Of a stretch of 64,000 bases of DNA, positions 1-64,000 are shown piece by piece. Source of the stretch: Chryseobacterium sediminis. GTDB taxonomy: Bacteria; Bacteroidota; Bacteroidia; Flavobacteriales; Weeksellaceae. Numbering within the stretch: position 1 is the stretch's first letter; every line of letters begins with the position of its first letter. Both the position numbers and the translations under genes were made by a program. The stretch spans positions 186,001 to 250,000 of the forward strand of contig NZ_VUNZ01000003.1 in NCBI RefSeq assembly GCF_008386505.1. The letters run 5' to 3'. Below the pieces are notes generated by a model, which searched no databases, was not told the origin of the DNA, and was given only the letters and a program-made list of their open reading frames with translations.

Positions 1-1080
1 AGAAATGTTGAAATTAAAAACAGAGCGGTAAATTGTGAAGGAGATCTTGGTTTTCTTTACAAGATCAATTACTCTGCAAGAACAGCATTGAAAATTTTAG
101 TGCCGATTCATGAGTTCAAGGCTTTTAACCAGCATCAGTTTTATGACAGACTATTTAAGTTTGAATGGGAAAACTTCATGGATGTAGACCAGTCTTTCTC
201 TATTGATGCAACGGTAAACTCTGAAACGTTCAAACATTCCCAATTTGTGACTTTAAAAATGAAGGATGCGATTGTGGATTATTTTCAGGAAAAATTCAAA
301 AGACGTCCGAATGTAGAAACGAGAAATCCGGACATTAAATTCCATCTTCATATTGACAGAGAGTTGGTGATGATCTCAATGGATTCTTCGGGAGATCCTT
401 TGTTTAAAAGAGGGTACCGAAGAGAACAGGGAGAAGCACCTATTAATGAGGTTCTTGCGAGCGGAATGCTTCAGCTTGCAGGTTGGGACGGAAAAGGTAA
501 TTTCCTTGATCCGATGTGTGGTTCCGGAACATTATTGATTGAAGCGGCAATGATTGCTATGGATCTTCCTGCTCAGATCTTCAGAAAGAGATTCGGATTC
601 CAGAACTGGAATAATTATGATGCAGAATTGTTCTCGAAAATCAAAGAATTCAGAATTAACAGAGTCAGACAGTTTGATGGAAAAATTGTAGGATATGACA
701 TTGATGCAAGAATGCTGAATGCTGCGAGAATGAACGTGGAAGCAGCCGAAATGGAAGATGTTATCGAGATTAAAAAACAAAACTTCTTTGATTCTAAAAA
801 AGAACTTTTCCCTTTATTGATGGTGTTTAACCCTCCATACGACGAAAGAATTTCCATTAATGATGATGATTTCTACAAGAAAATCGGAGATACCTTCAAA
901 ACCCATTATCCAAATACGTTAGCATGGCTGATCTCTTCTGATCTTGAAGCGGTGAAGAAAATTGGTCTGCGTCCTTCAAGAAAGATCAAACTTTTCAACG
1001 GAAAGCTGGAAACGAGATTTTTACAGTACGAAATGTATGAAGGAACAAAGAAAGTACATAAGCTGGAAGATAATAAGTAA
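1..1080 (+). CDS. THUMP-domain class I SAM-dependent RNA methyltransferase (5' end cut by window)
   Basis: The reading frame is open from base 1, so the true start lies outside the window and only the last 359 codons are visible. Residues near 500-570 bp hold the SAM-binding motif I (DPMCGSGTLLIEAA) and 826-845 bp holds the catalytic NPPY box (FNPPYDER) of N6-adenine or N2-guanine base methyltransferases. The part before motif I fits a THUMP RNA-binding domain, as in the RlmL/TrmN family. Expected role: SAM-dependent base methylation of rRNA or tRNA in the cytoplasm. The exact target (23S G2445-like or tRNA position 6-like) cannot be decided from the sequence. A TTG at 88 in the same frame is not a plausible start because clear coding precedes it. 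Confidence 0.88.
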   Translation, partial: RNVEIKNRAVNCEGDLGFLYKINYSARTALKILVPIHEFKAFNQHQFYDRLFKFEWENFMDVDQSFSIDATVNSETFKHSQFVTLKMKDAIVDYFQEKFKRRPNVETRNPDIKFHLHIDRELVMISMDSSGDPLFKRGYRREQGEAPINEVLASGMLQLAGWDGKGNFLDPMCGSGTLLIEAAMIAMDLPAQIFRKRFGFQNWNNYDAELFSKIKEFRINRVRQFDGKIVGYDIDARMLNAARMNVEAAEMEDVIEIKKQNFFDSKKELFPLLMVFNPPYDERISINDDDFYKKIGDTFKTHYPNTLAWLISSDLEAVKKIGLRPSRKIKLFNGKLETRFLQYEMYEGTKKVHKLEDNK

Positions 1081-1109
1081 TGGTTTGTATCGTTTAAAAT
1101 AATAAATTG

Positions 1110-1532
1110 ATGGCTTGGAATTTTCTTGATGGACTTGATATAATTGTTGATGTATTGGAACTATTGGGTTCTGGTTCACGCCCAGGTTCTGATAGAAAAA
1201 GCCTGAATTATGATGAGAAACCTCAAAATAAGGAGTCAAAGAAATCCAAATATTTCACAGAGAAAGTAAGTGCAGTAATTATTGTATTGGCTGCATTTTC
1301 TTTTTTTATTGTTTTTAAAGATCCGCTGCCTGCAGAAAATTATACGCAAACTTTGGTTGTAATTTCCTTAATAGGTGTTGTGATTTCATTTGTAATATTT
1401 TTTATCCTGCATGTGATGGAACTTTATTATTTTAAGAATATCTTTAAACTGCTTTTGTTTAGCTGTTCGGTAATTACTTTCTTTATTTCTGTAGTCATGT
1501 ATATCTATTTCAGATCTGGCTGGTTTATATAG
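1110..1532 (+). CDS. Small three-helix membrane protein, unknown function
   Basis: This 140-residue protein matches no family I know. It starts MAWNFLDGLDIIVDVLELLG, continues with a charged linker rich in Lys and Ser (about 25-50), and then has three predicted membrane helices at roughly residues 52-70, 80-103 and 112-135. I chose ATG 1110 over the TTG directly before it. It lies 29 bases after the methyltransferase and may be transcribed with it. A shorter relative with the same N-terminus follows at 1577, so the two look like a tandem duplication in which one copy decayed. Its function is unknown. Confidence 0.7.
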   Translation: MAWNFLDGLDIIVDVLELLGSGSRPGSDRKSLNYDEKPQNKESKKSKYFTEKVSAVIIVLAAFSFFIVFKDPLPAENYTQTLVVISLIGVVISFVIFFILHVMELYYFKNIFKLLLFSCSVITFFISVVMYIYFRSGWFI

Positions 1533-1576
1533 CAAAACGGTTTATAAACTAAAAATTAATAAACTTTGAGATTAAA

Positions 1577-1767
1577 ATGTCCTGGAATTTTTTTGAAATA
1601 TTTGATATAGTTTTGGATGCGTTTGGATTGTTTAGTTCCAGATCAAAATCATCAAGTTCAAAACCTAAAAGAAAGGCTTTAAATCACAATGTAATATCTC
1701 AAAAGAAAGAGCTGAAAGATCCGGATACTTTACAGAAAAAATAACTGGGATAGATTTCACAGTTTAA
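1577..1767 (+). pseudogene. Frameshifted remnant copy of the preceding membrane-protein gene
   Basis: ATG 1577 opens a 55-codon frame ending at 1744. Its start MSWNFFEIFDIVLDAFGLF mirrors MAWNFLDGLDIIVDVLELLG of the gene at 1110. The similarity does not end at that frame's stop: in another frame, 1717-1767 reads RSGYFTEKITGIDFTV and then a stop, matching KSKYFTEKVSAVI of the intact copy. A single-base indel upstream of 1717 therefore seems to have broken the gene, and the three membrane helices are gone. It could still be translated as a 55-residue soluble peptide, but remnant status is the simpler reading. Confidence 0.65.
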
Positions 1768-1782
1768 TTAAAATAATAAAAT

Positions 1783-1913
1783 GAGGCTGTTTCAAAAGTC
1801 AAATAATTTGACTTTTGTCATTCTGACGAAGGAAGAATCTTATTGATAAACAAATGTAAGAGATTCTTCACTACATTTCTTTCCGTTCAGAATGACATTT
1901 TTGAAACAGCCTC
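1783..1913. repeat. 131-bp nested inverted repeat, likely bidirectional terminator or mobile palindrome
   Basis: The outer arms GAGGCTGTTTCAAAA (1783-1797) and TTTTGAAACAGCCTC (1899-1913) are perfect complements. Inside them a second, imperfect pair is nested: TGTCATTCTGACGAAGG (from 1816) against a complementary TTCAGAATGACA (about 1886-1897), with AAGAATCT/AGATTCTT further in. A small palindrome also sits at 1796-1815. It lies between the broken gene and the convergent AraC gene, which stops at 1921, so it can terminate both transcripts. Its size and nested arms are more than a simple terminator needs. Confidence 0.7.
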
Positions 1914-1920
1914 TTTTATC

Positions 1921-2727
1921 TTATCGTGCCAGTGAAGGAGCAAATCCGTACTGCTTTTTAAAAGCATGTGAAAAATGCGACAGGTCTTCAAAACCTACTT
2001 CCAGAAAAACATCGGAAGGTTTTTTATTCTTTTCGGATAAATGATAATAGGCCAGTTCGAGACGTTTTTGCATAAGCCACCGCTGTGGTGTCGTTTGAAA
2101 TATCTTTCTGAAATCTCTGTTGAAAGTAGATAAACTCCTTCCCGTAAGATATCCATATCGTTCCAAAGGCATATTAAACATATAATTTTTCTCCATGAAG
2201 TTAATCAGATCTACTTTTCCCGGTTCATCAAAATCAGCAAGTACATGATCTATATCCGGATCAATCTCCCTTACAATACTGATGGCTTCAGTGATCTTTA
2301 AATGAGCAATATTTTCAGGAAACGGCCCCTCAATCTCAAAATAAGGAATGAGGGATGCAAGACAGCTGTTCAGAAGCGGATGATTCCTGAAACTGTAAAT
2401 ACTTGATTCACGATGCCCGGTTTTCTTGTGATAATCAACAGAGCTGTAAAATGCTTTCAGTCGTTCTGTGGTAAGGTGCATTACTACGGCTTTATGAGGA
2501 AGTCCGTCTTTTGGATAATTAATGATCGTGGCAAGATGATTCCTTGGGATCAGAAAAATATCTCCTGCTTTGAAAACATAGGTTTTATCTGCCTGAATAA
2601 TTTTCGTTTCTCCTGATATAAACCAGACCAGCATATGATATTCAAAGACCGTTTCCGTTTTGAACAGTTTATCATCATAACTGGAAAGCTTGATATCCGG
2701 TGTGAGGTATTGTATCTGGAAATCCAT
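1921..2727 (-). CDS. AraC family transcriptional regulator
   Basis: The protein is 268 residues from the ATG at 2727 (MDFQIQYLTPDIKL); an upstream TTG abuts the preceding stop codon and is unlikely. The N-terminal half reads as a cupin-like ligand-sensing domain (FKAGDIFLIPRNHLATI). The C-terminal ~100 residues hold the two helix-turn-helix motifs of AraC proteins, ending in the signature GFEDLSHFSHAFKKQYGFAPS. It is a cytoplasmic DNA-binding regulator. It lies 39 bases downstream of the SDR gene on the same strand, so that operon is a plausible but unproven target. Its effector is unknown. Confidence 0.9.
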   Translation of the reverse strand: MDFQIQYLTPDIKLSSYDDKLFKTETVFEYHMLVWFISGETKIIQADKTYVFKAGDIFLIPRNHLATIINYPKDGLPHKAVVMHLTTERLKAFYSSVDYHKKTGHRESSIYSFRNHPLLNSCLASLIPYFEIEGPFPENIAHLKITEAISIVREIDPDIDHVLADFDEPGKVDLINFMEKNYMFNMPLERYGYLTGRSLSTFNRDFRKIFQTTPQRWLMQKRLELAYYHLSEKNKKPSDVFLEVGFEDLSHFSHAFKKQYGFAPSLAR

Positions 2728-2766
2728 TGTCAGAAGTTTTTCATTACAAATGTATTTAAAAAACAA

Positions 2767-3780
2767 TTATTTGGTGTCAAAACGGAATCCCAGCATCTCT
2801 TCACTTAATTTCCATAAACGCTCAGCATTGTTTTTATCAATAGAATAAGGTTGTACCCCACGAATAGTAGCAGGTTCATCAAATCTGTGTTCAATCTGTC
2901 CTCTGTCGATCTCTGCAATGTCGCAATTTTCACAATAAACCCCGCCGATTTCGTTAAGCTGTGGACTTACAGCGCACCAAATTGTAGTAGCAGCACCTTG
3001 TGGAACAGTTTTTAAACGTGCTTCAACTTCCGGTTTGATATTTCCATTTTCATCATGCGTTCCAAGCTGCTTAAAAAGCTCAATAGGTTCTTCTCTGCCA
3101 AGATCAGTTCCATATACAGAACCGGGATGAAGAGAATAGGCTCTGATATTAAACTCTTTTCCTCTTTCATCAAGTTCTACGGCAAATAAATTACAGGCAG
3201 TTTTAGATTGTCCGTATCCGGATAGAGTATCATAGTCTCTTTTCTCAAAATTAGGATCTTCAAAATCAAAAGGAGCCATCTGATGACCATAAGAAGAAAC
3301 ACTGATAACCCTTGCTCCGTTTGCTTTTTTCAGAGCTGGCCATAATTTTGCGGTAAGGTGAAACTGTCCAAGATAATTGGTTGCCAGTTGAGATTCAAAA
3401 CCTCTGCTGTCTCTGCGGAGAGGAACCCACATGATCCCTGCATTGTTAATAAGCAGGTCCAGACTTCTTCCTGATGCTGTAAATCGTTCTGCAAAGGCAT
3501 CAATGGACGCCGGGTTCATCAGGTCCATTTCTTCAAGTTCATAATTTTCAATTCCTGAAAGATTTTTTCGTGCCTTTTCAATATCTCTAGCGGGAATAAT
3601 GACATGGGCTCCGGCTGTAGTAAGGACTTTTGTAGTTTCGAGGCCGATTCCTGCATAACCGCCGGTAATAATCACTGTTTTTCCGGTAAGATTAATTCCT
3701 TTAATAACTTCCTGAGCTGTTGAATACGCATTGAACCCTGATTGAACAGGCTGTTGCAATGCATTGATAGTTGATTCCAT
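2767..3780 (-). CDS. Short-chain dehydrogenase/reductase (SDR) oxidoreductase
   Basis: The protein has 337 residues. The Rossmann NAD(P)-binding motif TGGYAGIGLE lies near residue 40, the NNAG strand-4 motif near 112, and the catalytic YGQSK (Tyr-x-x-x-Lys) near 190, so the active site is complete. The length and C-terminus resemble the WW-oxidoreductase/retinol-dehydrogenase-like SDRs often annotated only as SDR family oxidoreductase. It catalyses an NAD(P)-dependent alcohol/carbonyl conversion on an unknown substrate. An AraC regulator follows on the same strand, suggesting an inducible two-gene unit. Confidence 0.9.
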   Translation of the reverse strand: MESTINALQQPVQSGFNAYSTAQEVIKGINLTGKTVIITGGYAGIGLETTKVLTTAGAHVIIPARDIEKARKNLSGIENYELEEMDLMNPASIDAFAERFTASGRSLDLLINNAGIMWVPLRRDSRGFESQLATNYLGQFHLTAKLWPALKKANGARVISVSSYGHQMAPFDFEDPNFEKRDYDTLSGYGQSKTACNLFAVELDERGKEFNIRAYSLHPGSVYGTDLGREEPIELFKQLGTHDENGNIKPEVEARLKTVPQGAATTIWCAVSPQLNEIGGVYCENCDIAEIDRGQIEHRFDEPATIRGVQPYSIDKNNAERLWKLSEEMLGFRFDTK

Positions 3781-3988
3781 TTTTTATTGTTTTAAATTTC
3801 TATAGCAAAATTAGAATGGATTCACTGTCTTTATTTTGTTTAAAATGTCAAATTTGTTGGCTCAGAATTTCATTTGTAAAAATCATGAAAAGAGAAAGAT
3901 AAAACTTCACTTCGTTAATTTCTCTGAATAAGCTGTTAAACTGTTTGTAGGTTGTTCTACGAATAAGTAATTTTGAAAAATTTTCAAT

Positions 3989-4993
3989 TTGAAGCCTACT
4001 ATTTCCATTGTCGTTGCCATTTACAACCGAAAAGATGAACTTTTTGAGTTGCTGACCTCCCTTACCCAGCAGACGGATAAGGAGTTTGAGATCATTATTG
4101 TAGATGATGGTTCTCTGATCGATCTGAAGCCTACCATTAAAAACTTTGAACAGGGTTTGGATATTAAATATTTCAGAAAAGATAATTCAGGACCAGGGCT
4201 GACAAGAAATTACGGGGCGGCAAGAGCAGCGAATGAATGGCTGGTATTTGTGGACAGTGATGTCATCGTTGAGAAGGACTATATTGAACATATTAAAAAT
4301 GATATCCTAACTATTCCTTGTGATGCGTTTGGAGGAGCAGATAAGGCACATAAAGGGTTTAACCTGATGCAAAAAGCGATTTCCTATTCCATGACTTCTG
4401 TTTTTACCACCGGAGGAATCAGAGGAAGTAAAAAGGCAGTTTCTAAATTTCAGCCCAGAAGTTTTAATATGGGAGTGAAGAAAGCTGTTTTTGAAAAAGT
4501 AGGTGGATTTTCTGAAATGAGAATAGGAGAGGATCCGGATCTGTCTATGACGCTTTGGGAGAACGGATTTACCACTGCTTTTTTTGACAATATTGCGGTA
4601 TATCATAAACGTAGAGTTGATTTTGGAAAATTCTCCAAACAAGTCTATCAGTTTGGCTGTGCAAGACCAATTCTTAACCAGAGACATCCGAATTATGTAA
4701 AGATTTCTTTTGCATTTCCTACCTTATTTATGTTAGGATATGTGATGGGCTTTCTGGAGTATTTTATAATGCATAGAGGGGTAATCCTTTCTTTTTATGG
4801 ATTATACACTTTTTTGGTATTGTTTCATGCTTTATTACTGACCAAAAATATCAGCATTGCCGGTATGGCGGTTATTTCCACCTATATTCAGATGTTTTCT
4901 TACGGATACGGATTTTTAAAATCCTGGATTTTACTGAATGTTGTAAGAATGAAACCGGAGGAAGCCTTTCCACATCATTATTATAAGAAATAA
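3989..4993 (+). CDS. Family 2 glycosyltransferase with C-terminal membrane helices
   Basis: The 334-residue protein opens with the GT-A fold strand PTISIVVAIYNR and has the nucleotide-sugar site IIVDDGS (about 36-42) and the metal-binding FVDSDV (about 89-94). The acceptor-loop GEDPDLSM near 180 corresponds to the ED catalytic motif. Helices at about 235-255, 260-285 and 290-315 anchor it in the inner membrane. The start must be TTG 3989, because an in-frame stop (TGA at 3974) lies just upstream and the first beta strand begins immediately. It probably transfers a sugar in cell-surface polysaccharide or glycolipid synthesis; donor and acceptor are unknown. Confidence 0.9.
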   Translation: MKPTISIVVAIYNRKDELFELLTSLTQQTDKEFEIIIVDDGSLIDLKPTIKNFEQGLDIKYFRKDNSGPGLTRNYGAARAANEWLVFVDSDVIVEKDYIEHIKNDILTIPCDAFGGADKAHKGFNLMQKAISYSMTSVFTTGGIRGSKKAVSKFQPRSFNMGVKKAVFEKVGGFSEMRIGEDPDLSMTLWENGFTTAFFDNIAVYHKRRVDFGKFSKQVYQFGCARPILNQRHPNYVKISFAFPTLFMLGYVMGFLEYFIMHRGVILSFYGLYTFLVLFHALLLTKNISIAGMAVISTYIQMFSYGYGFLKSWILLNVVRMKPEEAFPHHYYKK

Positions 4994-5012
4994 CAGGGAG
5001 CATCTTATACAG

Positions 5013-5117
5013 GTTTTGGCTAAAGCCGTTGAAAGGTTTATTTCTTTGATAAATGGGCTGAAGCCTGTTCCTATTGAATTTTTTTACTCACAATTATTAT
5101 ATTTGTCATTCCGTAGG
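5013..5117 (+). repeat. Composite dispersed repeat, copy 1
   Basis: This copy runs from GTTTTGGCTAAAGCC (5013) through TGGGCTGAAGCC and CCTATTGA to TTTGTCATTCCGTAGG (5102-5117). The reverse complement of 32903-33029 carries the same blocks in the same order with similar spacing. The GGCTAAAGCC units are themselves near-palindromes. There is no ORF, so it is a non-coding dispersed element. Confidence 0.7.
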
Positions 5118-5164
5118 GGCTCAACAGAGGTTAAAAGCCATTATAATTTCTCTAACAACCCCGT

Positions 5165-5320
5165 TTGTAACCACCCGACACCTCGGGAAGTCTAAAACAA
5201 TAGTGAAATAAACCTCCCGAGTCCTCGGATTGTTAAAAACAAGTATGTTTGTGACTTCCCGAGATCTCAGGAAGTGTCCTGCAAGTTGTGGGAAACCTCC
5301 CGACATCTCGGAAGGTTTGT
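5165..5320. repeat. Array of four imperfect palindromes at ~42-bp period
   Basis: Four palindromic cores with consensus AACCTCCCGAnnTCTCGG(G) lie at 5169-5190, 5211-5230, 5254-5275 and 5294-5317. The start-to-start steps are 42, 43 and 40 bp. Flanks are partly conserved too (GTTTGTAACC before, TAAAACAA after), so the whole unit is a palindrome of about 38 bp. The copies differ from one another and the gaps are about 20 bp, unlike CRISPR. No gene lies within. Confidence 0.75.
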
Positions 5321-5528
5321 TTTAAGTCTGTTTGTAACCAAACGACTTTTTATAACGCTCTCGAATGAGCTGGTGAATGCTGTTAAAAACTCTTCACTGG
5401 GTAAAAAATAGGTGGTTTTCCAGAAGGTATTCAGGGATGTTGTAATAATAAACACTTAGAGTAGCATTTTTTACTCCTATTGCAATTCCGTAGGAATCTA
5501 AAATCAGATGTAGTGATTTGAATGAGAA

Positions 5529-5560
5529 AAAAAGGCTGTTTCAATTGAAACAGCCTTTTT
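5529..5560 (-). terminator. Rho-independent terminator of the PLP-enzyme gene
   Basis: Perfect 16-bp arms, AAAAAGGCTGTTTCAA and its complement with no spacer between them, lie eight bases past the stop codon at 5568. A/T tracts on both sides allow it to work in either direction. Confidence 0.85.
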
Positions 5561-5567
5561 ACAATAA

Positions 5568-6797
5568 TTAGGATATGGAAATGTTTTCATGGTGGTTAAG
5601 AACCCCTACTTTCAGCATACACTCCTTCATTTTATGGTAAGTTCTTTTGATGTCGTGGTCCAGACCGATGGAGAATCTGATCAATCCGTCAGAAATCCCT
5701 ATAGATGCGCGTTCTTCCTCTGGAATTTCAGATGAAGTAGATTTTCCTGAGCAAGAGAATAAGGTTTTATAGAACCCTAAACTTACTGCAAGATAGCCAA
5801 GGTTTTCCGCCTGCATCAGCTCCATCAGCTCATTGGCTTTTTCTGTTGTGCCGGCATCCAGAGTCAGTAATCCTCCGTACCCGTATTCTTCATGAATCAT
5901 GCTTTTCATTAATTCATGGTTTTTATGGGATGGTAATCCGGGATAAGATATCTTTAGACCATCTTTCTCGAATCTTTCAGCAAGATACATGGCATTGTGG
6001 CTATGTTGTTTTATTCTGATATGTAATGTTCTCAGGTTCTTTAAGATACTTGAAGATCTTAAGCTGTCCATCGTTGGTCCCAGAAGCATACACGCTCCTG
6101 AATTTACATTTTTAGTGTCATCAATAAATGCCTGTGTTGCACAATATACACCTCCTACAGTATCACTGCTTCCATTGATGAACTTCGTTAAACTGTGGAT
6201 CACAACATCTGCCCCGAATACTGTGGGAGAGATAGAAAGAGGAGAGAAGGTATTGTCTACAATCAGTTTCAGATTGTGTTTTTTACAGATCTCCGAAAGT
6301 TTTCTAAGGTCTGCCACTTCAAGGAGCGGATTGCTTACACTTTCACAGTAGATGACTTTGGTATTGGGAGTAATTGCATTTTCTATAGACTCAAAATTGT
6401 TGATATCAACAAAACTTGTTGCCACATTAAACTGAGGCATGAAGTTTTTAAGAAAAGCATAAGTTCCTCCGTAGATAGTTCTGCTTGAAATAATATGGTC
6501 ACCACTTTTGCACACCTGCATCAAAACGGAAGTAATAGCTCCCATTCCGGATGCTGTAACGTTGGCAGATTCCGTATTTTCCATCTTGGCAAGAGCCTGA
6601 GCCAGATAAAGGTTCATGGGAGATGAATGTCTGGAATACAGATAGCATCCTTCCGCATTTCCTTCAAAAGTATCAAACATGGTCTTTGCAGAAAGAAATG
6701 TATAAGTAGAGCTGTCAGAGATAGAAGGATTCACTCCCCCGAATTCACCAAAATACTGAAGATCCTGGATCTCATTGGCTGCGTTAAAGTTTTCCAT
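5568..6797 (-). CDS. PLP-dependent trans-sulfuration (Cys/Met metabolism) family enzyme
   Basis: The 409-residue length fits this family. Residues near 205 give the Schiff-base lysine in HSLTKFINGSSDTVGG; YSRHSSP (about 55-61) and SNP(L)LEVADL (about 154-163) are the matching phosphate- and substrate-site signatures, and TASGMGA (about 82-88) is the PLP phosphate loop. Known members cleave or form C-S bonds (methionine gamma-lyase, cystathionine gamma-lyase or synthase). The active-site cysteine typical of methionine gamma-lyase is replaced by Gly in IYGGTYAF, so I do not assign that activity. The gene is divergent from an Lrp/AsnC regulator, which suggests amino-acid-responsive control. Confidence 0.85.
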   Translation of the reverse strand: MENFNAANEIQDLQYFGEFGGVNPSISDSSTYTFLSAKTMFDTFEGNAEGCYLYSRHSSPMNLYLAQALAKMENTESANVTASGMGAITSVLMQVCKSGDHIISSRTIYGGTYAFLKNFMPQFNVATSFVDINNFESIENAITPNTKVIYCESVSNPLLEVADLRKLSEICKKHNLKLIVDNTFSPLSISPTVFGADVVIHSLTKFINGSSDTVGGVYCATQAFIDDTKNVNSGACMLLGPTMDSLRSSSILKNLRTLHIRIKQHSHNAMYLAERFEKDGLKISYPGLPSHKNHELMKSMIHEEYGYGGLLTLDAGTTEKANELMELMQAENLGYLAVSLGFYKTLFSCSGKSTSSEIPEEERASIGISDGLIRFSIGLDHDIKRTYHKMKECMLKVGVLNHHENISIS

Positions 6798-6890
6798 AAA
6801 TATTGTTTTTATTTTATCGCTCCAATTTGCATTTATTTCCTAATTATTACAACATAAATTTGAATATATAGAAAATAAAACTGTAAAATA

Positions 6891-6923
6891 TTGTTTATTT
6901 AGAAAAATTATTTAGTATCTTCG
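6891..6923 (+). promoter_or_regulatory. Flavobacterial-type promoter for the Lrp/AsnC gene
   Basis: TTG (6891-6893), 22 bases, then TATCTTCG (6916-6923) matches the Bacteroidota sigma-A pattern TTG-N17-23-TAnnTTTG with one mismatch. The Lrp start codon is 31 bases further on. Confidence 0.6.
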
Positions 6924-6954
6924 GGATTGTTAAATTTTCACCAAAAAATTATCT

Positions 6955-7413
6955 ATGGAACTTGACGAAACTGATAAGAAACTTTTACTTTTTTTACAAG
7001 ATGACTGTAAGCAAACCACCAAAGAGCTATCCGGTAAACTTGGATTGTCTGTTACTGCAGTTTATGAGCGTGTAAAAAAGCTTGAAAATGCGGGGGTTAT
7101 TTCAAAGTATGTAGCTTTGCTGGACAAGAGTAAAGTTAAGAAAAATTTTATCGTTCTGTGTCATGTAAAATTAAGCCAGCACAAAAAAGAATTTGTACTG
7201 CAGTTTGAAAAGGAAGTGATGGATTTGCAGGAAGTTACCGAATGCTTCCATGTGAGTGGAGATTATGATTACATTCTTAAAATAGGAGTGAAAGATATTG
7301 AAGACTATCGTAATTTTATGCTGACAAAGCTTACAACGCTTCAGCACATCGCAAGCACACACAGCTCATTTATGATTTCTGAGGTTAAAAATACAACGGC
7401 AATTATACTGTAG
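6955..7413 (+). CDS. Lrp/AsnC family transcriptional regulator
   Basis: The 152-residue protein has an N-terminal winged-helix DNA-binding domain (LDETDKKLLLFLQDDCKQTT, then LSVTAVYERVKKLENAGVI) and a C-terminal RAM amino-acid-sensing domain (about 70-145) with the usual GDYDYILKIGVKD strand. These proteins act as dimers or octamers and respond to amino acids. It is divergent from the PLP enzyme with 157 bases between their starts, the classic layout of a local regulator next to its target. The effector, perhaps a sulfur or branched-chain amino acid, is inferred only. Confidence 0.92.
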   Translation: MELDETDKKLLLFLQDDCKQTTKELSGKLGLSVTAVYERVKKLENAGVISKYVALLDKSKVKKNFIVLCHVKLSQHKKEFVLQFEKEVMDLQEVTECFHVSGDYDYILKIGVKDIEDYRNFMLTKLTTLQHIASTHSSFMISEVKNTTAIIL

Positions 7414-7433
7414 ATTCTTAAACCTTAGGAAAA

Positions 7434-8525
7434 CTATTTGATTTGATCTTCTTTTGTTATTTTATCAATGAAATAATGAAGTCTTTTAATATCAGATCTG
7501 CCTTTGTTTTTATCATTCAAAAAACAAGTGGTTACGATGACCATTTTTAAATCAGGAATAACGCAGATAAGTTGGCCGCCATAGCCGGTTGCTACATAAG
7601 CCTGATGTCCATTGGTTTTTCTTCGCCACCAGTAATAGCCATACCCGTTGGCATGGGGCATTACATCCCATGAATCCAGCTTTACCTGTTCCGAAGTGGA
7701 TTCCTGAATCCATTTTGATGAGACAATCTGTTTGCTGCCTAATTTTCCGTTGTTAAGAATCATAGACCCAAATTTCAGCATATCTTCAGGTTTCATAAAC
7801 ATCTCTGAGCCTGCCAAATTTCTGTTCATTGAATCTGTGTCCCATCGGGGAACATTCATTTTTAAAGGTCTGAAAAGATTTTCAGTTGCGAATTGTTTCA
7901 GGTTGGTCTTTACAATTTTTGCCAGTGCAGCACCAAAAAGATGAGATTCACCACTGTTATAGTTGAATACAGTACCCGGATATTCTTCAAAAGGTAAATC
8001 CAGAACAAATTTTACAGGATCACCGGAAAACGACATGGCTGTTGATATTTTTGAATTTTCAATCCAGTCGAAGCCTCCTTGCATGGTCAGGAGATGTTTT
8101 AGCGTTAATGTATTTCTGATGGAGTCATTAAGAACTTTCCCTTCAATATTGGAAATGTTTTTAAAACTACTTCTTGAAACATTGTATTCCGGAAGAATTT
8201 TTAAAACCAGAGTATTGAGATTGGGAAGCAGATTTTTATCCTTTGCTATTCCTGCCAGAACAGAGACGATGCTTTTGGTAACAGATTTTATACTGAAGAC
8301 AGTTTCTTTATTAGCTCCATGGAAATACTGCTGATACAGAAATCTGTCGTTTTGAGAAACAATAAAAGATCCCAAAGAAGGAATACTGTCATTAATTTCT
8401 TTGGTGAATTGGTCTGTAAATTCTTTTGGTAATTCTTTGTTAAAAGCTGCCTGTGATTTTACTTTAGAACAGAATAGGGTAAGACATAAAATTGTCAGAA
8501 CCTGCAATACTTGCTTGGATCTCAT
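7434..8525 (-). CDS. Exported serine hydrolase, beta-lactamase/penicillin-binding fold (S12-like)
   Basis: The 363-residue protein has a signal peptide of about 24-28 residues (hydrophobic VLTILCLTLF, then KVKSQA). The active-site Ser-x-x-Lys is SVTK near residue 85 (FSIKSVTKSIVS) and the Tyr-x-Asn-type motif is YNS in FNYNSGESH near 190. A TGYGGQ segment near 317 replaces the KTG box. This set defines class C beta-lactamase-like hydrolases, which include esterases and D-amino peptidases; resistance should not be assumed. It faces the periplasm. It converges with the Lrp gene, the stops being only 20 bases apart. Confidence 0.85.
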   Translation of the reverse strand: MRSKQVLQVLTILCLTLFCSKVKSQAAFNKELPKEFTDQFTKEINDSIPSLGSFIVSQNDRFLYQQYFHGANKETVFSIKSVTKSIVSVLAGIAKDKNLLPNLNTLVLKILPEYNVSRSSFKNISNIEGKVLNDSIRNTLTLKHLLTMQGGFDWIENSKISTAMSFSGDPVKFVLDLPFEEYPGTVFNYNSGESHLFGAALAKIVKTNLKQFATENLFRPLKMNVPRWDTDSMNRNLAGSEMFMKPEDMLKFGSMILNNGKLGSKQIVSSKWIQESTSEQVKLDSWDVMPHANGYGYYWWRRKTNGHQAYVATGYGGQLICVIPDLKMVIVTTCFLNDKNKGRSDIKRLHYFIDKITKEDQIK

Positions 8526-8572
8526 TGTTTAAAAAAGAAGGGATAAATTATTAGCTGGTGAAAAGTATAAGT

Positions 8573-8620
8573 TAAAATCTGTCCGAAACAGAACCGTGAT
8601 TCAATTTTGGACAGATTTTA
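8573..8620. terminator. Hairpin with perfect 12-bp arms and 24-base loop
   Basis: TAAAATCTGTCC (8573-8584) and GGACAGATTTTA (8609-8620) are exact complements in the gap between bestrophin and the hydrolase. It lies about 115 bases past the bestrophin stop and about 50 bases upstream of the hydrolase start. It could be a distant terminator, an mRNA-end stabiliser or a protein site. There is no clear T tract, so terminator is only the best available label. Confidence 0.4.
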
Positions 8621-8734
8621 GCAGATGTTTTCAATTCCTCTAAATTATGAAAAACAATGATTTTTTAAATATGTTTTAAAGAATATTTTTAATTTTTTTT
8701 GAATGATTTTCAGGGCATGATATATCGAAAGAAA

Positions 8735-9763
8735 TTAAACCAACACTCCGTTTTTAGAAGAAATAGGATCCGGAAGGTCTGTTTCTCCGCTCATCTGAAG
8801 AAGGTCAATTTCAATCGTTCTGCAGATAGAAAGCATAGGGACGTCAAACATTAATCCTGCAAAAGGGTTTTCGGAATAATCTCCTACCAGTTCCATAATA
8901 ATGTAGATCCATCCGATAATGATACAGAACGGAATAGAAGTCCAGATTCCCCAATCACCAAGCTTTGCAAATTCATTTACCAATCCAAGTGGAAGAAGCA
9001 TAATGAAAAGAATATTGAAAACGAAGGCTGTACTGGCAAACTGTCTTGGAGAAGGGAATTTTTTGATTCTTTCGGCCTGTCCCTGAAAATTATAGAATTC
9101 ATTCAGAGCGTTCTGAAGTTGAGTTTGATTGAATTCTGTAATTGCCCCCATATTTTTAAGCTCATTGATGTCTTTTGCCTGTTGAGAGACTAGGTAAGTG
9201 GCAAAGTTTTTATAATCATTTTTAAGCTCATATTCTTCTTCGGAAAGATATTTGTGTAGGAAAATAGGGGCTCTCCCGTAATCAGGAAACCCGGCTTTAA
9301 TCAGTCTGTTTCTTCTCAGGTTGATATTCCCGAATTTCTTTTCTGTACTGATATGTTCCCATTCCGTAGGAACCAAAAGTTGTTCACGGAAAGTGTATAA
9401 CCATGCAATATGACGATAAACGATTCTTTTTTTACGGTCTTCGAGATCAAAAACGCCAATTTCTTCATTTTTAGTATCAAAAGCGTAAACCATAGAAGCA
9501 AATGAACGGCTTGAATTCACAATGCCGCCCCAGATTTTTCTGGCTTCCCAAAGTCTGTCATAAGCCTGGTTGTTTTTGAAACCCACAAGGAATGCTTCTG
9601 CTGTACCAATCAGGGCAACAGGAACCCAGGGAATCGTCATCCAGTGCCAGTTGAAGAAATAAAAGAAAACAGCAATTAATGTACACCAGATTGATATAAA
9701 AATAAGGTGTACACCGGCCAGATTGAGAACCTGTTTATAATTGACGTATTTGGTTGTGATCAT
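8735..9763 (-). CDS. Bestrophin family (UPF0187) anion-channel-like membrane protein
   Basis: The 342-residue protein has an N-terminal hydrophobic pair (about 15-35 and 45-60) followed by the family signature FLVGFKNNQAYDRLWEARK-WGG near residues 59-80. A second membrane pair lies near 240-290. The conserved acidic C-terminal part includes GDYSENPF. Bacterial homologues are pentameric channels; some conduct sodium rather than chloride, so the ion is not certain here. It is followed by the 8573 hairpin and preceded by a 205-base gap. Confidence 0.9.
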   Translation of the reverse strand: MITTKYVNYKQVLNLAGVHLIFISIWCTLIAVFFYFFNWHWMTIPWVPVALIGTAEAFLVGFKNNQAYDRLWEARKIWGGIVNSSRSFASMVYAFDTKNEEIGVFDLEDRKKRIVYRHIAWLYTFREQLLVPTEWEHISTEKKFGNINLRRNRLIKAGFPDYGRAPIFLHKYLSEEEYELKNDYKNFATYLVSQQAKDINELKNMGAITEFNQTQLQNALNEFYNFQGQAERIKKFPSPRQFASTAFVFNILFIMLLPLGLVNEFAKLGDWGIWTSIPFCIIIGWIYIIMELVGDYSENPFAGLMFDVPMLSICRTIEIDLLQMSGETDLPDPISSKNGVLV

Positions 9764-9926
9764 AAAGATAGATGTGTTTTGCGTGTAGAGACAAAATAAA
9801 TACCAAACTGTGATGTTTTTGTTTTGTAATGCCTGTCAGGTAATAGATAATCGGGTTTTCTTGGTTTATAATAACTTGGGATTGAGGTTGATAATCTTAA
9901 TAAAAGTAGTGAAAAAATTGCATAAA

Positions 9927-9954
9927 AAAACCTCTAAAAATTTTTAGAGGTTTT
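9927..9954 (-). terminator. Terminator of the E1 dehydrogenase gene
   Basis: A 28-base perfect palindrome, AAAACCTCTAAAAA and its complement, lies 15 bases past the stop codon with T-rich sequence beyond it on the minus strand. Confidence 0.85.
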
Positions 9955-9968
9955 AATTTTATATAAAC

Positions 9969-12041
9969 TTAATATTTCAGCATTTCTTCGATCTTATTGC
10001 TGAGCTTTTCAGCATTCGGAAGCATTTCTTTTTCCAATATCAGATTGATTGGTACGGCAGGTACATCCAATGAACCTATCGTTTCTACCGGTGCATCAAG
10101 ATATTTGAAGCAGTTTTTAGAAATACGGTGGGCAAAAGCTTCTGCAAAAGAGTTGTTAAGCTGTTCTTCGGTAAGAACGATGCATTTTCCGTGGGCTTTT
10201 ACTCTTTCAAAAACAAGTTCTTCATCAAGAGGAATTAAAGTTCTTAAATCAATCACTTCAACTCTTCCGTTGAAATTTTTGGCTGCTTCTTTAGCCCAGT
10301 AAACTCCCATTCCGTAAGTAACGACTAATAAAGTTCCGCCTTTTTCTGTTTCGTTTTTATCAGCCTCGATAATTACTTTACCTTTTCCGAACGGAAGAAC
10401 ATAATCTTCAGCAGGTTCTATTGTTTTGGCATCCTCAGTTCCCGGAACTTTACTCCAGTATAACCCTTTATGTTCCAGCATTACTACCGGGTTTGGATCG
10501 TAATAGGCAGCTTTTAATAAGCCTTTAAAATCAGCTGCATTACTTGGATATGCTATTTTGATTCCTTTAATATTGGCTAAAATACTTTCAACGCTTCCGC
10601 TGTGGTAAGGACCGCCACCGCCATATGCTCCGATTGGAACACGGATAATGTTGCTTACAGGGAATTTCCCGCCACTTAAATAGCTCGATTTTGAAATCTC
10701 TGTAATCAACTGGTTGATTCCCGGATAAATATAGTCTGCAAACTGAACTTCAACAATTGGTTTTAAGCCCACAGCACTCATTCCGGCTGTAGATCCAATG
10801 ATATAAGCTTCCTGAATGGCTGTATTGAAGACTCTTTTGCTTCCGAATTTTTTTCCTAAAGTAACTGTTTCACGAAAAACTCCGCCAATTCTTTCTCCTA
10901 CATCCTGTCCGTAAAGAAGAGCTTCAGGGTGTTTCCACATCAATTCCTGAATAGCATGGATAGCAGCATCTACCATCACAATTTTTTCTCCGTTGGCTGG
11001 TTCACGTGTTCCAGCCTCCTCAGTAATAGGAGTAGGAGCAAAAACGTGCTGCATTACAGTTTCAGGTTTGGGGTCTTCTGCATTTTTAGCTTTTTCAAAA
11101 GCTTCTTCTGCTTCAAGACGTGCCTTTTTAGTGATTTGCTTTAAAAGATCTTCGTCTACGCCTGTTTCCAGTAAATATTTTCTAAGGATTTCTCCCGGAT
11201 CTTTCGCTCTGTGTTTCGTTAAATCTTCTTCGTCTCTATAGAATTCTCTTCTTACTCCTGAAGTATGGTGCCCAATTAAAACAGTTTTTGCACAAACGAC
11301 TAAAGGTTTTCTTTCCGTTCTTACAAAATCTACGGCTTTCTTCATCGCTTCAAAACTTTCTACGAAATCTGTTCCGTCTACTCTCATTCTGCTTAACCCT
11401 GTGAATCCTGCAACAAAATCATAGGCATCACACGTTCTCGCTTCGTCTTTCGTTACGGAAATTCCCCATTCATTATCCTGTACAAGGAAGATGATAGGAA
11501 GCTGATGTAAAGCGGCAAACTGTAAAGCCTCACTCACTTCACCTTCTGTAACGGAATTGTCTCCAAGACTGCAGACAACAACAGGATTGTTTTCAAACTC
11601 CTGCAGATTGAAGTCCTGAATGTATTTGATTCCCTGAGCTACTCCTGTAGTAGGGATGGTTTGCATACCGGTTGCAGAACTCTGGTGAACAATCTTAGGT
11701 TTGTTTTCATCTCTGCTAGAAGGGTGGGAGTAATAAGATCTTCCTCCGGAAAAAGGATCATCAGCTTTAGCCAGCAATTGAAGCATTAACTGATAAGGTT
11801 CAAAACCAATTCCTAAAAGAATACTTTCGTCTCTGTAATAAGGAGAAACCCAGTCTTCTTTCTTCAGCTGATAAGCTGTCGCAAGCTGAATGGCTTCGTG
11901 ACCTCTTGAAGTACTGTGAACGTATTTACATACGTTTCTGTTTTCTTCATAAATATCAGCCATTGCTTTGGCCAGCATCATATGATTATACGCTTTGAGT
12001 AATATATCCTGAGAAACTTTTTCGTGAAGTGCATTTTCCAT
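9969..12041 (-). CDS. Fused E1 alpha-beta subunit of a 2-oxoacid dehydrogenase complex
   Basis: The protein has 690 residues from ATG 12041 (MENALHEK); the TTG three codons upstream is rejected. Residues ~10-330 are the E1 alpha part, with the thiamine diphosphate motif GDNSVTEGE...DNEWGIS (about 165-195) and the phosphorylation-loop-like RREFYRDEED. Residues ~355-690 are E1 beta (VMVDAAIHAIQELM, then GQDVGERIGGVF and VEVQFADYIYPGINQL). E1 decarboxylates a 2-oxoacid and passes the acyl group to the lipoyl domain of E2. The single-chain form is known in Bacteroidota. A branched-chain substrate is plausible but unproven. No E2 or E3 gene is adjacent. Confidence 0.88.
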   Translation of the reverse strand: MENALHEKVSQDILLKAYNHMMLAKAMADIYEENRNVCKYVHSTSRGHEAIQLATAYQLKKEDWVSPYYRDESILLGIGFEPYQLMLQLLAKADDPFSGGRSYYSHPSSRDENKPKIVHQSSATGMQTIPTTGVAQGIKYIQDFNLQEFENNPVVVCSLGDNSVTEGEVSEALQFAALHQLPIIFLVQDNEWGISVTKDEARTCDAYDFVAGFTGLSRMRVDGTDFVESFEAMKKAVDFVRTERKPLVVCAKTVLIGHHTSGVRREFYRDEEDLTKHRAKDPGEILRKYLLETGVDEDLLKQITKKARLEAEEAFEKAKNAEDPKPETVMQHVFAPTPITEEAGTREPANGEKIVMVDAAIHAIQELMWKHPEALLYGQDVGERIGGVFRETVTLGKKFGSKRVFNTAIQEAYIIGSTAGMSAVGLKPIVEVQFADYIYPGINQLITEISKSSYLSGGKFPVSNIIRVPIGAYGGGGPYHSGSVESILANIKGIKIAYPSNAADFKGLLKAAYYDPNPVVMLEHKGLYWSKVPGTEDAKTIEPAEDYVLPFGKGKVIIEADKNETEKGGTLLVVTYGMGVYWAKEAAKNFNGRVEVIDLRTLIPLDEELVFERVKAHGKCIVLTEEQLNNSFAEAFAHRISKNCFKYLDAPVETIGSLDVPAVPINLILEKEMLPNAEKLSNKIEEMLKY

Positions 12042-12047
12042 AGGAAG

Positions 12048-12078
12048 CAAATATACATAAAAAACAAAATACTAACAA
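12048..12078 (-). promoter_or_regulatory. Promoter of the E1 gene, giving a near-leaderless mRNA
   Basis: Read on the minus strand: TTG (12078-12076), 20 bases, TATATTTG (12055-12048), then ATG at 12041. This is an exact TAnnTTTG box only six bases from the start codon. The TTG lies in the loop of the upstream gene's terminator (12065-12092). Confidence 0.6.
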
Positions 12079-12092
12079 CTGTTAGTATTTTG
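12065..12092 (-). terminator. Terminator of the S8 peptidase gene
   Basis: CAAAATACTAAC (12065-12076) pairs perfectly with GTTAGTATTTTG (12081-12092) around a four-base loop, followed on the minus strand by a T run. It lies 24 bases past the peptidase stop. Confidence 0.85.
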
Positions 12093-12115
12093 TGAAAAAT
12101 CTTTGTCTATATAGG

Positions 12116-14257
12116 TTATTCCTTGATCACTTTTTTAGAAATAACATCTTTGTCTGTTTTTACTTCAATGATGTAAATTCCTTTTGTATAAGAAGATAAA
12201 TTCACGGTTTCTTTCTCATCATTAATAGTACCGCTTTGTAATTTTTTACCAGTAAGGTCATATACATTGAAAGTGGATTTTTTAGGTGCTTTTAGAATGT
12301 TTGTGAAATCTTTCGTAATTGTAGGGGCAATGGCAAGATTGTTAAGAGGATTTGCCGCATCCTTAGTTCCTAATAATTCTGTAAATCCGGTTACTATAAC
12401 AGAATAGTTTTGAGGAGCATTCCCTCCTGAATTATTTTTCAGTATGCCTTTATTGGTAATTTCTATTTTGTAAGTTCTTCCTGCAACCGGAGCATCAATT
12501 ACTACCTGCTCCACATTATCTACAGTATTGTCTCCTTTGGTAGCAGGCGTCATAGGATTGTTGGCATCCAGTTTCCAAGGATAATAAACCGTATTGGTAG
12601 TAGTGTCTGTAATTTTTAGATCCAGATCATTAATCAGTTTGGAACTTCTGTTATTGTAAATATTATTCCACTGATTAGTAAAGTTGGTAAACTCAGGATC
12701 TACCCAGGATATGGTAACTTTTAATGGTTCTGAACCTGATGCTTTTACTGTTTTTACCTTGGCAACTCCGCTGTTTAATGTTTCGTCATTAAATATAATG
12801 CTGTTATTGGATTTCCCTACGAGAAGTTCAGCTCCTTTTTTTGCATCAATAAATCCCCAGCCAAATTGTGGATCAGGGCCTATGTTGCCTGCTTCTTTTG
12901 CTGAGTGTACCATTAATGTTTTTGCTGATGCCGCATTGAGTAAGTTTCCGGAAAACAGTTGTTTGTTAATCTGTGTCCAAAGTCCAACTATACCTGTTAC
13001 TACAGGAGCAGAATAAGAAGTACCATCTCCTATATCTATTTTACTGCCTCCTGTGGCATTATTGTCTGTCCATGCACTGGCAACACTTGTTCCTACAGCG
13101 GTAATATCCGGTTTAATACCTCCGTCATCTCTTGGTCCCGCACTACTGTAAACGGAATGGATAACGTCTGAAGAATTAGTGTATCTTCCGTCATTAGTTG
13201 TAATTCTGTCTGCAGCCGCTACAACGATGATGTTTTTTCCAAGAGAACCAATCCCAATACAGTCATATCCCTGCGCACAGTTATTGGGAGGAAGCGTATC
13301 GGTAAGTGCGAATTCTACCAAATTACCATTATTATCTTTATAGTACTTTTTATAAGTACTTGTATCGGCACTAGGCCCTTCTCCAAATGAGTTTCCGGCA
13401 GATTTTACAATGATATAAGAAGGGTTGTTGTATACAATCTGATCATAATCACGGTCATTTGTATGATAGGTTCCCTGAGCGTCAAAAGATGTGTTTGGAC
13501 TTGCAAAAGCCCCGTTCCATACCCATGAAGGTTCATTATTAATCAGTTGAGGATCCGCCCATCCCTGATTAGTTCCATAGGAGTGATTGGAAATGTTAGG
13601 TTGAGCCGTCGTGATTTTTTGAAAAACTGTTTTTTGGGTAGTTTCTCCGTCCAGTATAGACGTTCCAAAAGCGTATGCTTCTATCGTAGAATTAGGTGCA
13701 ATTCCTTTGAAATTAACCTGTCTAGTTGTACCATTCGTAAACGTAACCGTGTATGGGTAATCTTTTGCTCCTATAAAGCTGGAAACAGCTGTTGCGTGAT
13801 CACCATAGTTAACGGTACTGCTTTCTTTGTTGGTTATTCTATTAGGTAAATTGTTGAAAAAAACGTGACCGGCAAATACCCTTGCTACCCCAGATGAGGT
13901 GCTTCCGTCAAAAATAGTATACTTAATACCTTCTCCATTAAAAGATCCCGTTAAACCAGTAATATTTCCTCCCTGTAAAAAATCAGAATTGGAATTTTTA
14001 ATCTGATCCATATCATGAGCCTGGAAAAAATAGGGTCTGTTATCAGGTAAAAAGCCTGCAAGATTAGTCCTTTGCAGTTCAATCTCTTTCAAAACTTCAG
14101 GAGTTCTGTTAGTGCCATATCGTTTAGATACGTAAACATCAAACTTTTCATTGTTCTCTGTTCTTTGTTGTTCAAATTTTCTGTTTAGCTCTTCATTATT
14201 TTGAGCATTCATCAGTGAAACGAACAAAAAACTGATTAATAGTAATTGTTTCTTCAT
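12116..14257 (-). CDS. Secreted S8 (subtilisin-like) serine peptidase with type-A T9SS sorting domain
   Basis: The protein has 713 residues from ATG 14257 (MKKQLLLISFLFVSLMNAQ, a signal peptide ending in NAQ); an earlier in-frame start is ignored because this gives a normal leader. The triad can be read: Asp in YTIFDGS (~120), His in NYGDHATAVSSF (~160) and Ser in GTSYSAPVVTG (~410). A beta-rich P-domain-like region follows (~500-640). The last ~75 residues (NVYDLTGKKL, then YTKGIYIIEV and VISKKVIKE) are the type-A sorting signal that sends proteins through the T9SS to the surface or medium. A fairly large protease with probable nutritional or processing role; substrate unknown. Confidence 0.92.
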   Translation of the reverse strand: MKKQLLLISFLFVSLMNAQNNEELNRKFEQQRTENNEKFDVYVSKRYGTNRTPEVLKEIELQRTNLAGFLPDNRPYFFQAHDMDQIKNSNSDFLQGGNITGLTGSFNGEGIKYTIFDGSTSSGVARVFAGHVFFNNLPNRITNKESSTVNYGDHATAVSSFIGAKDYPYTVTFTNGTTRQVNFKGIAPNSTIEAYAFGTSILDGETTQKTVFQKITTAQPNISNHSYGTNQGWADPQLINNEPSWVWNGAFASPNTSFDAQGTYHTNDRDYDQIVYNNPSYIIVKSAGNSFGEGPSADTSTYKKYYKDNNGNLVEFALTDTLPPNNCAQGYDCIGIGSLGKNIIVVAAADRITTNDGRYTNSSDVIHSVYSSAGPRDDGGIKPDITAVGTSVASAWTDNNATGGSKIDIGDGTSYSAPVVTGIVGLWTQINKQLFSGNLLNAASAKTLMVHSAKEAGNIGPDPQFGWGFIDAKKGAELLVGKSNNSIIFNDETLNSGVAKVKTVKASGSEPLKVTISWVDPEFTNFTNQWNNIYNNRSSKLINDLDLKITDTTTNTVYYPWKLDANNPMTPATKGDNTVDNVEQVVIDAPVAGRTYKIEITNKGILKNNSGGNAPQNYSVIVTGFTELLGTKDAANPLNNLAIAPTITKDFTNILKAPKKSTFNVYDLTGKKLQSGTINDEKETVNLSSYTKGIYIIEVKTDKDVISKKVIKE

Positions 14258-14510
14258 TTTAGGTAACAGATTGTTAAAATTATCGTAAATCAAATTTATG
14301 CTAATATTTTAATAATTAGTGAGTTTGGATGAATAAGTCTAATTTTTTAAGCTAATTTTAATTTTTCACTTTAATTGTTAAAATAGTTTTTTTGAAAAAG
14401 TATTATTTTTTTAATATTATTGATTGTTTGTATGAATGTTATAAGGCAATAATTAGAAAAAAATGAAGTAACTTTACATTCTCTTTTTTATAAAAAAGTT
14501 AGAAAATTAT

Positions 14511-17500
14511 ATGTATTTAATTTTTGACACAGAAACAACAGGTTTACCAAAAAATTTCAACGCTCCGCTTTCAGACTCGGATAACTGGCCAAGAATGGTT
14601 CAGATTGCATGGCAGATACATGATGATGACGGAAAATTGATTGAAAACCAGGATTATATAATAAAACCTGAAGGGTATGATATTCCCTTCAACGCTGCCC
14701 GTATTCACGGAATTACAACGAAAATAGCCCATGAAGAAGGCCGTGACCTTGAAGAAATTTTAAAAGAATTTGCTGAAGCTTTAGATAGAGTAAGAGTAGT
14801 TTCCGGACACAATGTAGAATTCGATTACAATATTGTAGGAGCAGAATTTTACAGAAAGAATCTTAAAGATAATCTACAGGAAAAACCCAAAGCGGATACC
14901 ATGATTTTGGGAACCGACTTCTGCCAGTTAGGTGGAGGAAGGGGAGGAAAATACAAATCTCCGAAACTTGAAGAACTTTATGAAAAACTTTACGGAAACA
15001 AGTTTGATGAAGCCCATAATGCTGCTGCCGACGTAAATGCAACGGCCAGAGCTTTCTTTGAAATGATAAGAATTGGAGTTGTTCCCGCAGAAACATTAAA
15101 GATTTCTGAAGATCAGCTGGCTTATTTCAAGAGCCTTTATCCGGATCCGATAAAACCCTTCAATATTGTTATCAGAAGGCAGGTTGCAGATTTTCACAAT
15201 AAGAAAAAACAGCAGGATTTCGGAAGTGTTGATGAAATTGATCTGGGTAAATATTTCAATTTTGACAATCACAGTGTTTTCTCAACATTAATGGCGACCT
15301 CAAGCATTAATGATTTAATTAAAAAAGCTACGGATGATAATTTCCCTGCCGTTGGAATGGTGGATTTGGGGAATATGATGGGGGCCTTCAAATTTGTTTC
15401 AGCAATTGAAGGAGCAAACGGTGATCGTGCAAAAAAACATAAAGAATATTTAGCAAAAAAACAGGAAGCAGAGGAGAATGGAGAAGAATTTAATGAGGCT
15501 GAGCCCGTTTCAGAACCCTTAATTCCTGTTGTGGGCTGTGAATTTTATATTTCAGACCGTTACGAACAGAAACAGTTTACCAAAGATGATCCCGACAGAA
15601 GAACGCAGGTGGTTTTGTTGGCGAAAGATTTTGAAGGATATAAAAACTTAGCAAAACTTTCAAGTATTGGATTCTTAAAAGGATTTTATTTTGGAGTTCC
15701 AAGGATCAGCCGTGAATTGATTGCTGAATATAAAGAAGGTCTGATTGCTCTTACTTCTGGAATTCTGGGAGATATTCCCGATGCAATTTTAAATACCGGT
15801 GAACAAAAAGGGGAAGAACTTTTCAAATGGTGGAAAGATACTTTTGAAGATGATTTTTATGTTCAGATTCAAAATCATAAACTGCCTGAAGAAGAGCATT
15901 TAAATGATGTTTTACTACATTTTGCAGATAAATATAATGTTAAAATTTTAGCCCAGAACGAAACTTTTTATACCAATAAAGACGATTCTAATATTCAGGA
16001 TATTGTAAGCTGTATCAAAGACGGAGAAAAACTGACAACTCCTGTCGGAAAAGGCTTCGGAAAAAGAAGGGGATTGGCTACGGGAGAATATTATATCAAA
16101 AATTCTGACGAAATAAAAGAAGCTTTTTTAGCGTATCCTGATGCTTTTGATGCGTATGAAGAGTTCACTGCAAAATTTAAACCTTATACCTTAAAAAGGG
16201 ACGTTTTACTTCCAAAATTTGATATTCCTGAAGAATTTATTCATGCTGAAGATGATATTGATGGAGGAAAACGGGGTGAAATGGCGTATTTGACACATTT
16301 AACTTATGAGGGAGCGAAAAAAAGATATGTAGATACCGGAATCACGGACGAAATTAAAGAACGTTTGGATTTTGAACTGGAAGTAGTGGCCAATACGGGG
16401 TATCCTGGTTATTTCCTGATTGTACAGGATTTTTGTAATGAAGCAAGAAAAATGGGAGTTTGGGTTGGTCCTGGCCGTGGTTCTGCTGCAGGTTCTGCTG
16501 TGGCTTACTGTACCGGAATTACCAATGTGGATCCTATTAAATATGATCTCCTTTTTGAGAGATTCTTGAATCCGGAAAGGGTTTCCATGCCGGATATTGA
16601 TATTGACTTCGATGATGAGGGACGTGATAAAATCATCAAATGGGTAGTTGAAAAATACGGGAAAAATCAGGTAGCACAGATTATTACATACTCTGTTTTG
16701 GGTGGGAAATCTGCAATTAAAGATGCGGGAAGGGTTTTGGATGTTCCGATTCCTGATACGAATAATATTGCAAAATTGATTCCGCCAAGCCCGGGGATGA
16801 ATATTGCAAAAGCTTTATCTAAATATGATAAGCTTAAACCGGAAGAACAAATGCTTGTTGATGAAATGAGATATGTTCTGAATAGTCCCGATGATGCCCG
16901 CCATGATGTACTTGCGAGTGCGAAAAAAATGGAAGGATGTATCAGAAATACCGGTATTCATGCCTGTGGGGTGATTATTACTCCGGAAGATGTAAGTAAC
17001 CTTGTACCGGTGACTATTGCTGCGAAAGATGCGGATATTCTGGTTTCGCAGTTTGATAACTCGGTGGCGGAAAGTGCAGGTCTTCTGAAGATGGACTTTC
17101 TGGGGCTTAGAACTTTGACGATCATTAAAGATGCATTAAAGCTTGTAAAGGCAAGATATGACATAGATATTGATCCGGATCTTATTCCGCTTGATGATGC
17201 GAAGACTTACCAATTATTTAAAGAAGGAAGAACAGTAGGGATTTTCCAGTATGAAAGTCCCGGAATGCAAAAATACATGAGGGAGCTTAAGCCAACGGTT
17301 TTTGCTGACCTTATTGCCATGAATGCTTTGTATCGTCCGGGGCCGATCAAATATATTCCAAACTTCATTAACAGAAAGCACGGAATTGAAGAGATCGTTT
17401 ATGACTTACCGGAAACAGAAGAATATTTAAAAGAAACATACGGGATTACCGTTTATCAGGAGCAGGTAATGCTTTTGTCCCAGAAATTGGCCAATTTTAC

Positions 17501-19178
17501 CAAAGGTGAAGCCGATACTTTGAGAAAAGCGATGGGTAAAAAGCAGATTGATGTTCTTAATAAAATGTACCCGAAATTCATTGAAGGTGGTAGAAAAAAC
17601 AACCTGAATGAAGAAAGACTGGAGAAAATCTGGAATGACTGGAAAGCCTTTGCGGAATATGCCTTCAACAAATCTCACTCCACCTGCTATGCATTTATTG
17701 CTTACCAGACAGCTTATCTGAAGGCCAATTATCCGGCAGAATATATGGCGAGTGTAATGAGTAATAACATTAACAATACGGACTCAATTACCATGTTCAT
17801 GGAGGATTGCAAAAGTATGGGAGTGGATGTATTAGGACCGGATGTGAATGAATCCCAATATAAGTTCTCTGTAAACGAAAAAGGACAGATCCGTTTCGGT
17901 CTGGGAGCAATTAAAGGGATTGGTGAAGGTCCGAGTGAAGGAATTACACGAGAAAGAGCGAATGGAAGATTCAAAAATATTTATGATTTCTTTGAAAGAA
18001 TTCTGCCTTCGCAAATGAATAAAAGAGTAGCGGAAAGTTTGGTGCTTGCAGGAGCTTTCGATGAATTGGATTCGTTCCATAGAGGCCAGTATTTTGATAT
18101 TGATATGGCTGGAAGAACCAATCTGGAAAGACTGATCAGATACGGACAAAGCTTCCAGGAAAGTAAAAATGAGATGGAACATTCTCTTTTTGCTGATTTT
18201 GCTGAAGAAGTTCAGATTGAGCAGCCGAAATTGGCACCCTGCCCGGAATGGCCAAACATGCATAAACTTAATAAAGAAAAAGAAACGATCGGATTCTATC
18301 TTTCTGCGCATCCTTTGGATGAATTTAAATACCAATATCAGTTTATGCAGGGACAGCTTTCTAAAAAGTCGGTATTGGAGAAAGATGAAGAAAAAGTGGT
18401 TATAGATGAAGCTCCTATTCTGGAAAAAGATTCTATTGATGAGGTGGCAGACCTTGTAGAAATTGTCTCTGATGACATCGTTGCCGGTGAAGAGGAAGAA
18501 ATTATAGAAGAAGTTACAAAAAAAGCTGAACCGAAAGGAGTTTTTCATTTCTTGAATCTTGATGAAGTGGACGCTTATAAAGAGCAGGCTTTTGCGAATA
18601 AGCAGGAGGAACTTTTTGAAGAAAAGAAAAAAGACTGGAAAACCTTGCAAAAGGAAAGAGAAAACGGTGGTGGTGGAAAAGAATACACTGTTGCGGGTCT
18701 GATTACTGAATATGTAGTAAAAGACGGTTTCAGAAGCGGTGAAAAAGTAGCTTTTGTGACGCTGGAGGATTATTCGGGATCATATTCATTTAGGCTGGGG
18801 GACAGGGATTATATGAAACTGAAGGAAAAACTGGAAGTTCAGAGGTTTGTTATTTTTAAAATAAAATTTGCTCAGGTGAAGGATGGAAGGGTCTTCGTTA
18901 ATGTAAATGATGTAATAGAACTTCAGGAAGCATTCGAGCGGTTTGCGAAGAGTATATCTTTGGTTATGGATGTTATGGATGTAAGAGCTGAAGATCTGGA
19001 TTTTTTCAGAACGGTGCTTGATAGAAATAAGGGAAATCAGAAGCTTAAGTTTTTTATCAAAAATCTTGAAGATGACTCTCATATTGAAGTACAGTCTATG
19101 AAACATTCGGTAGATTTGAATGGAGATTTGATTAAAGAAATCCAGCTTCTTAATAAGTATGAGTTCTATCTGAACTAA
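14511..19178 (+). CDS. dnaE: DNA polymerase III alpha subunit with fused N-terminal 3'-5' exonuclease
   Basis: The 1555-residue protein is about 390 longer than E. coli DnaE. Residues 1-190 are a DEDDh exonuclease: FDTETTG (Asp6, Glu8), GHNVEFDYN (Asp near 107) and AHNAAADVNATA (His, Asp near 170-175), all present. A PHP domain follows from ~245 with a charged insertion, but its first metal motif reads NHSVFS and the usual DHGNM site reads DLGNM. The polymerase core has GRGSAAGSAVAYC (~660) and the catalytic aspartates PDIDIDFDDEGR (~693). After the finger and HhH region an acidic linker (~1285-1345) precedes the OB domain. It is the replicative polymerase; proofreading is apparently built in. 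Confidence 0.95.
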   Translation: MYLIFDTETTGLPKNFNAPLSDSDNWPRMVQIAWQIHDDDGKLIENQDYIIKPEGYDIPFNAARIHGITTKIAHEEGRDLEEILKEFAEALDRVRVVSGHNVEFDYNIVGAEFYRKNLKDNLQEKPKADTMILGTDFCQLGGGRGGKYKSPKLEELYEKLYGNKFDEAHNAAADVNATARAFFEMIRIGVVPAETLKISEDQLAYFKSLYPDPIKPFNIVIRRQVADFHNKKKQQDFGSVDEIDLGKYFNFDNHSVFSTLMATSSINDLIKKATDDNFPAVGMVDLGNMMGAFKFVSAIEGANGDRAKKHKEYLAKKQEAEENGEEFNEAEPVSEPLIPVVGCEFYISDRYEQKQFTKDDPDRRTQVVLLAKDFEGYKNLAKLSSIGFLKGFYFGVPRISRELIAEYKEGLIALTSGILGDIPDAILNTGEQKGEELFKWWKDTFEDDFYVQIQNHKLPEEEHLNDVLLHFADKYNVKILAQNETFYTNKDDSNIQDIVSCIKDGEKLTTPVGKGFGKRRGLATGEYYIKNSDEIKEAFLAYPDAFDAYEEFTAKFKPYTLKRDVLLPKFDIPEEFIHAEDDIDGGKRGEMAYLTHLTYEGAKKRYVDTGITDEIKERLDFELEVVANTGYPGYFLIVQDFCNEARKMGVWVGPGRGSAAGSAVAYCTGITNVDPIKYDLLFERFLNPERVSMPDIDIDFDDEGRDKIIKWVVEKYGKNQVAQIITYSVLGGKSAIKDAGRVLDVPIPDTNNIAKLIPPSPGMNIAKALSKYDKLKPEEQMLVDEMRYVLNSPDDARHDVLASAKKMEGCIRNTGIHACGVIITPEDVSNLVPVTIAAKDADILVSQFDNSVAESAGLLKMDFLGLRTLTIIKDALKLVKARYDIDIDPDLIPLDDAKTYQLFKEGRTVGIFQYESPGMQKYMRELKPTVFADLIAMNALYRPGPIKYIPNFINRKHGIEEIVYDLPETEEYLKETYGITVYQEQVMLLSQKLANFTKGEADTLRKAMGKKQIDVLNKMYPKFIEGGRKNNLNEERLEKIWNDWKAFAEYAFNKSHSTCYAFIAYQTAYLKANYPAEYMASVMSNNINNTDSITMFMEDCKSMGVDVLGPDVNESQYKFSVNEKGQIRFGLGAIKGIGEGPSEGITRERANGRFKNIYDFFERILPSQMNKRVAESLVLAGAFDELDSFHRGQYFDIDMAGRTNLERLIRYGQSFQESKNEMEHSLFADFAEEVQIEQPKLAPCPEWPNMHKLNKEKETIGFYLSAHPLDEFKYQYQFMQGQLSKKSVLEKDEEKVVIDEAPILEKDSIDEVADLVEIVSDDIVAGEEEEIIEEVTKKAEPKGVFHFLNLDEVDAYKEQAFANKQEELFEEKKKDWKTLQKERENGGGGKEYTVAGLITEYVVKDGFRSGEKVAFVTLEDYSGSYSFRLGDRDYMKLKEKLEVQRFVIFKIKFAQVKDGRVFVNVNDVIELQEAFERFAKSISLVMDVMDVRAEDLDFFRTVLDRNKGNQKLKFFIKNLEDDSHIEVQSMKHSVDLNGDLIKEIQLLNKYEFYLN

Positions 19179-19513
19179 AAAAAATATACAATAGTATAGA
19201 GAGTGACCAAAAGTCACTCTTTTTTTTGTTTGTGTATTGGGGATTATGATGAAAATTTTTAAATAGTTTTTTATGTTAAATAGAAAAATTTTCTACAGTC
19301 TATTTTAATGATATAGTATTTTAATAGTCTGATTAATAGTGTTTTAAGCTTTTTTCAACAAATTGCGAAATAAATATTTAAATTAAATAAACGTTTAATT
19401 TTATTTGATTTTTTTAATGTTATTAGCTATTTATTATTAAAATTTTATGATAATTTTTAATATTTAAAATAATAGTTATACATTTATCGCCCTAACTTTT
19501 ATTATTACTATTT
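19179..19513. other. 335-bp AT-rich gap between dnaE and the first T9SS adhesin gene
   Basis: It contains the dnaE terminator (19200-19227) and then very AT-rich DNA. A TACATTTA box at 19479-19486 resembles a promoter -7 element for the gene at 19514, without a clear TTG partner. Nothing else was seen. Confidence 0.5.
19200..19227 (+). terminator. Terminator of dnaE
   Basis: AGAGTGAC and GTCACTCT pair around a short A-rich loop and are followed by a run of about eight T, 22 bases past the stop. Confidence 0.9.
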
Positions 19514-22500
19514 ATGAAGAAATTATTACTATTAAGTCTATTTTTAATAGCTTCCATTACGAATGCCCAGATAATGCTGGGAAGCGGGACAACCCAGGGG
19601 GGGTATGTTCCTATTGATGTCAACTACGGATACAACTACACGCAGCAGATTTTTACCAAAAGTGAAATTAACGCCAACGCTGCGGGTAATATTACCGGAA
19701 TGAAATTTTATTTACCCAATAATGCTGATATTACAAAATCAGTAGATTGGGTTGTATATGTAGGTCATACTACTAAAACTTCTTTTTCCAGTACTACAGA
19801 CTGGATTCCTGTATCTGGTTTGTCTCAGGTGTTTTCCGGGACAGTAAGTGCTTCCGGAAGTGAAGTGACTGTAAACTTTACCACACCTTTTGCTTATAAT
19901 AATACGGATAACCTTGTTGTTGCTGTGGATGAGAATACTACAGACTACACAGCAACGTCAAATAGATTCTACACTTTTACGGGGGCTTCCAATTCAACTT
20001 TGTATTATAGAAGTGATACAACAAACCCTGATCCAACTTCACCACCTACAGGAACAAGAACAGCAACAAAATCTGTTGCAAGTCTGCTAGGACTTACTCC
20101 GGGAATTCCCGCTTGTCCTGTTGTTTCTGCGCCTGCGGCTGCAGCAACAGGTGTTTCTGTATTGCCTACCATCAGCTGGGCTGTTGCAAGTTCTGCTTCA
20201 TCATATAAGATCAGCATCGGAACAACGCCGGGAGCTACCAATGTGATGAACATGCAGGATGTAGGAAATGTGACTTCTTATACACTAACGAGTTCTTTGA
20301 GTTTTGACACTCAGTATTATTACACAGTATATGCTGCCAATTCTACAGGAGTTTCTCCTGCATGTACAGAAAGATCTTTCACTACAATGGCTACATTGGG
20401 ATGTCCGTCTGTGAGTGCGCCTACAGCTGCTCAGGTTGGTTTACCTGTGTTAACTACTTTCTCATGGCCTGCAGTAAGCGGAGCGCTGGGATATAGATTA
20501 AGCATCGGAACATCTGCCGGTTCATCCAATGTTCTGAGTAATTTTGATATGGGGAACGTTACTGCTTATACCCTTACTTCAGCACAGCAGTTGAATCCTA
20601 CAACGCAGTATTATTATACAATTACAGCTTATAATGGCGGTGTTGTGTCAACAGGCTGTACTGAAAGAAATTTCACTACGACTGTGGTGCCACCTGCAAA
20701 TGATAATTGTTCAGGTGCTGTAAATTTAACAGTAAATCCTTCTTTGACTTGTACTGCTACAACTCCAGGTAATACATTGGGAGCTACAGAATCTATGGCT
20801 GCAGGCACTTGTAGCGGAACTCCAAATGATGATGTTTGGTATAAATTTACTGCAACAGCAGCAAGTCATGTTGTAGCGCTTTCTAATGTAACTTCTACAG
20901 GAACTACAACAGGTATTACGGATATGTATTTCCAGGTATTGTCAGGAAGCTGTGGTACTATGACAAGTATGCTGTGTTCTGATCCTGATACGAATATCGT
21001 TACCGGTCTTACTCCGGGTCAGACTTATTATATCAGAGTATATACTTACTCATCTACTGTTACTGCCAATGCAAGTTTCAATATCTGTGTAAGTACACCA
21101 CCGCCACCGCCAGCTAATGATGACTGTGCGAACGCGGTTGCTATTACTATAAACCCTGATATGAGTTGTGCTAGTATTACAGCAGGAACAACATTGGGAG
21201 GAACAAGTTCAGGAGTTGCTCTTGGATCTTGCTCAGGAACAGCTGATGATGACGTTTGGTATAAATTTACTGCAACCTCAACAGGTCATACTTTCCAACT
21301 TAAAAATATAGTTTCTGTAGGAAACGCTTCTACAACGTCTTTATATGCTCAGGTATTTAGTGGTGCTTGTGGCGCTTTGGTAAGTACTACATGTATCAGC
21401 TCAAATACAAACTTTACAAACTTAACAGGTCTTACAGCAGGTCAGACTTATTATGTAAGAGTATATACTTATGATGCTAATTCAGGGGCAAGTTTTTATG
21501 CTAACTCCTTTGATATCTGTATGGGAACACTTCCTGCAGCTCCTGCTAATGATGAGTGTTCGGCTGCTGTTTCTTTATCTGTGAGTCCAACATTGACATG
21601 CGCTACACCGGTATCCGGAACAACTTTAAGTGCAACTAATTCAGGATTGGCAGTAAGTCCATGTACAGGAACAGCTGATGATGATGTTTGGTATAAATTT
21701 ACAGCTACAGGTACTGATCATGTAGTATTGCTTTCAAACGTTACTGCCTCTGGAACTTCCACGTCTACAAGTGTATATACTCAGGTTTTCAGTGGAGCTT
21801 GTGGTACTTTGACAAGTATTAAATGTGGTACTGCAGTCAATACACCACTTACCGGTCTTACTCCAGGTCAGACTTATTATGTAAGAGTTTACAATTCTAA
21901 TACGAATGGTAGTACACTATATGCTAATAACTTCAATATTTGTATTGGTACACCTCCGCCGCCACCTGCAAATGACGATTGTGCAAATGCTGCATCTCTT
22001 TCTGTGAGCGGTACAGATGCTTTTCTGAACCCTGTGAACGGTTCTACAGTGAGTGCTACTCAGAGTTCAGGAGTTACAGCACCTACATGTAGTGCATCCG
22101 GTATTAATGATGATGTTTGGTATTCATTTACTGCAACAGGTGCTACACACCTTGTACATGTTTTATATACTGATAATGCAACAAGTACACAGATCTATTC
22201 CGGAACATGTGGAGCTTTAACAGCTATGACTTGTTTCGATGGTGCTTACGGAAATTCAAGTGTATTATTACAAAACCTTGTAGTAGGGCAAACATATTAT
22301 GTGAGAGTGTACTCTTCTACAAGTACTGCCACTACAACATCTAATTTCCAGATTGCTGTAACCACTCCTTCACCTGTAACTAATGATACTTGTGATACGG
22401 CTATTGCTCTGGCTTGTAATGGTACGGCTCAGGGTGTTAATGCTCTTGCTGGGGATGAAACACTTCCTTCTTCAACTTGTGGAAGTTCCGGAAGTACAGC

Positions 22501-23059
22501 ATCTTATAAAGGTGTTTGGTATACCGTAACAGCTACTGAAAATGGTCCTATTACCATTGATGCATGTGGTACACAATATGACGCTTATTTAAGAGTATAT
22601 ACGGGGGCTTGTGGTTCGCTTACTTGTTTCAGCAACAGTTCAGGTGTAGGATATGCTGATGCTGGTTGTACAAACACTCTTTATAATGCTCCAACAGTAA
22701 CATTTACAGGAGTTGCCGGGACTACTTATTATGTATTGCTTACAGGATATGCTTCAACCAGAATTGGTAATTATAGCATTTCTGTTACACAAGGATGTTC
22801 AGGGCTTGCAACAGCTGAAATTGAAAAGAAAAACAATGAAATTAAAGCTTACCCTAATCCATTTGTAGACGATCTGAATATTTCAGATGCTTCTAAAGTG
22901 AAATCAGCTTCTGTAGTTGATGTCGCGGGAAGAATTGTAAAAACTATAGACAATCCTTCTTCTACGCTTCATTTAGGTGAGCTGAAACAAGGAATGTATT
23001 TAGTAGTCTTGAATATGAAAGACGGATCTAAACAAACGATTAAAGCAATTAAAAGATAA
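19514..23059 (+). CDS. Large T9SS type-A surface protein with FN3-like and five DVWYKFTAT repeats
   Basis: The 1181-residue protein begins with a signal peptide (MKKLLLLSLFLIASITNAQ). An N-terminal beta domain (~20-198) is shared with the next gene. Two fibronectin-III-like modules follow (~199-293, ~297-393). Then come five units of ~140 residues starting near 395, 534, 677, 818 and 956, each beginning with Ala/Thr-Asn-Asp-x-Cys and, in the first four, carrying D-DVWYxFTAT and GQTYY(I/V)RVY; the fifth is divergent. Proline-rich linkers separate units. Residues ~1109-1181 are the type-A sorting domain (YPNPF to KDGSKQTIKAIKR). It is probably a surface adhesin or stalk; ligand unknown. Confidence 0.85.
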   Translation: MKKLLLLSLFLIASITNAQIMLGSGTTQGGYVPIDVNYGYNYTQQIFTKSEINANAAGNITGMKFYLPNNADITKSVDWVVYVGHTTKTSFSSTTDWIPVSGLSQVFSGTVSASGSEVTVNFTTPFAYNNTDNLVVAVDENTTDYTATSNRFYTFTGASNSTLYYRSDTTNPDPTSPPTGTRTATKSVASLLGLTPGIPACPVVSAPAAAATGVSVLPTISWAVASSASSYKISIGTTPGATNVMNMQDVGNVTSYTLTSSLSFDTQYYYTVYAANSTGVSPACTERSFTTMATLGCPSVSAPTAAQVGLPVLTTFSWPAVSGALGYRLSIGTSAGSSNVLSNFDMGNVTAYTLTSAQQLNPTTQYYYTITAYNGGVVSTGCTERNFTTTVVPPANDNCSGAVNLTVNPSLTCTATTPGNTLGATESMAAGTCSGTPNDDVWYKFTATAASHVVALSNVTSTGTTTGITDMYFQVLSGSCGTMTSMLCSDPDTNIVTGLTPGQTYYIRVYTYSSTVTANASFNICVSTPPPPPANDDCANAVAITINPDMSCASITAGTTLGGTSSGVALGSCSGTADDDVWYKFTATSTGHTFQLKNIVSVGNASTTSLYAQVFSGACGALVSTTCISSNTNFTNLTGLTAGQTYYVRVYTYDANSGASFYANSFDICMGTLPAAPANDECSAAVSLSVSPTLTCATPVSGTTLSATNSGLAVSPCTGTADDDVWYKFTATGTDHVVLLSNVTASGTSTSTSVYTQVFSGACGTLTSIKCGTAVNTPLTGLTPGQTYYVRVYNSNTNGSTLYANNFNICIGTPPPPPANDDCANAASLSVSGTDAFLNPVNGSTVSATQSSGVTAPTCSASGINDDVWYSFTATGATHLVHVLYTDNATSTQIYSGTCGALTAMTCFDGAYGNSSVLLQNLVVGQTYYVRVYSSTSTATTTSNFQIAVTTPSPVTNDTCDTAIALACNGTAQGVNALAGDETLPSSTCGSSGSTASYKGVWYTVTATENGPITIDACGTQYDAYLRVYTGACGSLTCFSNSSGVGYADAGCTNTLYNAPTVTFTGVAGTTYYVLLTGYASTRIGNYSISVTQGCSGLATAEIEKKNNEIKAYPNPFVDDLNISDASKVKSASVVDVAGRIVKTIDNPSSTLHLGELKQGMYLVVLNMKDGSKQTIKAIKR

Positions 23060-23081
23060 AATTTATTAATCATATAATATG

Positions 23082-23112
23082 AAACGACAGCTAAAACAGC
23101 TGTCGTTTTTTT
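23082..23112 (+). terminator. Terminator after the first adhesin-like gene
   Basis: AAACGACAGCT and AGCTGTCGTTT pair around a five-base loop and run into a T tract, 22 bases past the stop. Confidence 0.9.
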
Positions 23113-23186
23113 ATTTTTAAACTTTAAAAAAGGGTATTTCAAATTATTGTAAATTCGTGGATGTATTAATAACCAAAAACTTATAC

Positions 23187-25964
23187 ATGAAGAAAATCTT
23201 ATTTGTATGCTTACTGATGATAAGCATCGTATTAAGTGCTCAAATCAAACTGGGTGGAGGTAGTACGGCTACCGGGAGTACTCCGGTCAGTAATGCTTTT
23301 AGCTCCTATTCTCAGCAGATTTATACAAAACAAGAGATCAATGCTGATGCGGCAGGTAATATTACCGGACTTAAATTTTATGTAACACCTTCTGCTAACA
23401 TGGGGTATGTCGCACAGTGGGATATCTATCTTGGACATACAACGAAAGCTACTTTTGTGGCAAATGATAACTGGCTTCCAACTGGGCTGATGATAAAGGT
23501 TTATTCAGGTACAGTTACTAATACAAATGGTGTGATAGATATCACTTTTACAACTCCGTTCCCGTATGACAATGCTCAGAACTTAGTAATTGGAGTTCAT
23601 CAAAAGATGTTTAATGATATTCCTCCTAATCAGTTTTTTGTCTATAATACTACAGAAGGGGGTGGCGTTTTTACTGATTCTCCAGTTTATTCAGGTGATC
23701 CTTCAACGAGTCCAAATGGAACAGTTTTATCTTATAAGTCTGTGGTGAGTCTTAAAGGATTAGTGCCAAGTGTATTACCTGTATGTCCTGCGGTTTCTTA
23801 TCCTCTTAATAATGCAATACTTGTCCCTGTTTCCCCGGCTATTACCTGGGGTGTATCACCAGGAGCAACAGGTTATAAGGTTTCTATAGGAACTACTCCG
23901 GGAGGAACGGATGTGGTTAATCAACAATCGGTAGCTACAACGAGTTTTACTCCATCATCTCCGTTATCAGTTTATACCACTTATTATCTTAATGTAAAAG
24001 CTGTTGGAGTAACAGGTGAATCTTCAGGTTGTGTTAACATCAAATTTACGACAGGAGTATTGCCACCATCTAATGATGAATGTACAAATGCTATAAATTT
24101 AACAGTTAATCCGAATATAGATTGTGTAAGTTTTACTTCCGGTACAACTTTGATGGCGTCTGTATCTAATCAGGGTCAAAATTCATGTATTACTTCTTAT
24201 AGTCATAATGATGTATGGTATAAATTTACGGCTATAGCTTCTAAACATATGATTAAATTAAGTAACATAACCTCTGTAGGAGCAGTAAATAATGGGTCTC
24301 CATATTTTTCTGTTTTTAAGGGGAACTGTGGTAACTTAACAACTATTGCATGTAGTGATGAAGCTCAATATTATTCAATAGTAAATAATCTTACTCCAGG
24401 CGAAACTTATTATATAAAAGTGTTTACTCGTACTAATTATGGTTTTGCTCAAAATTTTGATATATGTGTAGTAACATTTCCGCCACCACCAGCCAATGAC
24501 GAATGTGCAAATGCAATAGATTTACCTGTAAATCCTGATTTGAACTGTGTAAGTGTTACTCAGGGAACCACTGTATCTGCGACAGATTCAAGTTTATCAC
24601 CTATTACTTGTTATAATAGTCCTAATTATGATGTCTGGTTTAAATTTACAGCAACAGGCAATAAACATGTTATTAAATTAAGCAATATTGTCTATAAAGT
24701 TCCGGTATTTTTTGCCCCTACTTTACGTTTTCAGGTTTATAAGGGGGATTGTAACAATTTAGTTAGTCTTTCTTGCTCTTATCTTAATGCTTTGGCTGTA
24801 GATAATCTTACAGCAGGAGATACTTATTATATAAGAGTCTACAGTAGCTTGGCACAACAAACCAGTGCTATGAATTTTGATATATGTGTAGGAACAGATA
24901 TAACGCCGCCTCCACCAAATGATGAATGTATAAACGCAATTACTTTGCCTGTAAACCCTGATTTGAATTGTTCTGTCGTAACTGCTGGAAGTACTGTGGG
25001 AGCAACAGTATCGAACGTATCAGCTCCAATATGTGGGGATGTTACAAATCCAAGAGATGTATGGTTCAAATTTACAGCTACTGCGACAGGTCACTTGATT
25101 AGTTTGAAAGATTTGGTTTCTCTTGGGGTACAATCTGGTACTGAGACCTATTTTCAGGTTTTTAGTGGTGATTGTGGTAATCTTACAAGTATTAAATGTT
25201 CACATCTTATGGGTGGGGTTTCCGGACTTACAATAGGTCAAACTTATTATATAAGAGTATTTAATATCAGATACCCAAGTGAAGTGGTTGGATTTAATAT
25301 ATGTATTGGGACATTGCCACCAGTTCCGGTAAATGATAGTTGTTCAGGAGCTTTGGTTGCATCTGTATTTCCTTATAGCTATTCGCAAACAGATGCATTA
25401 GCAGCAACTAATAATAATGGATTTATTACAGCTTGCAGTCCGGCAATGAATGATGGTACGTGGTTTACATTTACAGGTGATGGTTCTACTCATAAAATTT
25501 TAGTATCACCTATAGGAAGTGGAAATCCTTGGGTAGGAGTTTATAAAGGAGGATGTGGAAGTTTAATTTGTGTTACTAAGGGTGGGTATTCAGCACCAAT
25601 ATCTTTTGATACTGTTCCGGGAACTGTATATTATGTAAATGTTGGGGATGGAAATGCTACTATTGATGCTCTAGAAACTCCTTTTACAATTACTATTTCC
25701 AGAGGGACTTTGGGGTTATCTGAGGTTTCAAAAGGCAGAGAAACTATTGAAGCATATCCAAATCCATTTACAGACGTTCTGCATATTTCAAAAGCAGATA
25801 AAGTGAAATCAGTTTCCATTCTGCATTCTTCAGGAAGGTTGATTAAAACCATTGAAAAACCTTCTTCTGAACTTCATTTGCGAGATCTTAAAGAAGGAAC
25901 GTATTTAGTAGTCTTAAATATGAAAGACGGATCTAGACAAACAATTAAGGCAATTAAAAGATAA
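23187..25964 (+). CDS. T9SS type-A surface protein, paralogue of the preceding gene
   Basis: From ATG 23187 the protein has 925 residues and a clear leader (MKKILFVCLLMISIVLSAQ); the GTG ten codons earlier is rejected. The N-terminal domain matches its neighbour (YSQQIYTKQEINADAAGNIT against YTQQIFTKSEINANAAGNIT). One FN3-like module (~200-292), three units starting SNDEC, ANDEC and PNDEC near 295, 436 and 577, and a divergent fourth (VNDSC near 715, GTWFTFTGD) follow. Sorting domain from ~853. Compared with its paralogue it has lost one FN3 and one repeat unit. Probably exported and surface-attached; function unknown. Confidence 0.85.
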   Translation: MKKILFVCLLMISIVLSAQIKLGGGSTATGSTPVSNAFSSYSQQIYTKQEINADAAGNITGLKFYVTPSANMGYVAQWDIYLGHTTKATFVANDNWLPTGLMIKVYSGTVTNTNGVIDITFTTPFPYDNAQNLVIGVHQKMFNDIPPNQFFVYNTTEGGGVFTDSPVYSGDPSTSPNGTVLSYKSVVSLKGLVPSVLPVCPAVSYPLNNAILVPVSPAITWGVSPGATGYKVSIGTTPGGTDVVNQQSVATTSFTPSSPLSVYTTYYLNVKAVGVTGESSGCVNIKFTTGVLPPSNDECTNAINLTVNPNIDCVSFTSGTTLMASVSNQGQNSCITSYSHNDVWYKFTAIASKHMIKLSNITSVGAVNNGSPYFSVFKGNCGNLTTIACSDEAQYYSIVNNLTPGETYYIKVFTRTNYGFAQNFDICVVTFPPPPANDECANAIDLPVNPDLNCVSVTQGTTVSATDSSLSPITCYNSPNYDVWFKFTATGNKHVIKLSNIVYKVPVFFAPTLRFQVYKGDCNNLVSLSCSYLNALAVDNLTAGDTYYIRVYSSLAQQTSAMNFDICVGTDITPPPPNDECINAITLPVNPDLNCSVVTAGSTVGATVSNVSAPICGDVTNPRDVWFKFTATATGHLISLKDLVSLGVQSGTETYFQVFSGDCGNLTSIKCSHLMGGVSGLTIGQTYYIRVFNIRYPSEVVGFNICIGTLPPVPVNDSCSGALVASVFPYSYSQTDALAATNNNGFITACSPAMNDGTWFTFTGDGSTHKILVSPIGSGNPWVGVYKGGCGSLICVTKGGYSAPISFDTVPGTVYYVNVGDGNATIDALETPFTITISRGTLGLSEVSKGRETIEAYPNPFTDVLHISKADKVKSVSILHSSGRLIKTIEKPSSELHLRDLKEGTYLVVLNMKDGSRQTIKAIKR

Positions 25965-25985
25965 ATAATCTCTTAAAGAAATAGG

Positions 25986-26022
25986 AAAAAGAGGCTCCTC
26001 AATTTGAGTGGCCTCTCTTTTT
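25986..26022 (+). terminator. Terminator after the second adhesin-like gene
   Basis: AAAAAGAGGC and GCCTCTCTTTTT form an imperfect stem, with CTCAatttGAG at its tip, ending in T residues 22 bases past the stop. Confidence 0.75.
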
Positions 26023-26138
26023 ATAAGTGGAATTATCTTTTATAAAAGGAAAACTTTAATTCATTGTGATATAATTAAAAAAATATTTTTTTTATTGTTG
26101 ATTTTCACTAGATTTGATTAACTAATACTGTTTTTTAT

Positions 26139-28463
26139 ATGAGAAATTTTTTACTTGTTGGTTTCTTAATGGCCGGCTTTTTATCCTCCGCACAGACTTA
26201 CTGTACGCCAGCGTTTGCTAGTGGGTGTAGTGGAGGAGATGTGATAGACTCCTTTGCAATTCCGGGTGCCGGATTTGATCATCCTAATACAGGTTGTTCT
26301 ACTGATGCATATGGGGATTATACTGCTATGACAATTAACCTTAGTGCAGGTTTGAGTTATGACTTTAGTGTTAAACATGATTACAGTGATCAGAATGTAC
26401 GTATTTGGATAGATTTTAATAATGACGGAACTTTTGATGACACAGCTCCTGAGCTTGTAGCTTCTGCTAGCAGTACTCTTGTAGGAGCAAATAATATTAC
26501 CTCAGGACTTATCGTAATTCCTTCTACCGTTACTCCGGGTACTTACAGAATGAGAATAGGAGACCGATTCTCCAGCGATCCTATTCCTTGTAATACAGAT
26601 GGGTATGGAGAAGCCCATGATTATACAGTGGTAATTGGTGCGGTTCCAACTTGTTTTGCACCGTCTGCTTTAACGGTATCTGCAGTTACAGCAAATTCAG
26701 CTCAGGTTGCATGGACTGCTCCGGCTTCTGCTCCGGGAAGCGGATATGAATATTATTATTCAACCTCAAGTACATATCCTACGGCTGCTACCGTGGTTTC
26801 AGGAGCAGGAAGTGGATTAACTGCTAGCCTGTCATTACTTACACCAGCTACTACTTATCATGTATGGGCACGTTCCGTATGCAGTACTTCAAATAAAAGT
26901 GCATGGTCTCAGATGGCAACATTTATGACATCGTGTGTTTCTGTGGGAGTGCCGTATGCATTGGATTTTGAAAGTATAACTCCGCCTGATCTTCCGAATT
27001 GTACCTCTGTGGTGAACGATGGTTCAGGAAATATGTGGGAGACAGGAGATCTGGATGCTCAAGGATTTACAGGAAATGTTCTTCAGTATTCTTATGATTA
27101 TGCCAATAGCGCTGATACCTGGTTTTTCACCAACGGAATTAATCTTACAGCAGGAGTTACCTACAGAATAAAATATAAATATGCAAATGCAGAAGGAACT
27201 GTATATGCTGAAAAATTAAAAGTTGCCTACGGAACTTCAGCTACGGGAGCAGGAATGACCAACACATTAGCTGATCACTCGAATATTGTTACCAGTACAG
27301 CAACAAGTACTTTTGTGAATTTTACACCAACTACTACAGGAGTTTATTATTTTGGATTTCAGGCCTACTCTGATGCTAATATGAACCAGTTATATGTGGA
27401 TGATATTAATATTGATGTAGCGCCAGCTTGTAGTGAGCCTAACGCATTAGTTATGTCAAATATTACTGCCGCAGGAGCTACAGTTTCATGGACAGCAGCT
27501 ACTCCTGTGCCGGCAAACGGATATGATATTTATTACAGCACAACCAATACGGCACCTACAGCGACAACTACCCCTAATTTTACAGGAGTTACAGCAACTA
27601 CTTATAATATTCCAAGTTTAGCTGCTTCCACTGCTTATCATGTATGGGTAAGATCTGCGTGCAGTGCTACAAGTAAAAGTATATGGAGTGATCCAGCTAC
27701 ATTTACGACGTTGTGTTCAAGTGCGAACCTTCCTTATACTGTAGATTTTGAAAATATTACCGTTCCAGAGCTTCCGGGCTGTACAATGAACGTTAACACG
27801 GGTGCTGGTAATAATTGGGAAACTGCAGATCCGCCTTCTGATAGCCAAGGATTTACTACCAATGTGTTAAGATATCATTACAATTCTTCCAATACTGCTA
27901 ATGCATGGTTCTTTACCCAGGGATTGAGCCTTACAGCAGGAGTACAGTATACAATTAGCTATAAATATGGAAATAATTCATCTACTTATGTTGAAAAACT
28001 AAAAGTAGCTTTTGGAACTTCACCAGTTGAATCTGCAATGACGGGCGCTATAGCAGATTATTCATCAATCAATGATGAAATGGCTCATACAGAGTCTATA
28101 ACGTTTACGGTTCCAACAACAGGAGTGTATTACTTTGGATTTAATGCCTATTCAGATGCAGACCAGTTTAACCTGTATGTAGATGATATAAGCATTAATA
28201 ATGCAAATCTGGCAACCTCTGAAGTTTCTGCCGCGAAAAACAGTATCAAAGTATATCCTAATCCATTTACGGATGTATTGAACATTTCTGATGTGAAAAA
28301 CGTGAAAAATGTATCAGTAACAGACGTTACGGGAAGATTAGTGAAAACTATTACAAACCCTGAATCTACGATACACTTAAGAGATTTAATGCAGGGTGTT
28401 TACTTGGTAACTTTAGAAATGAAAGACGGATCTAAACAAACCATCAAAGCCATTAAAAAGTAA
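26139..28463 (+). CDS. T9SS type-A surface protein with GEVED, FN3 and adhesin-type jelly-roll modules
   Basis: The 774-residue protein has a signal peptide (MRNFLLVGFLMAGFLSSAQ). Residues ~25-170 form a GEVED-type domain (WIDFNNDGTFDD, ending YGEAHDYTVVIG). It continues with two copies of an FN3 module plus a jelly-roll module: FN3 near 180-265 and 432-525, jelly-roll near 270-428 and 530-690, the latter recognised by TWFFTNGINLTAGVTY and VYYFGFQAYSDA. The jelly-rolls resemble the cleaved-adhesin/MAM type. The sorting domain is at ~705-774 and ends KDGSKQTIKAIKK, nearly the same as in the two genes upstream. Likely cell-surface adhesion or glycan binding. Confidence 0.85.
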   Translation: MRNFLLVGFLMAGFLSSAQTYCTPAFASGCSGGDVIDSFAIPGAGFDHPNTGCSTDAYGDYTAMTINLSAGLSYDFSVKHDYSDQNVRIWIDFNNDGTFDDTAPELVASASSTLVGANNITSGLIVIPSTVTPGTYRMRIGDRFSSDPIPCNTDGYGEAHDYTVVIGAVPTCFAPSALTVSAVTANSAQVAWTAPASAPGSGYEYYYSTSSTYPTAATVVSGAGSGLTASLSLLTPATTYHVWARSVCSTSNKSAWSQMATFMTSCVSVGVPYALDFESITPPDLPNCTSVVNDGSGNMWETGDLDAQGFTGNVLQYSYDYANSADTWFFTNGINLTAGVTYRIKYKYANAEGTVYAEKLKVAYGTSATGAGMTNTLADHSNIVTSTATSTFVNFTPTTTGVYYFGFQAYSDANMNQLYVDDINIDVAPACSEPNALVMSNITAAGATVSWTAATPVPANGYDIYYSTTNTAPTATTTPNFTGVTATTYNIPSLAASTAYHVWVRSACSATSKSIWSDPATFTTLCSSANLPYTVDFENITVPELPGCTMNVNTGAGNNWETADPPSDSQGFTTNVLRYHYNSSNTANAWFFTQGLSLTAGVQYTISYKYGNNSSTYVEKLKVAFGTSPVESAMTGAIADYSSINDEMAHTESITFTVPTTGVYYFGFNAYSDADQFNLYVDDISINNANLATSEVSAAKNSIKVYPNPFTDVLNISDVKNVKNVSVTDVTGRLVKTITNPESTIHLRDLMQGVYLVTLEMKDGSKQTIKAIKK

Positions 28464-28486
28464 TTTATCATTTAAATAAAAAGAAG

Positions 28487-28515
28487 AGACGGGTCATATT
28501 TGATCCGTCTTTTTA
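28487..28515 (+). terminator. Terminator of the GEVED protein gene
   Basis: AGACGGGTCA and TGATCCGTCT pair with one G-T contact around a four-base loop, then five T, 24 bases past the stop. Confidence 0.85.
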
Positions 28516-28551
28516 TTGAGATTAAAGATTGATGTGAAAAACATTTATGAA

Positions 28552-28583
28552 AAAAGATGAACGAAATATTTCGTTCATCTTTT
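28552..28583. terminator. Perfect 32-base palindrome, terminator of the minus-strand small gene
   Basis: AAAAGATGAACGAAAT and its complement abut without spacer. It lies about 50 bases past the stop of the small minus-strand gene (28632) and is symmetrical, so it may act in both directions. Confidence 0.7.
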
Positions 28584-28631
28584 ATTTTATCCTATTCTTA
28601 TTCTTGATTATAAATTATTACCCATTACTCA

Positions 28632-28790
28632 TTATTTATTGGGTACCGGCTGTATTTCTCCCTTATTCATAAGGTCAAAAACAGTAGGGAAGAACATTAC
28701 TAATATAAAATAAATGATGATCATCAGCACAATCAGTGCAAAAAGAATAATCACTAGGCTATTGGGTCTGTTTTTCTTTTTCGGTTCCAT
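28632..28790 (-). CDS. 52-residue single-pass membrane peptide
   Basis: The ORF runs from ATG 28790 to TAA at 28632: a basic start (MEPKKKNRPNS), one long hydrophobic helix (LVIILFALIVLMIIIYFILV, residues 12-31) and a short polar tail ending VPNK. It starts 43 bases after the potassium-channel stop on the same strand and is followed by a terminator-like palindrome, so it probably shares the channel transcript. Positive-inside topology puts the N-terminus in the cytoplasm. Whether it is a channel accessory subunit is a guess. Confidence 0.6.
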   Translation of the reverse strand: MEPKKKNRPNSLVIILFALIVLMIIIYFILVMFFPTVFDLMNKGEIQPVPNK

Positions 28791-28833
28791 GATTTTGTGG
28801 TATTTAGTGAATAAATTTTACTTATACCAAATA

Positions 28834-29661
28834 TCAAGCTAATTTCTTGCCACATTTCTTGCAATACCTAGCATCATCATCAATATCTTCATTGCCGCAA
28901 CGTTCACAGATCAGTTCCAGGTTTTGTCTCTTGTTTCTCATTTCTGCCGTTACAATACCGGTAGGAACAGCAATAATGGAATAACCGGCCAGCATCAGAA
29001 CAACCGCAAAAAACTTTCCTAAAGGTGTAATAGGAGATACATCACCATATCCTACAGTAGTTACAGTAACAACGGCCCAGTAGATAGATTGCGGTATGGT
29101 TTCAAATCCCTGTCGTCCACCTTCCACCATAAACATCAGTGATCCTACAATAACGGAAAATATAATCAGGAACAGAAGGAAAATGTAAATCTTTCTAGAG
29201 CTGTTTTTCAAAGCCCGTACAATAAGATAGCCGTCATTCATAAAATCCAGCAAATTGAAAATCCTGAAGATTCTCAACATTCTCAGCATTCTGAAAATCA
29301 GAAAATATTTAGTGATAGGAAAGAAAAAGCTGAGGAAAAAAGGAACCAGCGCGAGAAAATCTATTACTCCGAAAAAACTGAAAATATAGCTTCGCTTATT
29401 CTTTACGACAGCAATACGCATAGAATATTCAAGAGTGAAGAAAATCGAAATCACCCACTCCAGAATCAGGAAGGTATAATGAAACCTTTTATCAAGCTTA
29501 GGTACACTTTCCATCATAATAATGGCAGTACTTGCAAGAATTAAAGATAATAAGATGATATCGAACAGTTTTCCGAGTCTGGTATCGGAACGATAAATTA
29601 TCCGGTAAAGGAATCTTTTCCAAAGATTGTCTTCAGGAACAAGATTATGTTCTCTTTCCAT
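28834..29661 (-). CDS. Voltage-gated-type potassium channel with C-terminal zinc ribbon
   Basis: The 275-residue protein has a six-helix layout: S1-S4 at ~30-150, with an arginine-bearing S4 (FRMLRMLRIFRIFNLLDF), then S5, a pore loop with the selectivity filter TVTTVGYGDVSP (~205) and S6 (~220-240). The cytoplasmic tail ends CERCGNEDIDDDARYCKKCGKKL, four cysteines spaced as in a zinc ribbon. It should form a tetrameric potassium channel in the inner membrane, with the ribbon as a possible assembly or sensing module. Promoter not identified. Confidence 0.9.
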   Translation of the reverse strand: MEREHNLVPEDNLWKRFLYRIIYRSDTRLGKLFDIILLSLILASTAIIMMESVPKLDKRFHYTFLILEWVISIFFTLEYSMRIAVVKNKRSYIFSFFGVIDFLALVPFFLSFFFPITKYFLIFRMLRMLRIFRIFNLLDFMNDGYLIVRALKNSSRKIYIFLLFLIIFSVIVGSLMFMVEGGRQGFETIPQSIYWAVVTVTTVGYGDVSPITPLGKFFAVVLMLAGYSIIAVPTGIVTAEMRNKRQNLELICERCGNEDIDDDARYCKKCGKKLA

Positions 29662-29910
29662 TTATATAGGTTATTTCACAGCGAAGTTAATAATTTCTAA
29701 AGAGTATAGAGTAAAGATATGATTGTTAAAAGAATCCTGCAAATGTTAAAATTATTTTCATCATCAAAAAGTGAATTATTAACAGTTAATTTAATGATTT
29801 TCAACACATTATAATAAACAAAATACGAATAAAAAATGACATATAAAAATTTATTTTTTAACATAATATTAATTCAAGTTTGTAATTTTATTCAACAAAA
29901 GCTTTATATC

Positions 29911-30759
29911 ATGAGAAAAATTTTAACCTTGTTTATTCTGTCTTTCATAAGCAGTTTTGTACATGCTCAGGTTGGGATTAATACTTCAACACCCAATGGT
30001 GCTGCAGTACTGGATATAGTCTCCAACCAGAAAGGGATTCTCATTCCTCGTCTTACAGATACTGACCGGGACACAAACCTGGCTGATAATGACGCTTCCA
30101 CAGTACCTCCTGCAGGGGTTGTGAATGCTAACCTTACTGCAGGAACACTTATTTTTAATACGACAACGAATAACTTCCAGTATTGGGATGGTACCCTCTG
30201 GAGACAGCTTTTTGTTCCCACATCTTCTCAGGCTGGTAACGACGGAGTCGTTAAAATCAATTCTGGAAACGCAAATGTAAAACCTTCATTCAGTTTAAGT
30301 GCAGCAGGAAGCGGGTATGGGGCAAGGCAACAAGTGCTTTATGCCACACCGTTGATCTTTGCAGCAAGTCCTACTACAAGCTGGCCGGAAACCACTGTTC
30401 CATTTCCGGGAGTTACCTCAAACATCTATATTTCAGCTACTGGTAAATGGAGAGAAAATGAAATTAACGGACAAGTCCATGTCTGGAGAGCTATCGCTAC
30501 TATTACTCCCGGATCTAACTCTTCAGGATCTGTAAAGGCTACTTTTAAAAATCCTGACTCCGGTTTTGAAATTAACTCGATCCAGTTATTACCAAGCGGT
30601 TCAAGCGGAACAGGTAACATTCTTACCTTCTATTTCTATACTATTGCCGATCCTGCGAGTCTTGATCCGGGAAAAGGTTATCAGCTCTTTATGGAAGCCG
30701 ATATAAACTGTAGTGTGGTAGTGGAGTCCTTTACAAGAGTATCGCTTTTCAAAGATTAA
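29911..30759 (+). CDS. Exported protein of unknown function with VGINTSTP start
   Basis: From ATG 29911 the protein has 282 residues; the in-frame ATG 75 bases earlier would bury the leader. The signal peptide is MRKILTLFILSFISSFVHAQ. The mature start VGINTSTPNGAAVLDIVSNQ, then KGILIPRLT and TLIFNTTTNNFQYWDGTLW, is a pattern frequent in Bacteroidota surface and fimbrial-like proteins and reminiscent of phage tail-fibre heads. The rest is beta-rich with no recognised catalytic motif. No T9SS sorting domain is visible, so it probably stays periplasmic or on the outer membrane. It is monocistronic, with its own terminator. Confidence 0.75.
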   Translation: MRKILTLFILSFISSFVHAQVGINTSTPNGAAVLDIVSNQKGILIPRLTDTDRDTNLADNDASTVPPAGVVNANLTAGTLIFNTTTNNFQYWDGTLWRQLFVPTSSQAGNDGVVKINSGNANVKPSFSLSAAGSGYGARQQVLYATPLIFAASPTTSWPETTVPFPGVTSNIYISATGKWRENEINGQVHVWRAIATITPGSNSSGSVKATFKNPDSGFEINSIQLLPSGSSGTGNILTFYFYTIADPASLDPGKGYQLFMEADINCSVVVESFTRVSLFKD

Positions 30760-30788
30760 CAGTCTATTTATTTTTTTATATCAAATTC

Positions 30789-30817
30789 AAACCGGCCGAT
30801 GAAAGCCGGTTTTTTTA
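30789..30817 (+). terminator. Terminator of the exported-protein gene
   Basis: AACCGGC and GCCGGTT pair around an eight-base loop and are followed by seven T, 29 bases past the stop. Confidence 0.88.
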
Positions 30818-30835
30818 TTGTAGCAGAAATATTCT

Positions 30836-30864
30836 TTGGATCTTTAGTAAAATTAATATCTTCG
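30836..30864 (+). promoter_or_regulatory. Promoter of the Nif3/coiled-coil operon
   Basis: TTG (30836-30838), 18 bases, TATCTTCG (30857-30864), then ATG 23 bases further on. It has the same -7 sequence as the Lrp promoter. Confidence 0.6.
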
Positions 30865-30887
30865 CTGTAACCGTAAAATATAAATTA

Positions 30888-31985
30888 ATGAAGCTAAAAA
30901 CTGTAATTGCAAAGATTGAAGAGGAAATAAGTATCAGACAGGCAGAAGATTTTGATAATGTAGGCCTGTTGTGTGGTGTTTATGATCGTGATGTATCTGG
31001 GATTCTGGTTTGTCATGATGCTCTGGAAAATGTTGTAGATGAAGCTGTTGAAAGAAACTGCAATTTGATTGTATGCTTCCATCCGATTATATTTTCCGGA
31101 CTCAAATCTCTAACGGGGAAAAACTATGTAGAAAGAGCAGTCTTAAAGGCTATTGAAAATAAAGTAGCAATCTATGCCATTCATACAGCATTTGATAATG
31201 ATTTCTTTGGAGTTAATTATGGAATTTGCAGACAGTTGGGATTAAAGAATATGAAAATCCTTCAGCCGAAAGAGAATAATTTAAAACAACTGACGGTTTT
31301 TGTTCCGAAAGAGTATTCCGAAAAAGTAAAAGAAGCCATGTTTTCAGCGGGAGCGGGAAATATCGGTTTCTATGACGAATGCAGTTTTACGGTGAATGGT
31401 AACGGAACATTCAGACCGGTGGAAGGTTCAAATCCGTTCTCAGGACAGCAGAATGTTCGTGAAAACGCAGATGAAGATATGATCTCTGTGATTTTTGAAG
31501 GCTTTAAACAAGGTCAGATTGTGGGAGCAATGAAAGCCGCACATCCTTACGAAGAAGTGGCTCATCAGATATACAGCCTTGATAATAAAAACCAACATAC
31601 CGGACTGGGAATGTACGGTGACCTGGAAGAGGAAATGGATGAAAAAGATTTCCTGAAGTTTGTAAAAGAAAAGTTTGGTCTTGAAGTGATAAAACATTCT
31701 TCTTTCAACAATAAAAAAATCAAAAGAGTAGGGGTTCTGGGTGGTTCCGGAGCAAGTGGGATAAGATCTGCAGCTTCCAGAAAATGTGATGCTTATCTTA
31801 CCGGAGATCTTAAATATCACGACTATTTCTTAGCAGAGTCTAAAATGCTGATTTGTGATATTGGGCATTATGAATCAGAACAATTTGTTACTCAACAATT
31901 ATTTGAAATTTTTTCACAAAAATTTAGTACATTTGCAATTTCAAAATCTATTGAAAAAACAAACCCAGTAAATTATTTCATTTAA
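30888..31985 (+). CDS. Nif3-like dinuclear metal centre protein (YqfO type)
   Basis: The 365-residue protein has the two metal-binding clusters of the Nif3 family: CFHPIIFSGLKSLTG (~63-77) and, near the C-terminus, DIGHYESEQF (~325). Between them (~125-235) lies the PII-like insertion of the longer YqfO/YbgI relatives (KQLTVFVPKEYSEKV, then AAHPYEEVAHQIYSL). Members form hexamers binding two metals; their physiological role is still poorly defined, with GTP cyclohydrolase claims for some. It begins an operon with the coiled-coil protein two bases downstream, a pairing common in Bacteroidota. Confidence 0.9.
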   Translation: MKLKTVIAKIEEEISIRQAEDFDNVGLLCGVYDRDVSGILVCHDALENVVDEAVERNCNLIVCFHPIIFSGLKSLTGKNYVERAVLKAIENKVAIYAIHTAFDNDFFGVNYGICRQLGLKNMKILQPKENNLKQLTVFVPKEYSEKVKEAMFSAGAGNIGFYDECSFTVNGNGTFRPVEGSNPFSGQQNVRENADEDMISVIFEGFKQGQIVGAMKAAHPYEEVAHQIYSLDNKNQHTGLGMYGDLEEEMDEKDFLKFVKEKFGLEVIKHSSFNNKKIKRVGVLGGSGASGIRSAASRKCDAYLTGDLKYHDYFLAESKMLICDIGHYESEQFVTQQLFEIFSQKFSTFAISKSIEKTNPVNYFI

Positions 31986-31987
31986 AT

Positions 31988-32764
31988 ATGGCAAAAACCA
32001 ACGATATTTCAGTTGAAGAAAAATTAAGAGCTTTATACGATTTACAGATCATTGATTCAAGATTGGATGAAATCCGAAATACTAGAGGAGAATTGCCAAT
32101 TGAAGTTGAAGATCTTGAAATCGAGATTGAAGGTCTTGAAAAAAGAGCTGAAAAATTTCATGCTGATATCAAAGATCAGGACGATCAGATCAAAACAAAG
32201 CATGAAGTTATTAACCATGCTAAAACTTTAATTGAGAAGTACAAATCTCAGCAGGATAATGTAAGAAACAATAAAGAGTTTGAAGCATTAGGAAAAGAAA
32301 TGGAATTCCAGGATCTGGAAATTCAGCTTGCTGAAAAAAGAATTAAAGAATTCGGAGCTAAAATTGCTCATAAAAACGAAACTTTAAGTGAACTGAATAC
32401 GAAGATCGACGATTTGAAAAGCCACTTGAAATTCAAGAAAGAAGAATTAGAAGGTCTTATCTCTGAAACTCAGAAAGAAGAAGAGTATCTTTTAGAGCAA
32501 TCTAAAGAATTTGCAGGTAAAATTGATGAGAGATTATTAGCTTCTTACAACAGAATCAGAACAAACTCTATCAATGGTCTTGCAGTAGTAGGATTAGAAA
32601 GAGGGGCTCCAAAAGGATCTTTCTTTACAATCCCGCCTCAAAAGCAAATGGAAATTGCTCAGAGAAAGAAAATTATTATTGATGAGCATTCAGGGAAAAT
32701 CCTTGTTGATGACGAATTGGTAATGGAAGAAAACGAAAGAATGAAATCTGTAATTAAATTCTAA
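31988..32764 (+). CDS. Coiled-coil protein of the C4 zinc-ribbon family, cysteines absent
   Basis: The 258-residue protein is nearly all helix: residues ~10-180 form a long antiparallel coiled coil rich in Glu and Lys. The C-terminal part (~200-250) aligns with the zinc-ribbon end of the CT398-like family, including FFTIPPQKQMEIAQRKKIII, but where the family has Cys-x-x-Cys pairs this protein reads GAPKG and DEHSGK. There is no cysteine in the whole protein, so it cannot hold the zinc. It is the second gene of the Nif3 operon, two bases after that stop. A role in nucleic-acid handling is suggested for the family but not shown here. Confidence 0.85.
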   Translation: MAKTNDISVEEKLRALYDLQIIDSRLDEIRNTRGELPIEVEDLEIEIEGLEKRAEKFHADIKDQDDQIKTKHEVINHAKTLIEKYKSQQDNVRNNKEFEALGKEMEFQDLEIQLAEKRIKEFGAKIAHKNETLSELNTKIDDLKSHLKFKKEELEGLISETQKEEEYLLEQSKEFAGKIDERLLASYNRIRTNSINGLAVVGLERGAPKGSFFTIPPQKQMEIAQRKKIIIDEHSGKILVDDELVMEENERMKSVIKF

Positions 32765-32786
32765 TTATTTGATTTTTAAATTATAC

Positions 32787-32818
32787 AAAAGCTGTTTCAG
32801 AAATGAAACAGCTTTTTT
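32787..32818 (+). terminator. Terminator of the Nif3 operon
   Basis: AAAAGCTGTTTCA and TGAAACAGCTTTT pair perfectly around a short loop and run into T residues, 22 bases past the stop. Confidence 0.9.
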
Positions 32819-32856
32819 GTGTGTTTATTTTCATAAAGCCCGTTTAGTTGCGGCGT

Positions 32857-33029
32857 CTTTGTTATTCCGTAGGAATCTATATGATGTTAAAAGAATGTGT
32901 AGAGATTCCTACGGAATGACAAAGGTTGTGCTGTAATTCGATTAAAAAACTCAATGACGGACAATCAATAGAATGGGCTTTAGCCTGTTTAATCAAAAAC
33001 AAACCTTCCTTATTGGCTTTAGTCAAAAC
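32857..33029. repeat. Composite dispersed repeat, copy 2, with extra inverted TTCCGTAGGAATCT arms
   Basis: The reverse complement of 32903-33029 repeats the blocks at 5013-5117: GTTTTGACTAAAGCC, AGGTTTG, GGCTAAAGCC, CTATTGA and GTCATTCCGTAGGAATCT. In addition 32857-32878 and 32903-32924 are inverted copies of the TTCCGTAGGAATCT motif with a 24-base loop. With terminators at both sides it fills the 305-bp gap between convergent genes. Confidence 0.7.
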
Positions 33030-33032
33030 ATA

Positions 33033-33060
33033 AAAAAAACCGCCTCAAAATGAAGCGGCT
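33033..33060 (-). terminator. Terminator of the acyl-CoA ligase gene
   Basis: On the minus strand AGCCGCTTCA and TGAGGCGGTT pair, followed by seven T, within 40 bases of the stop codon at 33070. Confidence 0.85.
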
Positions 33061-33069
33061 GATATTATT

Positions 33070-34848
33070 TTAATCCTGATGATCATACATCTTATTATAC
33101 AAAGCTATAAACTTCTCTTTTACCGCTTTTCTTTTCAGTTTTAAAGTTGGAGTAAGCAATCCACTTTCAATACTCCATATTTCAGGAGTAAGTTCAATCT
33201 TTTTGATTTTCTCCCAGTTTCCAAGGTGTTCGTTGATTCCTTCAATTTCCTTTTCAATTCTTTGCTTCAGCTCAGGACTTTTTGCAATCTCTTCCGGGGT
33301 AGAGCCTACATTCAGATTGTTTCTCATAGCCCAGCTTTTTGCAAATTCAAAATCAGGCTGCACCAAAGCACATGGCATTTTTTCACCATCACCTACCACC
33401 ATGATCTGCTCTATGAATTTAGAAGCTTTTGCTAAATTTTCAATAGTCTGAGGGGCAATATATTTTCCGCCGGATGTTTTGAACATTTCTTTCTTACGGT
33501 CAGTAATCTGTAAAAAACCGTCACTGTCAATATGCCCGATATCTCCCGTCTTGAAAAAACCATCTTCTGTAAAAGCTTCTTTAGTCATTTCTTCATTTTG
33601 GAAATACCCTTTGAAAACTGATGGTCCTTTTACGGTAATTTCGCCATCTTCCTGGATCTTTACTTTTAAATTATCCAACGGAATACCTACCGTTCCCACT
33701 TTCATTTTCTCAAAACTGTTTACAGAAATTACCGGAGAAGTCTCTGTTAAACCATAACCTTCCAAAATAGGAATTCCCGCATTCTGGAACATTAAGTTAA
33801 GTCTTGTAGACAAAGCTGCAGATCCTGAAACCAATGTCACGATTTCACCACCTAAACCTTCTCTCCATTTAGAAAATACAAGTTTATCAGCAATAATTTC
33901 CTGAAGTCCGGATGGTTTTGAGATCACTTTCTTTTTACTGATCAGATTCAAAGCCCAGAAGAATATTTTTGATTTCAATCCTCCGGCAGAAGATCCCGTA
34001 TTGTAAATCTTATCATATACTTTTTCTACCAGTCTTGGTACTACAGTCATATAATGAGGCTTCACTTCTTTTACGTTTTCACCCATTTTCTCGATGCTTT
34101 CAGCAAAATAAAGAGAAAAACCGTTATATTGATAAAGATAGAACAGCATTCTTTCAAAGATATGGCAGATAGGCAGGAAGCTTAATGCCCTTGTTTCCTT
34201 ATAGTCTAAGCTCTTTCTCTTTGGAATCCTTGGAATAGCACCCAATACGTTTGAAACAATATTGTTGTGCGTAAGCATTACTCCTTTAGGTCTCCCGGTA
34301 GTTCCGGAAGTATAAATAATAGTCGCCAGATCCTCTGTATTGATCGCATTGGAAAGATCATCTACTTCAATTTGTGTAGACTCATCTTTACCCAGATCAA
34401 GGATTTCTCTCCAGTTGGCAGCACCGCTGATGTTATCAAAAGTGAATATTCCCTGTAGACTTGGAATATTATGTTTTACCTTCATTACCTTAGTCAACAG
34501 CTCTTTATCAGAAACAAAACAGTACTGAATTTCGGCATTGTTGAAGATAAATTCGTAATCTTCGGGGGAAATACTTGGATAAACAGGTACAGAAACTACT
34601 CCGATCTGAGAAAGTCCAAAGTCCATAATAGCCCATTCAGTACGGGAATTGGTAGTAATCAAAGCGATCTTATCACCCGGTTTTATGCCCAGCTTCAGTA
34701 ACCCTCTGGATATCTTATTTCCCTCATTAATAAACTCCTGAGTAGAAGTTTTTTTCCACTCACCCTGATACTTCGTTACAAACATATCCGTTTTAGGATA
34801 TTTTTCTAAAGCGTAGTGCGGAATATCGAATAATCTCTTGATCGTCAT
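33070..34848 (-). CDS. AMP-forming long-chain acyl-CoA synthetase
   Basis: The 592-residue protein has the P-loop-like AMP motif TIIYTSGTTGRPKGVMLTH (~178-196), the adenylation motif GYGLTETSP (~380) and the hinge TGDIGHIDSDGFLQITDRKKEM (~450). The C-terminal lysine region reads LTPTLKLKRKAV (~565), the normal end of the family. It activates long-chain fatty acids with ATP and CoA at the membrane surface. It is divergent from an acyl-CoA dehydrogenase, which carries out the next catabolic step, so shared control is likely. Confidence 0.93.
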   Translation of the reverse strand: MTIKRLFDIPHYALEKYPKTDMFVTKYQGEWKKTSTQEFINEGNKISRGLLKLGIKPGDKIALITTNSRTEWAIMDFGLSQIGVVSVPVYPSISPEDYEFIFNNAEIQYCFVSDKELLTKVMKVKHNIPSLQGIFTFDNISGAANWREILDLGKDESTQIEVDDLSNAINTEDLATIIYTSGTTGRPKGVMLTHNNIVSNVLGAIPRIPKRKSLDYKETRALSFLPICHIFERMLFYLYQYNGFSLYFAESIEKMGENVKEVKPHYMTVVPRLVEKVYDKIYNTGSSAGGLKSKIFFWALNLISKKKVISKPSGLQEIIADKLVFSKWREGLGGEIVTLVSGSAALSTRLNLMFQNAGIPILEGYGLTETSPVISVNSFEKMKVGTVGIPLDNLKVKIQEDGEITVKGPSVFKGYFQNEEMTKEAFTEDGFFKTGDIGHIDSDGFLQITDRKKEMFKTSGGKYIAPQTIENLAKASKFIEQIMVVGDGEKMPCALVQPDFEFAKSWAMRNNLNVGSTPEEIAKSPELKQRIEKEIEGINEHLGNWEKIKKIELTPEIWSIESGLLTPTLKLKRKAVKEKFIALYNKMYDHQD

Positions 34849-35216
34849 GATTTTTTAAATAAATTATAAAGAAATTTAAATATAAGCATTTTTTTTAATT
34901 GAAAACGTATGAATGTAATAATTAGGAATTAGTTAAATGCTTGCCATAATATATTGAATTAAAAGGGGGGCAGGAAGCCTTTAAAGGGTGATTACAGTAG
35001 CTTACTACAGATCTTGTATACCTTAGCTTCTTCTTTTTATTTTTCTTCCTGAATCGTACGCTATTCCCAATTGGGAAACCGGGATGTCATTTATCTGCAT
35101 TTTGAATCTTATAACCTCTTTCAACTCCCTTTTTTTATGCGTTTTTCCTGCTTTTAATTTATTTTTTCAGATTTGCTTAAAAAGTGTAAATTTACGGCTA
35201 TCTAATTATTTTTTTT
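34849..35216. promoter_or_regulatory. 368-bp divergent intergenic region with a candidate operator
   Basis: This gap holds the promoters of the divergent acyl-CoA synthetase and acyl-CoA dehydrogenase. A perfect 14-bp palindrome, TTCCCAATTGGGAA (35064-35077), lies 139 bases before the dehydrogenase start and is a candidate regulator site. A TAAATTTA box at 35187-35194 may be the dehydrogenase -7 element; no convincing TTG partner was found. No gene was seen. Confidence 0.45.
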
Positions 35217-36356
35217 ATGGACTTTAATTTATCGGAAGAACAGCTGATGATTCAGCAGGCAGCAAGAGATTTTGCACAAAACGAACTATTACCTGGAGTG
35301 ATTGAAAGAGACCGTGACCAGAAATTCCCTGCAGAACAGGTGAAAAAAATGGGAGAAATGGGCCTTTTAGGAATGATGGTAGATCCACAATACGGAGGAG
35401 CAGGTATGGACAGCGTTTCTTACGTGCTGGCAATGGAGGAGATTGCAAAAGTGGATGCGTCTGCAGCTGTTGTGATGTCTGTAAACAACTCATTAGTTTG
35501 TGCCGGTCTTGAAAAATTTGCTTCGGAAGAACAGAAAGTAAAATATCTTACTCCACTGGCTAGCGGGCAGGTAATCGGAGCTTTTGCATTATCTGAGCCT
35601 GAAGCGGGTTCTGATGCAACTTCTCAGAAAACAACTGCTGAAGACAAAGGAGATTATTATCTTTTAAACGGGATCAAAAACTGGATCACCAATGGTGGGA
35701 CAGCTACTTATTATATCGTCATTGCACAGACAGATCCTGAGAAAAAACACAAAGGGATCAATGCTTTCATCGTAGAAAGAGGATGGGAAGGTTTTGAAAT
35801 CGGGCTAAAAGAAGACAAATTGGGAATCAGAGGAAGTGATACTCACTCTTTGATCTTTAACAATGTAAAAGTTCCAAAAGAAAACAGAATTGGTGCTGAC
35901 GGATTCGGGTTCAACTTTGCTATGGCTGTGTTGAACGGAGGAAGAATTGGTATTGCTTCTCAGGCTTTAGGTATTGCTTCAGGAGCTTACGAGCTGGCTT
36001 TGAAATATGCTAAAACAAGAAAAGCTTTCAAAACTGAAATCATCAACCACCAGGCAATTGCATTCAAATTAGCTGATATGGCTACTCAGATCACAGCAGC
36101 AAGAATGCTGTGTTTCAAAGCAGCATGTGAAAAAGATGCAGGAAAAGATATCTCTGAAAGTGGAGCTATGGCAAAATTATACTCTTCTCAGGTAGCAATG
36201 GATACTACTATTGAAGCAGTACAGATCCACGGTGGATATGGATATGTGAAAGAATACCACGTAGAAAGATTAATGAGAGATGCGAAAATCACTCAGATCT
36301 ACGAAGGAACTTCTGAAATTCAGAAAATCGTGATCTCAAGAAGCATCGCAAAATAA
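35217..36356 (+). CDS. Acyl-CoA dehydrogenase
   Basis: The 379-residue length is standard. Signatures are GAFALSEPEAGSDATSQKT (~120-138, FAD/substrate loop), WITNGGTATYYIVIAQT (~155-171) and the C-terminal QIHGGYGYVKEYHVERLMRDAKI with the IYEGTSEIQK segment that contains the catalytic glutamate. It introduces the alpha-beta double bond into acyl-CoA and passes electrons to electron-transfer flavoprotein in the cytoplasm. Short- to medium-chain preference is suggested by similarity to SCAD-type enzymes. It stands opposite the acyl-CoA synthetase and 22 bases before a small membrane-protein gene. Confidence 0.95.
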   Translation: MDFNLSEEQLMIQQAARDFAQNELLPGVIERDRDQKFPAEQVKKMGEMGLLGMMVDPQYGGAGMDSVSYVLAMEEIAKVDASAAVVMSVNNSLVCAGLEKFASEEQKVKYLTPLASGQVIGAFALSEPEAGSDATSQKTTAEDKGDYYLLNGIKNWITNGGTATYYIVIAQTDPEKKHKGINAFIVERGWEGFEIGLKEDKLGIRGSDTHSLIFNNVKVPKENRIGADGFGFNFAMAVLNGGRIGIASQALGIASGAYELALKYAKTRKAFKTEIINHQAIAFKLADMATQITAARMLCFKAACEKDAGKDISESGAMAKLYSSQVAMDTTIEAVQIHGGYGYVKEYHVERLMRDAKITQIYEGTSEIQKIVISRSIAK

Positions 36357-36378
36357 TATTTTATCAAACACACTACTT

Positions 36379-36744
36379 ATGAAAAAATCTTTGTGGATCA
36401 TCCTCGGTGTTGTACTGCTGTTACTGGGCGTATTTGTCTGGTATAAGTACTATTTTGTTTTCGGAGAAGGAGTAAAATCCGGATACCTGAACTATGCCAT
36501 GAAAAAAGGTTATATCTTCAAAACCTATGAAGGTAAACTGATTCAGGAAGGTTTCGGGAGAGGAAAAACAGGAACAATTACAAGCTATGAGTTTGAGTTT
36601 TCTGTAGATGATCCTGAGATTTTCAAACAATTGGAAACCAACAGCGGTAAAACCTTTGATCTGCATTACAAAGAATACAACGGCGCTCTTCCGTGGAGAG
36701 GAAATACAAAGTTTGTCGTAGACAAAGTAGTGAATATGAAATAA
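36379..36744 (+). CDS. Small membrane-anchored protein, unknown function
   Basis: The 121-residue protein has one N-terminal membrane helix (WIILGVVLLLLGVFVWYKYYFV, so no cleavable leader) and a soluble beta-rich domain (GYIFKTYEGKLIQEGFG, then YEFEFSV and ALPWRGNTKFVVDKV). Relatives in Flavobacteriia are often labelled 6-phosphogluconate dehydrogenase; nothing in this sequence supports that, as there is no Rossmann fold. It follows the acyl-CoA dehydrogenase by 22 bases and ends at a terminator, so the two are probably co-transcribed. Confidence 0.8.
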   Translation: MKKSLWIILGVVLLLLGVFVWYKYYFVFGEGVKSGYLNYAMKKGYIFKTYEGKLIQEGFGRGKTGTITSYEFEFSVDDPEIFKQLETNSGKTFDLHYKEYNGALPWRGNTKFVVDKVVNMK

Positions 36745-36747
36745 AAC

Positions 36748-36778
36748 AAATAAGGCTCTCAATTGAGGGCCTTATTTT
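36748..36778 (+). terminator. Terminator of the acyl-CoA dehydrogenase operon
   Basis: AAATAAGG, then CTCAATTGAG at the tip, then CCTTATTTT: an almost complete palindrome ending in T, directly after the stop. Confidence 0.85.
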
Positions 36779-37007
36779 ACACCAAATCACAAAATATTAA
36801 TATATGAAATAAAAATTTCCGGTTTTGTGGTGAATCCTGTACAATACAAAGATTCATTATTTTATCTACACTTAAAGTTAAGAGGAATTTTCCTAATAAA
36901 CAAGCTGTTTTTATTAATGTTATAAAATTAAGCATAAGAATTAATCTTACCCTCTAAACCTCATTAAAAAAACATTAAAAAATCCACCACAAAGATGGAT
37001 TTAAAAT

Positions 37008-37952
37008 TTAATGAGAATCGTTATTAGGAACGTTTTTATTCTTCTTTTTATAAAAGTAATATCCAATGCCTGCAATAAGGAATAAAGGCCACAACGGAAG
37101 AATAAACAGGAAAATAGAAGTGATCACCTCCCAGCCTGATTCAATGGCTGCCAGTGATTTTCCACCAAAAGTTTTAGGTTCTTTTTCTGTTTGAGCCTTA
37201 TCGCTGATACTTACATTGATCGTACAGATGGTATTGTCTGCGTAATTACTCCCTGAAACCTGAATGTCTTTAGTATCAATATCTCCAACATTACTGTTGA
37301 TAGCATCCATTAAACCATCAAAATGCTGGATCGGAACTTTGATATCAAGGCTGTATATTTTCTGATTTTCTCCATAAGGGCTGGCAGATTCCTCATAAGA
37401 AAGATTTTCACTTTTAATGTAGCCGTTATTTTTATGGGCTTCTTCTCTAATGATTTCCTTTACTGTTTCAGCATTATCTGCTTTTATAGTAAGATATCCT
37501 GATTTTACCATTTTATCTTTCGGCATATTCAGTTCATAGCTGTCATTTTTAGGCTTTTCCTTATAAATGATTTTAGTTTCTTTAATAACCTTTGGAGCCG
37601 GAGTTTTTACTGCAATTTTTTCAGATTTTTTTTCTGCAGAATCTTTTTTCTCTATTTTGGATTCTAGTTTTGTAGCGGCAATTTTCTCAGATAAAGAATC
37701 TACCATTTTTGAGGTGTTCTCTATTTTTTGCTGGATGTCATTTTTAGTATTTTCAAAATCTTTTATTTTAATATTGGCAGAATCCATTACCTGATTGGCA
37801 GTTTTACTTGCATTGTCAATGGTTTCTGTAGCTACTGTAGCTGCGCTGTCTGCTGAATGAATTGCTTCGTGAAGGCTGTCTTGAGCAGTTTCTCCCTTTT
37901 TACACATAATGAAAGTGCTGGATATAGCAACGAGTAATATGAACTTTTTCAT
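37008..37952 (-). CDS. DUF4349 lipoprotein with C-terminal membrane helix
   Basis: The 314-residue protein starts with a leader ending in IMC at residue 17 (MKKFILLVAISSTFIMC), a loose lipobox. Residues ~25-110 are an Ala/Ser/Lys-rich coiled-coil stalk (IENTSKMVDSLSEKI). The DUF4349 domain spans ~145-275, starting MVKSGYLTIKADNAETVKEI. A membrane helix (~280-303: VITSIFLFILPLWPLFLIAG) and a lysine-rich end follow. The function of the domain is unknown; its position suggests an envelope sensor or scaffold. Confidence 0.82.
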   Translation of the reverse strand: MKKFILLVAISSTFIMCKKGETAQDSLHEAIHSADSAATVATETIDNASKTANQVMDSANIKIKDFENTKNDIQQKIENTSKMVDSLSEKIAATKLESKIEKKDSAEKKSEKIAVKTPAPKVIKETKIIYKEKPKNDSYELNMPKDKMVKSGYLTIKADNAETVKEIIREEAHKNNGYIKSENLSYEESASPYGENQKIYSLDIKVPIQHFDGLMDAINSNVGDIDTKDIQVSGSNYADNTICTINVSISDKAQTEKEPKTFGGKSLAAIESGWEVITSIFLFILPLWPLFLIAGIGYYFYKKKNKNVPNNDSH

Positions 37953-38172
37953 AACATTAATTTTTTTGATGAAGTAAAATTAGGAGTGAAGTTCTTGTAA
38001 AGATTGTAAATAGACTGTATTGTGCTGGTAAAATACTAACTGTTGTATTTTCAGTGTTTTGTATTTGTTTTACAAAAGATTTACAAAACGTTTCTGAGTT
38101 TTAAGGGTATAAGAACTGGAGATATACTCTCTAAAGAAGTATTTAATAATACAACTTTATTACTTATGAGTT

Positions 38173-38239
38173 GGATTCCTACGGAATGACAAAGTGTATG
38201 GATAAATTTAGCACTCTGTTTGTCATTCCGTAGGAATCT
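38173..38239. repeat. Inverted pair of the TTCCGTAGGAATCT dispersed motif
   Basis: The left arm ATTCCTACGGAATGACAAA (38175-38193) and right arm TTTGTCATTCCGTAGGAAT (38219-38237) are perfect complements separated by 25 bases. The same motif occurs at 5102, 5486 and twice near 32857-32924. A long hairpin without T tract, so not a plain terminator. Confidence 0.75.
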
Positions 38240-38292
38240 GGATGTATTAAAATAATAAACCCCATGCCTTTATAAAAATGATCATATAGCTA

Positions 38293-38325
38293 AGAAAAAA
38301 AATCCGTAGAAATTTTCTACGGATC
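38293..38325 (-). terminator. Terminator of prfC
   Basis: ATCCGTAGAA and TTCTACGGAT (38302-38324) pair around three bases, followed on the minus strand by a run of T, 29 bases past the stop. Confidence 0.88.
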
Positions 38326-38353
38326 TATATTTTTGAACAATATTGTCTTTTAA

Positions 38354-39949
38354 TTAATGTTCCTGGAATTCACTAATGAAATGTAATTTCACATTCGGGA
38401 ATTTCTCCTGTGTCATATGAATTGTGAACGATGAGTCTGCAAGGAATACCAGTTGATTATATTTATCTCTTGCCAGGAATCTCTGCTTTAATCTTGCAAA
38501 TTCTTTGAACTCTTCAGACTTTTCATCTGCTTCCACCCAGCATGCTTTGTGCATGGATAGAGGTTCGTAAGTACATTTTGCACCATATTCATGTTCCAGA
38601 CGGTATTGGATAACCTCATACTGAAGGGCTCCTACCGTTCCGATAATCTTTCTTCCGTTCATTTCAAGAGTAAATAACTGTGCAACTCCTTCATCCATCA
38701 ACTGATCGATACCTTTTGCCAGCTGCTTAGCTTTTAACGGATCATTGTTGTTGATATAACGGAAATGTTCAGGAGAGAAGCTAGGAATACCTTTGAAGCT
38801 TAATTTTTCTCCACCAGTCAATGTATCTCCGATTCTGAAACTTCCGGTATCATGTAAACCTACAATATCACCCGGGAAACTCTCTTCCACTACTTCTTTT
38901 TTATCTGCAAAGAATGCGTTAGGAGAGGAGAATTTCATTTTTTTACCTTCTCTTACCAATAAATAATTTTCATTTCTTTTGAAAGTTCCTGAAACAATCT
39001 TTACGAAAGCAAGTCTGTCTCTGTGTTTAGGATCCATATTCGCATGGATTTTGAAAACAAATCCTGTAAAAGCACTTTCTTCAGGTTTTACAAGACGGGT
39101 ATCACTTTCTTTTGGCTGTGGCATTGGAGCAATATCAATGAAAGCGTCCAGTAATTCGCGTACCCCAAAATTATTTAAAGCTGAACCAAAGAATACAGGC
39201 TGAAGATCACCTTTCATATAATCTTCACGATTAAATTCAGGATAAACAGATTGAATAAGATCAAGTTCTTCTCTTAAAGTTTTTGCCGCTTTTTCACCAA
39301 TCACTTCATCAATAGAAGTATCATTAATGTCATCAAACTTGATAGAATCTCCAACTTTCTGTTTTTTCTCTTCCAGGAATAACTGAATGTTGTTTTCCCA
39401 GATATTATAAATTCCCTGAAAGTCACTTCCCATACCAATTGGTAAAGAAAGCGGGCAGACTGTTAATCCTAATTTCTGTTCTACTTCGTCCAAAAGGTCA
39501 AAAGCATCTTTACCCTCACGGTCAAGTTTATTGATGAAAACCAACATAGGAATGTTTCTCATTCTGCAAACCTTAACCAGTTTTTCAGTTTGTTCCTCAA
39601 CCCCTTTTGCGACGTCAATTACAACAATTACGGAATCTACAGCAGTTAATGTTCTGTAAGTATCTTCAGCAAAGTCTTTGTGACCCGGAGTATCAAGGAT
39701 GTTGATTTTGTGGTCTCTATATTCAAATGCCAATACGGAAGTCGCTACAGAGATCCCTCTCTGTCTTTCGATTTCCATAAAGTCGGAGGTAGCTCCTTTT
39801 TTTATTTTGTTGGATTTTACCGCACCCGCTTCCTGGATAGCACCCCCGAAAAGAAGTAGCTTTTCCGTAAGAGTTGTTTTTCCGGCATCCGGGTGGGAAA
39901 TGATCCCGAAGGTCTTTCTTTTTTGTATTTCTTTGATTAAGTCTGACAT
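38354..39949 (-). CDS. prfC: Peptide chain release factor 3
   Basis: The 531-residue length matches RF3. The GTPase motifs are intact: G1 SHPDAGKTTLTEK (~18), G2 region RGISVATSV, G3 DTPGHKDF (~81) and G4 NKLDREGKD (~136). Domain II and a C-terminal RF3-specific region (VGALQYEVIQYRLEHEYG, ~455) complete it. RF3 uses GTP to eject RF1/RF2 from the ribosome after peptide release. It is transcribed alone with its own terminator. Confidence 0.96.
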   Translation of the reverse strand: MSDLIKEIQKRKTFGIISHPDAGKTTLTEKLLLFGGAIQEAGAVKSNKIKKGATSDFMEIERQRGISVATSVLAFEYRDHKINILDTPGHKDFAEDTYRTLTAVDSVIVVIDVAKGVEEQTEKLVKVCRMRNIPMLVFINKLDREGKDAFDLLDEVEQKLGLTVCPLSLPIGMGSDFQGIYNIWENNIQLFLEEKKQKVGDSIKFDDINDTSIDEVIGEKAAKTLREELDLIQSVYPEFNREDYMKGDLQPVFFGSALNNFGVRELLDAFIDIAPMPQPKESDTRLVKPEESAFTGFVFKIHANMDPKHRDRLAFVKIVSGTFKRNENYLLVREGKKMKFSSPNAFFADKKEVVEESFPGDIVGLHDTGSFRIGDTLTGGEKLSFKGIPSFSPEHFRYINNNDPLKAKQLAKGIDQLMDEGVAQLFTLEMNGRKIIGTVGALQYEVIQYRLEHEYGAKCTYEPLSMHKACWVEADEKSEEFKEFARLKQRFLARDKYNQLVFLADSSFTIHMTQEKFPNVKLHFISEFQEH

Positions 39950-40270
39950 ATCGTATTTTGAAGTTGCAAAAATCGTGATTTTTTACGAGGTTTTCAAATT
40001 TTAATTACAACAATGCTCATTCAGTTAGAGAGTTTGTATTAAGGAAAGGTTTGAAAGATGTTAGAGATCGGATTTAAATAAGGAAAATGAGATTTGAAGA
40101 AATTGCGGAATAAAACTTTATTATTTATGATTTTAATACCCGTTTATAGGTTTTTTTTCATCATAAAAAAGGTATTACATAATGACTGGGGATTATTTTA
40201 AAAACCGGCATTATAGATTGTTGGAATTGCTTTATAATTGCACAATTAAAACACAATACGATTTCAACTG
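39950..40270. other. 321-bp AT-rich gap, no recognisable content
   Basis: It lies between the divergent prfC and a lipoprotein gene, so it must hold both promoters, but no convincing TTG/TAnnTTTG pair was found. There is no repeat or ORF worth calling. Confidence 0.4.
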
Positions 40271-40789
40271 ATGAATAAAAATGATGTCTATAATCTGGGA
40301 GGAAAAATATGCCTTTTCTTCTCCATCTTGTTAGTATTTTCATGCAATCATGAAGACAACACTTTTCCAAGTTCTAAAAAACAAAATGAAACAGTTCAAC
40401 CTTCACCATACAATCATTTTATTACCTCAAGTGTAGATCACCTGTATGAGTTTTGTCCGGCAGGAGATATGGTTTGTTATAATGATATGAGCTTAACCAT
40501 AAAAACAGTTGACTTCTTTAAGTCTTTAGGTCCCAAGAATTCCTTATTGGGAAGCTATAATAATATTTTTTACGCTGCAAGAGGATATCTTATAGATCAT
40601 AATTTTTCTGATGATGCTAAATTATTTCTTACAGATAAACTCAATTTTTTAGCAGAGTGTAGTAAAACAAAGGATAACTCAACTCCTGAAAAACAATTAG
40701 AAAATCTTGAATTTATACACTGGTCGCTAGAGTATTTTATTAAAAATCCTGATACAACAAATGAACAGTTTAAAAACTTGTATATGTGA
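40271..40789 (+). CDS. Putative lipoprotein, unknown function
   Basis: The 172-residue protein has a leader with a good lipobox (FFSILLVFSC, Cys at ~25), followed by a polar Ser/Asn/Glu-rich linker (~26-50). The rest is mixed helix with no recognisable motif and ends in helical sequence LEFIHWSLEYFIKNPDTTN. It stands alone with long AT-rich gaps on both sides. The protein should be anchored by lipid in the periplasm or outer membrane. I cannot assign a family. Confidence 0.65.
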   Translation: MNKNDVYNLGGKICLFFSILLVFSCNHEDNTFPSSKKQNETVQPSPYNHFITSSVDHLYEFCPAGDMVCYNDMSLTIKTVDFFKSLGPKNSLLGSYNNIFYAARGYLIDHNFSDDAKLFLTDKLNFLAECSKTKDNSTPEKQLENLEFIHWSLEYFIKNPDTTNEQFKNLYM

Positions 40790-40970
40790 TTTTCATAAGG
40801 GCAAATGATCTAATATTTTAATTTATCCTTTGGAAATTTAAAACTCTAAAGTAGGTTGCAATTGAATATGATTTTAAATTCAAGATCTAAAATTCTCTAA
40901 AATAGATATTCTACGTTCATTTTGTGATGCGCAGGGATAAAATGGAAGATTTAAGAAAATCCTTTTTTAG

Positions 40971-41001
40971 TTGCTTGTAGCACTCAAAAAAATTATCTTT
41001 G
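40971..41001 (+). promoter_or_regulatory. Promoter of the CPBP protease/rdgB run
   Basis: TTG (40971-40973), 20 bases, then an exact TATCTTTG (40994-41001), 28 bases before ATG 41030. It is the clearest consensus promoter in the window. Confidence 0.68.
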
Positions 41002-41029
41002 TTTCTAATAAACTTTTACAGAAATAAGG

Positions 41030-41860
41030 ATGGGAAATAGCAAATATCCGAAGTTTACCTTCACATGGATTGGCGGTGTTGCTTTGGTGGTTGGATTATT
41101 CGTGGGAACAATGGCTGTTTCTTTATTCAGCACTTTTTGGAAAGTTGTTTTCAAAGAAAATCTTGAGCTTAAAGACTGGTTCCTTATGGTTGCTAATTCT
41201 GTAGGATTCCTTACTGCTATTGCCTTTTTTGATTTTTTCATTGTAAGACGGACTACCCAAAAGAAGCTTAACTTCAATTTATCATCCGTTAATTTCTCTA
41301 CCTATCTTCTTATTTTTCCAATGATGGCGGGGATGATGTTTATTTCAGAATTTATAGCCGCTCAGATCCCTACTACAGGACCTTTTTTTGGTGATTTTTA
41401 TGAATATTTTACACAATTGATGAGCCAGCTGACCGATAATCCTGTTGTAATGATTATCATGACGGTAATTATGGCTCCTATTTTTGAAGAAATTATATTC
41501 AGAGGAATTATCCAGAAAGGATTGATTAATAAAGGAGTAGAGCCATGGAAAGCCATTTTGTACGCTTCCATTATTTTTGGAGTGGTTCACGGAAATCCAT
41601 GGCAGTTTATCAGCGCAGTGATGCTGGGCTGTGTGCTGGGATTGGTATATCATAAAACAAAATCTTTACTGATGCCGATATTGCTGCATGCGTTTAATAA
41701 TTTAACGCTTTCATTATTGGTACTTTATGGTAAAGATGAAAGTTTTGCAAAAGTTCTTAATATTTCAGAATGGCTTGTACTGGCCGTAGGAATTGTACTT
41801 TTCTCTTTATTCTACTATCTTTTTATGAAAAAGTATAAAGTGCATTATGCTGAAATGTAA
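41030..41860 (+). CDS. CPBP (Abi/CAAX) family intramembrane glutamic endopeptidase
   Basis: The 276-residue protein has seven to eight hydrophobic segments. The active-site motifs are EEIIFRG in PIFEEIIFRGIIQ (~150) and FGVVHGNPWQF (~183), followed by a third conserved region (MPILLHAFNN, ~220). Members are membrane proteases related to the eukaryotic CAAX prenyl endopeptidase Rce1; in bacteria they are linked to bacteriocin immunity and stress responses. The substrate is unknown. rdgB follows at 28-40 bases on the same strand, so they probably share the promoter at 40971. Confidence 0.9.
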   Translation: MGNSKYPKFTFTWIGGVALVVGLFVGTMAVSLFSTFWKVVFKENLELKDWFLMVANSVGFLTAIAFFDFFIVRRTTQKKLNFNLSSVNFSTYLLIFPMMAGMMFISEFIAAQIPTTGPFFGDFYEYFTQLMSQLTDNPVVMIIMTVIMAPIFEEIIFRGIIQKGLINKGVEPWKAILYASIIFGVVHGNPWQFISAVMLGCVLGLVYHKTKSLLMPILLHAFNNLTLSLLVLYGKDESFAKVLNISEWLVLAVGIVLFSLFYYLFMKKYKVHYAEM

Positions 41861-41900
41861 TTAACAAGCTAAAAAAGTAAAATTGAAAATGAATATAGAA

Positions 41901-42476
41901 ATGGAATTATTAGTAGCTACACACAACGAACATAAAAAAGAAGAAATCCAGCAGATCCTGGGAAGTGACTGCGTTGTGAAAAGTCTTACCGATTATAATA
42001 TTCACGAAGAAATTGTGGAAGATGGAGATTCTTTTCATGCCAATGCCCTAATTAAGGCAAAATACTGTTTTGAGAAAACAGGTGTTCCAAGTTTAGGAGA
42101 TGACAGCGGTCTGGTAGTGGAATCTTTAGATGGAAGACCTGGTATTTTCTCTGCCCGCTATGCCGGAGATCACGATTTTGCGAAAAATATTGAAAAGGTG
42201 TTGGAAGAAATGCAGGGAATCGAAAACAGGAAAGCTTATTTTGTTACCGTTCTATGCTACTATGATGAAAAAGGGGCACAATATTTTGAAGGCCGAGTAC
42301 ATGGAAATTTACTGACAGAAAATAAAGGCTTTAAAGGATTCGGATATGATCCTATTTTTGTTCCGACTGGGCATGACAGAACCTTTGCAGAGATGGATCC
42401 GGAAGATAAAAACAAAATCAGCCACCGTAAGCAGGCCCTAGATTTATTTATGGATTTTTTAAAAGTGACTGATTAA
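41901..42476 (+). CDS. rdgB: RdgB/HAM1 family non-canonical purine NTP pyrophosphatase
   Basis: From ATG 41901 (MELLVATHNEHKKEEI) the protein has 191 residues, as usual; another ATG four codons upstream (41889) is possible. Diagnostic motifs are the N-terminal LLVATHNEHK nucleotide loop, SLGDDSGLVVESLDGRPGIFSARYAG (~60-85) and FGYDPIFVPTGHDRTFAEM (~145-163). The enzyme removes ITP, dITP and XTP from the nucleotide pool, protecting DNA. Next gene: RNase Z on the same strand after 68 bases. Confidence 0.94.
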   Translation: MELLVATHNEHKKEEIQQILGSDCVVKSLTDYNIHEEIVEDGDSFHANALIKAKYCFEKTGVPSLGDDSGLVVESLDGRPGIFSARYAGDHDFAKNIEKVLEEMQGIENRKAYFVTVLCYYDEKGAQYFEGRVHGNLLTENKGFKGFGYDPIFVPTGHDRTFAEMDPEDKNKISHRKQALDLFMDFLKVTD

Positions 42477-42518
42477 GTTTAAATATCAGGGTGAATTACC
42501 CATTTAGATTTTCTGTCG

Positions 42519-42526
42519 TACATTTG
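42519..42526 (+). promoter_or_regulatory. Possible -7 box for rnz
   Basis: TACATTTG matches TAnnTTTG exactly and lies 18 bases before the TTG start of rnz. No TTG was found at a suitable upstream distance, so the call is weak. Confidence 0.35.
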
Positions 42527-42544
42527 TTATAATAAATTATTGAT

Positions 42545-43459
42545 TTGAGTACTTATTTAACAATATTAGGCTTCAATTCAGCGATTCCAACCATCAATAC
42601 ATCACCCACAGCTCAGCTGTTGGAAATGGAAGAAAGACTTTTCCTGATTGATTGTGGAGAAGGTACACAGGTACAGCTGAGAAAAGCAAAAGCAAGATTT
42701 TCAAAGATCAATCATATTTTTATCTCCCATCTTCATGGGGATCACTGTTTCGGGCTTCCGGGGCTTATTGCCTCTTTCCGTCTTTTAGGAAGAGATACTC
42801 CGTTGCATGTTTACGGCCCGAAAGGTATTAAGAAGATGCTGGAGACCATTTTCCAGATTACGGAAACACACCGTGGTTTTGAAGTAGTATATCATGAACT
42901 GGATAAGGACTATTCAGAAAAAATATATGAGGACAATAGAGTAGAAGTGTATACCATTCCGTTGGATCACAGAATTTACTGTAACGGTTACCTTTTTAAG
43001 GAAAAGCCCAAAGACAGGCATCTCAATATGAAAGAAATTGCCAAGTACAGTGAGATTGAAACCTGTGACTACCATAATATAAAAGCAGGAAAAGACTTTG
43101 TATTGAGTGATGGTTATGTTCTCAAAAATGAAATTCTGACTCTTGAACCTGCTCCGCCGGTATCCTACGCATTTTGCAGCGATACCCGTTATCTGGAAAG
43201 TGTGATTCCGATTATTAAAAATGTTACCGTTCTTTATCACGAATCCACATTTTTACATGATCTGAAGGAAATGGCTGATTATACAGGGCATACTACAGCA
43301 TTGGAGGCGGCAACGATTGCTCAGAAAGCTCAGGTTGAAAAACTGATTTTAGGGCATTTTTCCAACAGATATGGAGACCTGACTGTATTTACCGATGAAG
43401 CCAGAGAAATTTTCCCTAATACATTTTTACCAAAAGCATTGGAAAGTGTAAAGATTTAG
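42545..43459 (+). CDS. rnz: Ribonuclease Z
   Basis: The 304-residue protein has the metallo-beta-lactamase zinc motif SHLHGDHCFGLPGL (~59-72), the AFCSDTRY (~205) aspartate strand and the C-terminal GHFSNRY histidine motif (~272). It processes the 3' ends of tRNA precursors. The start is TTG 42545 (MSTYLTILGFNSAIPT); the family begins exactly here and no ATG precedes it. It leads a tight run with the TIGR02757-like gene one base after its stop. Confidence 0.95.
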   Translation: MSTYLTILGFNSAIPTINTSPTAQLLEMEERLFLIDCGEGTQVQLRKAKARFSKINHIFISHLHGDHCFGLPGLIASFRLLGRDTPLHVYGPKGIKKMLETIFQITETHRGFEVVYHELDKDYSEKIYEDNRVEVYTIPLDHRIYCNGYLFKEKPKDRHLNMKEIAKYSEIETCDYHNIKAGKDFVLSDGYVLKNEILTLEPAPPVSYAFCSDTRYLESVIPIIKNVTVLYHESTFLHDLKEMADYTGHTTALEAATIAQKAQVEKLILGHFSNRYGDLTVFTDEAREIFPNTFLPKALESVKI

Positions 43460-43460
43460 A

Positions 43461-44237
43461 ATGAATATGCTGAAATTTGAAGAACTCAGAGATTTTCTCA
43501 ACGAAAAGGCAGATCAGTACAATGCTCCCGATTTTATAGAAAATGATCCTATACAGATTCCTCATCGTTTTTCTTTAAAACAGGACATTGAAATTGCAGG
43601 ATTTCTGGCGGCTACAATTTCCTGGGGAAACAGAAAGTCAATCATCAGTTCTGCGGATAAAATGCTTGATATTATGGGAAATTCTCCCTATGATTTTGTG
43701 ATGAATTATTCAGAAAAGGATTTGAAAGATATTCAGGATAAAAGCATTCACAGAACTTTTAATGGGCAGGATTTTTCCTATTTCATTAAACAGTTCAACA
43801 GGATTTATAAACAAAATGAAAGCCTGGAAAGTCTGTTTGAAGTAAAAGAACCTGAGAATAATTTTCTCCACGCCATAGAACGATTCAGGAATGGGTTTCT
43901 GGAAACAGAAAAACACAGAAGCCACAAACATATCAGCTCTCCTTATAAAAACTCTTCTGCTAAAAGGATTATTATGTTTTTAAGATGGATGGTGCGTAAA
44001 GATAAAAGAGGAGTAGATTTTGGAATTTGGGAAAATATAGATCAGAAAAACCTTTCCATTCCTTTAGATGTGCATACCGGAAATATCTCCAGAAAACTGG
44101 GACTGGTTTCCAGAACACAAAACGACTGGAAAACAGTAGAAGAACTGGATGCTACCATTAGAAAATTTGATGAAACAGATCCTGCAAAATATGATTTTGC
44201 CTTGTTTGGATTAGGGGTTACCAAAGAACTGTTGTAA
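43461..44237 (+). CDS. TIGR02757-like conserved protein, possible DNA-glycosylase-fold helical protein
   Basis: The 258-residue protein begins one base after the rnz stop. Recognisable stretches are ISWGNRKSIISSADKMLDIMG (~50-70), RIIMFLRWMVRKDKRGVDFGIW (~168-190) and the end LDVHTGNISRKLGLVSRTQNDWKTV (~200-225). That LDVH/HTG segment with helix-rich surroundings resembles the HhH-type helical fold of base-excision glycosylases, which is why such a role is sometimes inferred. The family is found in Bacteroidota and spirochaetes, and its function is not established. Confidence 0.78.
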   Translation: MNMLKFEELRDFLNEKADQYNAPDFIENDPIQIPHRFSLKQDIEIAGFLAATISWGNRKSIISSADKMLDIMGNSPYDFVMNYSEKDLKDIQDKSIHRTFNGQDFSYFIKQFNRIYKQNESLESLFEVKEPENNFLHAIERFRNGFLETEKHRSHKHISSPYKNSSAKRIIMFLRWMVRKDKRGVDFGIWENIDQKNLSIPLDVHTGNISRKLGLVSRTQNDWKTVEELDATIRKFDETDPAKYDFALFGLGVTKELL

Positions 44238-44248
44238 AAATATAAAGG

Positions 44249-44803
44249 ATGAAAAAATATAACGAAAAAACAGAAGTCCTTGAAAAAATAGCGGATAGTA
44301 TTACATCATGGATAGGATCTATTCAGTCTTTGATAGTACATACTCTGCTGTTTCTTACTTCGTTTCTGCTTCCGATGCTGCATATTGTAGATTTTGATAA
44401 GATGCTTCTGATTCTTACTACAGTGCTTTCTCTGGAAGCTATTTATCTGGCTATTTTTATCCAGATGTCTGTGAATAAAAGTCACGAAAAAATTGAAGAT
44501 ATCCAGGAGGATATTGAAGAGATCAGTGAAGATATTGAAGACATTCAGGAAGATATTGAAGAAATCAGTGAGGATATTGAAGAGATCAGCGAAGATATCG
44601 AAGAGATCAATGAAGATATCGAAGATATCCAGGAAGATATTGAAGAGATCAATGAAGAAGAGGAAGAAGAAGATCACAATGAAAGAGCAAAAAATGTAAT
44701 ATTGAGGAGTAATGTCAACTCCAATAAAAACGAAATAAAGGCGTTAAAAGATATTATCTCTCAGCTGCAAAATGAAATTGAGCAATTGAAAAAAGAAGAA
44801 TAA
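44249..44803 (+). CDS. DUF1003-like membrane protein with acidic Ile/Glu heptad repeat
   Basis: The 184-residue protein starts 11 bases after the previous stop. Residues ~10-72 resemble DUF1003: helix SLIVHTLLFLTSFLLPML, then FDKMLLILTTVLSLEAIYLAIFIQM. Residues 82-137 are eight tandem heptads of type IE(D/E)I(S/Q/N)ED, i.e. Ile at a and d positions of a coiled coil, with most other positions Asp or Glu. A second coiled coil closes the protein (EIKALKDIISQLQNEIEQL). The repeat is a 21-bp tandem array at DNA level (44492-44659). The long acidic stalk should sit in the cytoplasm. Function unknown. Confidence 0.82.
   Translation: MKKYNEKTEVLEKIADSITSWIGSIQSLIVHTLLFLTSFLLPMLHIVDFDKMLLILTTVLSLEAIYLAIFIQMSVNKSHEKIEDIQEDIEEISEDIEDIQEDIEEISEDIEEISEDIEEINEDIEDIQEDIEEINEEEEEEDHNERAKNVILRSNVNSNKNEIKALKDIISQLQNEIEQLKKEE
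44492..44659 (+). repeat. Eight 21-bp tandem repeats coding the heptads
   Basis: Units have the pattern ATT GAA GAn ATC nnn GAA GAT and start at 44492, repeating every 21 bases without gaps. Units 1, 3 and 7 encode Gln at position five, the others Ser or Asn. Third-base differences show the array is old but still in phase. Confidence 0.92.
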
Positions 44804-44832
44804 TAGCAACTGAATACTGATAATGAAAATAT

Positions 44833-44863
44833 AAACAGATCAATCAACTGATCTGTTTTTTTT
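44833..44863 (+). terminator. Terminator of the rnz operon
   Basis: AAACAGATCA and TGATCTGTTT pair around a short loop and are followed by more T, 29 bases past the stop. Confidence 0.88.
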
Positions 44864-44965
44864 GTGAATTTTTGTTCTGAAATAATTTGCGAAAAACGTA
44901 ATGATAAGAAAAAAATCTTATGAATCTAGGTGTTTAATTGAAAAATAGTAACATTAAAGGCTGAT

Positions 44966-44992
44966 TTGTTATTATTATTTTTGCTACATTTG
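44966..44992 (+). promoter_or_regulatory. Promoter of the first choice-of-anchor L gene
   Basis: TTG (44966-44968), 16 bases, exact TACATTTG (44985-44992). The gene starts 16 bases further on. The 16-base spacer is one below the usual range. Confidence 0.5.
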
Positions 44993-45008
44993 AACAAATG
45001 AAAACAAA

Positions 45009-47369
45009 ATGTTAATCTATAGACTAAAAAACTATTTTTTCCTTTTTTCTTTTTTATTGATTTCTGTTTCTGCATTTTCTCAAACGAGACCAGTCAGAAA
45101 ATCAGAAAAGATAAAGCCTTCTGCTGCCAGTCTTAGGGCTGGAGCATTCATAGATGTGAACGTACCTCCTTATACCCCTTCAAACTACACTCCCGAGCAA
45201 TTGGTGAAGAATATTTTGATCAATGGTGGTACCAATTGTACAACAGCCAATGTTACCAATGTAACAGTATCTCCTAATCATGAAGTGACTAACAGCAACA
45301 GATTTTGGGGATATTTTCATAAAGGAACAACAAGTTTTCCTTTCACTGATGGTATTGTCCTGACTACAGGATACGCTTCGGAAGCAGGTAATAACTATGT
45401 ATCAGCTGTTGGACAATCAGTAGGAACAGGAAGTGATGCTGATCTTGTGGCGGCTACCGGAGCCAACGTCAGCTTAACGGACGCTGTAGCACTTGAATTT
45501 GATTTTGTACCTAATTCCAATCAGGTAAAATTTAATTATATATTCGTTTCTGATGAATATACTTCCAACTATCCTTGTACCGGATATTCTGATGCCTTTG
45601 CATTATTGTTAAAGAAAGTTGGAGATCCTACTTATACTAATCTAGCTGTGCTTCCTGGAGGAGCCGGACCTGTAAGTGCAACCAATATTGTTCCTGCAGG
45701 AAACGGATTCAGTTGTGGTCCTATTAATGCAACTTATTTCGGAGCTTTGGCGAATCCGCATCTGGTTATTAATTATTTTGGGAGAACAACTCCTTTAACA
45801 GCTGTAGCAGATGTAATTCCGGGACAGACTTATCACTTTAAAATGGTATTGGCAGATGCAAAAGACCCTTCCCATGACTCAGCTGTTTTCTTGGAAGGTG
45901 GATCTTTTGATGTCGGAATTAAAATTGTAGATGAAGCAGGAGCGGTTTTACCAGGCAGCATCAATATGTGTGACAATACACCAAAGCAATTAAAAGCACA
46001 GGTAGCAGCCATTCCGGGAATGACTTATCAATGGTATAAAGACGGAGTTGCCATTCCGGGAGCAACCAGCGCTATTTATATTGCTACAGCGCCAGGAGTA
46101 TATACTGTAAAAGTAATGGTTCCGGGCAATCAGTGTCCTGGTGAAGCTACTATTACAATTGTCGGAGGAACGAGTCCTACGGTACAGAATGCTGTGCTTA
46201 AACTTTGTACAACGCCTGCACTCAGTACCTTTAATTTAGAAACAGCACAACCTTTGATCAGTACAACGCAGGGAGCGGTATTCCGTTTTTATGCTAATCA
46301 GGCTGATGCACAGGCACAAAATAATAGTAATATCACCAATCTGACCACTTACAACGGAACAGATGGACAGATATTATATGTATTGGTTTCCAATGGAGCT
46401 TTCTGTAGTAAAATTGCAACTTTAACTTTAAGAAAAGAAGAAACTCCAACAGCATTACTTACAGCTCCCCGATTAAAAATCTGCGCCGGTGAATCTGTAT
46501 TATTAACAGCTTCAGGTGGAGTAACATATCAATGGAGTGACTCAGCAGCTACCACTGGCGGAATAAGAACTGTAAGCCCTACCCAAACTACTACATATAC
46601 GGTATATGCTATCGGAGCGCAGGGATGTAAATCTCTTCAGCCCGCACGTATTACAATAGAAGTAGTACCGGCTATTGTTTCAAACTTAAAAGGAGGCCAT
46701 ATCTGTCAGGGAGATAAAATTATTCTTGATGCAGGTTCAGGACCTGGATATACCTATCAGTGGAGTAATGGAGAAACAGGTCAGAGTATTACTGTTTCAA
46801 CTCCGGGAGAATATACAGTAATGATAAGCAATGGGGTATGTTCAAAAGAATTTAAGACACAGGTTATTAAAGCTGTGATTCCTCAGGTGATAAAAGTGGA
46901 TTATAATGAAAATGGAACAATGATTCTTACAGCAAGCAATCCAAGTAACGGTATCCTGGAATATTCAGTTGATAACGGAGTTACCTGGCAGTCTTCAAAT
47001 GTATTTACTAATGTTCCTAAAAATAAAATTATTTCAATCAGAGTTAGGGTTAAATTTACAAGCTGTGTAGGATTCCTTGAATTCTTTACATTCGTTATGA
47101 AAAATGTGATCACTCCAAATGGTGACAACCTTAATGATACTATTGATTTCAGTGGAGTCATTAATTATAAAAATTTCAGCGGACAGGTTTTTGACCGATA
47201 CGGAAGAGAAGTCTTCAAAGCTGAAAAGGTAAGGCCGTATTGGGATGGATATTTCCAGGGTAAAAAACTGCCTACTTCCACATACTGGTATCAGGTAACC
47301 TTTGAAGATCCTGCGAGTAAAGAACTTACGGTGAAAACAGGGTGGATATTACTTAAAAATATAGAATAA
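45009..47369 (+). CDS. Choice-of-anchor L protein with type-B (gliding-motility) T9SS C-terminus, copy 1
   Basis: The 786-residue protein has a leader ending SVSAFSQ (~27), then the motif PSAASLRAGAFIDVN shared by all three copies. The choice-of-anchor L domain covers ~55-300 (LTTGYASEAGNN, VKFNYIFVSDEYTSNYPC, NLAVLPGGAGPVS, DSAVFLEGGSFDVG). Ig-like modules follow (YQWYKDGVAIPGATS; GESVLLTASGGVTYQW; GDKIILDAGSGPGYTYQW). Residues ~695-786 are the type-B sorting region: NVITPNGDNLNDTIDF to TGWILLKN. Type-B substrates usually depend on a SprF-like partner, none of which is in the window. Confidence 0.88.
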   Translation: MLIYRLKNYFFLFSFLLISVSAFSQTRPVRKSEKIKPSAASLRAGAFIDVNVPPYTPSNYTPEQLVKNILINGGTNCTTANVTNVTVSPNHEVTNSNRFWGYFHKGTTSFPFTDGIVLTTGYASEAGNNYVSAVGQSVGTGSDADLVAATGANVSLTDAVALEFDFVPNSNQVKFNYIFVSDEYTSNYPCTGYSDAFALLLKKVGDPTYTNLAVLPGGAGPVSATNIVPAGNGFSCGPINATYFGALANPHLVINYFGRTTPLTAVADVIPGQTYHFKMVLADAKDPSHDSAVFLEGGSFDVGIKIVDEAGAVLPGSINMCDNTPKQLKAQVAAIPGMTYQWYKDGVAIPGATSAIYIATAPGVYTVKVMVPGNQCPGEATITIVGGTSPTVQNAVLKLCTTPALSTFNLETAQPLISTTQGAVFRFYANQADAQAQNNSNITNLTTYNGTDGQILYVLVSNGAFCSKIATLTLRKEETPTALLTAPRLKICAGESVLLTASGGVTYQWSDSAATTGGIRTVSPTQTTTYTVYAIGAQGCKSLQPARITIEVVPAIVSNLKGGHICQGDKIILDAGSGPGYTYQWSNGETGQSITVSTPGEYTVMISNGVCSKEFKTQVIKAVIPQVIKVDYNENGTMILTASNPSNGILEYSVDNGVTWQSSNVFTNVPKNKIISIRVRVKFTSCVGFLEFFTFVMKNVITPNGDNLNDTIDFSGVINYKNFSGQVFDRYGREVFKAEKVRPYWDGYFQGKKLPTSTYWYQVTFEDPASKELTVKTGWILLKNIE

Positions 47370-47384
47370 TTAAAACGATAATCG

Positions 47385-47415
47385 AAAGACTGACTATTTT
47401 GTCAGTCTTTTTTTA
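47385..47415 (+). terminator. Terminator after choice-of-anchor L copy 1
   Basis: AAAGACTGAC and GTCAGTCTTT pair around six bases and are followed by further T, 15 bases past the stop. Confidence 0.9.
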
Positions 47416-47489
47416 TTATATTGAAATAAATAGAGTTGATATTCTAACATAAATAAATTTGCGTTAGTAATAATGTAAATTGTGTTAAC

Positions 47490-47521
47490 TTGAATTTCAA
47501 TCAAAAAAAATAGTATTTTTG
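47490..47521 (+). promoter_or_regulatory. Promoter of the second choice-of-anchor L gene
   Basis: TTG (47490-47492), 21 bases, exact TATTTTTG (47514-47521), then ATG 47538 after 16 bases. Confidence 0.58.
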
Positions 47522-47537
47522 TTTAAAATAATATAAA

Positions 47538-50500
47538 ATGTTAAATAGGAGGAGAGGAAATTTATTTTTAGCGTTATTTTTAGTTTTCCTAGGGAACTTT
47601 ATTTTGGCTCAAAATAGAGGAAGGGTAGAAATTGCGAGAAAACCCAGTGCTGCTTCTTTGAGAGCAGGTGCTTTTATAGATGTGAATGCACCAAGTTATC
47701 CGGAATCAGGCTATCCTATAACCCAGCTGATCAATGATGTTCTTATATCAGGAGGTACTACCTGTACTAACTCAAGTGTAAGTAATGTAACGGTGTCTCC
47801 AAACTTACCCGCTACCAATCAGAACCGAAGCTGGGGATACTTTAATAAATCAAATACCAATTTTCCGTTTAATAAAGGAATTATACTTTCTACAGGATAT
47901 GCCAATAAAGCAGGGAATACTCTTCAGGGAACTTTAAGTGATGATCTTGGAACCGGAGGAGATGTAGATCTGGCAAATGCATTAGGAATTGCCAACTCTA
48001 ACCTTACTAATGCTACCTCTATAGAGTTTGACTTTGTAGCTGCTTCTACTGAAATTACTTTCAGATATTTATTTGCTTCAAAAGAATATCAGCAAAACTT
48101 TCCATGTACCATTACAGATGGTTTCGCCCTATTATTAAAAAAAGCTTCTGATCCTAATTATACCAACCTTGCAGTGCTTCCGGGAGGAGCAGGAGCTGTG
48201 AGTGTTACCAATATTCACCCGCAATATCAAAACTGTGGGCCTAAAAATGAAGCCTATTACGGAGGTACCAACACCGCACAGATCGAAACCAATTTCAACG
48301 GACGTACCATTCCTCTTACAGCAAAAGCAACTGTAATCCCGGGAGAAACATATCATTTTAAAATTGTTCTTGCTGACTACCAGGATCCCAACTTTGATTC
48401 TGCCGTATTTTTAGAAGCAGGATCTTTCGATATTGGAGTGAAAATTCTGGATCCGGCCGGAGTACAGCTGCCTGGATCTGTAAATATGTGTGATAATACA
48501 CCACAAACTTTTACAGCTTCTGTTCAGGGACCTAATATAACTTATCAGTGGTATTTGGGAACCAATCCAATTGCCGGAGCTACCAATGCAAGTTATACGG
48601 CGACAGCACCAGGGGTTTATACTGTTAAGGTTTTTATCCAAGGGAATACCTGTCCGGGAGAGGCTACGATTACAGTAGTAGGAGGGACATCTCCTACAGT
48701 ACAGAATGCTACGTTAACGGCCTGTTATGCTGCCGGAAATGCTACATTTAATTTAACATCAGCACAGGCTTCAATAAGCACCACTCCGGGAGCTGTGTTT
48801 TCATATTATACTACTTTGGCAGACGCTAATGCAGGAAATGCGAATACAATTCCAGTTCCCACTGCTTATCAGAGTGCAGGAGGAACTGTATATGTAAGAG
48901 TAGCAAATGGCTTTTGTGCTAAAGTAGCGCAGCTTCAATTGGTGAAAGCACCGCAAATGATACCTACCATTGCTCCTCCGATAGTATTAACCTGTGCCAA
49001 TTCTCAGACTACGCTGGATGCATCGGCTTCCGTTTATCCGGCAGGTGCTACATTCAACTGGACAACTACAGGAGGAAATATTGTTTCGGGAGGAACTACC
49101 TTAAATCCCGTTATCAATGCTGCGGGAACCTATACTTTAACCATCACAAAAATATATCAGCCCGGAAATGTTACCTGTACAGCAGTGGGCAATGTGACTG
49201 TAACGGGAAACAGTGCGCCACCGGTTACGGGACTTACGGCAAGCAAAATAAAAATCTGTAAAGGAGAATCTGCAACACTTACCGCATCAGGAGGCGCTAC
49301 CTATAACTGGGGGAACGGCCTTACCGGAAACGGAAGTACACAGGTTGTTTCTCCTACTGTTACAACTACTTATACTGTAACGGCAGTAGGTGCGAATGGT
49401 TGTGTGTCTCAAAACCCTGCCACTATAACAATTGAAGTATCAGAACCATTTACAGCACAGAACGCAACACTACATAAATGTTATCAACCGGGATTAACTT
49501 ATAACCTTACAGAAGCACAGCCTCAGATCACTACTGCTGCAGGAGTTACTTTTACTTATTATGTAAATCAGGCTGATGCCAACGCTGCTAACGGAAACTT
49601 TATTGTAACCCCTACAGCATATACACCACCGGGAGGAAGTCAGACTATTTATGTATTGGTAAGTAACGGAGGTTGTAGTTATGTAGTATCTCTGCAATTA
49701 TTAAGCACAGCTCAAACTACCCTTACCATTGCAGCACCACAAATAATTACCTGTACAACTCCTCAGATTACAATTAATGCTTCAACATCAGTTGTACCTG
49801 CAGGATCTACTATTACATGGACTACAACCGGAGGAACTATCGTATCCGGAGGGAATACACTTACCCCTGTTGTAAGCGCTGGCGGAACGTATACTTTAAC
49901 GGTTACTAACGTGTCACAACCAGGAAACTTGAGCTGTACCTTTACTTCAACAGTAACTGTACAGGAAGATAAAGTAAAACCAATAGCTGCTGTAGTTTCA
50001 TCACAGCCACGTATTTGTATTGGAGAATCTGTAACATTGACAGCTTCAGGTGGGGTAACCTATAACTGGGGTAATGGTATTACAGGAAACGGAAGTACTC
50101 AGGTTGTTTCGCCTACTACAACTACGGTATATACTGTTTTTGCTGTTGGGGCTAACGGATGTATTTCTGCAACGCCGGCATCAGTCACTGTTCAGGTAGG
50201 TCCACCTATAGCAGGGCTTACAGCATCCAAATTAAAAATTTGTGAAGGTGAATCTGTGACGTTGACAGCTACAGGAGGAATTACTTATAACTGGATAGGA
50301 CTTACCGGAAATGGAAATACACAGGTCGTTACTCCTACCACAACAACAGAATATTCGGTATTTGCATTGGGAGGAAACGGATGTAGCTCTGTGAATCCGG
50401 CTAAGGTTACTATCGAAGTAGTTCCGGCCATTGTTTCTACATTGAAGGATGTATTTGTTTGTGCCGGAGATAAAGGAACTCTTGATGCAGGTCCTGGACC

Positions 50501-51122
50501 AAATTATACTTACTTATGGAATACGGGCGCAACTACTCAGACGATAACTACCAATGTTGCCGGAGCTTATTCTGTAACCATCAGTAATGGAGTTTGTTCT
50601 AAAACATTCTCTGCTCAGCTGATAAATCCTGATCTGCCACAATTTACCAATGTTGTGTATGATAATCATATTCTTACCCTTACTGCAAGTAATCCGACAG
50701 GAGGTACTTTAGAGTATTCAATAGACGGAGGATTGACATGGCAGTCGTCAAACATATTTACCGGTATCCTGAACAATACAATGTATTCTCTGATGGTGAG
50801 AGTAAAAGGTGCTAAATGTGGTACTTCACTGGATTATTTCACTTTTGTTATCAGCAATGCCATTACTCCTAATATGGACGGGGTAAATGATACTATAGAT
50901 TTCACAGGAATTAGCGGATACAAAGATTTTGCGGCTTCCATCTTTGACAGATACGGAGCAGAGGTATTCAAAGCTGCGAAAGGTGATGTTATTTGGACAG
51001 GATCTTTAAAAGGAATTAACCTTCCTACAGGGACCTATTGGTATCGAGTACAGTGGGAAAACCCGGCCAGTAAGAAAATGGAACAACGCTCAGGCTGGAT
51101 CCTCTTAAAAAATAGAAACTAG
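47538..51122 (+). CDS. Choice-of-anchor L protein with type-B T9SS C-terminus, copy 2 (expanded)
   Basis: With 1194 residues it is about 400 longer than its two paralogues. The order is leader (FLGNFILAQ), PSAASLRAGAFIDVN, choice-of-anchor L (~50-305), one Ig-like module, then a block duplicated inside the gene: roughly residues 388-638 (from QNATLTACYAAG) and 639-889 (from QNATLHKCYQPG), each a jelly-like unit, a PKD-like unit (TTTGGNIVSGGTTL against TTTGGTIVSGGNTL) and a GESATLTASGG-type Ig unit. A third such Ig unit (GESVTLTATGG) follows. The end (NAITPNMDGVNDTIDF to SGWILLKNRN) is type B. Confidence 0.87.
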   Translation: MLNRRRGNLFLALFLVFLGNFILAQNRGRVEIARKPSAASLRAGAFIDVNAPSYPESGYPITQLINDVLISGGTTCTNSSVSNVTVSPNLPATNQNRSWGYFNKSNTNFPFNKGIILSTGYANKAGNTLQGTLSDDLGTGGDVDLANALGIANSNLTNATSIEFDFVAASTEITFRYLFASKEYQQNFPCTITDGFALLLKKASDPNYTNLAVLPGGAGAVSVTNIHPQYQNCGPKNEAYYGGTNTAQIETNFNGRTIPLTAKATVIPGETYHFKIVLADYQDPNFDSAVFLEAGSFDIGVKILDPAGVQLPGSVNMCDNTPQTFTASVQGPNITYQWYLGTNPIAGATNASYTATAPGVYTVKVFIQGNTCPGEATITVVGGTSPTVQNATLTACYAAGNATFNLTSAQASISTTPGAVFSYYTTLADANAGNANTIPVPTAYQSAGGTVYVRVANGFCAKVAQLQLVKAPQMIPTIAPPIVLTCANSQTTLDASASVYPAGATFNWTTTGGNIVSGGTTLNPVINAAGTYTLTITKIYQPGNVTCTAVGNVTVTGNSAPPVTGLTASKIKICKGESATLTASGGATYNWGNGLTGNGSTQVVSPTVTTTYTVTAVGANGCVSQNPATITIEVSEPFTAQNATLHKCYQPGLTYNLTEAQPQITTAAGVTFTYYVNQADANAANGNFIVTPTAYTPPGGSQTIYVLVSNGGCSYVVSLQLLSTAQTTLTIAAPQIITCTTPQITINASTSVVPAGSTITWTTTGGTIVSGGNTLTPVVSAGGTYTLTVTNVSQPGNLSCTFTSTVTVQEDKVKPIAAVVSSQPRICIGESVTLTASGGVTYNWGNGITGNGSTQVVSPTTTTVYTVFAVGANGCISATPASVTVQVGPPIAGLTASKLKICEGESVTLTATGGITYNWIGLTGNGNTQVVTPTTTTEYSVFALGGNGCSSVNPAKVTIEVVPAIVSTLKDVFVCAGDKGTLDAGPGPNYTYLWNTGATTQTITTNVAGAYSVTISNGVCSKTFSAQLINPDLPQFTNVVYDNHILTLTASNPTGGTLEYSIDGGLTWQSSNIFTGILNNTMYSLMVRVKGAKCGTSLDYFTFVISNAITPNMDGVNDTIDFTGISGYKDFAASIFDRYGAEVFKAAKGDVIWTGSLKGINLPTGTYWYRVQWENPASKKMEQRSGWILLKNRN

Positions 51123-51145
51123 ATATTTAATTAATTAAAAAATAA

Positions 51146-51181
51146 ACAACAAAATCTTTCAGTAATGAAAGATTTTGTTGT
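51146..51181 (+). terminator. Terminator after choice-of-anchor L copy 2
   Basis: A perfect 16-bp stem, ACAACAAAATCTTTCA (51146-51161) with its complement (51166-51181), around a four-base loop, 23 bases past the stop. Confidence 0.85.
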
Positions 51182-51386
51182 TTTGTAGAACAAACATTAT
51201 CGGGTTTTGTGAATTATTTTAAATAGGGGATAAATATGTTAAAACAATTTGTAACACGATGCTACCTCATTATTTATGATTTGCATGAATAGGGATTGAT
51301 TAACGAAAATTTACTTTAAGAGGTTCTTATTTTGTTTTTTTGTGGTAAAAAATATAAATATGTATGTGAGATGTTTAAAAAAAAAT

Positions 51387-51394
51387 TAAATTTG
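51387..51394 (+). promoter_or_regulatory. Possible -7 box of the third choice-of-anchor L gene
   Basis: TAAATTTG matches TAnnTTTG and lies 16 bases before ATG 51411, the same distance as in the other two copies. No TTG is at the right distance upstream. Confidence 0.4.
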
Positions 51395-51410
51395 TTGAAA
51401 CAAAAATATT

Positions 51411-53768
51411 ATGAGAAGATATCTACCGCTTTGTTTATTTTTTTTAGTCATCTCGACTTTTTTATTTTCACAAGATCTGCCACCCAGGAAACATGTAAAG
51501 GAAATTCCTACAGCAGCCTCCAGAAGAGCAGGTGTTTTTATTGACGTGAATGCTCCGCAGTATCCTGAAACCGCTTACACTATTGAAAAAATGGTTAAAG
51601 ATGTATTGATCTCATCCGGGACCAATACCTGTCTTACTCCCAATGTAACCAATGTGAAGATTACTCCTAATCATGCTGCAAGTGATGCAGACAGAGCATG
51701 GGGATATTTTCATAAGGCAACAACCAATTTCCCTTTTAAAGACGGGCTTGTTCTTTCTACAGGATATGCAAGAAGAGCAGGTAATACCTTTGAAGGTGGC
51801 CTTAGTGATGTGAATGGAGGAGGATCAGATGCTGATCTTGCACAGGTGATTGGCGTAGTGGAAAGCAGATTGAATGATGCTGTTCTTTTGGAATTTGACT
51901 TCGTTCCTACAACCAGCCAGATTAAATTTAACTACTTGATTGCATCCGAAGAATACACAGGTTCTTTCCCTTGTACTTTTGCAGATGCTTTTGCAATCTT
52001 ATTGAGACCTACTTCAGGAGGACCTTATGTAAATATGGCTGTACTTCCGGGAGGAGCAGGACCGGTAAGTATCACGAATATTCACCCTGCAGTACCAGGC
52101 AGCTGTGGTGCAGTAAACGAACAATATTTTGCCGGATATAACACCGGTAACGTAGAAACCAACTTTAATGGAAGAACAATTCCATTGACAGCTACAGCAA
52201 CCGTAGTAGCAGGACAGCAATACCACTTCAAAATGGTAATTGCCGATTATAGTGACCACAGTTATGACTCTGCAGTATTTCTGGAAGGAGGATCTTTCAA
52301 CATTGGAGTAGACCTTTTAGACCCTGCAGGAACAAAATTACCTTCCGATATAAACGTTTGTGATAATGTACCTCAGGTAATCACCGCTTCCGTAAATGAT
52401 CCTAACCTTGTATATCAGTGGTATTATAATGGTGCGCCGGTACCTAATGCTACTACCAATACAATTACAGCTATACAGCCAGGTACTTATACTATCGAAG
52501 TAAGTGTTCCAGGGAATCCGTGTCCGGGTAAAGCTACTATTCAGATTCACGGAGGAACAACTCCACTAGCTCAGGATGCTACATTATTACTGTGTACCAC
52601 ACCGGATATTACTACTTTTGATTTAAGTACAATTACATCTACTATAAGCCCTACACCGGGAGCTATTTTTAAGTTTTACGTAAATCAGGCTGATGCAATT
52701 GCACAGAACAGCAATTATATTCAGACTCCATTAAACTATAACGGTAACGATGGTCAGATTCTTTATGTTGTAGTTTCCAATGGCGGTTTCTGTAGTAAAA
52801 TGGTTGAATTGACATTGCACAAAGAAGTAACCCCAACGGCTAAAGTAAAAGCTTCCAGAATAAAAATCTGTCCGGGAGAATCTGTAACCCTTACTGCGGA
52901 AGGAGGAGATACTTACCAATGGAGCAACTTTATGGGAACAGGAAATATGCAGACTGTTACTTTATATCAAACGACAACATTTACAGTCTATGCAATTGGA
53001 ACAAAAGGTTGTAAATCTCTTAATCCGGCAACAATAAGAATTGAAGTTACTCCGGAAATCACCTCACCATTAAAAGATGTTGAAATGTGCGTTGGTGATA
53101 AAGTGACTCTTGATGCAGGTGCAGGAGATGGCTTTAAATACCTTTGGAGTACAGGCGCTACAACACAGAAAATTGATGTAGACCAATGGGGTATCTATTC
53201 CGTAGAAATTGATAACGGAATTTGTAAGAAAGTTTTTGAAGCTAAAGTAATGGGAGCAGCTACTCCTTTTGTGACTGCATTAAGCTATGAAAGCATCAAG
53301 AAAACAGTAACGATCACAGCTGAAAACCCTCCGATGAACAATATGCCAAGTACTTTGGAATATTCTATTGACAACGGAATCAGCTGGCAGGATTCTAACG
53401 TGTTTACCGGTCTTTTAGACAATACAAATTATACAGTTTTGGTAAGAAGAGTAGGTACACACTGCGTAGGATCTCTTGAATTCTTTACATTGCAGATTAA
53501 TAATATTATTACTCCAAACGAAGACGGAATTAATGATGTACTGGATCTTAAAGCTCTTGGAGACTTTAAAAACTTTACAGGTTCTGTGTATGACAGATAT
53601 GGAGTAGAAATGTTCAGATTCTCAAAAGAAAATCCTACCTGGAACGGAACAGTTGGAGGGAAGAGACTTCCTACAGCAACATACTGGTATAAGTTCAATT
53701 TTGAGTATCCAAAATCAAAAGCTCAGATGAACTGGTCAGGATGGATCATGCTGAAAAACAGAAACTAG
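51411..53768 (+). CDS. Choice-of-anchor L protein with type-B T9SS C-terminus, copy 3
   Basis: The 785-residue protein has the same plan as copy 1: leader (MRRYLPLCLFFLVISTFLFS), PTAASRRAGVFIDVNAPQYP, choice-of-anchor L (~50-300, with LLEFDFVPTTSQIKFNYLIASEEYTGSFPC and NMAVLPGGAGPVSITNIHP), Ig-like modules (YQWYYNGAPVPNATT; GESVTLTAEGGDTYQW; GDKVTLDAGAGDGFKYLW) and a type-B end (NIITPNEDGINDVLDL to SGWIMLKNRN). Function is unknown; a matrix, adhesion or motility filament role is plausible. The end matches copy 2 better than copy 1 (KNRN against KNIE). Confidence 0.88.
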   Translation: MRRYLPLCLFFLVISTFLFSQDLPPRKHVKEIPTAASRRAGVFIDVNAPQYPETAYTIEKMVKDVLISSGTNTCLTPNVTNVKITPNHAASDADRAWGYFHKATTNFPFKDGLVLSTGYARRAGNTFEGGLSDVNGGGSDADLAQVIGVVESRLNDAVLLEFDFVPTTSQIKFNYLIASEEYTGSFPCTFADAFAILLRPTSGGPYVNMAVLPGGAGPVSITNIHPAVPGSCGAVNEQYFAGYNTGNVETNFNGRTIPLTATATVVAGQQYHFKMVIADYSDHSYDSAVFLEGGSFNIGVDLLDPAGTKLPSDINVCDNVPQVITASVNDPNLVYQWYYNGAPVPNATTNTITAIQPGTYTIEVSVPGNPCPGKATIQIHGGTTPLAQDATLLLCTTPDITTFDLSTITSTISPTPGAIFKFYVNQADAIAQNSNYIQTPLNYNGNDGQILYVVVSNGGFCSKMVELTLHKEVTPTAKVKASRIKICPGESVTLTAEGGDTYQWSNFMGTGNMQTVTLYQTTTFTVYAIGTKGCKSLNPATIRIEVTPEITSPLKDVEMCVGDKVTLDAGAGDGFKYLWSTGATTQKIDVDQWGIYSVEIDNGICKKVFEAKVMGAATPFVTALSYESIKKTVTITAENPPMNNMPSTLEYSIDNGISWQDSNVFTGLLDNTNYTVLVRRVGTHCVGSLEFFTLQINNIITPNEDGINDVLDLKALGDFKNFTGSVYDRYGVEMFRFSKENPTWNGTVGGKRLPTATYWYKFNFEYPKSKAQMNWSGWIMLKNRN

Positions 53769-53786
53769 AATTGATAATGTAATATA

Positions 53787-53822
53787 AAAGAAAGCCTTTC
53801 AAATTTATTTTGAAAGGCTTTC
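53787..53822 (+). terminator. Terminator after choice-of-anchor L copy 3
   Basis: AGAAAGCCTTTCAAA pairs with TTTGAAAGGCTTTCT closely around a short loop, 19 bases past the stop. Confidence 0.85.
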
Positions 53823-53860
53823 TGCTTTTTAGGGGTAAAGGTTGTTATCTTTAGCACAAG

Positions 53861-53888
53861 AAAAAAGCTCCTGATAAAGGAGCTTTTA
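53861..53888 (-). terminator. Terminator of rsmA
   Basis: On the minus strand AAAAGCTCCTT and AGGAGCTTTTTT pair around a short loop and end in a T tract, 12 bases past the stop at 53900. Confidence 0.85.
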
Positions 53889-53899
53889 TTATTGAAGTT

Positions 53900-54670
53900 T
53901 TATTGATTTTCTTTCCAGAGATTGGCGAAGTGTATAAAATCTGCTACACTAAGCTCTTCCCCTCTTTTATCCAAAAATTCATGGCCTTTCAAAGCTTCAG
54001 GAATATTTAAGGATTTTAATGCATTAGACAATTTTTTTCTTCTCTGGTTGAATCCTGTTTTTACAATCTGTTTAAAGAGAATTTCGTTGCCTGCAAGCCC
54101 TTCCTTTGGATTTCTTGTAAGGCGTATCACTCCGGATTTTACTTTTGGTGGTGGATTGAAGACGTTCTCATGTACCGTAAACATATAGGAGACATCATAA
54201 TAAGCCTGTATCAGGACAGAAAGAATACCGTAATCCTTAGTTCTCGGAACGGCAGCCGTTCTCTCAGCCACTTCTTTCTGGAACATTCCTACCATTTCCG
54301 GGATCAGTTGATAATGATCTACAATCTGAAACAAGATCTGTGATGAGATATTATATGGGAAATTACCAATGATAGCAATCTGATCATCTTTGATAAAACT
54401 GAAGTCCTGTTTCAGAAAATCTCCTACAAAAGTCTCTTCAGTAACCTTTGTATAATTTTTTTTCAGGTAATCGATAGACTCTGTATCGATTTCGGCAAGG
54501 TAAATGTTCTGATCCTTTTCAAGAAGATATTTGGTAAGGACTCCCATTCCGGGACCTACTTCCATGATGTTATTATAGTTCTCAAAACTAAGACCTTCTA
54601 CGATTTTTCTTGCGATGTTTTCATCTGTCAGGAAGTGCTGTCCAAGATGTTTTTTTGCTTTTACACTCAA
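53900..54670 (-). CDS. rsmA: 16S rRNA (adenine1518/1519-N6)-dimethyltransferase
   Basis: The 256-residue protein has KKHLGQHFLTDENIARKI (residues 5-22), the SAM motif NIMEVGPGMGVLTKYLL (~34-50) and the catalytic IGNFPYNISSQ (~103), plus the family C-terminus (GFNQRRKKLSNAL). It dimethylates two adenines in helix 45 of 16S rRNA (KsgA). The start codon is TTG at 54670: the protein begins exactly where the family begins and an in-frame stop (TAA, 54677-54679) lies just upstream. It is divergent from ftsX with 91 bases between. Confidence 0.95.
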   Translation of the reverse strand: MSVKAKKHLGQHFLTDENIARKIVEGLSFENYNNIMEVGPGMGVLTKYLLEKDQNIYLAEIDTESIDYLKKNYTKVTEETFVGDFLKQDFSFIKDDQIAIIGNFPYNISSQILFQIVDHYQLIPEMVGMFQKEVAERTAAVPRTKDYGILSVLIQAYYDVSYMFTVHENVFNPPPKVKSGVIRLTRNPKEGLAGNEILFKQIVKTGFNQRRKKLSNALKSLNIPEALKGHEFLDKRGEELSVADFIHFANLWKENQ

Positions 54671-54761
54671 GGTTTTTTATGATTTTATTAACAATGATTT
54701 TCTTTATTTCGTCCCAAATTTCGGAAGTTTTTTTCTATTTTAGCCAAAAATTTTAATATTA

Positions 54762-55661
54762 ATGGCTAAATCTGTAGATGAATTTAATAAGAAAAGGCTT
54801 CGGTCCAGCAATATTACAGTAGTGATAAGTATTGCCTTAGTGTTATTTTTGTTAGGATTAATGGGGCTTATTTTAATTAATGCCCAGAAGTATTCTGACT
54901 ATATCAAAGAACAGTTGGTGGTGAACGCCTACTTTGATGAAAATTATGATGCTAAAGATTCTGTAAAAATTGCAAAACTGGAGGAAGAAACTTTTAAAAA
55001 GGTACAGACATTAGCTCCAGTAAAAAAAGCAACTTATATTTCCAGAGACATGGCTGCAAAAGAAGCCAAGAAAAGTATGGGAATTGACAGTGATGCATTG
55101 TTTGAAGAAAATATCTTCCCATCTTCTATTGAAGTTGCTTTAAAACCAGAATTCGTAGATCCGGCGAAGATTGATGAAGCTATCAAAGAGATCAAATCAG
55201 TTCCTGGGATTATTGATGTTAAAAATGACAGTACCTTGATGGTAGATGTTTACAATAACCTGAGCAGAATCTTAAAGTGGATCTTTGGATTTTCTATTCT
55301 GTTTTTGGTATTGGCGGTTGTATTGATCAACAACTCTATCCGTCTGAAAATATTCTCTAAGAGATTTATTATTAAAACAATGCAGTTGGTAGGAGCGAAA
55401 AGAAGATTTATCCTTAAGCCTTTCATCATAGAAGCAATCATTTTAGGAGCTATTGGTTCTGTAATTGGTCTTATTGCTTTAGGTGGGGTTTGGTATTATT
55501 TCACAAGCCAGATTGGTTCTGCTTTCGTACAGGACAACAATCAGTACTTCTGGTTAGTGATTTTAGTACTGGGAGTAGGGGTTTTTATCTCTGTCTTAAG
55601 TACAATTTTCGCTACATGGAGATTCTTAAAATCAAACGTTGACGATTTATATTACTCTTAA
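54762..55661 (+). CDS. ftsX: Cell-division ABC-type permease FtsX
   Basis: The 299-residue protein has a cytoplasmic N-terminus, helix 1 (~22-42), a ~120-residue periplasmic domain (YIKEQLVVNAYFDENYDAKDS to VDVYNNLSRILKW), and three more helices (~170-190, ~220-245, ~265-290). FtsX and the ATPase FtsE couple divisome assembly to septal peptidoglycan hydrolases. ftsE is not in the window. It starts a run with DUF3098, uppP and truB, a conserved order in Flavobacteriia. Confidence 0.92.
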   Translation: MAKSVDEFNKKRLRSSNITVVISIALVLFLLGLMGLILINAQKYSDYIKEQLVVNAYFDENYDAKDSVKIAKLEEETFKKVQTLAPVKKATYISRDMAAKEAKKSMGIDSDALFEENIFPSSIEVALKPEFVDPAKIDEAIKEIKSVPGIIDVKNDSTLMVDVYNNLSRILKWIFGFSILFLVLAVVLINNSIRLKIFSKRFIIKTMQLVGAKRRFILKPFIIEAIILGAIGSVIGLIALGGVWYYFTSQIGSAFVQDNNQYFWLVILVLGVGVFISVLSTIFATWRFLKSNVDDLYYS

Positions 55662-55663
55662 CA

Positions 55664-55960
55664 ATGAGCAAAAAAACAAATAAATTTTCCGCTTCAGACT
55701 TTGGACATGAAGCTGAAGTACCACAGGAAAACGCTTTCTATTTCGGACCGCAGAATTTCAAGTGGATGCTGATAGGGCTGGCATTTATTGTCGTAGGATT
55801 TCTACTGATGATGGGCCCGGATGCCAATACGGTAGATGGTAAATTTGATCCGAACTCATGGAATGATGATATCTTTTCTATCAGAAGAATCAGGATAGCA
55901 CCTCTGTTTGTTGTTATAGGATTTGTGATAGAAGTTTACGCTATCTTAAAAAGAAAATAA
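55664..55960 (+). CDS. DUF3098 membrane protein
   Basis: The 98-residue protein has two membrane helices (WMLIGLAFIVVGFLLMMGP, ~35-53, and IAPLFVVIGFVIEVYAIL, ~75-94) flanking a polar loop. It starts two bases after the ftsX stop. Proteins of this family nearly always sit between ftsX and uppP in Bacteroidota, suggesting an envelope-division or lipid-recycling accessory role. The biochemical function is unknown. Confidence 0.88.
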   Translation: MSKKTNKFSASDFGHEAEVPQENAFYFGPQNFKWMLIGLAFIVVGFLLMMGPDANTVDGKFDPNSWNDDIFSIRRIRIAPLFVVIGFVIEVYAILKRK

Positions 55961-55977
55961 ATAAATTTTTATATTTT

Positions 55978-56035
55978 GAGATTAAGAGATTAAGAAATTG
56001 AGAGTGATGTATTCTGAATTTCCGGATCTCTTAAT
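55978..56035 (+). repeat. Octamer repeats paired with a downstream complement
   Basis: GAGATTAA occurs twice in direct tandem (55978-55993), then degenerate GAAATTGA and GAGTGATG. ATTAAGAGAT (55981-55990) is complementary to ATCTCTTAAT (56026-56035), which is followed by a T-rich stretch. It lies between DUF3098 and uppP and could be a weak terminator or processing site. Confidence 0.45.
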
Positions 56036-56056
56036 CTTTTAATTTTTTTAAAGAAT

Positions 56057-56875
56057 ATGGATTTAATCAAAGCAATTATTATTGCCATTGTAGAAGGGTT
56101 GACAGAATATCTTCCGATTTCTTCTACCGCACACATGGGATTTACGGCCAACCTTATGGGGCTTGAAGAAACAGAATTTTTAAAAATGTTTCAGGTATCC
56201 ATTCAGTTTGGAGCTATTTTATCAGTTGTAGTGGCATACTGGAAAAAGTTTTTTGACTTAAATAATATTCAGTTTTATTTTAAACTTGCCTTCGCTGTAG
56301 TTCCTGCTTTGGTTTTAGGATATTTATTCGATGATAAAATTGAAGCTGTACTTGGAAATCAGATCGCCATTTCTTCAGTCTTGGTTTTAGGAGGCGTTGT
56401 TTTACTGTTTGCTGACAAATGGTTTAAAAATCCTAAGATTGATGATGAAAAAGGAATTACGATAAGAAATGCAGTAACCATTGGTTTCTGGCAGTGTCTT
56501 GCGATGATGCCGGGTACGAGCCGTAGTGCGGCTTCTATCATTGGAGGTATGGCGCAGGGGCTTACCAGAAAAGCGGCTGCAGAATTCTCTTTCTTTCTTG
56601 CTGTACCTACGATGCTGGCAGTAACTGTGTATTCAGTTTTTGTTAAAACGTGGGGAAAAGAAACGGCAAACCCACAGAAAGGATATGAAATGATTATGGC
56701 TTCGCAGGATCACATTATGATTTTTGTGATAGGAAATATTGTAGCTTTTATCGTGGCACTTATTGCTATCAAGGCTTTCATCGGAGTGCTTAATAAATAC
56801 GGATTTAAACCTTGGGGCTGGTACCGTATTTTTGTTGGAATTGCCCTGTTGATATATTTTTATTTCTTTAAATAA
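56057..56875 (+). CDS. uppP: Undecaprenyl-diphosphate phosphatase (BacA/UppP)
   Basis: The 272-residue protein has eight hydrophobic segments. Motif 1 is EGLTEYLPISSTAHM (~13-27, Glu and the Ser/His cluster) and motif 2 is PGTSRSAASIIGG (~153-165, catalytic Arg). The enzyme dephosphorylates undecaprenyl pyrophosphate at the outer face of the inner membrane, so peptidoglycan and surface-polysaccharide carriers can be reused. High expression can give bacitracin resistance in other species. It precedes truB by 24 bases. Confidence 0.95.
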   Translation: MDLIKAIIIAIVEGLTEYLPISSTAHMGFTANLMGLEETEFLKMFQVSIQFGAILSVVVAYWKKFFDLNNIQFYFKLAFAVVPALVLGYLFDDKIEAVLGNQIAISSVLVLGGVVLLFADKWFKNPKIDDEKGITIRNAVTIGFWQCLAMMPGTSRSAASIIGGMAQGLTRKAAAEFSFFLAVPTMLAVTVYSVFVKTWGKETANPQKGYEMIMASQDHIMIFVIGNIVAFIVALIAIKAFIGVLNKYGFKPWGWYRIFVGIALLIYFYFFK

Positions 56876-56899
56876 GAAATCACTCATTTATACCCATTC

Positions 56900-57598
56900 A
56901 TGACTGCTGAAGAACTGAAATCAGGATACATTTTTTTATTGGATAAGCCTTTGGACTGGACTTCTTTCCAGGCTGTCAATAAAATGAAATATAAACTAAA
57001 AAGGGAATTTGATCTTCCTAAAAAATTTAAAATCGGACATGCGGGGACTTTAGATCCCAGAGCAACAGGACTTCTTATTGTCTGCTGTGGAAAATTCACC
57101 AAGAAAATTCCGGAAATTCAGGATGCTCCCAAAGAATACTGGACGGAGATTAAAATTGGAGTACAGACAGAATCCTATGATACCGAAAAGCCTGAAATCC
57201 TTCATCAGGACATTGCTCACATTTCAGAAGAACAAGTACATGAAGTTCTTGGAAAATTTGTTGGAGAGATTGAACAAAAACCACCTATCTATTCAGCCAT
57301 TAAAATTGATGGTGAAAGAGCTTACAATCTCGCAAGGGCTGGGGAAGAAGTGGAAATGAAGGCCAGAAAAACAACCATTCATTACATTAAAGATGTTAAG
57401 ATAGATTTTCCTTTGGTAAGCTTCTTGGTAGGCTGTTCAAAAGGAACTTACATCAGAAGTCTTGCACATGATATCGGGCAGGAACTGGGAGTGGGAGCTT
57501 ATCTGACTCAATTGAGACGTACCAAAATCGGTGACTATACTATTGAAAATGCTACAGATCAGTTCTTGAATAACGAGTACAGATTTGAAGGTCTATGA
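56900..57598 (+). CDS. truB: tRNA pseudouridine(55) synthase
   Basis: The 232-residue protein has the catalytic segment HAGTLDPRATGLLIVC (~51-66; Asp is the nucleophile), KEYWTEIKIGVQTESYDTEK (~80-100) and KGTYIRSLAHDIGQELGVGA (~180-200). It converts U55 of the T-psi-C loop in tRNA. It lacks a C-terminal PUA domain; that short form is common in Bacteroidota. Its stop overlaps the next start codon by four bases (ATGA), which suggests translational coupling. Confidence 0.95.
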   Translation: MTAEELKSGYIFLLDKPLDWTSFQAVNKMKYKLKREFDLPKKFKIGHAGTLDPRATGLLIVCCGKFTKKIPEIQDAPKEYWTEIKIGVQTESYDTEKPEILHQDIAHISEEQVHEVLGKFVGEIEQKPPIYSAIKIDGERAYNLARAGEEVEMKARKTTIHYIKDVKIDFPLVSFLVGCSKGTYIRSLAHDIGQELGVGAYLTQLRRTKIGDYTIENATDQFLNNEYRFEGL

Positions 57599-58173
57599 AA
57601 ATAAAATTATTCCTTTTCTTATTTGTATTTGCATTTTTAAAGACATTTTCTCAGGATATGGAATCTGGAAAGGTAAAAATGAACTTTTATTTCAACCCTT
57701 CTCTTAATGTAGGTTTTAATATTAATAAGAAAAACCAGGCCAACAATTCGCAATATATTGAAAACAGATCCTCATTAGGAAATCTGACTTATGGGATTAC
57801 TGCTATCGGTGGATATAATTTTCTTCCTAACTTTGCATTAGGAACAGGATTTAAATATAGCTTTATACAGGACAATTATCATCTTATATATTGGGTTATC
57901 CAGCCAAAGATTATTTTTTCTCCGGGAGAAAGACCTTTTTATATTGATATTAATTATGGAAAACAGCTTAATCACTCTGCTGTTTCAGATACTGAATTCT
58001 GGGGCGGGAGACTGGGAATGCAGGTTTCCTATTCAAAAAGATTGAGTCAGGAAGGAGGAATTGTTTTTGAATCACATAAACTGAAAGATGGAGCTGACGG
58101 TTTTTTCATAGGTCTAAGCTATGGAATTACCCTTTTCAGCAATAAAAATTATACCGGCTACGGAAAAGACTAA
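57595..58173 (+). CDS. Small outer-membrane beta-barrel-like protein
   Basis: The 192-residue protein has a signal peptide ([20 protein letters not shown]) and then alternating hydrophobic/polar strands, such as [44 protein letters not shown] and [13 protein letters not shown], and ends near [11 protein letters not shown]. This fits an eight-stranded barrel of the OmpX/OmpA-like size. It starts inside the truB stop codon and ends inside the rluF start, so it is cotranslated with both. Specific role unknown. Confidence 0.75.
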
Positions 58174-58895
58174 TGGAAAAAACACGTATCAATAAATATT
58201 TATCAGAAGTAGGATACTGCTCAAGAAGAGCAGCAGATAAACTTCTGGAAGAGGGCAGGATCAAAATAAACGGAAAAGTTCCTGAGATGGGAACAAAAGT
58301 TTCCGATGAAGATCTTGTGGAGGTGGATGGAAAACCTATCAGAGAGCCTCAGGAAAAGCCGGTATATATCGTTTTTAATAAACCGGTAGGAATTGTATGT
58401 ACTACGGATACAAAACGTGAAAAAAATAATATTGTAGATTATATCAACCATCCGAAAAGAATTTTTCCTATCGGAAGATTAGATAAACCAAGTGAGGGGC
58501 TGATCTTACTGACAAGTGACGGTGATATCGTCAATAAAATTCTGAGAGCCCGCAATAATCACGAGAAAGAATATATAGTTCGTGTAGATAAGCCGATCAA
58601 TCCGAGATTTTTGGAAAAAATGCGAAATGGAGTTCCTATTCTTGATACTGTGACCAAAAAATGTGAGGTAGAAAAGATAGATGATATGAATTTCAGAATT
58701 GTTCTTACTCAGGGACTCAACAGGCAAATCCGAAGAATGTGTGAATATCTGGGGTATGAAGTAAAAAAACTGAAGCGAATCCGTATCATGAATATCAAAC
58801 TAGACCTCCCCATTGGAAAATGGAGAGACCTTACAGAAGATGAGCTGAATGCATTGAACTCTATGCTTACAGATTCCAGTAAAACATTCGACTAA
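58173..58895 (+). CDS. rluF: 23S rRNA pseudouridine synthase, RluF type
   Basis: The 240-residue protein has an S4 RNA-binding domain ([26 protein letters not shown], residues 4-29) and a catalytic domain with [21 protein letters not shown] (~95-115, catalytic Asp). Specific RluF-like stretches are [15 protein letters not shown] and [24 protein letters not shown]. RluF modifies U2604 of 23S rRNA and related tRNA-Tyr sites. The start overlaps the preceding stop by one base (TAATG), and it closes the ftsX run. Confidence 0.88.
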
Positions 58896-59056
58896 GACTT
58901 ATACTATATTTTAACGGTTTCCAATCTATATTTTCCTGTATCAACTGCGGGAAATGGTATTGAATTATTACTAATTCATGATTTTTCACTTATTAGTGTA
59001 ATATATTTTATTTTTCACTGAAAATATTTTATATTTATAATAATAACAACTATAAT

Positions 59057-60286
59057 ATGAAAATCATGAAATTAAAATTAAACTTAGTTCTTTTGTTTGT
59101 GACTTTGGTAATATTTACTAGTTGTCTCAATGAACACGATCCGGATCATTCACATGATTCTTCCTTTTACATTGATTATAGAAGCTTGAAAGGACTCTCA
59201 GACGGAATTGCCGTTATAGAGCTTGATCCTGAAGCTCCGAATTTTGGAAATATCAGCAGCAGGCTCGAACTGGGTGTCGGTGTATTACCTCATCATATTT
59301 ATTACAACCTGGATGCAAAAAAGATGTTTACCACTGCTTTGGGGGGGAGTTATCTTTATGAGATAAAAACGGGTGAAGATCAAAATGGGATGCCAAAATT
59401 AATTGATGCAACTCCTATTGATACGGGTGAGAATACAGTAGGAGAAAATTTGTTTTTCACGAATGACGGAAGGTATTTTATGACATTTATGGGAGGAGCA
59501 GGAGGTCCGAAAGATGGCAGTATAGGTGTTTTTAATGCGAACAATAATCAGCTTATTAAAACAATTAAAGCACCCATTCAGGCCAATCCTAACCAATTTA
59601 TAATGTATCCGCATGGTATTTCAGTTAATGAAGAAAAAGGATTAATGATGGTGACCTCAACCATTCATCCGGATCTTACGACCGGATTGGGAAATACCTG
59701 TACTTTATTAGATCTCAATACTTATGAAATAAAAGAGACGTATCGTGTAGCAGATTCACCAGCAGATATGTCCGCTCCTGTTGAAGTTTTACTGCTGCGT
59801 GGGAAATTTCCGCAGTATGCACTTGCTACAACAATGATCGGGGGGGATATCTGGATTGCACCATACAATGCTACTACCAAAAAATATGATGCTTTTACTA
59901 AGCTTTTTGACGGAAGCACACAAGGGTTAGGATGGGCTCTCGAAATGTATATTGATGATTCAAATAAACTGTATGTGAGCTTTGCAGATCCTGGAAAGGT
60001 TCTTGTCTTTGATTTAAGTAATCTTCCCCAACTCAAACTTCTGAAGACTTTTGATGCTGATAAAGGGGCACATCATATGGCCTTCTTTAAAACTAAGTCA
60101 GGAAAAGAAGTTGTAGCAATACAAAATAATTTATTGGATCTCCCTAATTTAAACTCCGGAACCATTAGTGTAATTGATATCAACACAGGTAAAACCTTAG
60201 GTACAGTCGATTTGCGTAACCGCTATGGAATACTGCCGGAATCAATTGAAGGAACCAATGGCCCGAGCAATTATATGCATCATTAG
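59057..60286 (+). CDS. Beta-propeller-like lipoprotein with conserved histidines
   Basis: The 409-residue protein has a leader with a lipobox (VTLVIFTSC, Cys at ~26). After HDPDHSHDSS the mature part repeats propeller-like blades: LPHHIYYNLDAKKMFTTALG, YPHGISVNEEKGLMMVTS, GGDIWIAPYN, DSNKLYVSFADPGKVLVFDL and GTISVIDINTGKTLGTVDL. Histidine pairs (His-His near 76 and near 338, PHG near 180) recall metal-dependent propellers of the SBP56/YncE type, without proof. Start could be the ATG three codons later. It is monocistronic. Confidence 0.7.
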   Translation: MKIMKLKLNLVLLFVTLVIFTSCLNEHDPDHSHDSSFYIDYRSLKGLSDGIAVIELDPEAPNFGNISSRLELGVGVLPHHIYYNLDAKKMFTTALGGSYLYEIKTGEDQNGMPKLIDATPIDTGENTVGENLFFTNDGRYFMTFMGGAGGPKDGSIGVFNANNNQLIKTIKAPIQANPNQFIMYPHGISVNEEKGLMMVTSTIHPDLTTGLGNTCTLLDLNTYEIKETYRVADSPADMSAPVEVLLLRGKFPQYALATTMIGGDIWIAPYNATTKKYDAFTKLFDGSTQGLGWALEMYIDDSNKLYVSFADPGKVLVFDLSNLPQLKLLKTFDADKGAHHMAFFKTKSGKEVVAIQNNLLDLPNLNSGTISVIDINTGKTLGTVDLRNRYGILPESIEGTNGPSNYMHH

Positions 60287-60305
60287 AATTAAGAATATTG
60301 TTTCA

Positions 60306-60350
60306 TAGCTTCAACTATTCCGAAATATTATTTTGGAACAGTTGAAGCTA
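60306..60350. terminator. Bidirectional terminator between converging genes
   Basis: TAGCTTCAACT pairs with AGTTGAAGCTA, with TTCC and GGAA further in, between the stops of the propeller lipoprotein (60286) and the HhH protein (60370). T tracts occur on either side. Confidence 0.82.
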
Positions 60351-60369
60351 TTTTTTATTTGGTCTTAAG

Positions 60370-61632
60370 TTATTTTATATATAATCTCATTCTTTCTTCA
60401 TACTCAGGTTTCAGTTTTAAAAGTTTCCATATTTTTCTGTCATCAGGATTACTGACCCTATAGAAAATGATTTTGTCTACAGAATATTTGAAATAAGGAT
60501 GATTTTTAAGCCACTCTTCGGGAGCATCTACTAATGAATATCTGGGTACATCTGAAGTATTCAATGGAGCTATTGAAATTAGTTTTTGAACAAGATCCTG
60601 ATCAATATTGTAAGTACTTAAAATCTGTTGCTTATTCATAAAGCCTCCTAGCTTTTTTCTGAAGCCAATAATTGAACCGGCACTTCTTTCATCCAGACCA
60701 AACTCAATAAGTTGTCTGAAAGTAATAATATTAAGATCTGTTTTTGAAAAATCTGTTTTTTCCTGTTGTTTTTCCTGAAGTCTGATATAAGGTTTCATTT
60801 CCTGAAATTTCTCAGCAGAAATCACAAAACACTTCTCCAAATCTTCAATATTCTTAAAACTTCCCCGTAAATTTCTATTCCTGTAATTAATGATGGTAGT
60901 TGCTTGTTTTTCTGAAAATCCAAAGGCTTTCCAGCCCTCGAAATCCAGTTGATTAGGATCAAAAGGATGATATTGAATCTTTGCCTTGACTGAATTATTC
61001 TTTGCTAAACTTTTGAAAGTTTCGGGAGTCTTTGCTGGCAGTATCAAATACGGTTCAAGTTTGCTGTAGTTTTCCGGAGAGATGATAAAACATTCTTTAA
61101 ACTTCTCCTTGCTGATAAAACTTCCTCCCAGATAATTCCTATATTTTAAAATAGCTTCTGCCTGCCTTTCGCTGAAACCCATTTTGGACCAATCATTGGC
61201 AGAAAATTTATCAGGATTGAATTTTCCTGAGATAACAATTTCTTTCTTTCCATACGAATTGAATTCTTTTGAATTTCCTTTTTCTGCTGTTTCAGGAAGT
61301 AAAATATATGATTTCAATTCACTAAATTTCTCTTCAGAAATAGCATAACATTTTTTCAACTGTTCTTTTGACATAAATTTTCCTCCTACAATATCTTTAT
61401 ACTTGAGAATTGTAGCAGTCTGCTTCTCTGAAAAACCAAGTTTCTGCCATTGCTCTTTGTCCAGTGCATTGGGATCAAAATCTGATAAATCTGTAGAATT
61501 AGCAGAACCTGTAATGAACTTTACATCAGGAAAAGGCTCTTTTTCCCGGCTGGTGTACTTTTGGTAAGCCAATAAAATAGTCAGCAAAGTGACCATAAAT
61601 GCCAATTTTCGGTAATAGTTTTTTCTCATCAT
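60370..61632 (-). CDS. Membrane-anchored protein with four helix-hairpin-helix repeats
   Basis: The 420-residue protein has a short basic start and a membrane helix (~10-25, LAFMVTLLTILLAYQKY), then four related units of 60-75 residues: W-x-K-x-GFSE-Q-A-T/A-x-I-x-x-Y at ~60, ~138, ~234 and, more diverged, FGLDERSAGSIIGFRKKLGG at ~315. Each reads like a ComEA-type HhH pair, GG(K/S)F being the hairpin. Such repeats bind DNA backbone in ComEA; here four copies on a membrane anchor outside the cytoplasm suggest DNA or protein binding at the envelope, not established. It stands alone. Confidence 0.8.
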   Translation of the reverse strand: MMRKNYYRKLAFMVTLLTILLAYQKYTSREKEPFPDVKFITGSANSTDLSDFDPNALDKEQWQKLGFSEKQTATILKYKDIVGGKFMSKEQLKKCYAISEEKFSELKSYILLPETAEKGNSKEFNSYGKKEIVISGKFNPDKFSANDWSKMGFSERQAEAILKYRNYLGGSFISKEKFKECFIISPENYSKLEPYLILPAKTPETFKSLAKNNSVKAKIQYHPFDPNQLDFEGWKAFGFSEKQATTIINYRNRNLRGSFKNIEDLEKCFVISAEKFQEMKPYIRLQEKQQEKTDFSKTDLNIITFRQLIEFGLDERSAGSIIGFRKKLGGFMNKQQILSTYNIDQDLVQKLISIAPLNTSDVPRYSLVDAPEEWLKNHPYFKYSVDKIIFYRVSNPDDRKIWKLLKLKPEYEERMRLYIK

Positions 61633-61840
61633 ACGGTAAAAATATCAATAAAAATAAAGTGCATCAATGGTTGATAATGAAATGATTAAAGATGATATAC
61701 AGATTGTGTTTAATACTTAAAAAGCAAATGGGTATTTGATGTTTTTATATGATATAATTTCGTGATTGAGGGTGAATGTTTTGATTAAGGTTTATCTTCA
61801 ATTCTATTATTGATCAAAATTTTGAAAATATATGGTATAA

Positions 61841-61874
61841 AAAAATCCGCTGCATCTAGACTGCAGCGGATTTT
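61841..61874 (-). terminator. Terminator of the MerR-type gene
   Basis: AAAATCCGCTGC and GCAGCGGATTTT pair around a ten-base loop, 18 bases past the stop at 61892, with a T tract on the minus strand. Confidence 0.9.
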
Positions 61875-61891
61875 ACTATATTGTATAAAAT

Positions 61892-62236
61892 TTATTCACT
61901 ATCTCTTTCTCCCAAAGACTCTTTCAGTTTGATAAGCTCAGCTTTTACAAACTCCAGTCGGTCAATTAGGGTGATGGTTTCGGAGATTTTACTGTTTGTA
62001 GTCAGAGCGATACGGGCTCCATCCAGAGTATATCCTTTTTCTTTTACCAGATGGTAGATCATCTGAAGGTTTTTGATATCTTCAGGAGTGAAATATCGGT
62101 TTCCCTTTCTGTTTTTTTTAGGCTTGATAATTGGGAATTCCTGTTCCCAGTAACGTATTAATGAAGTGTTTACATCGAATGCTTTTGCCACTTCTCCTAT
62201 AGAATAATACAGTTTATCAGCTAAATTTATTTTCAT
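61892..62236 (-). CDS. MerR family transcriptional regulator
   Basis: From ATG 62236 the protein has 114 residues (MKINLADKLYYSIGEVAKAF). A good Shine-Dalgarno-like AGGAG lies seven bases upstream, which settles the start against an earlier TTG. The helix-turn-helix is YYSIGEVAKAFDVNTSLIRYWEQEF and the wing GNRYFTPEDIKNLQMI. A short C-terminal helix (FVKAELIKLKESLGE) likely dimerises it. There are no cysteines, so it is not a metal sensor of the usual kind. Its regulon is unknown. Confidence 0.9.
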   Translation of the reverse strand: MKINLADKLYYSIGEVAKAFDVNTSLIRYWEQEFPIIKPKKNRKGNRYFTPEDIKNLQMIYHLVKEKGYTLDGARIALTTNSKISETITLIDRLEFVKAELIKLKESLGERDSE

Positions 62237-62438
62237 TTTACGACTCCTAAACTTCAAAGATAAAAATTTTTTAAAGTTGTATCCAAATATATTGGAAAAA
62301 GTACGTCCTGACTTTCATTTACACTGGTAAATTTATTATAAAATAGCATAGATGAGTTTCTATCAGATGAGAAGAATTGGTATTACCGGTCCTTTTTTTA
62401 TCTAAATTTGTGAATCTTTACAAGGCATATAAATATAA

Positions 62439-63323
62439 ATGATGAATCCTATCTCTGTTCTTCATATCGATCTTTTCCAGGCAGGTAAAAATACTTCAGA
62501 TTTTTATTTTAATACAATGAAGAATCATTTGGTAGTAGGACATCGTCATATAGAAAAACCTCACAGACATGATTTCTACGCTGCTGTTCTTTTTACTAAA
62601 GGAGTAGGGATGCATGAAATCGATTTTCAGAAATATGACGTTTCTGAGGGAAGCCTTTTCTTTCTTTCACCCGGGCAGATTCACAGTTGGGAACTTTCAG
62701 AAGATATAGAAGGGTATATTTTCTTTTGCTCTCAGGAGTTTTATGAAATGCATTATGTGAATCAGAAACTGAGGAATTTCCCTTTTTTCGGATCTGTATC
62801 TTTTCCCAGAAAGCTTCAGCTGGATGCTTTGGAACTTCAGAAAAATATAACTTTATTTCAGGAACTCGGAGAAGAACATCAGGCTAAAAATATAATGAAA
62901 GAAGGACTTATTTTGTCATTGATGTCCCAGATTTTTATTAATTCCGCCAGATTATTTTCAAGAGATTTTGATACACAGGCTTCAGCTGCCGGACTTTCCT
63001 ATTTTAAACATTATCAGGATTTTGAAAATTTGCTTGAACAGCATTTTGCAGAACATAAATCGATTACTTTTTATGCCTCTTTATTAGGTATTTCTTCCAA
63101 ACATCTGAACAGAATTGTGCAGACTGTTGTTCAAAAAACAGCCACAGATGTTATTACAGAAAGAGTAGTACTGGAAGCCAAAAGAATGTTGATGTATCTT
63201 GACGAAACCCTGGTTGAAATTGCTTTCAGATTAGGATATGAAGAATATTCCTACTTTGTAAGAGTATTCCGGAAAAGCTCCGGAATGACTCCTACTCAGT
63301 TTATGAGGAAATATAAGGCTTAA
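62439..63323 (+). CDS. AraC family transcriptional regulator with cupin sensor domain
   Basis: The 294-residue protein has a cupin-like N-terminus (HRHIEKPHRHDFYAAVLFTKG, with LFFLSPGQIHSWEL near 75) and an AraC DNA-binding end: ITFYASLLGISSKHLNRIVQ (~210) and VEIAFRLGYEEYSYFVRVFRKSSGMTPTQFM (~260-290). It binds DNA in response to a small molecule, often an aromatic or sugar. Start at ATG 62439; a second ATG follows directly. Neighbours give no clue to its target. Confidence 0.9.
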   Translation: MMNPISVLHIDLFQAGKNTSDFYFNTMKNHLVVGHRHIEKPHRHDFYAAVLFTKGVGMHEIDFQKYDVSEGSLFFLSPGQIHSWELSEDIEGYIFFCSQEFYEMHYVNQKLRNFPFFGSVSFPRKLQLDALELQKNITLFQELGEEHQAKNIMKEGLILSLMSQIFINSARLFSRDFDTQASAAGLSYFKHYQDFENLLEQHFAEHKSITFYASLLGISSKHLNRIVQTVVQKTATDVITERVVLEAKRMLMYLDETLVEIAFRLGYEEYSYFVRVFRKSSGMTPTQFMRKYKA

Positions 63324-63541
63324 TGAGTTCAAAGTTCATGGTTTAAAGTTTAATATTGCTGATTATTTTTGTTGTCGGTTACTGGATCTGTTTAGATGAA
63401 CAATTATTTTCTTTTTGTCGTCTGACTCCCAAATTCACTATTCACTTGCGAAGCAAAATTCACCATTGATATTTGTTGAGTAGTATCCCTAATCCCTGCC
63501 ACCTAACATCTATCACCTGCCATCTGTCATTTGCAACCTAA
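63324..63541. repeat. Intergenic block of degenerate heptanucleotide tandem repeats
   Basis: Three groups of 7-bp units were read: AGTTCAA, AGTTCAT, GGTTTAA, AGTTTAA (63327-63354); ATTCACT twice (63433-63446); and eight in-phase units from TCCCTAA through CACCTAA, CATCTAT, CACCTGC and CATCTGT to AACCTAA (63486-63541). The last unit overlaps the TAG stop of ccoG. No gene was seen in the gap. Confidence 0.7.
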
Positions 63542-64000
63542 AGAGCTAACTTAAACGGTCCTTCAAAAGTCGTTTCAAACGAATCTACTAGTTTCCCTTC
63601 CTCATCAAAAACTCCGATGACCATATTTTGTTTTGAGAACTTAATTTCTTCTTCAGGAAAGGAAATGTTGATGTTTCCTTTCAGGATCTGGTCTCCTTTT
63701 AAGATGATTGTTTCAGAACCGAAATAAGTGATTTCAGCATGAGACGGTGTGATGACTTTAATCTTCAGGATTTTTTTCTCATTAGATTTGTTCAGAAGAG
63801 TGTAAATAAAGGTATTGGTGATTTTACCGTTTTTGACGAAAAATGTAGAACCTGCCGGTTTGATGAATTTCGCTTCCATAGAACCGCGATCATACATTAA
63901 GAACCCAAGAAATCCAATCAGCAATGCCAGAATAACGGTTGTCGCTTTCATTCTAGGAGTAAATTTGAACTTTTCACGGTTTTCAATTTCGGATTCTGTA
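63538..64000 (-). CDS. ccoG: Cytochrome c oxidase accessory protein CcoG, C-terminal part (cut by window)
   Basis: The frame stays open to the window edge, so only the C-terminal 153 residues are present. KFKFTPRMKATTVILALLIGFLG is the last membrane helix preceded by the typical FTPR. The rest (~120 residues, FEGPF near the end) is the immunoglobulin-like C-terminal domain of CcoG/FixG. An ATG at 63951 is internal and not the start. CcoG is a copper-handling iron-sulfur protein needed for cbb3 oxidase assembly, so the other cco genes probably lie just outside the right edge. Confidence 0.85.
   Translation of the reverse strand, partial: TESEIENREKFKFTPRMKATTVILALLIGFLGFLMYDRGSMEAKFIKPAGSTFFVKNGKITNTFIYTLLNKSNEKKILKIKVITPSHAEITYFGSETIILKGDQILKGNINISFPEEEIKFSKQNMVIGVFDEEGKLVDSFETTFEGPFKLAL

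Follow-up and report, generated by a model that had tools for sequence, protein, structure and literature searches.

A DUF1003-related membrane protein of Chryseobacterium with an acidic heptad array in phase with a conserved transmembrane helix: a possible charge-regulated rod

A gene at 44249–44803 (forward strand) of the 64,000-nucleotide stretch of Chryseobacterium sediminis DNA analyzed here (the window, to which all coordinates refer unless a locus is named) encodes a 184-residue, predicted two-pass membrane protein in which a nearly unvarying second transmembrane helix (TM2) is followed, in constant heptad phase, by eight acidic heptads. Judged by sequence comparison, this design is present in Chryseobacterium, other Bacteroidota, small-genome Patescibacteria and some phage contigs. 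We tentatively propose that the protein forms an oligomeric cytoplasmic rod whose packing would be set by charge neutralization and which would be coupled to the conserved membrane core. The rod structure is moderately supported by the observations described below, and its function is something that we infer from them.

The open reading frame, its length and its eight heptads are exactly as stated in the original prediction, and this ORF is the single match in its own genome both to the whole protein (at E 0.001) and to the DUF1003 profile. In the AlphaFold2 model, an N-terminal helix (residues 3–21; 44255–44311) lies ahead of TM1 (residues 25–43; 44321–44377), which contains His31 according to the alignments, and TM2 (residues 49–76; 44393–44476), also supported by comparison of 174 distinct proteins, leads to the array recognized by TRF and by heptad reading (residues 82–137; 44492–44659). 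A break in the modeled helix marks an acidic linker (residues 138–144; 44660–44680), beyond which a mixed-charge C-terminal helix is predicted (residues 145–182; 44681–44794); all of these lie on the forward strand. The eight units read IEDIQED, IEEISED, IEDIQED, IEEISED, IEEISED, IEEINED, IEDIQED and IEEINEE. Ile occupies positions a and d in all eight, giving an unbroken hydrophobic stripe, as for a parallel homo-oligomeric coiled coil. The 56 residues include 32 Asp or Glu and no Lys, Arg or His, and the acidic run extends five residues past the last heptad. Among the 53 open frames in the window that reach 90 residues or more, the most acidic 56-residue stretch has a net charge of −35 in this ORF versus −16 in the runner-up. 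This composition, together with the predicted helix, agrees with the acidic coiled-coil-like stalk first suggested for the protein; its first assignment as a membrane protein is supported as well. The heptads were also called perfect, which is true of Ile at a and d and untrue of the remainder, the final unit ending in EE.

At the DNA level, TRF places the array at 44492–44658 (period 21, 8.0 copies, 82% matches), with three rows there scoring 195–248 and a sole other row in the 64 kb scoring 52. The 21-bp repeats are imperfect, because mean pairwise identity among the eight units is 0.816 for DNA and 0.781 for protein. A 123-residue antisense open frame crosses the array (44306–44677, reverse strand) and is most likely a mere by-product of the Glu, Asp and Ile codons.

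By sequence, the heptad protein is related to DUF1003 (PF06210) but has diverged from it. The whole protein scores 27.5 bits against a gathering threshold of 27.4, residues 1–80 without the array score 24.2 bits, and the score in the genome search is 32.4 bits; hhalign aligns the two-TM core with DUF1003 over 88 columns at a probability of 98.8% (E 5.8e-17), so that the kinship originally suggested holds up, although the Pfam score is borderline. Common to both are two TMs, a TM2 of the SLEAI(F/Y)L type ending in S.N(R/K), and G(S/T) ahead of TM1. The differences show against nine chosen canonical DUF1003 proteins: SQNR follows TM2 in all nine, whereas the heptad protein has SVNK; a DPYPF-like segment precedes TM2 in eight of the nine, whereas the heptad protein has VDFDKML; and the C-terminal part is non-repetitive in all of them, in contrast to the acidic heptad array of the window protein. 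In the family tree, the DUF1003 outgroup splits from the heptad family at 100/100 on a long branch.

Two streptococcal DUF1003 proteins, both biochemically uncharacterized (PMC9163064, PMC4839699), have been described. SMU_1307c of S. mutans, which has two TMs, acquired mutations, nonsense included, during long culture (PMC9163064), and SAN_2180 of group B Streptococcus is controlled by CiaR, aids survival within host cells and is said, at second hand, to resemble an L. lactis acid/multistress tolerance protein (PMC4839699). The TMs of SMU_1307c lie at residues 112–136 and 148–171, a layout unlike that of the heptad protein (PMC9163064), and an acidic heptad array is absent from the descriptions of the two proteins in the accessible parts of these sources (PMC9163064, PMC4839699). 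Because of this other layout, and with no array described, the streptococcal data point only to stress and to the envelope. A literature search on acidic heptads, pH-dependent coils and the host groups returned nothing about the heptad protein among the matches listed.

Long heptad helices are shared with the MCP signaling coiled coil and the Lpp zipper, and the best PDB sequence match is an MCP (E 5.3e-6, residues 82–140). Scores nevertheless fall below the gathering thresholds for the MCP signaling domain (PF00015; 22 versus 34.6 bits), the Lpp leucine zipper (PF04728; 21.8 versus 29.1) and DUF948 (PF06103; 28.6 versus 37.2), and at the sequence level we regard the MCP and Lpp likeness as coiled-coil resemblance only. 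Fifteen PHROGs families match the window protein solely via stretches that include the array, and residues 1–80 by themselves match none. MscL-type channels combine a short N-terminal helix, two TMs and a C-terminal coiled bundle, a layout that the heptad protein may resemble.

The AlphaFold2 model of the window protein (mean pLDDT 73.6, pTM 0.33) has helices at residues 3–21, 25–43, 49–137 and 145–182, with TM2 and the array drawn as one 89-residue helix. The pLDDT is 80–90 over most of the TMs but 62 at the TM2–array junction (residues 71–80) and 59–84 in blocks of the array, so that the continuity of this helix is predicted with medium confidence. A member from a virus contig (mean pLDDT 70.2, array blocks 45–54) is modeled with helices at residues 2–12, 15–33, 38–114 and 125–158, the third again uniting TM2 and array, and in both members a C-terminal helix is predicted to follow the linker. 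Comparison of the predicted structure with the PDB found no solved fold matching it, and the best BFVD match had an E value of 6.4.

TM2 is strongly conserved. Across the 174 distinct proteins compared (99 Weeksellaceae-type, 25 Chitinophagaceae-type, 35 Patescibacteria and 15 virus-contig), the segment SLEAIYL(A/S)IFIQMSVN (residues 61–76) is nearly unvarying; Ser61 to Tyr66, Ile71, Gln72 and Asn76 do not vary, and every face of the helix carries invariant or near-invariant residues, Glu63 and Gln72 included. The presence of SLEAIY in 174/174 is partly owed to row selection, because the scans sought pieces of the motif and the filter passed only rows with a relaxed version; a profile search free of motif patterns supplied 31 of the 35 Patescibacteria rows. 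The set omits DUF1003 rows (L066–L068, L159–L171, L208–L220), L238 and L239, duplicates, 20 later-fetched genus genes, and L206, whose motif, ALEVIYL, was missed by the row filter. In TM1, His31 is invariant in alignments of 40 and 25 rows. The array begins in phase with TM2: residue 82 is hydrophobic in 171/174 proteins, the three exceptions being virus-contig rows, and residue 89 in 174/174. Extended into TM2, the a/d phase falls on Thr57, Ser61, Ala64, Ala/Ser68, Ile71 and Val75, residues that are small or little-varying, as would be expected if the coiled coil ran on without a break into TM2 and had small residues in its core.

A heptad carries a net charge of −3.9, −3.4, −3.3 and −3.1 in the Weeksellaceae-type, Chitinophagaceae-type, Patescibacteria and virus-contig groups, respectively, and Lys and Arg make up 0.3%, 1.7% and 4.2% of array residues in the first three. 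In-phase units number 5–9, 4–14, 2–9 and 0–6 in the same order; the low count of 0–3 in some members of the last two groups speaks against a charge-regulated rod. The positive-inside rule is an established guide to membrane topology. Again in the same order, the first 20 residues contain on average 3.9, 4.5, 5.1 and 2.9 Lys plus Arg, compared with 1.0, 0.9, 0.7 and 0.5 for the nine-residue loop, and mean N-terminal Asp and Glu counts are 3.8, 3.0, 2.6 and 1.5. This distribution leans toward both ends being cytoplasmic, most clearly for Patescibacteria and weakly for the group to which the window protein belongs, where the N-terminus has as many acidic as basic residues (3.8 versus 3.9), which counts against the assignment.

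The membrane domain is present in all 173 sampled Chryseobacterium genomes. The array was read in 65 of these (45 plus 20 that were hand-picked to include odd lengths), of which 64 have it intact with 6–9 units. The remaining one (L246, in G164) goes out of frame from the array start while heptad-like residues continue in another frame, reflecting either a sequencing error or a real break. By eye, the protein of C. rhizoplanae (L140) differs from the window protein at one residue. A sample of the family gave matches in 82/148 genomes and 13/33 genera, with 20 of the 82 from Chryseobacterium, and a sample of the phylum in 11/296 genomes: seven of the same family, a clear relative in another family (L065) and three DUF1003 proteins without the array. 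Within the family of L065, 21/195 genomes match, ten strongly (E 1.1e-33 or better) and eleven weakly and by score alone (1.2e-10 to 4.5e-4).

Farther afield, a scan of 84,980 species yielded 462 relatives, the best 80 of which include Niabella, Taibaiella and Flavipsychrobacter as well as four Paceibacterota/Nomurabacteria MAGs of ~0.5–0.6 Mb. The Patescibacteria family to which one of these MAGs belongs matches in 54/79 genomes, 48 at E 2.7e-18 or better and six more weakly and by score alone (8.4e-5 to 4.2e-12), and acidic heptads occur in 20/20 of the proteins read. Across a wider sample of that phylum, there are matches in 32/286 genomes, of which 17 reach E 9.6e-19 or better while 15 are weak; the weak matches read (L208–L220) have no acidic array and are mostly like ordinary DUF1003, and a strong match, L206, also has no array. 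IMG/VR contributed 19 virus-classed contigs, two of them (L238, L239) without the array, and single membrane-domain queries of named phages and of plasmids found no match at E 1e-3.

In the window, the heptad gene follows genes for a CPBP (Rce1-like) intramembrane protease identified by Pfam (41030–41860), an RdgB/Ham1 non-canonical NTP pyrophosphatase (41883–42476), ribonuclease Z (rnz; 42545–43459) and a DUF2400/TIGR02757 protein (43461–44237), all on the forward strand. The heptad gene starts 11 bp beyond the DUF2400 gene, and 3′ of it lies a terminator-like hairpin followed by or carrying a T-run (44833–44858, forward strand); both features agree with its original placement as the last gene of a putative rnz operon. 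Within flanks of up to 4 kb, 53 of 56 Weeksellaceae-type loci have the RNase Z cluster, 53 the DUF2400 cluster, 51 Ham1 and 48 CPBP; the rnz cluster occurs at none of 24 loci outside Weeksellaceae. Elsewhere in the window, a 172-residue open frame with a lipoprotein-like start (40271–40789, forward strand) has no Pfam match at E 0.1, and large open frames follow in succession downstream (45009–47369, 47538–51122 and 51411–53768). The first two of these have a common N-terminal segment (SAASLRAGAFIDVN), and the first has Ig_7 and CHU_C type IX secretion domains.

At the 35 Patescibacteria loci, raw neighbor counts, taken without a background rate, are 12 for a YchF-type GTPase, eight for Sua5/TsaC, six for LeuRS and five for MiaA; most flanks were 1.5 kb and each cluster was named by Pfam from one example. 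Loci with such translation-gene neighbors include L074, L075, L076 and L081. On three virus contigs (L221, L233, L234), the heptad gene follows, on the same strand, members of tail-sheath and tail-tube-like clusters, whose names come from the L233 and L234 proteins and, for the tube, from a weak match (E 7.7e-6). Among ten large proteins in six stretches of the other virus contigs, and three further neighbors, no phage structural gene was found. Matches to phrog_2, which we take to be a terminase, occur in 4/13 virus records and decide nothing on virus status, because they also occur in 11/14 control genomes. One such match, in the L231 record (G1143, 9187–10962), has eight TGA and three TAG codons inside, which may be recoded stops in a virus or a broken gene. 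Virus-classed sequence also encodes a PPK2–HAD fusion and a ligand-gated-ion-channel-like protein (L243:3172–4773 and L241:15452–16579, both reverse strand). Neighbor clusters at Chitinophagaceae-type loci are mostly confined to close relatives, and we rejected them as a guide to function; an ABC-exporter-like cluster, named by eye and of a very common gene kind, is found at five Chitinophagaceae-type loci, one Patescibacteria locus and one virus locus.

The protein repeat has been kept by selection after most of the DNA repeat decayed, because the Glu and Asp positions are held and codon sharing is close to that of a shuffle. Over 726 units in 99 rows, b is Glu in 690 and Asp in 20, f is Glu in 705 and Asp in 18, and g is Glu in 50 and Asp in 676, whereas c is mixed (Glu 430, Asp 286). 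A swap between Glu and Asp at b, f or g needs one third-base change, yet the residues are kept, and third bases at these positions vary within purines or within pyrimidines. Codon sharing among units of the same protein is 0.619 versus 0.583 after synonymous shuffling and is higher than shuffled in 66/97 genes; with units so near random synonymous codon choice, recent DNA amplification of the array is not supported. Serine is encoded by AGY in 96% and glutamine by CAG in 97% of cases within the array, compared with 33% and 76% outside it, a bias that points to an old origin by duplication.

Substitution rates point the same way at most heptad positions. Of 101 Weeksellaceae-type genes, 26 have the e-position series Q.S.Q.S.S.N.Q.N and 25 have Q.Q.S.S.N.Q.N, with 17 other series in the remainder. 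In groups of 26, 25 and 13 species matched for unit order, pN is 0.0060, 0.0052 and 0.0036 in the array versus 0.0563, 0.0487 and 0.0150 in the preceding 75 residues, although these groups are defined by their e-position residues and thereby hide change at e. Grouping instead by unit number (42 species with seven units, 45 with eight) compares differing unit orders and raises pN at c and e: pN is 0.042 and 0.056 for the whole array, 0.019 and 0.024 without e, and 0.055 and 0.090 at c, whereas the TMs have 0.065 and 0.050 and the tail has 0.094 and 0.059, so that with e included the array is not below the TMs in the eight-unit group (0.056 versus 0.050). Ratios of pN to pS for the array are exaggerated, because Glu and Asp codons offer few synonymous sites (pS exceeds 1 at some positions). 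Genus-wide conservation and constraint at most heptad positions led us to reject chance low complexity or a translation artefact.

The original prediction held that slippage of the 21-bp units might make stalk length vary between cells. Array length does change by whole heptads between species, so that unit number is not identical across distant species, and in two pairs of related species the arrays are a single 21-bp unit apart, with an identity of 0.905 once that unit is removed. However, unit order is kept across species, the units have decayed at synonymous sites to the codon sharing given above, and unit number is clustered on the species tree, needing ~10 changes in 53 species versus a shuffled mean of 18.2, a value as low in 1/200 shuffles (the tree, from RNase Z and DUF2400, is partly resolved). 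The comparison between species thus gives no sign of hypervariability, and we consider a stalk whose unit number shifts within a population very improbable. The weakly resolved family tree, built on 80 columns from 104 rows that include one in three of the Weeksellaceae rows, needs 13 group changes where the least possible is 4, and virus-contig rows adjoin both Patescibacteria and Chitinophagaceae rows, so exchange between phyla, in either direction, is likely on these sequences.

Three further readings must be set against the charge-regulated rod. If charge density itself were the function, the acidic rod could serve as bait tethering a basic cytoplasmic partner, such as ribosomes or RNA-handling proteins. 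RNase Z precedes the gene in Chryseobacterium and translation genes adjoin it in Patescibacteria, as this would predict; yet the rnz cluster is absent from the 24 loci outside Weeksellaceae, housekeeping genes are common neighbors generally, and a plain rod of charge would not need Glu and Asp to be held apart at b, f and g. We therefore consider such a tether unlikely. The same distinction between Glu and Asp, and the scarcity of Lys and Arg, exceed what a passive spacer would need, that is, a rigid arm that sets the distance of the C-terminal helix and is kept soluble and unbundled by its charge. The 4 to 14 whole heptads found in Bacteroidota with the starting phase kept, and the C-terminal helix predicted after the linker, would suit such an arm, which we nonetheless rate as rather unlikely.

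It is also conceivable that the protein is an oligomeric two-TM channel, holin-like or mechanosensitive-like, in which TM2 lines or braces a pore and the acidic rod draws cations to its cytoplasmic mouth. Conserved residues on all faces of TM2, His31 in TM1, the predicted helix–TM–TM–coil layout and the virus-contig members, three beside tail genes, would be in keeping with a pore, whereas the small residues at a and d of TM2 point to close packing and no PDB fold matches. Because the gene is found throughout the genus (173/173), a lysis holin in particular is unlikely, and for channels of either kind we hold the prospect to be more doubtful than that of the spacer.

Returning to the charge-regulated rod, we envisage a protein that crosses the inner membrane twice and has both of its ends on the cytoplasmic side, in which TM2 and the heptad array would form one helix and neighboring copies would pair side by side via the a/d stripe to give a parallel rod standing on the membrane. 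Its length would be ~8 nm in the window protein (56 residues at a rise of 1.5 Å, calculated by hand), and array-bearing family members would range from 2 to 14 heptads. Ile at both a and d, which reportedly favors trimers in GCN4 mutants, would favor three-stranded packing. The exterior of the rod would be almost purely acidic: four charges per 10.4 Å correspond, again by hand calculation, to −0.38 e/Å for one strand, −0.77 for a dimer and −1.15 for a trimer, and B-DNA has −0.59 e/Å, so that charge per length would be like that of DNA or above. Counter-ion condensation at such charge density is established theory, and it may control assembly of the rod. Because its exterior is so nearly purely acidic, tight assembly should need its charge to be neutralized, whether through Mg2+ or polyamines, a low pH or binding to a basic partner. 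As the rod keeps a fixed phase with TM2, a change between packed and loosened states would pass to the highly conserved membrane core, where His31, Glu63 and Gln72 lie. The heptad protein would then act as a cation- or acid-responsive device of the envelope. The stress link of the DUF1003 relative SAN_2180 may count in favor of this proposal by analogy, such relatives not being described with an array in the accessible source (PMC4839699). That the family as a whole is a cross-phylum device carried by tailed phages, in which a polyanionic rod of tunable length and DNA-like charge density folds and unfolds to read cytoplasmic cations or pH and signals through the phase-locked helix to the nearly invariant TM core, is a bolder claim that we regard as doubtful.

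The heptad protein is more widespread than the original prediction could tell from sequence alone, and its presence in all sampled genomes of the genus, in many small Patescibacteria genomes and on virus contigs suggests a family under constraint. The array also provides a natural, highly uniform acidic heptad that is usable in coiled-coil design. If the charge-regulated rod proves true, a cell would read its own ionic state by means of a coiled coil, and rod length may set the threshold. Because the membrane helix is near-invariant and the polyanion module joined to it is simple and countable, this question of ionic sensing becomes a testable one.
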